From: Opitutales bacterium
GTDB taxonomy: Bacteria > Verrucomicrobiota > Verrucomicrobiia > Opitutales > T3Sed10-336
Assembly (NCBI GenBank): GCA_022565335.1
Contig: JAIUMY010000032.1
Coordinates: 1 to 33,169, forward strand
Length of the DNA: 33,169 nucleotides
Direction: 5' to 3'
The notes beneath the pieces were generated by a model. It had not been told where the DNA came from, searched no databases, and was given only the letters and a program-made list of their open reading frames with translations. Shown here piece after piece: positions 1 to 33,169 of the stretch. How positions within the stretch are numbered: the first letter of the stretch is position 1; each line of letters begins with the position of its first letter. Position numbers and translations under genes: made by a program.

Positions 1-38
1 CCAGCTTGCTGGGTCAAAGACGCCTAAGGCGGCTTTGT

Positions 39-610
39 TTATGCCGAAATTTTTCTTGCCCGGAGCGAAGGTCTATGGAACTGGTTTTGGCCCGTTTTTA
101 CCCACTTATTCCTCCGAAGACCCAAAAAGAGATAAAGCTCTTCTGTCGATACGCCACTAACCCCCTTCAACACGTGCGCATGATTATTAACCCATAACTT
201 ACCCCAAACATATTGAAGAAATGGTGTGCCATCTTCTTTCAATACAGACCCATCTTCACCGAGCAGCAGAAGGGTTTCATCGAAAAGATAATCATCGATA
301 TAGTCCATTACTGACGTCGCTCCATAGTAAGGAAATGAACCTTGACGTTTCTCGCGCTGCCTCTTGGACAGCGGGACACGCTTAGAATCCAAACATATCG
401 AAACGCTTCCGACAGACGACACCTCCAACCCCTCAGGAATCAGCCCCAGTTCACTTTCCTGAAAATCATTTGGAAAGTGGGCGGCGGTTTGGGCAAGGGT
501 TGCCAGTTGGGCAGGGGTGAGGTCATCGAGGGCGGCGATGGCTTCATCGATTTCCTTGGCGGAGGGAAGTTGTTCATCGAGGGTTTCGGGCTTGGGTTTG
601 CCGGGGGGGG
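39..610 (-). pseudogene. hsdS: HsdS 3' segment (second target-recognition domain), out of frame with the upstream part
   Basis: This frame continues the type I specificity subunit that begins upstream, but it is displaced by one base at the G run at 603-610. Read from the run, the protein resumes with GKPKPETLDEQ and then AALDDLTPAQLATLAQ. It reaches the typical opening of a second target-recognition domain (ESELGLIPEGLEVSSVG), and later shows SFPYYGATSVMDYIDDYLF and GVSTEELYLFLG. The frame stays open up to position 680, but the residues before the run are a shadow of the other frame. It stops at 39 directly after TGQNQFHRPSLRARKIS, so the usual C-terminal helical repeat is not seen. A +1 or +2 shift near the end does not clearly restore it. 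The break may be a genuine frameshift, phase variation or a sequencing error. Confidence 0.75.
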
Positions 611-1632
611 ATGCGGAGCTTGCCGGAGAGTGCTGCCATGCAGGCGCGTTTCGGGTCGCGCCCGTGGCGCACGCCGGCAAGCTTCGCCTTCACCGGATCA
701 TAATCCACAAACCACGACTGAAACAAGGCCCGCGCCATCCCCTCCAACGTCTCATTCAGCTTCCGGTTCAGGGCGATCTTGTCGTCGAGGGCGGAAATTA
801 AATCGACAACAAACAACTCCTTCTCTTTGCCCGGATAAGGAAAACTAAAATCTTCAATTTGTCTGTGGCTTATATGTGGAATCGATGAGCCTGTTTTCAC
901 CGAATCGATATAGTTCCGAAAGAGATCACTACTGACCGCAAACGATATTGTCTTCTGATCGACATTTCCTTTCGACCGAATACGGGCAACACGCTGAACG
1001 AGATAACACGGCAAATCATCTTCTCTAACCTCGACCCAATTTTTTCCGACCTTCGATCCGTCCATTCCTACTAAAACGTCACCAACTCTGAGTTTGTATT
1101 TTTCAAATCGCTTTTCTTCTTCAGGCCAATATCGCGTCTTGTCCGCCCAATAAAATACGCCTTCTTTTACGTTGTCGCCACGTGCTAACCTAATCCCCGG
1201 AGAATCAACAAATTCCGCACTCTTGAAGGCGGGCCCAGAAATAACATCCGCAATATCTCCAAGCCTAACTTCATTACTCCCCCCCATCCGTGTCCATCCG
1301 TGTTCATCTGTGGTTCCTTCTTCTTCCCCATCCCCCCTCGCATACCAAACCACCCCATATTTTTTGATATGTTCTTGCAGCTCCCGACTGCTGATTTCCT
1401 TCACCCGGACAAGGTCCACCTTGAAGGGGATGGTCAGCTGCTCCAGTTTCTCAGCGAGCTTTGCCTGATCGGTCAGGCTGAGGTTGCCATCGAGGGCGAT
1501 ATCGACATCGCTGGTTGCGCTATGCGTGCCCATGGCGCGGGAGCCAAAGAGACGGGCACGCTCCAGCTTCGGGCATTTTTTCAGGATGCCGATGATAGCG
1601 TCACGCTGGCTGTCTTTGAGTCCGTCGTTCAT
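574..1632 (-). CDS. hsdS: Nucleotidyltransferase domain fused to type I restriction specificity subunit HsdS (frameshifted)
   Basis: Residues 1 to about 105 are a minimal nucleotidyltransferase (MNT) domain. They carry the hallmark GSRAMGTHSATSDVDIAL, that is the GS motif plus the SDxD metal-binding acids. After a linker containing TTDEHGWTRMGG the protein becomes an HsdS subunit: VRLGDIADVISG opens the first target-recognition domain, TGSSIPHISHRQIEDF closes it, and ALDDKIALNRKLNETLEGMARALFQSWFVDYDPV is the conserved central helical region. The linker is encoded by a dispersed repeat, so the fusion may be recent. The last ~10 residues before the stop at 574 are out of frame because of the G run at 603-610; the true continuation lies in the next frame. 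The start overlaps the stop of the RhuM gene as ATGA, which suggests coupled translation. HsdS normally binds the two half-sites of the target DNA and bridges two HsdM subunits. Confidence 0.85.
   Translation of the reverse strand: MNDGLKDSQRDAIIGILKKCPKLERARLFGSRAMGTHSATSDVDIALDGNLSLTDQAKLAEKLEQLTIPFKVDLVRVKEISSRELQEHIKKYGVVWYARGDGEEEGTTDEHGWTRMGGSNEVRLGDIADVISGPAFKSAEFVDSPGIRLARGDNVKEGVFYWADKTRYWPEEEKRFEKYKLRVGDVLVGMDGSKVGKNWVEVREDDLPCYLVQRVARIRSKGNVDQKTISFAVSSDLFRNYIDSVKTGSSIPHISHRQIEDFSFPYPGKEKELFVVDLISALDDKIALNRKLNETLEGMARALFQSWFVDYDPVKAKLAGVRHGRDPKRACMAALSGKLRIPPRQTQARNPR
603..610. repeat. Homopolymer run of 8 G (8 C on the coding strand) inside hsdS
   Basis: The run sits exactly where the HsdS reading frame breaks. 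With 7 bases the two segments would join as ...LRIPPGKPKPETLDEQ...; with 8 the upstream frame runs to a stop at 574. Poly-G slippage in hsdS is an established phase-variation mechanism in NgoAV of Neisseria gonorrhoeae. Whether it operates here is inference. Confidence 0.8.
1279..1285. repeat. Run of 7 C (7 G on the coding strand) at the nucleotidyltransferase/HsdS junction
   Basis: On the coding strand the sequence reads ATGGGGGGGAGT, directly at the first plausible internal start (ATG at 1287-1285) of the HsdS part. A one-base change would uncouple HsdS from the nucleotidyltransferase frame. It is a second potential slippage site in the same gene. Confidence 0.7.
1285..1315 (-). repeat. Dispersed ~30-bp repeat, copy A (in-gene)
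   Basis: On the minus strand this reads AACCACAGATGAACACGG followed by ATGGACACGGATGG. It belongs to the same family as the copies at 2861-2890 and 3257-3287. It lies in frame inside the fused gene and encodes the linker TTDEHGWTRMGG. Related repeats of the form CACAGATGNACACAGATG are, as far as I recall, common in several bacterial phyla and often lie beside GxxExxY genes. Confidence 0.75.
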
Positions 1633-2705
1633 GTGGAGGTATCGCCTTTCCTGTTTGAGCGTTTCTGTTTTTGCTTAGCTTGCCCCAGTTTCTTGACGGC
1701 TTCGACGGTCTTGTCGAAATCGCTGGGCCGGGCAGCTTCCAGGCGGCGGCGTTCGTTGTCGTATTGGAGGAATGCTGCGTGGGCGTGTTCTTCTGCCAGT
1801 TCCCGCGAGACCTTGCCGGCGTGGGTGAGGATGTTGCGCTCGTTGAATTCCAAAAAGGCGTCGAGCCGCTTGATCCAGTCCGCCATGTGCATGGGCTTTT
1901 TGCGCTGTGCCTGATCTTCGGCGAAGTCCAGATACATGCCGACGATGCGGTTGAGGCTGTCCAGTTCCTCGTGGGTGAGGTAGTTCTTTGCTGTGGTGAC
2001 GTCCGCCTTGCGAATGTGCCCGTGCGGGGCGTTTTTCCATGTCGTCAATCCCATGTTGGACTTGCCTGCATCTGCGCGGAGTTTGATGATCTCCGTGGCG
2101 GTGTGTCCGTGGATTGCCCAGTGGAGCTTATTCTGGACAGTGGCAAAGAAAATCTGCGTCTGCTCGGCCTGGGGGTCGTAGTCGATACTGGTGGCGTAGA
2201 TGTCGGTGATCTTTTGATAAAAGAGCCGCTCGGAAGCACGTATGGCGCGGATGCGCTGGAGGAGTTCGTCGAAATAGTCATCACCGAGGGTTTGTCCTTC
2301 GATGATGCGCTCGTCATCCATGGTGAAGCCCTTGACCAGCAGCTCCGAGAGTCGGGCGGTTGCCCATTTTCGGAAGGCGGTGCCTCGCGCTGAACGCACG
2401 CGGTAGCCGACAGCCAGAATTGCCTCAAGATTATAGTGATCGACGAGCCTGGACACCTCGCGCGTCCCTTCGATTTGAACTATCCGGAATTTCCGGATAG
2501 TTGCCTGCGGATCCAGTTCGCCCTCGTTGTAGATGTTCACAAGGTGCTCATTGACCGTTTTTACCGAGATTTGGTAAAGCTCTGCCATGAGCCGTTGAGT
2601 CAGCCAGACGGTGCGCCCATCGAGCCGCACCTGCACCTCCGCGCCTTCCTCGCGGTAGATGAGAAGTTGCCCCTGTGGTGGGATGGGTTGAAGCTCGTCA
2701 GGCAT
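1629..2705 (-). CDS. RhuM-family (virulence protein RhuM-like) protein
   Basis: The 358-residue protein has the usual RhuM layout. Near the N-terminus are the segments VWLTQRLMAELY and KTVNEHLVNIYNEGEL, which look like a DNA-binding or substrate-recognition winged region. They are followed by FRIVQIEGTREVSRLVDHYNLEAILAVGYRVRS, then GTAFRKWATARLSELLVKGFTMDDER, and a helical C-terminal half ending in a lysine-rich tail. The biochemical role of RhuM proteins is not established, although they are often found inside type I restriction loci, as here. The gene ends in an ATGA overlap with the nucleotidyltransferase-HsdS gene and follows the GxxExxY gene by ~190 bases. I would keep the function as unknown and accessory to restriction-modification. 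Confidence 0.85.
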   Translation of the reverse strand: MPDELQPIPPQGQLLIYREEGAEVQVRLDGRTVWLTQRLMAELYQISVKTVNEHLVNIYNEGELDPQATIRKFRIVQIEGTREVSRLVDHYNLEAILAVGYRVRSARGTAFRKWATARLSELLVKGFTMDDERIIEGQTLGDDYFDELLQRIRAIRASERLFYQKITDIYATSIDYDPQAEQTQIFFATVQNKLHWAIHGHTATEIIKLRADAGKSNMGLTTWKNAPHGHIRKADVTTAKNYLTHEELDSLNRIVGMYLDFAEDQAQRKKPMHMADWIKRLDAFLEFNERNILTHAGKVSRELAEEHAHAAFLQYDNERRRLEAARPSDFDKTVEAVKKLGQAKQKQKRSNRKGDTST

Positions 2706-2772
2706 GGCGCACCTTCCGCTTTAGACTTGAACGCAAGGCCAAAACTGGCAACCTCTTAGGGCGTAGACCTCG

Positions 2773-2814
2773 GAAACCCTTCCTCAGCTTCGCGCTGACA
2801 GGCTCCGGGGTTTC
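2773..2814. terminator. Terminator-like hairpin in the RhuM upstream spacer
   Basis: GAAACCC (2773-2779) pairs with GGGTTTC (2808-2814), with a nested CAGC/GCTG stem around 2785-2797. On the plus strand it is followed by a T-rich tail. No plus-strand gene precedes it, so its role is uncertain; it may be part of a repeat element. Confidence 0.3.
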
Positions 2815-2860
2815 TTTATTTGTGAAGTTAAAGCTCATAGCCCCAGTCCTTCCAATTTTT

Positions 2861-2890
2861 AACCACAGATGGACGCAGATGAACACTGAT
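2861..2890 (+). repeat. Dispersed ~30-bp repeat, copy B (downstream of the GxxExxY gene)
   Basis: The plus strand reads AACCACAGATGGACGCAG followed by ATGAACACTGAT. It is an inverted partner of the copy at 3257-3287. It ends only four bases beyond the stop codon of the GxxExxY gene, so the two inverted copies bracket that gene tightly. Confidence 0.8.
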
Positions 2891-2894
2891 AAAT

Positions 2895-3278
2895 TCATAA
2901 AGCGAGGCGTAGCCACTCCAGTTTGGCGTGTTTGAAATTGAGGATGAGACCGATCCGAAGACCAGTGATTTTGAGGTAATTCAGCATCTGCCCCTTCTCG
3001 TGGTCGGTAATCCGTTCGATGGTTTTGGTATCGACGACGATTTGATTAAATACGATGAGGTCGGGCACATATTCACCAACTTTTACGGATTTATATATCA
3101 CATCGAATCGAGGTTGCTGGGAAAAAGGAATATTTCTCAACCCGAACTCGACCACTAGGGCATTTTCATAAGGTTTTTCCAGTAAGCCATGCCCAAGGGT
3201 ATTTAACACCTCCATGCCACAACCAATAATCTCGTGAGTCTCCTCTCTGAGCAAAAATCTGTGTTCATCTGTGTCCAT
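2895..3278 (-). CDS. GxxExxY family protein (PD-(D/E)XK nuclease-like fold)
   Basis: The 127-residue protein carries the family signature GLLEKPY (G31, E34, Y37) after the helix ETHEIIGCGMEVLNTLGHG. It then shows YVPDLIVFNQIVVDTKTIE, a strand-turn-strand with Asp and Lys resembling the PD-(D/E)XK nuclease core, and the closing NYLKITGLRIGLILNFKHAKLEWLRL. Both termini match the family's normal full length. Function is unknown; members tend to be scattered and multi-copy in a genome. The start codon and first residues (MDTDEHR) are encoded by repeat copy C and the stop lies four bases from inverted copy B, so the gene looks like a repeat-bounded cassette dropped between hsdM and the RhuM gene. 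Confidence 0.9.
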   Translation of the reverse strand: MDTDEHRFLLREETHEIIGCGMEVLNTLGHGLLEKPYENALVVEFGLRNIPFSQQPRFDVIYKSVKVGEYVPDLIVFNQIVVDTKTIERITDHEKGQMLNYLKITGLRIGLILNFKHAKLEWLRLAL

Positions 3279-3287
3279 CTGTGGTTT
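3257..3287 (-). repeat. Dispersed ~30-bp repeat, copy C (contains the GxxExxY start codon)
   Basis: The minus strand reads AAACCACAGATGGACACAG followed by ATGAACACAGAT. It is in inverted orientation relative to copy B and the same orientation as copy A. The first ATG in the repeat is the start of the GxxExxY gene. Confidence 0.8.
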
Positions 3288-3293
3288 TCTTAT

Positions 3294-4973
3294 TCAGTCC
3301 ATGCCAAAGCCGAGTCCTCCCAAATTGGCCCGGATTTTTGTTTCCAGTTCCTTTGATTCCGCGAACTGCTTACTGAGCTGCCGTGTCAAGCGGTCCATCT
3401 TATCGGCAAAGGGTTCGCCATCGTCCTCCGCATCTGCCGCCCCCACATAGCGACCGGGAGTGAGCACAAAGTCGGCCTTTTGCATATCGGCCAGCTTGGC
3501 GGAGTAGCAGAAGCCGGGTATGTCGGCGTAGTTTGTCCCCTTGCGCCAGTTGCGGAAGGTATCGATGATTTGGCTGCTATCCTCGGCGGTGAAGTCGCGC
3601 AAAACGCGGTCTTTCATGTAGCCGAGCTTGCGGGCATCGAGAAATAATGTTTCACCGGAACGGTCGTGCAAATTTCCGCGTGCCGCTTTGCTCTTGGTCA
3701 GAAACCAGATGCAGGCGGGGATTTGCGTATTCGTGAAGAGCTGGCCCGGCAGAGCAACGATCGCTTCCACCAAATCGGCCTCCACCAGGGCCTTGCGGAT
3801 GTCGCCCTCTCCGTTGGTGTTGGAGGACATCGAGCCGTTGGCCAGCAGGAGAGCCATTGAGCCGGTCGGCGCCAGATGGTAAAGCATGTGCTGGAGCCAG
3901 GCGTAGTTGGCATTGCTCTTGGGCGGAGTTCCATAGACCCAGCGAGGGTCCCCCTCCAGTTTGCCGTCCCACCATTCCTTGATGTTGAAGGGCGGATTCG
4001 CCATGACATAGTCAGCGCGGAGGTCGGGATGCTGATCGTTGGTGAAAGTGTCCGCGGGCTGCTTACCGAAATTGTAGTCGATCCCCCGGATGGCCATGTT
4101 CATCGCCGCCAAGCGCCAAGTGGTGGGGTTGCTCTCCTGACCATAAACGGAAATATCGCCAATTTTACCGTCATATTTCTCAATGAAGTTTTCGCTCTGG
4201 ACGAAGAAGCCGCCGGAACCCATCGCCGGATCATAAACCTTGCCTTTGTAGGGCTCCAGCATCTCGACAATGAGCGAAACGATGGATTTGGGAGTGTAAT
4301 ACTGTCCTCCTTTCTTGCCCTCGGCCAAGGCGAATTCCCCGAGAAAGTATTCGTAAACGTGACCGAGTATATCCTTGGCGTTGAGGCTTTTGTGACTGAA
4401 AGGGATCGACGAAACCACTTCACTGATGAGGCCTATGAGTTTACTCGTCTCCAACTGAAGCTGGTAGTAGCGGTTTTTCTCCAGAACTCCCTTGAGACGC
4501 GGATTTTCCTTCTCGACCGCTTCCAGCGCATCGTCGATCAAGCGACCGACTGAGCGAAAAGTGTAGGTGTCCGTCTTGCCATTTTTGATTTCGATTTTTT
4601 CGCCGGGAGGGAGGGTAGCGTTGTTTTTGATATTTTCCCATCTGGCCAGCGCGGGCACCCAGAAGACATTTTCCTCGGTGAAATAGTCTCGATCTTCCAA
4701 TTCTTCCTGGATCGCCGTCTCGTATTCCGCGTCCGAGTCGTAATCCTCCCGGTCCAGATAGTAATCACTGTCAGGGTCGGTGAACTGGTTCCGAAGCTCC
4801 TCCCGCCGTAAATCGAAGGAGTCTGAGACATATTTCAGAAAGATCAGCCCCAGGACCGCGTGCTTGTACACGGCGGCATCGAGGTTCGAGCGTAGCCGGT
4901 CGGCGGCGTTCCAGAGCTTTTTGTCGAGATTATCGAGAAAAACCTGTTCTTCGTTGGATTTAACCGGGGACAT
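3294..4973 (-). CDS. hsdM: Type I restriction-modification DNA methyltransferase subunit HsdM
   Basis: The 559-residue protein is full length for HsdM. The N-terminal helical domain (NLDKKLWNAADRLRSNLDAAVYKHAVLGLIFLKYVSD) is followed by GGQYYTPKSIVSLIVEML (about residues 222-239). Next comes the S-adenosylmethionine-binding motif I DPAMGSGGFFV (about 248-258) and the catalytic adenine-methyltransferase motif IV NPPF (326-329). It would N6-methylate adenine in the target chosen by HsdS. It is the first gene of a minus-strand unit that continues through the GxxExxY, RhuM and HsdS genes. No recognisable Shine-Dalgarno precedes the ATG. The 265 bases between its start and the tRNA gene hold no feature I can support. 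The partner HsdR is not in the window. Confidence 0.96.
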   Translation of the reverse strand: MSPVKSNEEQVFLDNLDKKLWNAADRLRSNLDAAVYKHAVLGLIFLKYVSDSFDLRREELRNQFTDPDSDYYLDREDYDSDAEYETAIQEELEDRDYFTEENVFWVPALARWENIKNNATLPPGEKIEIKNGKTDTYTFRSVGRLIDDALEAVEKENPRLKGVLEKNRYYQLQLETSKLIGLISEVVSSIPFSHKSLNAKDILGHVYEYFLGEFALAEGKKGGQYYTPKSIVSLIVEMLEPYKGKVYDPAMGSGGFFVQSENFIEKYDGKIGDISVYGQESNPTTWRLAAMNMAIRGIDYNFGKQPADTFTNDQHPDLRADYVMANPPFNIKEWWDGKLEGDPRWVYGTPPKSNANYAWLQHMLYHLAPTGSMALLLANGSMSSNTNGEGDIRKALVEADLVEAIVALPGQLFTNTQIPACIWFLTKSKAARGNLHDRSGETLFLDARKLGYMKDRVLRDFTAEDSSQIIDTFRNWRKGTNYADIPGFCYSAKLADMQKADFVLTPGRYVGAADAEDDGEPFADKMDRLTRQLSKQFAESKELETKIRANLGGLGFGMD

Positions 4974-5238
4974 TTAAATGGGGGATAAGGTAAAACAAGG
5001 ATTAAAGGCTCACAGATCCTTACTTTGGAGAGGAAGCACAGTGGTGGAAAGAAAAAATATGGATATTTCTGCCCACGGAAAGTCATTCCATGGTAATTTG
5101 AATCTAGATTCCCAGTTGAAAAACGGGATCCGATCGGTAGAGCATGGTTTCCCATTCGACGGCAGAAGCCGTCCTTGGACAGCGGAAGCTTAATGCCGCT
5201 TTTGGATAATTCAGATTTATCAGCGACAAAGAAGAAAA

Positions 5239-5325
5239 TGGTGGTGGGAACAGGATTCGAACCTGTGAAGCGATGAACGCAGCAGATTTACAGTCTGCCC
5301 CCTTTGGCCACTTGGGTATCCCACC
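5239..5325 (-). tRNA. tRNA-Tyr (GTA anticodon)
   Basis: The minus strand folds as a class II tRNA. The acceptor stem is GGTGGGA/TCCCACC, the anticodon arm GCAGACTGTAAATCTGC exposes GTA, a long variable arm follows, and the T arm contains GGTTCGAATCC. The discriminator A and an encoded CCA (5239-5241) complete it. It lies between the pseudopilin operon and the restriction locus, and tRNA genes are common landing sites for integrated islands; I did not find a clear duplicated 3' end. Confidence 0.96.
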
Positions 5326-5414
5326 AAAGAGAAAAAGAAGATCAAAAAGGATTCTCTCCCTCTTGCCAAGGAAAAATCAGGAAAATTTCTTCGCGGAGGG
5401 TGTTTCTTCGCTTT

Positions 5415-6443
5415 CTATCGCTCTTCCAAGGACAAAAGATAAAAGGCTCCGACCCGCCGGGGGTCCCCTTCTCCGCCGGCATCCAGCCCTTGGCCCGGAC
5501 CGGAAGGCGGAGCCTGACGGGATAACAAAACAGTCAACCTCGTTGTCTGGTCCCCACGGCGTACTGCAATTTCAACTTCCAACGCCTGGATCTCGGTGCC
5601 AAAATTTCCTCCGCCCAACGATATGCCCCACAAATCACCGGCCTCTCCGGGAGAGGTAAACCACGGCTGCTCGGTCGGTCGCAAGGTCTCAATGTCTTCC
5701 CCCGACAACACCTGCTGACCGTCCATGTCATCGAGCAGGATTTGCAAAATCTCCGGGCGCAGGGAATTCACGTTGACCTCCCCGGTCGGCGCCAGGGTGG
5801 TCAACTCGCGAAACCGCTGGAACCGCTCGCCGGGCACTCCGGTCTCATCGCGAAAGGCTTCGGCAAACCCTTCGATTGCCCACAACTCGGCATAGGACCG
5901 AAGGGGGGCCGAAGGGACGCCGTGGGCAATTTCCCGCTGCGCATAGCGTTCGGGATCCATCCCTACCCCACGGGGCGTAAAATCTTCCCGCGTCCATTGA
6001 AAAAAGGCATCGGTTAAATCTTCCCGGCGTCCCAAATCAAATTCCAAAAACTCCAACAAGCGTTCGAATACATCAGGTTCAATGGTGACCAACGAAAGCC
6101 GCCCGGTATGATCGCGGAAGGTAAAGTCCACCGTGGCGTCCCCACTCCCCTCCCATTCGGCATAGGCGAAGGGATCGCCCCACCCTTGCGCCGGATCCCG
6201 CAACGCCCCATCGATCTCCACCACATCCTCCAACACCGCCAGGACGATTTCCAGCGCGCTGTAGGCTTCGGCCCGCACTTGATCACGCTGGTAATACATC
6301 GCCTCGGTGCGAATCTCCCGATGGGCCCGCTCCATAAAAATCACCAAGGCGGAGGCGGTCAGCAAAACCATCAAGAGGACATAGGCCAAGACCGAACCGG
6401 ACTGACTCCCGAGGCGAAAATAATCTTTCCGATACGAGCTCAT
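5415..6443 (-). CDS. gspK: GspK-like minor pseudopilin (type II secretion-like)
   Basis: A short basic leader is followed by the prepilin cleavage site G16/S17 and the hydrophobic segment SVLAYVLLMVLLTASALVIF. As is typical of GspK, the position-5 glutamate of other pseudopilins is absent. The large C-terminal domain has the GspK-style acidic region (EFDLGRREDLTDAFFQW) and then LTTLAPTGEVNVNSLRPEILQILL, the helix-hairpin-like stretch usual for the family. GspK caps the I-J-K tip complex of the pseudopilus and contacts substrate. I chose the ATG at 6443, two bases after the gspJ stop; a reading nine codons longer would run into gspJ. It is the last gene of the operon. The 89 bases to tRNA-Tyr show no strong terminator. 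Confidence 0.88.
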   Translation of the reverse strand: MSSYRKDYFRLGSQSGSVLAYVLLMVLLTASALVIFMERAHREIRTEAMYYQRDQVRAEAYSALEIVLAVLEDVVEIDGALRDPAQGWGDPFAYAEWEGSGDATVDFTFRDHTGRLSLVTIEPDVFERLLEFLEFDLGRREDLTDAFFQWTREDFTPRGVGMDPERYAQREIAHGVPSAPLRSYAELWAIEGFAEAFRDETGVPGERFQRFRELTTLAPTGEVNVNSLRPEILQILLDDMDGQQVLSGEDIETLRPTEQPWFTSPGEAGDLWGISLGGGNFGTEIQALEVEIAVRRGDQTTRLTVLLSRQAPPSGPGQGLDAGGEGDPRRVGAFYLLSLEER

Positions 6444-6444
6444 C

Positions 6445-7140
6445 TTAAAAGCGCCTCCCCTGCAAAGCATTGAACCCGGCTCCGGGCAAGGTCAGAATCC
6501 GCTCCTCGGTCAAACCTTCCCAGCGGAAGTTGAGTTGCAAGCGGTCGGGCGGGTAAGGCTCGTTGTCATCGTCCAAAGCAAAATCCTCCCGCTCTTCCCA
6601 CCGCTCGGCATCCTCGTCGAAGTACCAGTAAATAATCTCTTCCACATAGGGACTGAGCTGCAAACTCCGCGGCGGACGTTCCCGGAACTCCTCCTCCAAC
6701 ACCGAATGCCAGTGCAGCACCAAACCCTCGTCGCGCCGGACTTCCAAATGACAAACCACCAGGGGCAAAGGCTCCGCCGGCCAGGTCAAAAGCCCCGGAC
6801 TCTCGGGCAGGATGAAGGTCAGCAGAGGGTCCGCAAACCCTCCCCGTTCCTCGGTGGTCGCCAGAAAAACCGGTGTCGCCGCAGTTCCTCCGTCGAGGTC
6901 GCTGGGAAAAATCTCGGCTCGCCCGATATGGTAATCGAGAAAACGGGTCACCCCGTCCACATGGCGCTGAAACATCCGCACCTCGGACCCGCGGCCCCAA
7001 AGTTCGCCCATGGAAAAAATAAAAATCGAAACGGCCCCCATAATAGTGGCACAGAGGGCCAGCGCCAACACCAGTTCGATCAGCGTAACCCCTCGCTTGG
7101 CCCGGCCTTTGAGCCCCGCAAATGAAAACCGATCCTTCAT
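6445..7140 (-). CDS. gspJ: GspJ-like minor pseudopilin
   Basis: With the start at 7140 the protein has 231 residues and opens with a basic leader and the prepilin motif RG/VTLIEL (cleavage after G17, Glu at mature position 5). The transmembrane helix VLALALCATIMGAVSIFIFSM follows. The globular part contains VDGVTRFLDYHIGRAEIF and a C-terminal beta-rich segment (LQLNFRWEG...ERILTLPG), consistent with GspJ. An upstream extension of 28 codons is possible but would overlap gspI and spoil the leader. The ATG overlaps the gspI stop by one base (TGATG), so translation is probably coupled. Confidence 0.85.
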   Translation of the reverse strand: MKDRFSFAGLKGRAKRGVTLIELVLALALCATIMGAVSIFIFSMGELWGRGSEVRMFQRHVDGVTRFLDYHIGRAEIFPSDLDGGTAATPVFLATTEERGGFADPLLTFILPESPGLLTWPAEPLPLVVCHLEVRRDEGLVLHWHSVLEEEFRERPPRSLQLSPYVEEIIYWYFDEDAERWEEREDFALDDDNEPYPPDRLQLNFRWEGLTEERILTLPGAGFNALQGRRF

Positions 7141-7595
7141 CAGAACGACCCTCCTTCCCGACGGGATTCCAAATACTCCCGGGTCCGTTCGCGTAACGGG
7201 GCATTTTCCTCCTCGGTAGCCCAATCGGGGCGGAAGAGCGTAAAGGTCCGGCGCTGCTCCACCGCTCCATCGGTTTCGGGATCCCGGAAGGTAAGGTGAA
7301 TTTCGGCCTCAAACAAATTCGCCACTCCCCTGATTTCCAATTCGGTCCGCCAATTTACCTCCCCGAGGTGTGGAACCGTGCGGAACCCGCCTTCCTCGAA
7401 ATCGTCCCGCTCTTCAATATTCAAAACTTCCAGATACAGGTTGCGGATATCCTGCTGAACCCGATGGTCCCGCTCCAGCGCCTGATACGCGAGAAGGACA
7501 TTTACATAAGCGGAAGCCAAAACGGTTGCCGAAACCGCAAAAATAGCCAGGGCCGCTACCACCTCGAGGATGGTAAATGCTGATTTCCTAGCCAT
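7140..7595 (-). CDS. gspI: GspI-like minor pseudopilin
   Basis: The 151-residue protein starts MARKSA/FTILEVVAALAIFAVSATVLASAYV, a canonical prepilin-peptidase site with Ala instead of Gly at -1 and Glu at +5. The globular half (ERDHRVQQDIRNLYLEVLNIEERDDFEEGGF and then GEVNWRTELEIRG) fits GspI, which seeds the pseudopilus tip with J and K. The start at 7595 lies eight bases inside the end of the upstream binding-protein gene. It needs prepilin peptidase and the core secretion genes, none of which are in the window. Confidence 0.85.
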   Translation of the reverse strand: MARKSAFTILEVVAALAIFAVSATVLASAYVNVLLAYQALERDHRVQQDIRNLYLEVLNIEERDDFEEGGFRTVPHLGEVNWRTELEIRGVANLFEAEIHLTFRDPETDGAVEQRRTFTLFRPDWATEEENAPLRERTREYLESRREGGSF

Positions 7596-8466
7596 CGACC
7601 TCCGCCAATCGTCGCAGGTTTCCCGCGCGCTCGGTGCGCGGCGCTTCTTCCCAGCCATGCTTCCGCCAATAGGATACCGCCTCATCCCCGAGGAGATTTT
7701 CCAGCAATTCCCGCTGTTCGCCTACCGTCGCACGCCGGACCACCAATTGCAGGGGCAGGGCAAAGGGATAATCTCCCACCTGAACATTCTCCGGTGTCGG
7801 AACAAAACCAAAATTCTCCCCCGGGGCCCGCACCGGCAAAACCCGAATCCCCGAAACGCCCTCGATGTCCTCCCCTACCACCGCGATCGCTTCGGTGCTG
7901 TCCGCGACGGCCGCAAGAACGTCCTCGCCTTCCAACCTTTGCACATTGGCCCGGAAATCATCGCCGCCCAAAATACGCTGACGGAACAATTCCGCCGCCA
8001 AGTGCTCGTTAATCGACTGTGCCAGGGGCTGCAACCCCCGCAAACGGTCGTCCTCGATTCCGGAAATTTGATCCCACCGGACCACCGGATTCGCACTGGC
8101 ACTGCCAAAAATACGGTTCAATAATTCGACCGAAACCTCCTCCAGCGCATTCCCGGAGTTGACAATAATCCTCGGCACCACATACGCCACCGTAAAGACC
8201 ACGGCTTCCTCTCCATAGACATCGGCAGTCTCCTCTCCCCCCAAAATGACCATCGCATCCAACTCCTCCGCATCCCAGGCTTGGTGGGAGAGCAAACTCC
8301 CCTGCCGCTGCAGGGAAAGCGTATGCTCTGCGGGAGCCCATCCCCGCAAGGTCTCGACGAGTTCATCGGATAAAAAATCAGAGGCCGACCAACGCAGAGT
8401 TTGCCCTTGCACGGAAGCAAAGGTCAGTAGGACCAGAAGAAAAAGCGAGAAAATACGCAAAAACAT
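7588..8466 (-). CDS. PstS-like periplasmic substrate-binding protein
   Basis: A classical signal peptide (MFLRIFSLFLLVLLTFASVQG, cleavage near residue 21) precedes a 270-residue domain resembling the phosphate-type periplasmic binding fold. Recognisable segments are VFTVAYVVPRIIVNSGNALEEVSVELLNRIFGS, equivalent to the N-terminal lobe and hinge of PstS-like proteins, and VLAAVADSTEAIAVVGEDI and YPFALPLQLVVRR in the second lobe. No ABC transporter permease or ATPase gene is adjacent. It sits between an NtrC-type regulator and the pseudopilin genes and overlaps gspI by eight bases, so it probably works with the secretion machine rather than in transport. Ligand unknown. Confidence 0.7.
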   Translation of the reverse strand: MFLRIFSLFLLVLLTFASVQGQTLRWSASDFLSDELVETLRGWAPAEHTLSLQRQGSLLSHQAWDAEELDAMVILGGEETADVYGEEAVVFTVAYVVPRIIVNSGNALEEVSVELLNRIFGSASANPVVRWDQISGIEDDRLRGLQPLAQSINEHLAAELFRQRILGGDDFRANVQRLEGEDVLAAVADSTEAIAVVGEDIEGVSGIRVLPVRAPGENFGFVPTPENVQVGDYPFALPLQLVVRRATVGEQRELLENLLGDEAVSYWRKHGWEEAPRTERAGNLRRLAEVDG

Positions 8467-8505
8467 AAGTTGATCGTAAACAAATTTTAAGATTTTGGCA
8501 ATCTC

Positions 8506-9873
8506 TTAGCCACCAACATCCAGTTCGGGCCATTGCGCCAATTTCCGGTGCAGGGTGCGGCGACTCACCCCCATAAGCTGAGCGGCCTTGGTCCGGTTTC
8601 CCCCGGCCTCCCGAAGAGCATTGCGCAGCAGTTTTTTTTCATTCTCCTCCACGGAAAGCGGGTGACTGGCAATTTCCGGGCTTTTCTCCTCAATCTCCTC
8701 CTCTTCCCCAAAATATTTCCGGTCCAGGTCATACGGGGTCAGTTTCTCCCCGCGATGCAGGATGACCGCATTTTCCGCGAAATTTCGCAGTTCCCGAATA
8801 TTGCCCGGCCACCGGTAATTTTGCAGAACCTTCATCGTTTCCGCTTCCACCCGAACTCTGGGCAGACCGTTTTCCTTCGCATAGTGTTTGATAAAATGCT
8901 CGATGAGCACGGGAATATCATCCTTGCGGTCCCGCAACGGGGGCATGGGAATTTTGACCACGTTCAAACGATAGAAAAGATCCTCGCGGAAATCGCCCTT
9001 CTTTACCATCTGGGCAAGATTTCGGTTGGTCGCCACCACCAAGCGCACATCCACCTTGATGGGCTTCATACTCCCCACCCGCTCAAACGAATGTTCTTCC
9101 AAAAAGCGCAGCAACTTCACTTGGGTGGACGCATCGATTTCCCCGATCTCGTCCAGAAACAGAGTCCCGCCATCAGCCGCCTCAAAACGTCCAATCCGCT
9201 TTTCCATCGCTCCGGTGAAGGCGCCCTTCTCATGGCCAAACAATTCGCTTTCCAGCAAATTAGCGGGCAAGGCGGCACAGTGCACCGCTACAAAAGCTCC
9301 CCGGGCCCGGGGACTGTTCTGGTGGATCGCCTGCGCCACCAATTCCTTACCGGTTCCGGTTTCCCCCTCCACCAAAATGGTCGCCCGCGAAGGGGCCACC
9401 AACTTCACCCGCTCCAGCATCTCGTTCAACGCCGCCGACTGCCCGACAAAATTGTCCAGCCGAAACTTCTCGTCCAAGCGCGAATGCAATTGCTGGTTCT
9501 CCTCCTCTACCTGACGCGAGCGCAAGGCCCGCTGCAGAAGCAATTCCAGCTTCTCCAAATGCAGAGGCTTGGTGACAAAATCAAAGGCCCCCCGCTTCAT
9601 CGCCTCCACCGCCACATCCACCGTCCCATAGGCGGTCATCATAATGCAGGTCGGCCGATAAGGCATGGCCATCGCCTTGTCGATTACCTTGAGGCCGGAT
9701 TTCCCGGACATTTTCAGGTCCGTAAGTACCAAATCAAACTCTTCCGCCTCCAACAAATTAAACGCCTCATCGGCATTGCGCGCCTCATAGACGTCATAGT
9801 CATCCTCCAGCATCTCGGAAAGACCTTCCCGAGTGTGCTTTTCGTCATCAACAATGAGAATCGTCGCCGGCAT
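8506..9873 (-). CDS. NtrC-family sigma-54-dependent response regulator
   Basis: A receiver domain (residues 1-120) has the acidic pair D9-D10, phosphoacceptor D52 in LVLTDLKMSG and K102 in DFVTKP. The central AAA+ domain has Walker A GETGTGKE (170-177), the sigma-54 contact loop GAFTGA (217-222) and Walker B GGTLFLDEIGEI (235-246). The C-terminal Fis-type helix-turn-helix is NRTKAAQLMGVSRRTLHRKL. It would activate sigma-54 promoters after phosphorylation by a sensor kinase, which is not in the window. The start is placed at the ATG at 9873, 11 bases after tolB; a TTG three codons upstream is an alternative. The operon position suggests it may control the pseudopilin or linked secretion genes, but this is inferred. 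Confidence 0.95.
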   Translation of the reverse strand: MPATILIVDDEKHTREGLSEMLEDDYDVYEARNADEAFNLLEAEEFDLVLTDLKMSGKSGLKVIDKAMAMPYRPTCIMMTAYGTVDVAVEAMKRGAFDFVTKPLHLEKLELLLQRALRSRQVEEENQQLHSRLDEKFRLDNFVGQSAALNEMLERVKLVAPSRATILVEGETGTGKELVAQAIHQNSPRARGAFVAVHCAALPANLLESELFGHEKGAFTGAMEKRIGRFEAADGGTLFLDEIGEIDASTQVKLLRFLEEHSFERVGSMKPIKVDVRLVVATNRNLAQMVKKGDFREDLFYRLNVVKIPMPPLRDRKDDIPVLIEHFIKHYAKENGLPRVRVEAETMKVLQNYRWPGNIRELRNFAENAVILHRGEKLTPYDLDRKYFGEEEEIEEKSPEIASHPLSVEENEKKLLRNALREAGGNRTKAAQLMGVSRRTLHRKLAQWPELDVGG

Positions 9874-9884
9874 ACCGTACAATC

Positions 9885-11135
9885 TTAAGGAAGCAGAATC
9901 GCATCCGGCATGGAGAGTTTGCCCTGACTCGACCGGTGCAAAGGCGTGACCTTGGGCGATTGCCCTTCACGAACCTGTGTATCCACAATACTCAACACCT
10001 TGCTGTTGGAGGTCCTTTCGGTGAAAACAATATGACGCCCATCGGCCAACCAACGCGGGTGCACCGCATCCGCCGGCCCCCGGGTAATGAAACGCGATTC
10101 GCGAGCCTCCTGATCATACACCGCAAGGGCAAATCGGCCGGCGACCGCCGCGGTGAAAGCGATCTTGTTGGTATCCACCGGATTCCAATCGGGCTCCGCC
10201 GCATAACGACTGATATCGGTAGGCAAACGCCGAACCCCGGAGCCATCGCGATTCATCACATACAACTGCGGCGACCCCATGCGGTCCGAGGCAAAAATGA
10301 TTTGCCGCCCGTCGGGCGACCAACCCGGACTGGATTGCACGCTGTTGGTTCTCGTCAAACGGCGGATATTCCGTCCCCGAATATTGGAAACATACACCTC
10401 CGAGTTGCCTTCTCCGGTCAGCGTCATGACCAGATTTCGTCCATCCGGACTAAAGCGGGCGCCGGTATTGGTCCCGTCCAGGGTAACCGTGGCTTCCCGC
10501 CGACGGGTTCCGAGATCAATCATGAAGATGTCCGGAAAACCGCTTTGGAAATAACTGGTGTACACAATACGCCGCCCATCCGGGGACCATCGCGGCCCCA
10601 CCGAATCACTTCCATCCCGGGTCAACTGGCGCACTTCGCCCAGAAACAAATCCGAAGTAAAAACTTCACGCCCCTCACCGCGTTCCCCCACAAAAGTCAA
10701 CCGACTGGCAAAAAACCCCGGATTCCGGGTGGTCAGCCGAACCATTTCGTCGGCGGTCCGTAAAAGCGCATTGCGGGAAGAACTCCCCCGCTGCACCACC
10801 CGGCGCAATTCTTCCGGGGGACGACCACTCAACACCCGCCCACTTACTTCATTGGCGCCACTGGTTCGGAATTGGAAAATAAACTGAGCCTCTTCCGGCG
10901 AGGAAAGCACCCGGAACCCCCCGTGCACCGAAAAGGCCCGGCGGGCCAATTCCAACAACTCGTCTTCCGAGGATTGCAGGTAAATCCGCAGAACATCGTC
11001 CCGCTGACCGGTCGCGACAATCGGGTCGAGCTCAATTTCGCGACTCTCCAGGGAAGGCCCCAGAAACGAGCACAAGGCCAGAAATAAAACGGCAAACCCA
11101 CCACGGGGCGAGGAAAACAAAGTTGATGAAAGCAT
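9885..11135 (-). CDS. tolB: TolB-like beta-propeller periplasmic protein
   Basis: A signal peptide at the N-terminus (hydrophobic GFAVLFLALCSFLGPSL) is followed by the TolB N-terminal alpha/beta domain. The C-terminal six-bladed propeller is made of repeated WSPDGRxIVYTS units: GPRWSPDGRRIVYTSY, ARFSPDGRNLVMTL, SPGWSPDGRQIIFASDR, EPDWNPVDTNKIAFTA and HPRWLADGRHIVFTE. TolB normally works with TolA and Pal in envelope integrity. No tolA, tolQ, tolR or pal is nearby, so orthology to TolB rather than to another PD40 repeat protein is likely but not proved. It is the first gene of the minus-strand operon and is divergent from mrp. Confidence 0.85.
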   Translation of the reverse strand: MLSSTLFSSPRGGFAVLFLALCSFLGPSLESREIELDPIVATGQRDDVLRIYLQSSEDELLELARRAFSVHGGFRVLSSPEEAQFIFQFRTSGANEVSGRVLSGRPPEELRRVVQRGSSSRNALLRTADEMVRLTTRNPGFFASRLTFVGERGEGREVFTSDLFLGEVRQLTRDGSDSVGPRWSPDGRRIVYTSYFQSGFPDIFMIDLGTRRREATVTLDGTNTGARFSPDGRNLVMTLTGEGNSEVYVSNIRGRNIRRLTRTNSVQSSPGWSPDGRQIIFASDRMGSPQLYVMNRDGSGVRRLPTDISRYAAEPDWNPVDTNKIAFTAAVAGRFALAVYDQEARESRFITRGPADAVHPRWLADGRHIVFTERTSNSKVLSIVDTQVREGQSPKVTPLHRSSQGKLSMPDAILLP

Positions 11136-11271
11136 GGAAGAAAGAGAAAAAGATTCGTCGTGGATTGATTTTTATCAATAGGTTCTACTTTATGAGTAGT
11201 ATTCCGCAACCATGTTCCCATGGTGAGCTTTTTTCGTTTCAAAATCAACCTTCCAAAACGCAAACTCTTAT
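11136..11271. promoter_or_regulatory. Divergent tolB/mrp intergenic promoter region
   Basis: This 136-base AT-rich spacer must hold the promoters of two divergent genes. On the plus strand TTGATT (11165-11170), a 17-base spacer and CTTTAT (11188-11193) form a weak sigma-70-like pair. The assignment of individual boxes is tentative. Confidence 0.3.
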
Positions 11272-12342
11272 ATGTCCTCCAAAGCCGCTCTAGAAAACGC
11301 TCTCCGCGAAGTAAAATATCCCGGGTTCAGCCGGGACATTCTCTCTTTCGGGCTGGTCCGGGAATTGTCTTTTACCGATGGCAAAGCCCTTCTCGAAATC
11401 GCCATCCAAACCGCCGACCCGAATATCCCCGTTACCATCAAAAAAGAAGCCGAAGCTGCCTTGGCAGCGGTCGAAGGGGTCAGTGAGGTTGAAGTCTCCC
11501 TCGCAGTCACCAAGCCCGATGCCCCCAAAGCCGCCGGCGGCATGGTGGACCAAAACCGGCAAGGAAGCATCGAAGGCGTCAAATACGCCATCGCCGTGGC
11601 CAGCGGAAAAGGCGGGGTCGGCAAATCGACCTTCGCCGTCAATCTGGCCTGCGCCATCGGACGAATTTTGGAAAAAGAGGGACGCAAAAATGCGGCGGGC
11701 ATCATGGACTGCGATATCTACGGCCCCACCGTTCCCCTCATGATGGGGATCAACTCCCGTCCCTACGTGGAAGACAACCGGATCATTCCCTTGGAAAATT
11801 TCGGGCTGAAAGTCATGTCCATGGGGTTTCTCATTGATGAGGACGCCCCGGTCGTCTGGCGGGGCCCCATGATTATGAAAACCATCCAGCAGTTTTCCCA
11901 CCAGGTGAACTGGGGCGAACTCGAGGTGCTGGTCATCGACCTCCCCCCCGGCACCGGCGATGCCCATCTCTCCCTCGTCCAGACCATTCCCCTTGACGGG
12001 GCCGTTATCGTCACCACCCCACAGCCTGCGGCCTGGCAAGTCGCCACCCGGGGAGCCAAGATGTTCTCAAAAGTCAACGTCCCGATCCTCGGCGTGGCGG
12101 AAAATATGAGTTACCTGGAAGATGACAAGGGTCAACGTCAGGCCATCTTTGGCGAAGGCGGCGGAAAAATCACCGCCGAGGCCCTCGATGCTCCTTTCCT
12201 GGGTCAAATCCCCCTCGACCCGGAAATGCGTATCTCCGGCGACAACGGCCTCCCCATGGTGATCTCCAACCCGGAAAAATCCACCTCCCAGGAGTTCTAC
12301 AACATGGCCGCCCAAGTGCTTTCCGCCGTTCGCAACCAGTAA
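11272..12342 (+). CDS. mrp: Mrp/ApbC family iron-sulfur cluster carrier P-loop ATPase
   Basis: The N-terminal DUF59/MIP18-like domain (about residues 5-80) is followed by the Mrp ATPase domain with deviant Walker A SGKGGVGKST (111-120). It continues with MDCDIYGPTVPLMMG and VLVIDLPPGTGDAHLSL, and then GVAENMSYLEDDKG and FGEGGG. Family members load iron-sulfur clusters onto apoproteins. The CxxC that normally follows ENMSYF is missing here (YLEDDKGQRQAIF), so cluster binding would use other residues, as in HCF101-type variants. It stands alone on the plus strand, and its stop is followed by a repeat-rich gene-free region. Confidence 0.93.
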   Translation: MSSKAALENALREVKYPGFSRDILSFGLVRELSFTDGKALLEIAIQTADPNIPVTIKKEAEAALAAVEGVSEVEVSLAVTKPDAPKAAGGMVDQNRQGSIEGVKYAIAVASGKGGVGKSTFAVNLACAIGRILEKEGRKNAAGIMDCDIYGPTVPLMMGINSRPYVEDNRIIPLENFGLKVMSMGFLIDEDAPVVWRGPMIMKTIQQFSHQVNWGELEVLVIDLPPGTGDAHLSLVQTIPLDGAVIVTTPQPAAWQVATRGAKMFSKVNVPILGVAENMSYLEDDKGQRQAIFGEGGGKITAEALDAPFLGQIPLDPEMRISGDNGLPMVISNPEKSTSQEFYNMAAQVLSAVRNQ

Positions 12343-12360
12343 TGGCTCATGGCCAAGGTC

Positions 12361-12381
12361 GTTCGACGAGCTCAGACCGTG
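12361..12381. repeat. Short palindromic repeat (GTTCGACGAGCTCAG type)
   Basis: The sequence GTTCGACGAGCTCAG followed by ACCGTGA resembles one half of the widespread TTCGACAAGCTCAGG / CCTGAGCTTGTCGAA palindromic element. A related half, CCCTGAGTTTATCGAAGGG, occurs near 28971-28988. Located 20 bases after mrp. Confidence 0.4.
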
Positions 12382-12407
12382 ACAGAGCTTGCCCCTCCCG
12401 GAAGGAC

Positions 12408-12685
12408 GAGTTCCACCTAAGGAGATAGGACATTCCTGTCCTTGGCGGAGCCGATCAGGCGACCTGCTTCGTGGGAGAGTTTTCCGAAAATGCTCCATCT
12501 CTCCCAATCTCAAGGACAAGACGGAGGCGGAGACGGAGAGGGCGAAGCAATGTCCCTGCTCCTTAGAAAACCACCCCCCCGCAGGCCATTTTCATCGGAA
12601 AAAACGTCTCCTTTTTCCGTAGGGCTCGCACTTGTGTGATGCCGTCGCGGAGAGAACCCCCGAAGGAATCCGAAGAGGAACCGCC
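12408..12685. repeat. ~280-bp direct duplication, copy 1
   Basis: It is nearly identical to 12713-12995, with an offset of 305 bases. It contains an imperfect inverted pair, CTAAGGAG...GGACATT (12418-12435) against AATGTCCCTGCTCCTTAG (12549-12566), and a CGGAAAAA/TTTTTCCG hairpin near 12597-12620. The inverted ends about 150 bases apart give a MITE-like look. No convincing gene is encoded. Confidence 0.85.
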
Positions 12686-12712
12686 GAAGAGGCTTCACCT
12701 TCCTGATAGGAT

Positions 12713-12995
12713 GAGTTCCACCTAAGGAGCAAGGACATTCCTGTCCTTGGGGGAGCCGATCAGGCGACCTGCTTCGTGGGAGAGTTTTCCGAATATGCTC
12801 CATCTCTCCCATTCTCAAGGACAAGACGGAGGCGGAGACGGAGAGGGCGAAGCAATGTCCCTGCTCCTTAGAAAACCACCCCACCCCCCGCAGGCCATTT
12901 TCTTCGGAAAAAAACGTCTCCTTTTTCCGTAGGGCTCGCACTTGTGCGATGCCGTCGCGGAGAGGCCCCCCGAAGGAATCCGAAGAGGAACCGCC
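12713..12995. repeat. ~280-bp direct duplication, copy 2
   Basis: It matches copy 1 with scattered substitutions and small length changes in C runs. Here the inverted pair is CTAAGGAGCAAGGACATT (12722-12739) with AATGTCCCTGCTCCTTAG (12854-12871), one mismatch in 18. A palindrome AAGGACATTCCTGTCCTT lies at 12731-12748. Together with the following element it fills the gene-free stretch between mrp and the membrane-protein cluster. Confidence 0.85.
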
Positions 12996-12999
12996 TTTC

Positions 13000-13089
13000 C
13001 CCGTGACTGGCGCAAACCTTTGGCAGGAGCGTAGGTCTTCACTGGCGGCACTCCACAAGTGAAGGCCCTACAGGAACCGCCTTCCTCAA
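13000..13089. repeat. Dispersed hairpin element, copy 1
   Basis: The stem arms GTAGGTCTTCAC and GTGAAGGCCCTAC (13031-13071) enclose TGGCGGCACTCCACAA. A diverged copy with the same loop lies at 29036-29133. The flanking words (GCCTTTCCCCG..., ...CCTTCCTCAA) are shared as well. Confidence 0.75.
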
Positions 13090-13168
13090 TAAAAAAATTC
13101 GTGACTATTTGTGGGTTCCATTCCGACCCAAATTTCATAAATCCTAATTTTCAATTCTTCCTCTTCCC

Positions 13169-13903
13169 TCAGGGCCAGGGGTGGAATTCTTTCTTCAGTG
13201 CCGGAATTAGATCGCCCCAAGGATCCGGAGCAATGCCCAGGGCAATAATGACCACCAGAAGGTTCACCAGAATGATCCCCAGAACAATCTTCGCGGTCAG
13301 ATCCCAAGGGGCCTGCCAAGGGTATCGATAGGCCGCGATTCGTTCCCGGTCCGCCGCTCTCAAGGCGGCTTGGTCAGCCTTTTTCTCGGCTTTCAACCAA
13401 CGTAGTTTCCTCTGCAAAAAGTCACGGCGGTCCATTTTGCGGGTACAGACAATGCGAAACGCCAACACCAGATCCTTTACCGGCAAAAACGAACGCGAGG
13501 CCCCGCTGAAACGACTCAAAACCGAATTAAAGCGGGCAAACCCCGCAATCCCCGCCAGTCCAAAGCGTATTTCCGTAACCACCAGTAACACCATCGCCAT
13601 GCTGAGTAGCGCCACGTCGAATTTAATGTCCCAGAGGGCAAAAGCCAGAACCCGTTTCCATCCCAACGCCCCGTCCTCGATCTTCTTCAAACACTCAAAG
13701 CAAAGGTGAACGCCTACCAGGAAGAATAACCAAAACAAGCTGATGCCAATGGTCAGCAGGATGGTTAACCCAACATAGCCTATCAGGAAAGCCCTTTTGT
13801 CATCATGATCAATGATCCATCGTAGAAGGACATTCCGATCCCCCCACAAAGACCGTCTGCCACTGGGTGAGGTCTCTTCATCTTTCTCCTGGTCATTGTT
13901 CAT
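13169..13903 (-). CDS. Hypothetical membrane protein with three predicted transmembrane segments
   Basis: I do not recognise the family. The 244-residue protein (start MNNDQEK) has a charged N-terminus. One long hydrophobic segment (AFLIGYVGLTILLTIGISLFW and onward) may form one or two helices; a second is VALLSMAMVLLVVTEIRFGLAGIAGF, and a third near the C-terminus is AKIVLGIILVNLLVVIIALG. Between the second and third lies a basic cytoplasmic-looking region rich in Arg and Lys (RRDFLQRKLRWLKAEKKAD). It is the last of three minus-strand membrane genes, 42 bases after the preceding one, so they are probably co-transcribed. Confidence 0.75.
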   Translation of the reverse strand: MNNDQEKDEETSPSGRRSLWGDRNVLLRWIIDHDDKRAFLIGYVGLTILLTIGISLFWLFFLVGVHLCFECLKKIEDGALGWKRVLAFALWDIKFDVALLSMAMVLLVVTEIRFGLAGIAGFARFNSVLSRFSGASRSFLPVKDLVLAFRIVCTRKMDRRDFLQRKLRWLKAEKKADQAALRAADRERIAAYRYPWQAPWDLTAKIVLGIILVNLLVVIIALGIAPDPWGDLIPALKKEFHPWP

Positions 13904-13945
13904 CGCAGCTCTCGGTCTCAACCCTTTTTCGATAATGGACGATGC

Positions 13946-14269
13946 TCAAAAGACCCACGCGATCAGGAGCCAGAAAAACACGAAGAAGAGAAAAAACCCT
14001 GAGATCATAAATTGGATTTCCCCAATCAATCCCTCCCCCGCGGCCACCGCGAAAACCACGAGCACCAACACACTGATCGCCGCCGAAATCAGAGCCGCCC
14101 CCTTCAACCCAATCCCGTCATCAAAATTCTCGGTCACCCACTCGGAAATCCCCGGCAAGGTTACCGCCGCCGCCAAAACAATCAACGCCACCAGGAAGGC
14201 GGCCAAAAAAGACAGCCCGTACAATATCCGCAAAGCCTGTCGGCTATCCTGGCCATCCCCCACCTTCAT
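13946..14269 (-). CDS. Hypothetical small membrane protein (three transmembrane segments)
   Basis: The 107-residue protein is unrecognised. It has three hydrophobic segments: ILYGLSFLAAFLVALIVLAAAV, ALISAAISVLVLVVFAVAAG and FMISGFFLFFVFFWLLIAWVF, with a short acidic loop (WVTENFDDG) after the first. Its ATG overlaps the stop of the PH-domain gene as ATGA, a sign of coupled translation. It may form a complex with the PH-domain protein, but this is inferred from coupling only. Confidence 0.75.
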   Translation of the reverse strand: MKVGDGQDSRQALRILYGLSFLAAFLVALIVLAAAVTLPGISEWVTENFDDGIGLKGAALISAAISVLVLVVFAVAAGEGLIGEIQFMISGFFLFFVFFWLLIAWVF

Positions 14270-14748
14270 TCCTCAGACTCCCGTCGCTTGCGCACAAATT
14301 CCCGAATCCAATGCGGATTCGGCATTCCCTTGACCAAAAACTCCGGATTATCCCCGGTGGTAAAAACCTCAACCTGACCAACCCGCAGAACCCGCTCCAA
14401 CAAATCCTGTTGCACCCGCACCGTGCGGATTTGCCGGACATGCAAGTCCACATGGCGCTTGTTCAAAAGCCCTTCCTCCAAATGAATTTGGTCCTCACTG
14501 ATCCTCAGTCGGGTCGCCCGGGTTTTGGCAAACCAAATCAATAGCGACAAGAGCGCCACCGGGATAAATGCCAACACCACAAAGGCCCCGATTTTATCGT
14601 TCGCCATCAAGGCCTCCCGAAATACGATCAAGGCAATCGGCGGCACAATGAGGAAAACCCAAAGCAGCATAAAGCTAAAAGGCCGGTTGCGAAACATAAC
14701 CGGATGCCGGTCATAGAGGTTACCAGAGGAATCGGGGGAATCAGGCAT
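14266..14748 (-). CDS. Bacterial PH-domain (YdbS/DUF304-like) membrane protein
   Basis: Two adjacent hydrophobic segments (FMLLWVFLIVPPIALIVF and AFVVLAFIPVALLSLLIWF) precede a domain with TRLRISEDQIHLEEGLLNKRHVDLHVRQIRTVRVQQDLLERVLRVGQVEVFTTGDN. This is the signature of the bPH_2 (YdbS/YdbT) family. Function in the family is poorly known and membrane-associated. The start at 14748 gives 160 residues; an ATG at 14799 is an alternative, and a still longer reading is unlikely. It heads the three-gene membrane unit and is divergent from the gene at 14988. Confidence 0.82.
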   Translation of the reverse strand: MPDSPDSSGNLYDRHPVMFRNRPFSFMLLWVFLIVPPIALIVFREALMANDKIGAFVVLAFIPVALLSLLIWFAKTRATRLRISEDQIHLEEGLLNKRHVDLHVRQIRTVRVQQDLLERVLRVGQVEVFTTGDNPEFLVKGMPNPHWIREFVRKRRESEE

Positions 14749-14987
14749 CTTAGGGAGGATGATGACGCCCCCCACCCGCTCTGACAACTCAAAAGCCATC
14801 CCTCCCCGCAAACAGGCGGGAAAGGGATATTTATAGTTTTTAAATAAGTTTTGATAATACATTGTTGACATCTGCATTCGATTTTGTAATAAAAATATTA
14901 ACCCACCAAGGTGCGGCATATTGCAAAGTAATTTTTCCCTGCGCCATTAGCTCGGGTCGCCATAACCCCCAACAGAAAGATACCGCC

Positions 14988-15569
14988 ATGTCAGAACCTT
15001 CAGCAACTCCCCCCGTCTCTGAACACGCTCGTTTGGTTTTGTCCACCACGCGCAAACTGGGATGGTTCCGCAGCATTCCCTGTTATTTGGTATTTCAGCC
15101 GAAAGAGCTGATTCTGGTTCATCTGGACAAAGCGAAAACCAAGGAGGCTATTGCCGAATTTCGCGCCGAGCAAAAAGCCGAGGGCAAAGGATTCATGGCC
15201 ACGACTTTTGCCATGATCGGATTCTGGCGAAATTACGGGCATCGGTATTATCAAAGCTCCCGCGATGACTTGTTACAGTTGAACCCTGCCAATATCGCGC
15301 TCCCCTATACCACCATTCAACGGCTGGTCTTCCGCACTGCCCGTTCCTACGGGGCCGCTGACCATAACGACGCCACCCCCAAGCCGGGTAAGTTGATCCT
15401 GCAAACCAACGCGGAAAAACTGAAATTCTCCCACGAATACTACGATAGCAATAAAAAGATCAAAGGCATCCTGCAGGATTTAGCGGGAACGGCTTTAAAA
15501 TACCGAGCCCCTATTTTCCACAAAACCCTATCGATAAACCTTGGAGGATCGCCCGACGGCATCGACTGA
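14988..15569 (+). CDS. Hypothetical protein, possibly PH-like
   Basis: The 193-residue protein starting MSEPSATPP is not recognised. The segment CYLVFQPKELILVHLDKAKTKEAI resembles the opening strands of bacterial PH-like or YcxB-like domains, and GKLILQTNAEKLKFSHEYYDSNKKIKGIL looks like its end. There is no signal peptide or clear membrane helix; MATTFAMIGFWRNYG is only weakly hydrophobic. An in-frame extension upstream to 14862 is possible but would cover the likely promoter region shared with the divergent PH-domain gene. Confidence 0.65.
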   Translation: MSEPSATPPVSEHARLVLSTTRKLGWFRSIPCYLVFQPKELILVHLDKAKTKEAIAEFRAEQKAEGKGFMATTFAMIGFWRNYGHRYYQSSRDDLLQLNPANIALPYTTIQRLVFRTARSYGAADHNDATPKPGKLILQTNAEKLKFSHEYYDSNKKIKGILQDLAGTALKYRAPIFHKTLSINLGGSPDGID

Positions 15570-15649
15570 AACTCTCCCCTCCAGGGGAAACCCCAAAACC
15601 ATCAACAACCATACCTATTATAAAAAACATCTCATTCTACCTTCTCAGT

Positions 15650-15988
15650 TTGCTTATGGCGGGATTTCTCGCTAGTTGCGGAAGCCCCAACACCCCCACT
15701 GCCGTCGTCGAGGGAATGATCAAAGCAATGGCCGAAGGGGATATCGAGGCCGCAGCGAATTATGTGAATCCAGAAGAACGCAGCGAATTCCTCTCTTACT
15801 TAACTAACCTTCCAGAAGAAGAACTAGAGGAGGAACTTTCTCTAATGAAAGAACTTTTTCAAGGGGTTGAAACCCGAGGAGAAGAAATCGACGGGAATAC
15901 TGCCGAAGTGCAAATCTATCACCCGGAAGAAGGGGAAGACATTATCGACCTGATCCTTATCGAGGGGCAATGGTTTGTGGAGTTGTAA
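15650..15988 (+). CDS. Small lipoprotein, NTF2/DUF4878-like
   Basis: The mature part (GSPNTPTAVVEGMIKAMAEGDIEAAANYVNPEERSEF onward, ending in DIIDLILIEGQWFVEL) resembles DUF4878-type lipoproteins of the NTF2-like fold, which have a helix with AxxG(D/N) and a cone of strands. The lipobox is FLASC, but from the first ordinary start (TTG 15650 or ATG 15656) the signal peptide is only ~8-10 residues. In frame upstream lie IIKNISFYLLSLLMAG residues that would make a normal lipoprotein signal, beginning at ATT or ATA codons near 15617-15622. A non-standard start codon is therefore plausible. The protein is very acidic in its second half (EEELEEELSLMKE). Confidence 0.7.
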   Translation: MLMAGFLASCGSPNTPTAVVEGMIKAMAEGDIEAAANYVNPEERSEFLSYLTNLPEEELEEELSLMKELFQGVETRGEEIDGNTAEVQIYHPEEGEDIIDLILIEGQWFVEL

Positions 15989-16054
15989 GCACCTTAGCTC
16001 ACTCCCCACAAACGCCTTACCTTACCGATTCACAAACTTGTCTCACCATAACCC

Positions 16055-16086
16055 CCCACGGGCCCAGCACGAGGTCCGTGGGTTTT
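16055..16086 (+). terminator. Intrinsic terminator after the lipoprotein gene
   Basis: CCCACGG (16055-16061) pairs with CCGTGGG (16076-16082) across a 14-base loop and is followed by TTTT. It is placed 66 bases after the lipoprotein stop. Confidence 0.5.
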
Positions 16087-16089
16087 GGT

Positions 16090-16154
16090 CATTTAAGGGA
16101 CACTCCCTATAGAGAATTGACGAATTTTACGGGACTGTCCCTAGACTATTGACA
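16090..16154. repeat. REP-like pair of GGGAC...TCCC palindromic units
   Basis: The region holds AAGGGACACTCCCTATAG and then ACGGGACTGTCCCTAGACTA and TTGACAGG. The reverse complement of the second unit recurs at 28887-28911 (GTCAATAGTCTAGGGATCG), and AAGGGACATACCCTTTAG occurs near 29140. Such GGGACAGTCCC elements are typical of RAYT-associated REP families. No RAYT gene is in the window. Confidence 0.6.
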
Positions 16155-16218
16155 GGTGCGGGTGGGCTCGTGGCCGGTTCTTGCTTGCCTCGGGGAGCCG
16201 CAACGAACAAAAAGAGGA

Positions 16219-17520
16219 ATGGCACCTGAGAAATCCCTACGTGTATTGGTGGTTGGCGGCGGTGGTCGCGAACACACCCTGGCCGATCTTTGCTCCCGCA
16301 GTCCGCTGTGCCGGGAAGTTCATATTGCCCCGGGCAACGGAGGCACTGGCGAGCCCTTCCACCGGCATGCGGTGGCCGCTGACGATATTGACGGCTTGGT
16401 GCACTTGGCGGATACGCAGAAAATTGATTTTGTGGTGATCGGACCGGAAGTGCCGCTGAGCCTGGGACTGGTGGACCGGCTGGCCGAAAAAGGGATCCCC
16501 GCCTACGGCCCCACGGCCAAAGGGGCCCGGCTGGAGGCGAGTAAGATTTTCACCAAGGAAATTCTGGAAAAACACCGCATCCCCACCGCCGCCTCGGCAA
16601 CTTTCACCGAAGCGGAGGCCGCCCTGCACTACGTGCGCGAGGGGTCTTTTCCGGTAGTCATCAAAGCCGACGGTTTGGCCGCCGGCAAAGGGGTTACCGT
16701 GGCGACCTCACTGGAGGAAGCAGAAAAAGCGATCAAAGAATCCTTGGTTGACGGTGTTTTCGGACCAAGCGGAGAAGAGTTGCTCATCGAAGAATGTCTG
16801 ATCGGAGAGGAAGCTTCCATACACCTCATCGTCTCAGGGGAGGACTATGTCATTTTGCCGACCAGTCAGGATCACAAACGGATCGGCGAGGGAGACACCG
16901 GCCCGAATACGGGAGGAATGGGGGCCTACTCACCCGCCGAACTGGTAAGCCCGGAGATTTTGCAGGAGGTCGATGAGCTTATTTGCCGTCCCAGCGTTCA
17001 GGCCTTGGCCGCCGAGGGCCTTGAGTTCAAGGGCACCCTCTATATTGGGATCATGCTGACCGCCCAAGGGCCCAAAGTGCTGGAGTTCAATGTCCGCTTT
17101 GGCGACCCCGAGACCCAGATCATTTTGCCCCGTCTGGAAACCGACCTTCTCACCCTGTTGGTGGCTTGTCAGCAAGGACGGCTTGCCGAGGTCCCCTTGC
17201 GGGTGAAAGACAACACCTCTCTTTGTGTGGTACTGGCGGCGGAGGGGTATCCCGGTTCCTACCGCAAGGGAGACCCGATCGACCTGAGCCAAGTGCCGAC
17301 CGGGGTCACCGTTTACCATGCCGGAACCAAGGAAAATGACGAGGGCCAGATCGTCACCGCCGGAGGCCGGGTTCTGGGGGTCTGCGCCGAAGCCGAAACC
17401 TTGGAAGAGGCCAGTCGGAAAGCCTACGCCGCCTGCGACCAGATTCACTTTTCCGGCAAAACCCTACGCCGCGACATCGGGGCAAAACAGTTGCGTCGGC
17501 AAGGATCTCCCATAGGTTAG
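16219..17520 (+). CDS. purD: Phosphoribosylamine-glycine ligase
   Basis: The enzyme joins 5-phosphoribosylamine and glycine with ATP to give glycinamide ribonucleotide, the second step of purine synthesis. The 433-residue protein begins with LRVLVVGGGGREHTLADL and continues VVIGPEVPLSLGLVDRL and GPTAKGARLEASKIFTKEIL. The ATP-grasp core follows (VIKADGLAAGKGVTVA, then DHKRIGEGDTGPNTGGMGAYSP and VLEFNVRFGDPETQ). The ATG at 16219 follows AAAGAGGA directly; the longer in-frame start at 16156 adds a non-conserved extension. The phosphatase gene begins four bases after the stop. Confidence 0.96.
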   Translation: MAPEKSLRVLVVGGGGREHTLADLCSRSPLCREVHIAPGNGGTGEPFHRHAVAADDIDGLVHLADTQKIDFVVIGPEVPLSLGLVDRLAEKGIPAYGPTAKGARLEASKIFTKEILEKHRIPTAASATFTEAEAALHYVREGSFPVVIKADGLAAGKGVTVATSLEEAEKAIKESLVDGVFGPSGEELLIEECLIGEEASIHLIVSGEDYVILPTSQDHKRIGEGDTGPNTGGMGAYSPAELVSPEILQEVDELICRPSVQALAAEGLEFKGTLYIGIMLTAQGPKVLEFNVRFGDPETQIILPRLETDLLTLLVACQQGRLAEVPLRVKDNTSLCVVLAAEGYPGSYRKGDPIDLSQVPTGVTVYHAGTKENDEGQIVTAGGRVLGVCAEAETLEEASRKAYAACDQIHFSGKTLRRDIGAKQLRRQGSPIG

Positions 17521-17524
17521 AAAA

Positions 17525-18022
17525 ATGTCTAAGGAAACGCCGTTGAACCTCATTCTTTTTGTTTGCACGGCAAACGTCTGCCGTAGTCCCATGGCGGAAG
17601 TTCTCTTCCGGCACGCCCTGGCCGCCGAGAAACCGCCGCTCAGCGAATTGAAGGTGGCCTCGGCGGGGGTGTTTGCTTCGGCCCATCAACCGGCGACAGA
17701 GAATTCCTGCATCGCCCTGAAAAAAGTCAAACTGGACCTCTCCCCCCACCGCAGCCAACCGCTGACCGAGGATTTGGCCCACCAAGCCTTGCTCATCCTC
17801 GGGATGACTCAAACGCACGTTGAACTTATCAAGGAAGCTTTTCCCAACTTACCGGGCGAGGTTCGCCTGATGCGCGAGTTTATTCCCAACAATCCACAAA
17901 TCGAAATCCCCGATCCTTTTGGCTCTGATTTAGCCATCTACCAAATCTGCCGCGATAGTATGGTGGAGGCCATCCCTCCCCTTCTTGACTACTTGCGCAA
18001 AAAACTTTCTGTAGAAAAATGA
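17525..18022 (+). CDS. Low-molecular-weight protein tyrosine phosphatase family protein
   Basis: The phosphate-binding loop C14-TANVC-R20-S lies right at the N-terminus after a hydrophobic strand (NLILFV). The general-acid loop IPDPFG (D130) lies near the C-terminus, as in the LMW-PTP family. In bacteria these act on protein phosphotyrosine or phosphoarginine; an arsenate-reductase role is less likely but cannot be excluded. The gene is four bases after purD and overlaps the glutaredoxin gene as ATGA, so the three are probably one transcript. Confidence 0.9.
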   Translation: MSKETPLNLILFVCTANVCRSPMAEVLFRHALAAEKPPLSELKVASAGVFASAHQPATENSCIALKKVKLDLSPHRSQPLTEDLAHQALLILGMTQTHVELIKEAFPNLPGEVRLMREFIPNNPQIEIPDPFGSDLAIYQICRDSMVEAIPPLLDYLRKKLSVEK

Positions 18023-18297
18023 CAAACCATTCTTCCAAGCCAACTCTCTATATCAAAAGCGGTTGCCCGTGGTGCCGGGAAGCGGACAACTTTCTCCGCA
18101 GCAAAGGCCTCTCCTACGAGGTACGGGATGTTCTCATCGATCCCGCCGCCGCCCGCAGAATGCAACAACTCACTGGCCAGACGCTGACCCCGAGTTTTGA
18201 GTATGGCGACTTCGTAGTTGCCGATTTCAGTGTGGAGGAATTTGTCTCCGCCTTACGCCAAAACCCGGCGAAGGCTGAGGAATTGGGCTTAGCGTAA
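18019..18297 (+). CDS. Glutaredoxin family protein
   Basis: The 92-residue protein starts its thioredoxin fold with TLYIKSGCPWCREADNFL, where CPWC (16-19) is the dithiol active site. The cis-proline region is QTLTPSFEYGDFVVADFSVEEF. It probably acts as a small thiol-disulfide reductase in the cytoplasm. Its start overlaps the phosphatase stop by four bases. Its last nine bases overlap the 3' end of the convergent PEP-CTERM gene. Confidence 0.92.
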   Translation: MTNHSSKPTLYIKSGCPWCREADNFLRSKGLSYEVRDVLIDPAAARRMQQLTGQTLTPSFEYGDFVVADFSVEEFVSALRQNPAKAEELGLA

Positions 18298-18654
18298 ATA
18301 CCGGCGGCCCACAGCCAGAAGCAAAGCAGCGCTCCCGAAGACAATTGCGTAGGCGGATAGCTCCGGGATGGAAACCGGAATATCTTCATCCTCGTCCTCC
18401 TCCACAAGGGGAAATGAAATCAGATCTTCCCTTGCCGAAAATTCCGGTTCCTCGGGGAAAGTAAGATCCCCGAGGGGAAAGATATCGGGGTGGGTGGCAA
18501 TGGCAATATTCTCTGCCAACTCTTCGGTCGCTGGAGAAATCTCCGGATAATTATCCTCTTGAGCCGCTAAAATAAAACCTCCCCAAACCAGCGCCGATAA
18601 GGCCACAACAATTGAAGACCCCGGGGCGTAGATAAATTTGAGAAACTTACTCAT
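18289..18654 (-). CDS. Small acidic protein with PEP-CTERM-like sorting signal
   Basis: The 121-residue protein has an N-terminal hydrophobic segment (SIVVALSALVWGGFILAA) that could be a signal peptide. A middle region rich in Glu and Asp (including VEEDEDEDIPVS) follows. The end, IPELSAYAIVFGSAALLLAVGRR, fits the PEP-CTERM pattern: a PE-containing motif, a hydrophobic helix and a basic tail. Such proteins are processed and exported or anchored by an exosortase, which is not in the window. Between the two signals there is only a short acidic linker, so its role is unclear. It converges on and overlaps glutaredoxin. Confidence 0.75.
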   Translation of the reverse strand: MSKFLKFIYAPGSSIVVALSALVWGGFILAAQEDNYPEISPATEELAENIAIATHPDIFPLGDLTFPEEPEFSAREDLISFPLVEEDEDEDIPVSIPELSAYAIVFGSAALLLAVGRRYLR

Positions 18655-18742
18655 CGTTAAGTTTTAATATGAGTTATTTGGGGCTGGCCCGCAAGAATTT
18701 TTGCTCATTTTGAAAAGTTTTGTTGCATCTGTCTTCTCACCT

Positions 18743-18904
18743 TCAAGCCAGTCGCTCCGTGGTCCCTCTTTTTCGACGGCATTTCTCGGAGCAATAGACC
18801 ACCTGTTCCCAGCACTCCTTCCATTTTTTTCGCCAGGCGAAAGGGCGTTCACAAATCGGGCACGTTTTCGTCGGCAGATCCTTTTTGGCGATTCTCCGGC
18901 TCAT
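18743..18904 (-). CDS. DUF2256 zinc-ribbon-like small protein
   Basis: The 53-residue protein starts MSRRIAKKDLPTKTCPICERPFAWRKKW and ends with VVYCSEKCRRKR. This is the DUF2256 pattern, with cysteines in CPIC and CSEKC likely to bind zinc. Function unknown; homologues are often small stand-alone genes. Its ATG at 18904 lies inside the end of the upstream hypothetical gene, overlapping it by 56 bases in another frame. This small gene would be easy to miss because a longer, meaningless frame runs through it. Confidence 0.85.
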   Translation of the reverse strand: MSRRIAKKDLPTKTCPICERPFAWRKKWKECWEQVVYCSEKCRRKRGTTERLA

Positions 18905-19346
18905 TTTCAATGGGGCTTGTTTCCCAGAGAACCTGCACGCATTTCCCCTCTTTGTCCACCGTCTCAATACGAATTGGTTGGAGACTTTCGGAAGGTCGCC
19001 GGAGGGCATTCTCGATGGGGGCCAGATCTTCCAACCAATCCTTTCGTTCACTCCCGTCCTCCTGACGCCAGACCAAACCATAACCCGTCTCCCCGTCTTG
19101 CAGCGCCCGAAGGCGCACCGCATTCTGCCCCTTCCCTTTGTCAACCCCCTTGGCCTTACGGCGGGAAGCCGCCTTTTTGGCACGTCTTTTCTGCCGACTG
19201 GGCAAATCGGGAGGATCGGGAAAGGGATAGGCCTCCCCAAGAAGGTCCTCAATGGTCTCCTCGGTGTGAGCCACCTGCGCAAACAACAACTCCCGCCGAA
19301 GAAGGAGTCGGTCAATCTGCAGGGTGTCCTGTGGTGATGGGCTCAC
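18849..19346 (-). CDS. Hypothetical protein, paralogue of the gene at 19400-19798
   Basis: The 165-residue protein begins at GTG (MSPSPQDTLQIDRLLLRRELLFAQ). An N-terminal helical stretch precedes the motif EDLLGEAYPFPDPPDLP and a very basic segment (SRQKRRAKKAASRRKAKG). The C-terminal half is beta-like (VRLRALQDGETGYGLVWRQEDG, then ESLQPIRIETVDKEGKCVQVLWE). The EDL(L/I)GE...PFPxPPxP motif followed by a Lys-rich run is shared with the adjacent upstream gene, suggesting tandem duplication and divergence. Not recognised otherwise. Confidence 0.7.
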   Translation of the reverse strand: MSPSPQDTLQIDRLLLRRELLFAQVAHTEETIEDLLGEAYPFPDPPDLPSRQKRRAKKAASRRKAKGVDKGKGQNAVRLRALQDGETGYGLVWRQEDGSERKDWLEDLAPIENALRRPSESLQPIRIETVDKEGKCVQVLWETSPIENEPENRQKGSADENVPDL

Positions 19347-19399
19347 GCGTTTATTAAGTCAAACCGGTGATTTTATCGATTTTCCAAAGACCAGATCCC

Positions 19400-19798
19400 T
19401 CAGGACTTGTCGTCCGGGAGATCTTTGTCGCCTTCAACCGAAGGCTTTTCCCCGGCAGAGGAATCTTTTTTCTCCGAATCTTCAGAGGAGGAAGTCAAAG
19501 GAGCCGAAGGCTTTGTCTCAGGCGCCGGGGCGACCACTTTTTTCTTGGGCTTTTTGGCCTTCTTCGCCGGACCAAAGCCAAAAACCGGCTCGGGCGGTTC
19601 GGGAAAGGGAAACACTGTTTCCTCGCCGATCAAATCTTCCACTTGATTTTCCAGGTCGGCGATTTGCTGATAGGCTTTGGCCCGCTCTTCCAGCAGACGA
19701 TCAATCTCCCGCCGGGCTTCCAAAGCCTGGGCGATGGTTTCGGCGTCGGCGCCCAAAACAATATCGGAGAAGGTAAGGTTTGGTAGTTTTTTACTCAT
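19400..19798 (-). CDS. Hypothetical coiled-coil protein with EDLIGE...PFPEPPEP motif
   Basis: The 132-residue protein starting MSKKLPNLTFSDIVLG has a long coiled-coil-like helix (IAQALEARREIDRLLEERAKAYQQIADLENQVEDLIGEE). This is followed by VFPFPEPPEPVFGFGPAKKAKKPKKK and a low-complexity Ser, Pro, Glu, Lys-rich tail, probably disordered. Its start overlaps the end of the LRV-repeat gene by eight bases, so it is likely co-translated. The basic run could bind nucleic acid or rRNA, but this is a guess. Family unknown to me. Confidence 0.72.
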   Translation of the reverse strand: MSKKLPNLTFSDIVLGADAETIAQALEARREIDRLLEERAKAYQQIADLENQVEDLIGEETVFPFPEPPEPVFGFGPAKKAKKPKKKVVAPAPETKPSAPLTSSSEDSEKKDSSAGEKPSVEGDKDLPDDKS

Positions 19799-21203
19799 GG
19801 TTTGTTTCTTGGATAAGGTTGGTAGGGGAAAGGATTTCATTGATCGCGTTGAGCACCCGGGTAACCTCGGGTTCCTCCCGGTAGGTGCTGAATTCGTGAT
19901 CGGTCCGGGAAGGCTCAAAACGTGGGTTGGCTTGGGCCCGCTCGGCGACGGTCGGTACCCGGTCCTCGGAGAGGCGTTTCAAAGTGATGGGCAGCAATTG
20001 TTCACTGGTGGCCGCCAAAGCCCGAAAGGAAGGAATTTCATGCCGCGCCAGGGCCCGCGCAAGATCGCCGCGCAAACTGCGGAAAGGTCGCCCCCTCGCG
20101 GCCAGATGAATCAACGCCTCGGGACTCAAATGCACGTTGATCAACTGCTCCAGGACCTTTTCGTCGGCAAAGTTTTTGGTCGCCAGAAGGGCATTCACCG
20201 AAGGATATCCGCTCTCCGCCAAGAGAGGAGCCACTTTGCTCGCCAGAGATTCATTCTGCAAAAGGAACAAAGCTTCCTGCTCCTCCCCGTTCTGGATCAG
20301 GTATTCGACCACATCCTCCCCCAGTCCCGGATTTTGCGCGAGTTGTTGACGCAAAACCAGATTCTGGCTCTGGCATATCTCTCTCTGCAAACCTCTTGGT
20401 AAGTCTGGCTCACCGGCCAAGGACTCTTGCTCGGGCAAGGTCCCCCGATCCCAGCGATACACCATGGCCCAGGGTGGCGCTTTTTGCCGTTCATCCGCCG
20501 CCGCCCTGACTGCGGAATGAGGGGAGAGAAAAAGGGATTCAAAAATCCCGTCTTCCAATTTTCGCCTTTCCAAAAGGCCCAATTGCAATTCCTCGTCATC
20601 GCTGTCGGCCCAAAGTTGCAAAAGATTGGCCTCGGCCCGGCTTTGCGCCGCCACCGCCCGGCGAACCAGGGGATGGGGATCGTCTCCCAGGGCCCGCAGA
20701 ATAACCGGATCAAGACTGCTGTTTTGTCCCAAGGCGATCCGCACGACCATCGACTCATGTCGGCAAAGAAAAGCTTGGTGTTGAATCTTCAATCCCGGGT
20801 TCAGCGCCAGCGAGGCCGCGACCCGCGCGTTTTCGTCGCGCAACAAACGGCTGATTTCCCGGGGACCTAGATTGGGATTCACCGCCACCGAGCGGCGTAC
20901 TTCCGGCAGGTGGTGTTCGATGAAGGACAACAAAACCGGCGGGGGCGTGCGCGGGTTCGCGGCCAGCGGAGCGGCTAACGCAGGGTCGTCGCTGGCCTCA
21001 CTGGAAAGTTGTTCCAACAGGTCGGAAGGCGAAAGTGGATAATGGGCGACAAAGATTTTTCCCGCGGCTCCTCCCTCGGAATAGGCCTCCCGTAAAAGAC
21101 GACTGGATAGCGGGGGGCGACGAAACTTCCGGCACACCGCTTCGATGCCCCGCTCCTCGACCAGGGTCATCAATTCCTCGGCACTGGCGGGCGCCTCCTT
21201 CAT
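19791..21203 (-). CDS. Leucine-rich-repeat-variant (LRV) / HEAT-like solenoid protein
   Basis: The 470-residue protein is built of repeated helical units around VRRxVAxNPxLxxxxIxxLLxD. Examples are EVRRSVAVNPNLGPREISRLLRD, ARVAASLALNPGLKIQHQAF, MVVRIALGQNSSLDPVILRALGDD and LVRRAVAAQSRAEANLLQLWAD, with degenerate units in the C-terminal half (LRQQLAQNPGLGEDVVEYLIQ). This is the LRV/HEAT type of protein-binding solenoid. There is no signal peptide. Its ATG overlaps the stop of the translocase gene (ATGA), so its product is probably made together with the translocase and may bind it. Partner not known. Confidence 0.8.
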   Translation of the reverse strand: MKEAPASAEELMTLVEERGIEAVCRKFRRPPLSSRLLREAYSEGGAAGKIFVAHYPLSPSDLLEQLSSEASDDPALAAPLAANPRTPPPVLLSFIEHHLPEVRRSVAVNPNLGPREISRLLRDENARVAASLALNPGLKIQHQAFLCRHESMVVRIALGQNSSLDPVILRALGDDPHPLVRRAVAAQSRAEANLLQLWADSDDEELQLGLLERRKLEDGIFESLFLSPHSAVRAAADERQKAPPWAMVYRWDRGTLPEQESLAGEPDLPRGLQREICQSQNLVLRQQLAQNPGLGEDVVEYLIQNGEEQEALFLLQNESLASKVAPLLAESGYPSVNALLATKNFADEKVLEQLINVHLSPEALIHLAARGRPFRSLRGDLARALARHEIPSFRALAATSEQLLPITLKRLSEDRVPTVAERAQANPRFEPSRTDHEFSTYREEPEVTRVLNAINEILSPTNLIQETNHE

Positions 21204-23122
21204 AGATCAAACTCCCCCGGTTCCACGAGAACTTCCCGTGGGTTTTGTCCGACCTGTGGCCCGACGTATCCCCGCACCTCAAGTTCTTCCATCAAGGTCG
21301 CCGCACGGTTGTATCCGATTTTCAACTTCCGTTGCAGAAAACTGGTACTGGCCCGGCCACTGGCGGCTACCGTCTCCACCGCTTGTTTGAGCAAAGGATC
21401 CATCTCACCATCAAAGGCCGCCTCCGACCCCTCGGCGTCGGAGGAGTCTTCCAATTTAAAATTCACGCGGTATTTGGGCGGAATGGTCTCCCGGAGGTGA
21501 TCGGTAATTTTGAGAATTTCATCGTCCTCCACGAAAGGACTCTGCAAACGCTGCAGGCGGGACAAACCGGGTGGATTGAAGAGCATATCTCCCTGCCCTT
21601 GCAAAGCCTCCGCCCCTTTACTGTCCAGAATCGTACGGCTATCCACCACCGAGGTCACCATGAAGGCAGCCCGACTGGGATAGTTCGCCTTAATCACCCC
21701 GGTGATGACATTTACACTGGGCCGCTGGGTAGCCAAAATGGTGTGAATCCCCACGGCCCGGGACATTTGTGCCAACCGGGCAATCGGAGCCTCGACTTCG
21801 TTTTTCGAAGTCATCATCAGGTCGGCCATTTCATCGATGATCAACACGATGTAGGGCATCTTGGGAAAATCCTCTTTTTCAGCCCGGGCATTGAATCCGG
21901 CGATATTACGGACTTTCTTCTCCGCCATCAGCACATAACGCGCCTCCATTTCGCGGACCAGCCATTTGAGGGCCCCCACCGCCATCTTGGCCTCACTGAC
22001 CAGGGGGTGGATCAAATGCGGGATGTCCTTATACATCGCAAACTCGACCTTCTTAGGATCGATCAACACCAACTCAAGTTCATCCGGTCGAAAACGATAC
22101 AAGAGGGAGAGAAGGAAATTGTTGATACAGACCGACTTTCCGCTACCGGTGGCCCCCGCGATCAGCATGTGCGGGGCTTTGGCCAGGTCGGTGACGAGAA
22201 TCTGCCCGGTCATATCCATCCCCATGACCAAGGGGATTTGCGCTTCACTCTCCCGCCATTCGGGCGAAGAAAAGGCCGAGCGGAAACGGATGGTGAGGGA
22301 ACGCGGATTGGGCACCTCGACCCCGACAAAGGGTTCGCCGGGGATCGGAGCCTGAATGCGCACCGCATTTACCGCCATGGAGAGGGCAATGTTCTTTTCG
22401 AGGTTGGCGATGGCGGCCACCTTGACGCCATAACCGGGTTTGACCCGAAACTGGGTCACCCGGGGTCCAACCAGCGCATCGCAGACATAGGCATCGACGG
22501 CAAAACTATCGAGCGTCTCCTGCAGAAGATTCTTCTGCTGTTCGAGGGTTTCCTCGTCGATAAAGTCGGCTTGGTCAAATTGCCCGGGCAAGAGAAAATC
22601 CATAGTCGGGCGGCGGTACGTGGACAATTCCTCCTCGGTGTAGGGGTTGACGGTGGCCTCCGCTTCGGTCTCCGTAACCGGCGGCTCGGGCAACTCGGGC
22701 TCGGCCACTTGGTCTTCCCGTTCGGAAGCCTCTTCCAACTCCTCCTGTTTGCGTTCCAAACTGAGAATCAGATTTTCCACCTGATGGGTACTTTTTTCCC
22801 GCAGCAAGAGGTCGCGTCCACGGCGTCGTTCTTTTTCTGACAATTTCTCCTGCCATTCACTCCGCCAAGCCGCCAATTGGGTTTCTTCCTCTTCGCGGCG
22901 CCGTTCTTTTTCTCTTCCACGCTGATCCTCGGCGGTGGGTTCCGGTTCGGGGGCGAGAGCCCCTTCGGACCGGTCCTCGTAACTTTGGGAGGAAGTGAAC
23001 GAATGGTTGGGGGCGTATTCTTCCTCCACCCCCACATCTTCCCCACTCATACGACGAAGGAACCGACGCAAATTCGATTTAATTTTGCGCACTCCGGGAA
23101 CCAAGTCAGGATCTACGGGCAT
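21200..23122 (-). CDS. DNA translocase of the FtsK/SpoIIIE/SftA type, without membrane segments
   Basis: The motor has the FtsK alpha domain (LDSFAVDAYVCDALVGPRVTQFRVKPGYGVKVA), Walker A GATGSGKS (about residue 320) and Walker B VLIIDEMADLM (about 425). It also has ATQRPSVNVITGVIKANYPSR and a C-terminal gamma winged helix (ASTSFLQRKLKIGYNRAATLMEELEVRGYVGP) that in FtsK reads KOPS sites. It would pump chromosomal DNA during division. Instead of the usual four N-terminal transmembrane helices, residues 1-190 are hydrophilic, with a long charged coiled coil (EKERRREEEETQLAAWRSEWQEKL region) and a Pro/Glu linker, as in soluble SftA of Bacillus. The start is taken as MPVDPDLVPG at 23122; a longer reading to 23191 adds no membrane helix. 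Confidence 0.9.
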   Translation of the reverse strand: MPVDPDLVPGVRKIKSNLRRFLRRMSGEDVGVEEEYAPNHSFTSSQSYEDRSEGALAPEPEPTAEDQRGREKERRREEEETQLAAWRSEWQEKLSEKERRRGRDLLLREKSTHQVENLILSLERKQEELEEASEREDQVAEPELPEPPVTETEAEATVNPYTEEELSTYRRPTMDFLLPGQFDQADFIDEETLEQQKNLLQETLDSFAVDAYVCDALVGPRVTQFRVKPGYGVKVAAIANLEKNIALSMAVNAVRIQAPIPGEPFVGVEVPNPRSLTIRFRSAFSSPEWRESEAQIPLVMGMDMTGQILVTDLAKAPHMLIAGATGSGKSVCINNFLLSLLYRFRPDELELVLIDPKKVEFAMYKDIPHLIHPLVSEAKMAVGALKWLVREMEARYVLMAEKKVRNIAGFNARAEKEDFPKMPYIVLIIDEMADLMMTSKNEVEAPIARLAQMSRAVGIHTILATQRPSVNVITGVIKANYPSRAAFMVTSVVDSRTILDSKGAEALQGQGDMLFNPPGLSRLQRLQSPFVEDDEILKITDHLRETIPPKYRVNFKLEDSSDAEGSEAAFDGEMDPLLKQAVETVAASGRASTSFLQRKLKIGYNRAATLMEELEVRGYVGPQVGQNPREVLVEPGEFDL

Positions 23123-23193
23123 ATTGTTTAGAATCTCAACAAAAAAGCATGGGGAACGTCCCTTGCCCCGGCAGGAACCGGGGCGAGACACGC

Positions 23194-23225
23194 AAAAACC
23201 CGGAAATCAAAAGACTCCGGGTTTT
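23194..23225 (-). terminator. Strong intrinsic terminator of the rpsB-tsf operon
   Basis: On the minus strand AAAACCCGGA pairs with TCCGGGTTTT around an 11-base loop and ends in a T run. It starts 20 bases after the tsf stop and separates the translation operon from the translocase gene. Confidence 0.85.
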
Positions 23226-23244
23226 GCTCGAAAGACGTATTTGA

Positions 23245-23838
23245 TCAACCGTCTTCCCCCACTTGAAAGCGGGAGTAACGACGCAGAAGAATATTCTCTC
23301 CGAGTTTGGCAATTCTTTCGGAGATCAAATCCTGAATGCTTTGGTCCGGATTTTTGACAAAAGGTTGCTCCAGCAAGCAAACCGAGGAGAAGAATTTATC
23401 CAGTTTCCCCTGGACAATTTTCTCGACGGCGTGGGCAGGTTTGCCTTCGGCTTGGGAAGCGGCGATTTCCTTCTCCCGGGCGATGGTGGCCTCGTCGACT
23501 TGTTTGCGATCGAGAAACTGCGGGCCGGTAGCGGCAATGTGAAGGGCGATGTCGTGAGCGAGATTTTTGAAATCATCGGTCTTGGCAACAAAGTCCGTTT
23601 CACAATTCAGTTCAATCATCACTCCCACTTTTCCACCGAGGTGGATGTAGGTGTGAATCAAGCCTTCACTGGCTTCACGTCCGGCTTTTTTGGAAGCCGA
23701 GGCGATCCCCTTCTTGCGAAGGATCTTCTCCGCTTCGGCAATATCTCCGGAAGACTCCGTGAGAGCTTTCTTACAATCCATCAGGCCGGCTCCGGTGAGC
23801 TGGCGCAATTCGTTAACCTGTTTGGCGGTAATCTGCAT
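23245..23838 (-). CDS. tsf: Translation elongation factor Ts (short form)
   Basis: EF-Ts exchanges GDP for GTP on EF-Tu. The N-terminal domain has VNELRQLTGAGLMDCKKALTESSGDIAEAEKILRKKG. The core holds EGLIHTYIHLGGKVGVMIELNCETDFVAKTDDFKNLAHDIALHIAA, including the TDFVA motif that touches EF-Tu. With 197 residues it is the short Thermus-like form rather than the ~280-residue Escherichia coli form. It lies 34 bases after rpsB on the same strand and ends just before a strong terminator. No clear Shine-Dalgarno is seen. Confidence 0.97.
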   Translation of the reverse strand: MQITAKQVNELRQLTGAGLMDCKKALTESSGDIAEAEKILRKKGIASASKKAGREASEGLIHTYIHLGGKVGVMIELNCETDFVAKTDDFKNLAHDIALHIAATGPQFLDRKQVDEATIAREKEIAASQAEGKPAHAVEKIVQGKLDKFFSSVCLLEQPFVKNPDQSIQDLISERIAKLGENILLRRYSRFQVGEDG

Positions 23839-23872
23839 GATTTTCAGTATTCGTAGTTAAAGTTGATCGCGA

Positions 23873-24853
23873 TTAGGACTCAGCCTTGTCTTCCTTCGTT
23901 TCCTTGGATTCTTCCTTGGCTTCGTCGTTGACCTCTTCCTTGGCCGCTACGGAATCGGGAACCGGGATTTTCTTGCTGTTCTTTTCCTCGGCTTCCTTCT
24001 GGGCAGCTTTTTTAGCCTCTTCCTGTTCCGGAGTGAGGACGTCCTGTCCGGTCAGTTCGGAACCGTCAAAGGTCACGCCTTCTTCGGAATCGACCGAGGA
24101 GTCCTCCACTTGAGCAGCCTGGATGCGCTTGCGGGCCGAGGCGGTAACCGCCTTTTGCGCACTGCGGGTTTCCCGTTGGGCCAAACCGGCCTGGATGCTT
24201 TCCACCAGGGTATCCATCAAGATACGAATCGATTTCACCGCATCGTCATTCCCGGGAACCGGGTAATCGATGAGGGCCGGATCGGAATTGGTGTCCACGA
24301 TACCCACCAGCGGGATTTTCAGGCGGTTGGCCTCGGCAACCGCAATTTCCTCATGGTTGGAGTCAATCACCAGAATGGCGGACGGAAGTTTGGCGAGATC
24401 AATAATTCCCTCGAAATTGCGTTGCATCCGTACCATTTCCCGGCGAATCGCGGCACCTTCCTTTTTGGGAAGTTTACCCAGGGATTCATCGGCCTCCATC
24501 TTCAAATACTTTTTGTATTTGGCGAGGCTGGTTTTAATGGTGTTGAAATTGGTCAGCGTTCCGCCCAACCACCGGTTCGCGGCAAAAGGCATATTGGTCG
24601 CCTGACCCGCTTCACGGATAATTTCCTGAGCTTGCTTCTTGGTGCCGACCAACAGAACATCGCCACCGGCGGCAACGGTTTCTTCCAAAAAGGCGGTGGC
24701 CTTTTGCAGACAATTGAAAGTCTTTTCCAGATCGATCACCGAAATACCGTGGCGGTGGTCGAAGACGAAATCCTTGGAACGGGGATTCCAGCGTTTGCGT
24801 TGATGGCCGAAGTGTACTCCGGCGTCGAGTAGATCGCGCAAGGTAATGTTCAT
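23873..24853 (-). CDS. rpsB: 30S ribosomal protein S2
   Basis: The first ~235 residues match S2: LLDAGVHFGHQRKRWNPRSKDFVF, LLVGTKKQAQEIIREAG, NRWLGGTLTNFNTIKTSL, LPSAILVIDSNHEEIAVAEANRLKIPLVGIVDTNSDP and IDYPVPGNDDAVKSIRIL. About 90 extra C-terminal residues form a low-complexity, Glu/Lys/Ala-rich tail (EEAKKAAQKEAEEKNSKK... to EESKETKEDKAES), beyond the normal S2 end. Such tails are disordered and occur in some phyla. The gene is first in the rpsB-tsf operon. Confidence 0.97.
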   Translation of the reverse strand: MNITLRDLLDAGVHFGHQRKRWNPRSKDFVFDHRHGISVIDLEKTFNCLQKATAFLEETVAAGGDVLLVGTKKQAQEIIREAGQATNMPFAANRWLGGTLTNFNTIKTSLAKYKKYLKMEADESLGKLPKKEGAAIRREMVRMQRNFEGIIDLAKLPSAILVIDSNHEEIAVAEANRLKIPLVGIVDTNSDPALIDYPVPGNDDAVKSIRILMDTLVESIQAGLAQRETRSAQKAVTASARKRIQAAQVEDSSVDSEEGVTFDGSELTGQDVLTPEQEEAKKAAQKEAEEKNSKKIPVPDSVAAKEEVNDEAKEESKETKEDKAES

Positions 24854-25150
24854 AAGGTGAATTCAGAGTCTTGATTACCAGGAGTAGTGAGCTCCTTCGA
24901 ATTCCTGACTGTCAGTTAAGGATGAGTGTACGTACGTTAAGGTTTTAGTGAATAGAATTCCCATGGAAGGATTTCCGGGAAAAGGAAAAGCAAAAAGATT
25001 TTTTCGGAGCAAGGCAAGGGCAAAGAACAGGTTTGCCGGGAAATTTCACTTTTTCGATGTTTGACCGCACCGGGGCGTAGCCCTCACACTGGAATTTCGC
25101 CTATTGGAAGACTTCCAATCTTATCCATCTATTCTCTCCCTTGCTCGCTT
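24854..25150. promoter_or_regulatory. Divergent spacer between rpsB and the PPi-PEPCK-like gene
   Basis: The 297-base spacer must carry the promoter and leader of rpsB (minus strand) and the promoter of the 25151 gene (plus strand). It holds a palindrome AACGTACGTT near 24928-24940 and GAATTC boxes, but no box I can assign with confidence. Confidence 0.3.
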
Positions 25151-28100
25151 ATGAATCTCCGCACTGCTATCGGATTCCCTGCCGAAGAAAAAAACGATTC
25201 CGGACCCAATACCCGGATGATTCAATACATCAATTTAAAACTGGCCGCGCTGGGTCTGCCCATTTACCAATCCGCGGAACTGGGGGAACTTCAGGATATT
25301 GTGAGTTCCCACCTGGCGAATTACCGCGAGAAGAACCGCCTGCTGGCCGACACCCTGGCCCCCGCCGACCAAAGGATCAGCCGTTTCCTGAAAGAATATC
25401 TCGAAGAGGATTGCCCGGAAGGCCCTCTTCTGCCGACCAAATACCTGACCCTCGACCAACATGGTCTGGCCCGCAACCTCAGCCTTCCGCCCGACAAGGA
25501 TGAATTTACCTCGGACATCATTCAATCCTACCGGGTCAAACAAGGGGTTTTGCATAATCCGAAAAGCGACCGGCGGACGACCAAGGGGGTCTTTCACATT
25601 GCCGAAGGCGGCCTCCCCGTTCCGGGAGATAAGAAAGCCGTTCCCCGCAAAACCTTCGCCAGGCTGTGGAAAGCCGCCTTGAATCCCCCCTCTGACTTAC
25701 TGGAACTGCCCTATTGCTCCACCCAAAAGGATCCGGCGGAAGTCTTTGTTTCTTTGCTTCTGCGCCCCGTGGTTTGTCCGGCGGTTGAAGGGGTGACGAA
25801 GGAAAAATCCATCGAAGTTCGTTTCTTTGCTCCGGGCAATATGGTCTGTAATCTCGATTTCGTGGAGTCCATTTTCGGCAACGCCGGCGATCCTTTCCTG
25901 CCCGAAAACGATGCGGGTCTGGATGTTGAGCACTGGAGCGGCCATACCGGCTGCGTCATTCTGGCCCCCCATTTGCTAGGTCTGCGGAAAAAGGACTTGG
26001 GCCTACCCCACTACGACGAAGCCACCGAACGCCAACGCCGCGACGGAATGTGCTGGAAAAAAGAAGATGAACTCTACAACGACGGCGGGGCCTTCAAAAT
26101 CACCTGCCGGGATGACCGCGGCGTAATGACCACTCTGATTGCCGACAATTACTTCGGCTACTGCAAAAAGGAGGTTAAAACCCAAATCAGTTACGCCGCC
26201 AACCTCATGGGCGGGGTCGAGGAGGAGCACGCCGGAGGGGCCCTGGTTTACCCGAGCTACGACTTGGGCGAAGAGGTTGATCGCAACAAGTTCGATCACA
26301 CCTGGCCCGAGGTGGCCCGCAATTACGGCGACCTGATTGATGTCCAACCGGAAGGCTATGGCATCGACCGCCAATGGCCGGAAGTCATCTACATTCCCGA
26401 AAACGCCCATATCTACCTGCGCGAACAGAAAATCACTTGGGAAAATGGCGATGGCGAGCAACAGATTCCCCTGTCGCCGAAAAAAGTTTACCTGAAACCT
26501 TCCGGCTACCGTATCCACATGGAAAAACCTTCGGGCAACCGGGCCTGGCGCATCATCGGCACCCAAAGTGAACCGACCTTCTGCCACAAGCCCTGTACGG
26601 TTTCGGGCGGTGGCAAATCAGAGATCTCCAAAGCCCTCTCCGATGCCATCATTTCCGGCCCCGTGGTGACCAGTAATATCAAAGAGGATCTACGGCGGGT
26701 GGACGAAATCCTGCGCAAGGATTTTTCCGACCGCTTCAAGCCGGAATTCAAAAAAGACAGCCCCAGTCGGCCCATCCTGAGTTCCAAACGCAGCTTAGGT
26801 TCAGTCATCAAACTCCTCACCCCCAATGAGACCGAGTACACCGATGAGTACAACGAATGGTTGCGGAAAATCCCCAATTACCTCAAGGAGATTCTCCTCG
26901 TCGTCAAACGCTTCTACAAACCGGAATGGGGAGAAAACTGGCAACAGTATTTTCATGTCGATTATATCAACGGCCAACCGGGTAACGAACTGCGCTATCA
27001 GGATCGCAAACTGGTTTCCAATTATCTCCGCGTCGGCTACGAGGAGGATGGTTCCTGGCGCGTCTTCGGATTGCGCAAGGACTTTTTCCCGGCCCGCAAG
27101 GTGCAAACCGAGGACGATATTTCCGCCTCGGTGGTCGTCCCGGCGGAAAAACTGCGCAACCTGAACCCGGATTATGGAACGCAAAGCCAGAAATTACTGA
27201 AAAACTGTGAATACCGTTTGTTCCAGCGCCCGGATGAGGCTATCCACCGCGGATATGATAAACAAACCGAAAAAGATTTTTCCCAGCCGGGCAACTTTTT
27301 CTCCAACTATGAACCGCTCCCGCTGGCCAAGGCCAAGGAATTGCAGGACGATGCCATCGGGTTCGACCTCTTCACTCCTCCGATGAAGGATCTGATCAAC
27401 CGTGCGGCAGAATCGATGAAACCCGATTATTTTGTCTCCTCCGCACACCCGCGGATTTTTGAAGGCAAGCCCAGCAAAAACCCCCGCTACCTGCAAAATC
27501 GTCCCGACCTGGAAGATCCGCTGAGCAAATACGTGGGCGAGATGTCGGTCCGCCTCTTCCGGCGCATCCCTGCCCCGGAAAACGTCCATTTACCGGTCAA
27601 TGCAGTCCTGCCGGGCCGCCGCAACAATCCCCCGAATGAGAAAGCGGGCATCCGCGCCCTCGCCGTTTTTAATCCCATCCACTACCAGGAACTGCCGGAG
27701 CTGTTTATGGATTTTGTGGCCAGTCTCACCGGTAAATCCCCCTCCACCACCGGGGCGGGTTCCGAAGGGGCCATGACCAAAGGCCCCTTCAATGCCATGC
27801 CACCGGTGTTTGAGCTGAATAACGCGCTGGTCTCCTTCATCCTGACCGGACACCAGGGCTTTTCCAGTGCGGCGGGATATGTCGGCCCCAAAGTTCGGGT
27901 CGATCACGATGTCAGCCTTCTGATCCCGGAAATTTGGAGCCGTATGACCGTCGAGGAACGCGATCCGAAGTTCCTCCTTGAACACGGCTTTCTGGAGCCT
28001 TGCAAGGATTTCGAGCATGAGGGGAAAACGATCCTTGCCAGCCGCCTCGGCTACCGCATCACCTCCCGCTTCGTCAGCCACTTCTTCGGACGCATTTTCA

Positions 28101-28588
28101 ACAACCCGGACAGTGTCTTTACCGAAGAGATCCTGAAACCGGAGAAACAGGACTTCAACAGCTTTATCGACGGCCTTGACAACATCGTCGCCACGATGAA
28201 AAGCGTTGCCGAATTGTATTTCGAAGATCAAAGCATCGACTACGCCTCCCCCCCGTTAAAGGCCCTCTTGACCATTATGAAAGACGGTGAATGGGAAGGC
28301 CGCAAGGCTGACCATCCGGAGTTCCGCAAGCTCTTCACCAAAGAGTATCTTCTGCAAAGCGATTGGTACCAGGCCCGCCTCGACCAACAACAAAAAATCG
28401 ACGAGGCCCTTTTTCAGAAACACCTTAAAAATCTTGAGGAGTTTCTCCAAAAGCATTCGCACCGCAAAGAAGCTGAGCGCCTGGGCATTCCGCAACGTAG
28501 GGAATGGGTTACCCAACAACTCGAAGCGATCCGCAACCCGGCCTACCGCAAAGGTCTGGAAGGTTGCCTCGGGCGGGGTCTCTTTTAA
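25151..28588 (+). CDS. Probable pyrophosphate-type phosphoenolpyruvate carboxykinase
   Basis: The 1,145-residue protein has the unusual length of PPi-dependent PEP carboxykinases (EC 4.1.1.38; Propionibacterium, Entamoeba), which interconvert PEP + CO2 + phosphate with oxaloacetate + pyrophosphate. Segments I associate with this family are ADNYFGYCKKEVKTQISYAANL and EEEHAGGALVYPSYDLGEEV (about residues 335-377). Others are a P-loop-like VSGGGKSEISK (about 485-495), where ATP/GTP enzymes have their kinase loop, and ASLTGKSPSTTGAGSEGAMTKGPFNA (about 856-880). The identification rests on recalled family features, not on an alignment; if wrong, it is a large conserved cytosolic enzyme of unknown role. 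There is no signal peptide. The start is taken as ATG (MNLRTAIGF), ignoring a 30-codon non-conserved extension. An Smr gene follows after 15 bases. Confidence 0.62.
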   Translation: MNLRTAIGFPAEEKNDSGPNTRMIQYINLKLAALGLPIYQSAELGELQDIVSSHLANYREKNRLLADTLAPADQRISRFLKEYLEEDCPEGPLLPTKYLTLDQHGLARNLSLPPDKDEFTSDIIQSYRVKQGVLHNPKSDRRTTKGVFHIAEGGLPVPGDKKAVPRKTFARLWKAALNPPSDLLELPYCSTQKDPAEVFVSLLLRPVVCPAVEGVTKEKSIEVRFFAPGNMVCNLDFVESIFGNAGDPFLPENDAGLDVEHWSGHTGCVILAPHLLGLRKKDLGLPHYDEATERQRRDGMCWKKEDELYNDGGAFKITCRDDRGVMTTLIADNYFGYCKKEVKTQISYAANLMGGVEEEHAGGALVYPSYDLGEEVDRNKFDHTWPEVARNYGDLIDVQPEGYGIDRQWPEVIYIPENAHIYLREQKITWENGDGEQQIPLSPKKVYLKPSGYRIHMEKPSGNRAWRIIGTQSEPTFCHKPCTVSGGGKSEISKALSDAIISGPVVTSNIKEDLRRVDEILRKDFSDRFKPEFKKDSPSRPILSSKRSLGSVIKLLTPNETEYTDEYNEWLRKIPNYLKEILLVVKRFYKPEWGENWQQYFHVDYINGQPGNELRYQDRKLVSNYLRVGYEEDGSWRVFGLRKDFFPARKVQTEDDISASVVVPAEKLRNLNPDYGTQSQKLLKNCEYRLFQRPDEAIHRGYDKQTEKDFSQPGNFFSNYEPLPLAKAKELQDDAIGFDLFTPPMKDLINRAAESMKPDYFVSSAHPRIFEGKPSKNPRYLQNRPDLEDPLSKYVGEMSVRLFRRIPAPENVHLPVNAVLPGRRNNPPNEKAGIRALAVFNPIHYQELPELFMDFVASLTGKSPSTTGAGSEGAMTKGPFNAMPPVFELNNALVSFILTGHQGFSSAAGYVGPKVRVDHDVSLLIPEIWSRMTVEERDPKFLLEHGFLEPCKDFEHEGKTILASRLGYRITSRFVSHFFGRIFNNPDSVFTEEILKPEKQDFNSFIDGLDNIVATMKSVAELYFEDQSIDYASPPLKALLTIMKDGEWEGRKADHPEFRKLFTKEYLLQSDWYQARLDQQQKIDEALFQKHLKNLEEFLQKHSHRKEAERLGIPQRREWVTQQLEAIRNPAYRKGLEGCLGRGLF

Positions 28589-28603
28589 AACTACGATCGA
28601 TTA

Positions 28604-28858
28604 ATGGCTAAGCTAAAACTCGACCTGCACCCCATCTGCAAAGACTCCCGGGCCATCGACCGGGAGTTGGAGCGGGTGATCGAGGAAGCAGTGGAGAAAA
28701 AAATCCGTCTGGTCGAAATCATCCCCGGCAAGGGAAGCGGACAACTGAAAAAGAAAGTCCTCCGCTTCCTGCAAAAACCCGAAATAAAAAACGCCTTCCA
28801 CCGCATCGAAAAAGATTCCAAGAACTTTGGCCGCCTCTTCGTTCACTTCCGGTTCTAA
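28604..28858 (+). CDS. Smr (small MutS-related) domain protein
   Basis: This is a stand-alone Smr domain of 84 residues with LKLDLHPICKDSRAIDRELERVIEEAVEKKI, then LVEIIPGKGSGQLKKKVLRFL and FHRIEKDSKNFGRLFVHF. The LDLH and GKGSG motifs are the family hallmarks. Smr domains nick or cleave nucleic acids; in bacteria some act as endonucleases on mRNA of collided ribosomes. It lies 15 bases after the preceding gene and may share its transcript. The gene-free, repeat-rich stretch begins right after it. Confidence 0.92.
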   Translation: MAKLKLDLHPICKDSRAIDRELERVIEEAVEKKIRLVEIIPGKGSGQLKKKVLRFLQKPEIKNAFHRIEKDSKNFGRLFVHFRF

Positions 28859-28886
28859 TCCAACGACTTCCATAATCAGGCAGCGT

Positions 28887-28911
28887 CAATAGTCTAGGGA
28901 TCGTCCCTTGA
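28887..28911. repeat. REP-like unit, inverted partner of 16120-16149
   Basis: GTCAATAGTCTAGGGATCG followed by TCCCTT matches the reverse complement of the second unit in the 16.1 kb repeat with one or two changes. Nearby (28945-29010) is a diverged piece shared with the 12.6 and 12.9 kb repeats (GTAGGGCTTGCGCTTGT and later GCCGTCGCGG), split by a CCCTGAGTTTATCGAAGGG palindrome. Confidence 0.6.
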
Positions 28912-29035
28912 CTTTGAGCTTCCGGAAGTCCTACGAAAATCGTTGGTAGGGCTTGCGCTTGTCTCGTGACCCTGAGTTTATCGAAGGGCGCAATGCCGTC
29001 GCGGTGCGAACAAGCGAAAGTTTTTAAAGGGGCCC

Positions 29036-29133
29036 GCCTTCCCCGACAGCCGGCGTAAATCTCCGGCCAGCGCGTAAGCCTTCACGGGCGGCACTCCACA
29101 AGTGGAGGCCCTACAAAAACTACCTTCCTCAAG
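29036..29133. repeat. Dispersed hairpin element, copy 2
   Basis: The stem arms GTAAGCCTTCAC and GTGGAGGCCCTAC (29074-29114) flank GGGCGGCACTCCACAA, matching the element at 13000-13089. It lies in the gene-free spacer between the Smr gene and the amidase. Confidence 0.75.
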
Positions 29134-29182
29134 ATTTTAAGGGACATACCCTTTAGTTGACATGAAAGTTCTCGCCCCGGCC

Positions 29183-29203
29183 AAACAGGCTGGAAGCCTG
29201 TTT
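29183..29203 (-). terminator. Hairpin downstream of the LysM amidase
   Basis: AAACAGGCT (29183-29191) and AGCCTGTTT (29195-29203) form a perfect 9-bp stem with a 3-base loop, 30 bases beyond the amidase stop. The T run after the stem is only three bases, so it may be a repeat hairpin rather than a terminator. Confidence 0.4.
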
Positions 29204-29232
29204 CTTACTCCGGTTTGCGGATGGAATCCGGG

Positions 29233-30132
29233 TTAGGCATTGTAACGATTCATCAGGGCGGTCACGGGAAAATGCCGCCCGGGGCATACCGTATGGTTAC
29301 GATCCACCAGACGATGCACGGTGAAATGAACATTGTTGGCGGTGGCATTTCCTTTCAAAAAGAGAACCAACTCATTGAGCGCCGCCAACTGTTTGCGGGA
29401 TGGCCGGGTCTCCTGAAAATTGCCCACCAGACAAATGCCAATCCCGTTAAGATTGACCTCCCGCCGCCGGACATGCCCGCCCTCGATTTGGTTGACCCAG
29501 CGTCCCCCCACTTCGACCTGGCCATCGCCACTGTCGATCCCGTTACCGATCACAAAATGATAGGCCAAACCATTGGGCCACCGCCGTTGCTCGCGATGGT
29601 TGCGATCATATGAACGCGCATTGCCTCGGGCGATTCCGCTGTGATGGGCTACAATATTGCGCCAACGGTTACGATCAAAATTCAAATTACGGGTGACCCG
29701 TACCACTTCCTCAATATAGCGAAATTGGTTTTCCGGCGAGGTCCCCGGGATGCGAAGTTCCTGGCCGACCAGTATCCGGTCACCAGTCAAACCATTGGCC
29801 TCCCGCAAGGCGGCCACCGAGGTTCCATAACGTCGGGCGATCACGCTTAAAGATTCCCCGGGTTGGACCACATGGACATGGTATTCGCTAAAACCAACGA
29901 TCAATCTCTGCCCCACCATAATCCGGTCGCTGGACAAATTGTTCCAGCGCCGCAGGTCAGCCACCGAGACCCCGTTGTCCCGCGCCAAATGGGTCAGATT
30001 ATCCCCGCGCCGCACGATGTGGACCTTCGCCCCCTCCGAGTTGGAAGCGGATAACAAACCGGGGAAGCCAGCTATTCCGGCAAGCCCAAGAACGCCCAAT
30101 GATTTGATAAACTTCCGCCGATCCGTGAACAT
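29233..30132 (-). CDS. Exported LysM-repeat N-acetylmuramoyl-L-alanine amidase (PGRP/amidase_2 type)
   Basis: The N-terminus DRRKFIKSLGVLGLAGIAG looks like a twin-arginine signal (RRKFIK then a hydrophobic run). Two LysM domains follow, VHIVRRGDNLTHLARDNGV... (about 36-80) and HVVQPGESLSVIARRYGTS... (about 86-128), which bind peptidoglycan. The C-terminal amidase domain has IVAHHSGI, GLAYHFVIGNG, GIGICLVGNF, VHRLVDRNHTVCPGRHF; the zinc ligands are probably His in HHSG, His in VHRLV and Cys in CPGRHF. It would cleave the amide bond between muramic acid and the stem peptide. It stands alone between two repeat-bearing spacers, with no obvious operon partner. Confidence 0.88.
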   Translation of the reverse strand: MFTDRRKFIKSLGVLGLAGIAGFPGLLSASNSEGAKVHIVRRGDNLTHLARDNGVSVADLRRWNNLSSDRIMVGQRLIVGFSEYHVHVVQPGESLSVIARRYGTSVAALREANGLTGDRILVGQELRIPGTSPENQFRYIEEVVRVTRNLNFDRNRWRNIVAHHSGIARGNARSYDRNHREQRRWPNGLAYHFVIGNGIDSGDGQVEVGGRWVNQIEGGHVRRREVNLNGIGICLVGNFQETRPSRKQLAALNELVLFLKGNATANNVHFTVHRLVDRNHTVCPGRHFPVTALMNRYNA

Positions 30133-30210
30133 AACGATTTTTAATAGATACGTTCAACCAGCCAAAATCTCAACTCTTTTCCGCATACCCTGAAAACGAA
30201 ACGATATCTT

Positions 30211-30283
30211 AAACCCACCACTCGAGCTCGGAGAGACCCTCGCCCTCCCGGGAAACGGTCGCACCCCACTGGGAGGGCGAAGG
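30211..30283. repeat. ~73-bp direct repeat with hairpin, copy 1
   Basis: It is shared with 30372-30444 and begins AAACCCACCACTCGAGCTCG. It contains TCGCCCTCCC and GGGAGGGCGA arms separated by ~20 bases, a strong stem. Together with copy 2 it fills the spacer between priA and the amidase; no gene is seen between them. Confidence 0.8.
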
Positions 30284-30371
30284 TCCCTCTGAGCTTTCGC
30301 GCGGTGACCGGTCTTTCGTTCCCAATTGCACCCGATTGGATCAATGGCCCTCCGCCGGGAACTTGCGCCTC

Positions 30372-30444
30372 AAACCCACCATTCGAGCTCGGATAGACCC
30401 TCGCCCTCCCGGGAAACGGTCGCACCCCACCGGGATGGCGAAGG
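30372..30444. repeat. ~73-bp direct repeat with hairpin, copy 2
   Basis: It is nearly identical to copy 1, offset by 161 bases. Here the right arm has changed (GGGATGGCGA), weakening the stem. About 145 bases of AT-rich spacer follow up to the priA stop without a recognisable gene. Confidence 0.8.
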
Positions 30445-30588
30445 CGTATCCCGCTCAGCGGTGGTCTCTCTGAATCAATCGCGTGACGGGTCCTTCCTCC
30501 GGCTGTTTTTCTTAAGTGCTACGCCGTCTTCGACCTTAAATTTTCCTTCTTACTTTATTTCCCCACCACTCCCCTTTTCACACTTTTC

Positions 30589-32841
30589 CTAAATCACCCC
30601 GGCAGGGTCGACGTCGAGGATTTGCCGGATGTCATCGGGCCAGTCAAAGTCGTCCCGGAGTTTTTGCAGGTCACGGATGACCGGGGAAACAGAGGGACAA
30701 AAATACCAACCCTGAAAGCGGTATTGGTCCTTCATCTTCTCCAGGGCGGCTGGGGCCGGACCGCGGATTTCCAGACGGTCCCCCAACTCCTGCTCGACTT
30801 TTCGCATCCATTGCTCAGCAAAAAATTCGACCTTCTCGGGATTGCGTCCCTGAAACAAATGGTGAATCAAATGACGAAACGGCGGGTACCCAAACATCTT
30901 CCGCTGCTCTATTTCGTTCTCCAAAAAACCCTCAAAATCACCCTGGCGCGCATATTCGATGGGACCCGCCTGGGGCGTGAAAGTCTGGACCACCACCTCC
31001 CCCGCGCGGTCTCCCCGGCCCGCTCTCCCGGAAACTTGCACCAACAGCTGGAAGGTCCTCTCCTGCGCCCGGAAATCGGGCAGATGCAAGGCGATATCCG
31101 CATCCACCAACCCGACCAGGGTTACGTTGGGAAAGTCCAGTCCCTTGGCGATCATTTGCGTTCCGACCAGCACATCGATCCGCCCCCGGCGAAAATCCCC
31201 CAGGATCTCCCGGAAAAGGTTTTTCTTGGCCATCGTATCCGCGTCCATGCGAAACACCTTCGCCTTGGGAAGGATTTTCCGCACCGCCTCCTCCACCCGC
31301 TGGGTTCCAAAGCCTTTTTGCCGGATCTTTTCGGAGCGACAGGCCGGACATTTGTGCGGAACGGTCTCCACATACCCGCATAAATGACACTTCATCAGCT
31401 CATCGAACTTATGGTAGGTGACTGGCACGCTGCAATGCGGACACATGCAGACATGTCCGCAATCGGGACATAAAATGCTTTTGCTGAAACCGCGGCGATT
31501 GATGAAAAGAATCGACTGCTCCTGCCGTTCATAACGGTCGATCAGTTTATCCACCAAAGGACGGGAAAGCCCCATATTCCCACGTTTGCTGAGAATCTCC
31601 CTCTTCATATCCACAATCTGAATACGGGGTAATTTGCGGTCATCTATTCGTTTGGTCAGTTTTTCGAGGTGATATTTACCGCGGCGGGCATTGAGTATCG
31701 ATTCCACCGAAGGGGTCGCGGAACCGAGCAGGCAAACCGCATTTTCCAAACGGGCCCGATAAACCGCCGTATCCCTTCCATGATACCGGGGCGTCTCGGC
31801 CTGTTTGTAGGCGGCCTCATGCTCTTCATCGACAACGATCAGCCCCACCTTCTGCAAGGGTGCGAAGATCGCCGAGCGGGCTCCCACCACAATACGGGCT
31901 TCGTTGCTGTTGAGTTTCCGCCATGCGTCGAGGCGCTCTCCGGCGGAGAGCATACTGTGCCAAACCGCCGTTTGCACCCCACATTCCTGTTCCATCCGCC
32001 GGCGCAAACGCCCCACCGTCTGGGAAGTCAAGGCGAGTTCCGGAACCAGGTAGATCACCGTTCTCCCCAAGTCCAACGCGCGCCGAATCAGGTGCAGGTA
32101 CACCTCAGTCTTGCCGGACCCGGTCACTCCGTGCAAGAGGTGCGTCGCATACTCTTCCTTGGCCAGGGAGGCGGCGACATGGTCCACCGCCGCGGTTTGT
32201 TCATCATTCAACTCATGCCCGGTGGCCACTACTTCCTGATCTGCCAGATCATCCTCATAGGCATCCCGGTCGGCCACCCGTTCCTCTTCCCGCAGAAGCT
32301 CCTTTTCCAGCAGCCCCTTGATGACCGAATCGGTGATCCCCAGGCGTTGTTTGACCAGACTTTTGCGCGGCGCAAAGACCTGCTCTCGCACAAAGGCCAG
32401 GGTCGCCCACTGCCGGGGTGCTTTCTTTTTCAAAGCGGCCAACGCCTCTGCCGCCAAAACCTTTTTCCCCGGTGCCAGAAATTTGACCGTTTGCACCGAC
32501 ATTCCCTGCCGGACCGGTTTGGGAATCATCGTTTCCAGAACGCCTTCCATCGGAGCAGCGTAGTATTCTCGCACCCACTCCGCCAAGCGCAGCAAGGTAG
32601 GCGTGAAGACCGGCTGATCATGCACCACTTGGGAGACCAGTTTCAGATCCTTCAGCGGCCACGGCCCCTCCCCGGGCATACGGGCCACTACGCCGAGACA
32701 ACTTCGTTTACCCAAAGGCACCCGTACCAGCGAACCAGGTTGCACCTTCCCTTGTAAATGCTCCGGCAAACGATAATCCAGCTCCCGACGGATTCCCGTC
32801 AAAGGCCAAATCCCCACCGTCTCTACCGGATTATTCTTCAT
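30589..32841 (-). CDS. priA: Primosomal protein N' (replication restart helicase PriA)
   Basis: PriA reloads the replicative helicase at stalled forks. The 750-residue protein has an N-terminal 3'-end-binding domain (YRLPEHLQGKVQPGSLVRVPLGKRSCLGVV). Walker A is GVTGSGKTEVY (about 235-245), with YLVPELALTSQ and the DEEH box VVDEEHEAAYKQ. Next come HGRDTAVYRA and LGSATPSVES, and a double zinc module (CPDCGHVCMCPHC... then CHLCGY and CPACRSEKI). The helicase end is GTQMIAKGLDFPNVTLVGLVDADIALHLPDFRAQERTFQLLVQVSGRAGR. The ATG at 32841 (MKNNPVETVG) fits the family start; a 40-codon extension is not conserved-looking. No close operon partner. Confidence 0.97.
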   Translation of the reverse strand: MKNNPVETVGIWPLTGIRRELDYRLPEHLQGKVQPGSLVRVPLGKRSCLGVVARMPGEGPWPLKDLKLVSQVVHDQPVFTPTLLRLAEWVREYYAAPMEGVLETMIPKPVRQGMSVQTVKFLAPGKKVLAAEALAALKKKAPRQWATLAFVREQVFAPRKSLVKQRLGITDSVIKGLLEKELLREEERVADRDAYEDDLADQEVVATGHELNDEQTAAVDHVAASLAKEEYATHLLHGVTGSGKTEVYLHLIRRALDLGRTVIYLVPELALTSQTVGRLRRRMEQECGVQTAVWHSMLSAGERLDAWRKLNSNEARIVVGARSAIFAPLQKVGLIVVDEEHEAAYKQAETPRYHGRDTAVYRARLENAVCLLGSATPSVESILNARRGKYHLEKLTKRIDDRKLPRIQIVDMKREILSKRGNMGLSRPLVDKLIDRYERQEQSILFINRRGFSKSILCPDCGHVCMCPHCSVPVTYHKFDELMKCHLCGYVETVPHKCPACRSEKIRQKGFGTQRVEEAVRKILPKAKVFRMDADTMAKKNLFREILGDFRRGRIDVLVGTQMIAKGLDFPNVTLVGLVDADIALHLPDFRAQERTFQLLVQVSGRAGRGDRAGEVVVQTFTPQAGPIEYARQGDFEGFLENEIEQRKMFGYPPFRHLIHHLFQGRNPEKVEFFAEQWMRKVEQELGDRLEIRGPAPAALEKMKDQYRFQGWYFCPSVSPVIRDLQKLRDDFDWPDDIRQILDVDPAGVI

Positions 32842-33169
32842 CTTCTCACCAAAGCCCAAGCCCTCTGGAACAGCAAGGTCATTCCTCGGGAAATCAAGGG
32901 AAACAGCCGAGGGAAAGGGGAAGGGAATGGTGGTTCCTTGGTTTTCCCGTGCCGAATGCACCGAAACGCCGTAGCCGAAGACGTGAGTCTTTGGACGATG
33001 CCGGAAGCCTCGCCTCCCACCCGGTCCAAAATCTTACGATTCCGGCTGCTATGATGGTTTGTCAAGAACCGTTGATTTGTTTTTTTAGTGATTACATTCT
33101 TCCTTTAGTTGATGGGCTTTTGCGGTTGGCTTTGCGTGTCCTCTGATCCATTCGCCGGATCTTTTTCAG
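32842..33169. other. Intergenic region upstream of priA, nothing assigned
   Basis: These 328 bases should hold the priA promoter (minus strand). I see no RNA gene, repeat or convincing reading frame; the short open frames present show no family features. Confidence 0.5.

Follow-up and report, generated by a model that had tools for sequence, protein, structure and literature searches.

Two described systems are among the closest to the small element reported here. In the REP/REPIN systems, a small single gene encoding a RAYT (TnpA-REP) is flanked by short repeats that also occur as dispersed gene-free copies and as inverted pairs; RAYTs are HUH tyrosine transposases of the Y1 type, and REPs are palindromic hairpins (PMC2817692, PMC3116915, PMC8266576). 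The intervening sequence (IVS) of the Coxiella 23S rRNA is 428 nt long, has a 28-bp terminal inverted repeat and contains one S23 ORF (PMC4990558). In a scan that took a single genome for each species, GxxExxY genes turned up in the majority of bacterial phyla and in one archaeal genome. They frequently occur several times in the same genome, and their annotation goes no further than a motif; a search of the open-access literature (PMC full text) gave no description of a link between them and arm repeats.

Here we analyze a GxxExxY gene within the window, the whole stretch of 33,169 nucleotides from an Opitutales bacterium. We consider it likely, on the basis of comparative sequence analysis, that the gene and its borders form a REP/RAYT-like minimal mobile cassette of 426 bp, the nuclease of which would recognize its own arms; the covariation of protein and arms points to recognition, and the protein may also catalyze movement.

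The cassette between hsdM and rhuM

The features of the locus, with the window's first nucleotide as position 1, are as follows.

1286 to 1313, minus strand: solo array (CACAGAT CACGGAT CACGGAT), of the class found in the arms, coding for the linker of a fusion of a nucleotidyltransferase (NTase) and HsdS
1629 to 2705, minus strand: RhuM-family gene, on the cassette's other side
2826 to 2858, minus strand: copy B of the duplicated hsdM 3' end (AAATTGGAAGGACTGGGGCTATGAGCTTTAACT), directly outside the left arm, with the ancestral stop region as in the relative G352
2861 to 3286, minus strand: entire cassette, 426 bp including both arms, missing from the orthologous hsdM-rhuM junction of G352 (L418)
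2861 to 2890, plus strand: left terminal arm, on the gene's 3' side, 30 bp (AACCACAGATGGACGCAGATGAACACTGAT), reading inward AACC and units CACAGAT (2864 to 2870), CGCAGAT (2874 to 2880) and CACTGAT (2884 to 2890), spacing 10/10
2895 to 3278, minus strand: ORF of the GxxExxY protein, 127 aa, PD-(D/E)XK nuclease fold, putative active site E34, D73, D83-x-K85 and Q97
3257 to 3286, minus strand: right terminal arm, on the gene's 5' side, the inverted copy, 30 bp (AACCACAGATGGACACAGATGAACACAGAT), AACC and three CACAGAT units, spacing 10/10, including the ATG start
3294 to 4973, minus strand: hsdM, the host gene adjoining the cassette
3296 to 3326, minus strand: copy A of the duplicated hsdM 3' end (AATTTGGGAGGACTCGGCTTTGGCATGGACT), directly outside the right arm, still hsdM coding sequence

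The layout that the earlier note had read from this DNA is confirmed. Inverted copies of the repeat lie at both edges of the gene (2864 to 2886 on the plus strand with one mismatch; 3261 to 3283 on the minus strand, exact), one of them supplying the start codon and the other lying four bases from the stop codon, and profile matches identify hsdM and the RhuM-family gene as the neighbors. A third copy (1290 to 1312, minus strand, three mismatches) is located inside the HsdS fusion, as the note had also claimed. No copy of the repeat is expected by chance in the window, and none appeared in 100 dinucleotide shuffles. Neither the ORFs nor profile searches revealed a known transposase or recombinase gene within the 426 bp.

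The third copy is in frame in ORF 574-1632 and separates an MntA-like nucleotidyltransferase domain from an HsdS domain. Because the array at 1286 to 1313 codes for the linker of this in-frame fusion, the solo array seems to have created it. Two HsdS halves (39 to 680 and 574 to 1632) lie in overlapping frames beside a run of about nine G near 602 to 610, which may reflect either a slip in the assembly or phase variation of the specificity subunit through this tract.

The window's protein matches TIGR04256 with an E-value of 3e-38 (130.8 bits; curated cut-off, 35) and Pfam PDDEXK_3 with an E-value of 2e-35 (122.2 bits; cut-off, 22). The PDB contains no sequence relatives of the GxxExxY protein; its structure is predicted with confidence (pLDDT 94, pTM 0.86), and the nearest solved folds found by Foldseek are a restriction-endonuclease-like protein, Cas4 SSO0001, lambda-type exonucleases and AddAB, all of them weak matches (E about 1e-3, TM about 0.5). 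All of the 207 genes compared have E34, D73 and K85, the putative catalytic residues; D/E83 is found in 205/207 and Q97 in 199/207. The conserved acidic/lysine site and the predicted alpha-beta core place the protein in the PD-(D/E)XK superfamily as a putative nuclease. In two species of genus g21, the gene differs by 30 synonymous and 12 non-synonymous codons, which is consistent with selection on the GxxExxY protein.

Arms and units of GxxExxY genes

GxxExxY genes are present in 164 of 289 genomes of the window's phylum, with up to 13 per genome. IMG/VR holds just 6 relatives (viral contigs); hence, the genes are not mainly phage-borne, and we rejected phages as their main vehicle. Plasmid carriage was considered as well and rejected, with relatives in 7 plasmid records.

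The flanks of 207 distinct GxxExxY genes were analyzed with a motif test (unit pattern CRCNRAK or ACAGGAT, spacing of 8 to 12 bp). Inward-pointing unit arrays lie on both sides of 127 of these genes and of none of 556 neighboring control ORFs; at least one side has an array in 159/207, the orientation is wrong in 11/207, and about 23% have an array on neither side. A motif-free test, requiring at least two identical 6-mers upstream and their reverse complements at least twice downstream, was passed by 66 of 111 GxxExxY genes versus 23 of 496 other ORFs at the same loci. Across cassettes the outer ends have the consensus TTTAAC(C)...(G)GTTAAA, the median length from unit to unit is 444 bp, and the median distance from the stop codon to the 3' arm is 5 bp. 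Between tandem genes, 48 cassettes lie along the operon direction and 11 against it. The earlier note had suggested looking for the window's repeat beside other GxxExxY genes: inverted arrays of the same kind are there, but each gene has its own variant with a different unit, and the exact repeat is specific to the window's locus.

Several operon junctions are occupied repeatedly, namely gatA-gatB (L128, L148, L160, L167, L168, L177), trpE-trpG (L074, L096) and pdh E1-E2 (L023, L024), and the occupants of one such junction sometimes belong to different GxxExxY subfamilies, as if some gaps were preferred. At L029, L033 and L039 the outer unit of an arm contains an extra stretch (e.g., CCACCCGCTTCGCTAGAGG), as if another short repeat had inserted there.

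The two arms of a cassette are closely matched. Of 77 loci whose arms both have three or more units, 67 have an identical spacing pattern in both arms (8/8, 8/9, 9/9, 9/10, 10/10, etc.), compared with a mean of 14 and a maximum of 26 when arms were shuffled between loci in 2,000 trials. Between arms the units are nearly identical (70 to 100%, with position 4 the lowest at 70 to 85%), while the spacers are 43 to 70% and the inner flanks 24 to 43% identical. This is the pattern that would be expected of a protein-recognized array with matched ends. Arm-to-arm mismatches within units are G-U compatible in 34 cases versus 40 of the A-C type, and the missing G-U excess means that an RNA stem is not the thing preserved; conservation of such a stem was rejected on this ground.

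Moreover, unit and protein vary together. When 126 GxxExxY proteins are placed in a tree, the final unit base (G or T) changes 4 times versus 36.8 times after shuffling (minimum, 31), and unit bases 2, 4 and 5, the first spacing and the whole unit also change far less often than in shuffled data, in a comparison in which the unit caller fixes some positions and the rows are non-independent. The clade with CGCCAAG units spans Cyanobacteria, Chloroflexi, Planctomycetes and the window's phylum, and the ACAGGAT and CACGGAG 8/8 clades likewise cross phyla. In cross-phylum pairs the mean number of unit mismatches falls from 2.7 at 35 to 45% protein identity to 0.7 at >65%, and agreement in the last base climbs from 0.28 to 1.00 with increasing identity. 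Distant paralogues within one genome carry different units. Since units track the protein across phyla and differ between paralogues of the same genome, the unit belongs to the protein and not to the host. The earlier idea that the repeat is the recognized end gains support from this change of unit with protein across phyla, which suggests recognition by the protein itself.

The same architecture surrounds genes of an unrelated fold. In the window's order, TIGR02436 four-helix-bundle (S23/Avd-like) genes have inverted short-unit arrays in 23 of 30 cases (L268 to L297), versus 4 of 30 in a direct-repeat control, and their flanks consist of other units (GGCTGT, GGAGTC, GTTCTG and GCTTAA types). 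Nuclease activity is thus not strictly needed for the layout, and one insertion mechanism may be served by two unrelated proteins.

Empty sites and gene-free arrays

In G352, a member of the same family with a 94% identical RhuM, hsdM runs directly into rhuM in the alignment and the whole cassette is missing. Copies A and B each match the same single G352 sequence (scores of 17 and 16.5); their score against each other is 13, a value that 20 of 4,630 other window segments also reach. At a trpE-trpG junction (L074), a 31-bp junction duplication flanks the cassette. In genus g21, four species have a window-type gene at one and the same gene junction, and two lack it. The gatA-gatB gap contains a cassette in G039 and none in its genus mate G048, and its variants include an internally deleted remnant (G018, L175), arms without a gene (G060, L173) and a single arm (G335, L169). 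For gene-free arrays (G149, G176, G413; query of 1926/3318 nt), synteny broke at or near the arrays, giving no clean insertion point.

Convincing flanking duplications are found only at the window locus and L074. Short target-site duplications (k = 4 to 8) showed no excess over the null at 75 loci, longer direct duplications beyond the 99th percentile were no commoner than inverted ones (5 versus 10 of 127), and the constant-length target-site duplication of insertion sequences and transposons is not seen; their terminal inverted repeats are present in GxxExxY cassettes. The earlier note had proposed searching relatives for empty sites and target duplications. The former exist, including one at the locus of the window's cassette, where a duplication resembles that of a target; a general short duplication was not found.

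Copies of the arrays without a gene are common. The g21 array CCACGAATNNACACGAATNNACACGAAT (at most 3 mismatches) occurs in 54, 17, 18 and 17 copies in four gene-carrying species, counts that include the carriers' own cassette arms, versus 2, 0, 6 and 0 copies in four species without the gene; a reversed-pattern control gave 0 copies in the same species. Two of the 54 copies in G149 are the cassette's own arms, and nearly all of the carriers' copies are gene-free. Inverted array pairs without a gene, resembling REPINs, are found at L361, L362 and L366. By our own count over the order, at least three CACGAAT-type arrays are present in 13 of 22 genomes with a window-type gene (E below about 1e-33) versus 8 of 155 without one; exceptions include G328 (24 CACGAAT arrays) and G010 (35), which have no close cognate gene in the assembly. 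The earlier note had held that a repeat spread widely without the gene would speak against its idea. Gene-free copies are indeed common, but they are enriched in those genomes that also have the matching gene, the distribution that non-autonomous derivatives would show.

The window's own genome has a single GxxExxY gene, that of the window, together with gene-free copies of the window-type array on other contigs (C17:150, C140:344, C140:3294) and 23 arrays of the sister type CACGAAT. Many unit classes coexist within the same intergenic regions. Contigs C140 and C17 (L010, L011) contain mosaics of several decayed array types (AACCGCAGAGGACGCAGAG, AACCACTGATGGCACTGATTCACACTGAT, CACCACGGCGCAAAGG), side by side and without genes, and at the end of C140 (L010; 4900 to 5342) there is a CRISPR-like array of GTTTCAATCCGCGCCCCCGGATGGGGGCGAC repeats with an adjoining ORF that by eye is possibly Cas-related. 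In G149 (L348 to L354, L356, L363), members of an exported-protein family starting with MKKYITLAALLAAGTTFANA or MKNTLLITTLLAAGTLGAMA are repeatedly bordered by CACGAAT and CGCCAAG arrays, which may help to shuffle these genes.

Possible mechanism and relation to known systems

How might such a cassette move? We hypothesize that the GxxExxY protein attaches to the units in each of the two arms, probably as an oligomer in which every unit is occupied by a single protomer, and that the bound protein would bring the two inverted ends together. It could then nick or process the DNA near the outer AACC/GGTT ends, and the cassette would thereby reach gaps between genes, either by being copied or by being moved. 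Acting in trans, the protein would also spread arms and inverted arm pairs that lack the gene, much as RAYTs are believed to do for REPs and REPINs. We infer binding, synapsis and cleavage, and any need for host recombination in the movement, from the features of the sequences, including the putative active site that has stayed intact. The earlier proposal of a minimal mobile or gene-conversion unit made of the gene and its repeats is supported by the matched arms, the covariation and the empty sites, which suggest a part for the protein. More tentative, and in our judgment nearly as probable as its opposite, is the wider claim that GxxExxY cassettes are an undescribed class of mobile elements, in which a stand-alone Cas4/lambda-exonuclease-like PD-(D/E)XK nuclease recognizes inverted arrays with three short units specific to the protein, moves its own gene and disperses gene-free arrays, with the four-helix-bundle genes as a parallel class.

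The layout could also belong to an RNA-level element like the S23-coding 23S rRNA IVS, with arms that pair in the transcript, a stem that is processed (e.g., by RNase III) and spread as RNA. Size and layout equal those of the Coxiella IVS, four-helix-bundle (S23-family) genes elsewhere have such arms, and cassettes between tandem genes lie mostly along the operon (48 versus 11). However, G-U-compatible changes are not in excess inside units (34 versus 40 A-C) and the spacers diverge while the units stay, so that pairing is not what is conserved; single gene-free arms are common as well, and we regard this origin as unlikely. It is improbable, too, that a different enzyme spreads the arms as generic dispersed repeats, with the GxxExxY and four-helix-bundle genes as captured passengers. 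Such an origin would fit the many unit classes sharing the same intergenic regions, the two unrelated protein families found between arms and the genomes that are rich in arrays without a close cognate gene, but random capture predicts no link of protein with unit and spacing, and this link is strong across phyla and within genomes. Random gene capture was rejected because of this covariation.

The arms might instead be operators or translation signals for autoregulation, in a cassette that is passed on and reshuffled through ordinary recombination without being mobile itself. In the 5' arm, the inner unit adjoins the start codon and often is Shine-Dalgarno-like (RRAG) or supplies the ATG, and covariation of protein and unit fits any DNA-binding protein. 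We nevertheless find this very unlikely, because it leaves unexplained the equally conserved inverted 3' arm with its identical spacing, the concentration of gene-free copies in carriers and the inverted pairs without a gene; regulation via the 5' arm alone was rejected given the conserved 3' arm and the gene-free copies in carriers.

If the mobile cassette with self-recognized arms is the correct reading, it would give GxxExxY genes a function and account for a large set of puzzling short intergenic repeats (the CACAGAGG, CACGAAGG, CGCCAAGG, CACAGATG and ACAGGATT types). It would add a system in which a protein and its recognized end diversify together, offering hundreds of natural protein-unit pairs for reading a DNA-recognition code, and would hint that S23 intervening sequences share a common insertion logic with free-standing four-helix-bundle genes.

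Compared with known systems, the protein is closest to the solved folds of Cas4, lambda exonuclease and AddAB, with which it shares the E...D...E/DxK and Q-xxx-Y motifs; however, the match is weak and GxxExxY has no CRISPR or helicase partner. The 23S rRNA IVS resembles the cassette in length (about 430 nt), in its terminal inverted repeats (about 28 bp), in having a single small ORF and in its patchy distribution, but the IVS sits in an rRNA helix and forms an RNA stem, whereas the window's cassette lies between hsdM and rhuM and GxxExxY arms lack an RNA-pairing signature. As in the REP/RAYT systems, the gene is flanked by repeats that are also dispersed in the genome (G149). The encoded protein, however, is of the PD-(D/E)XK type with no match to a Y1 HUH transposase, and the arms consist of three direct non-palindromic 7-bp units instead of GTAG-tagged hairpins; hence, the cassette is not a member of the REP/RAYT group. 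Insertion sequences and MITEs have terminal inverted repeats, empty sites and gene-less derivatives in common with GxxExxY cassettes. The cassettes differ from them in having no DDE, HUH or recombinase gene and no consistent short target-site duplication, and in ends that diversify in step with the encoded protein.
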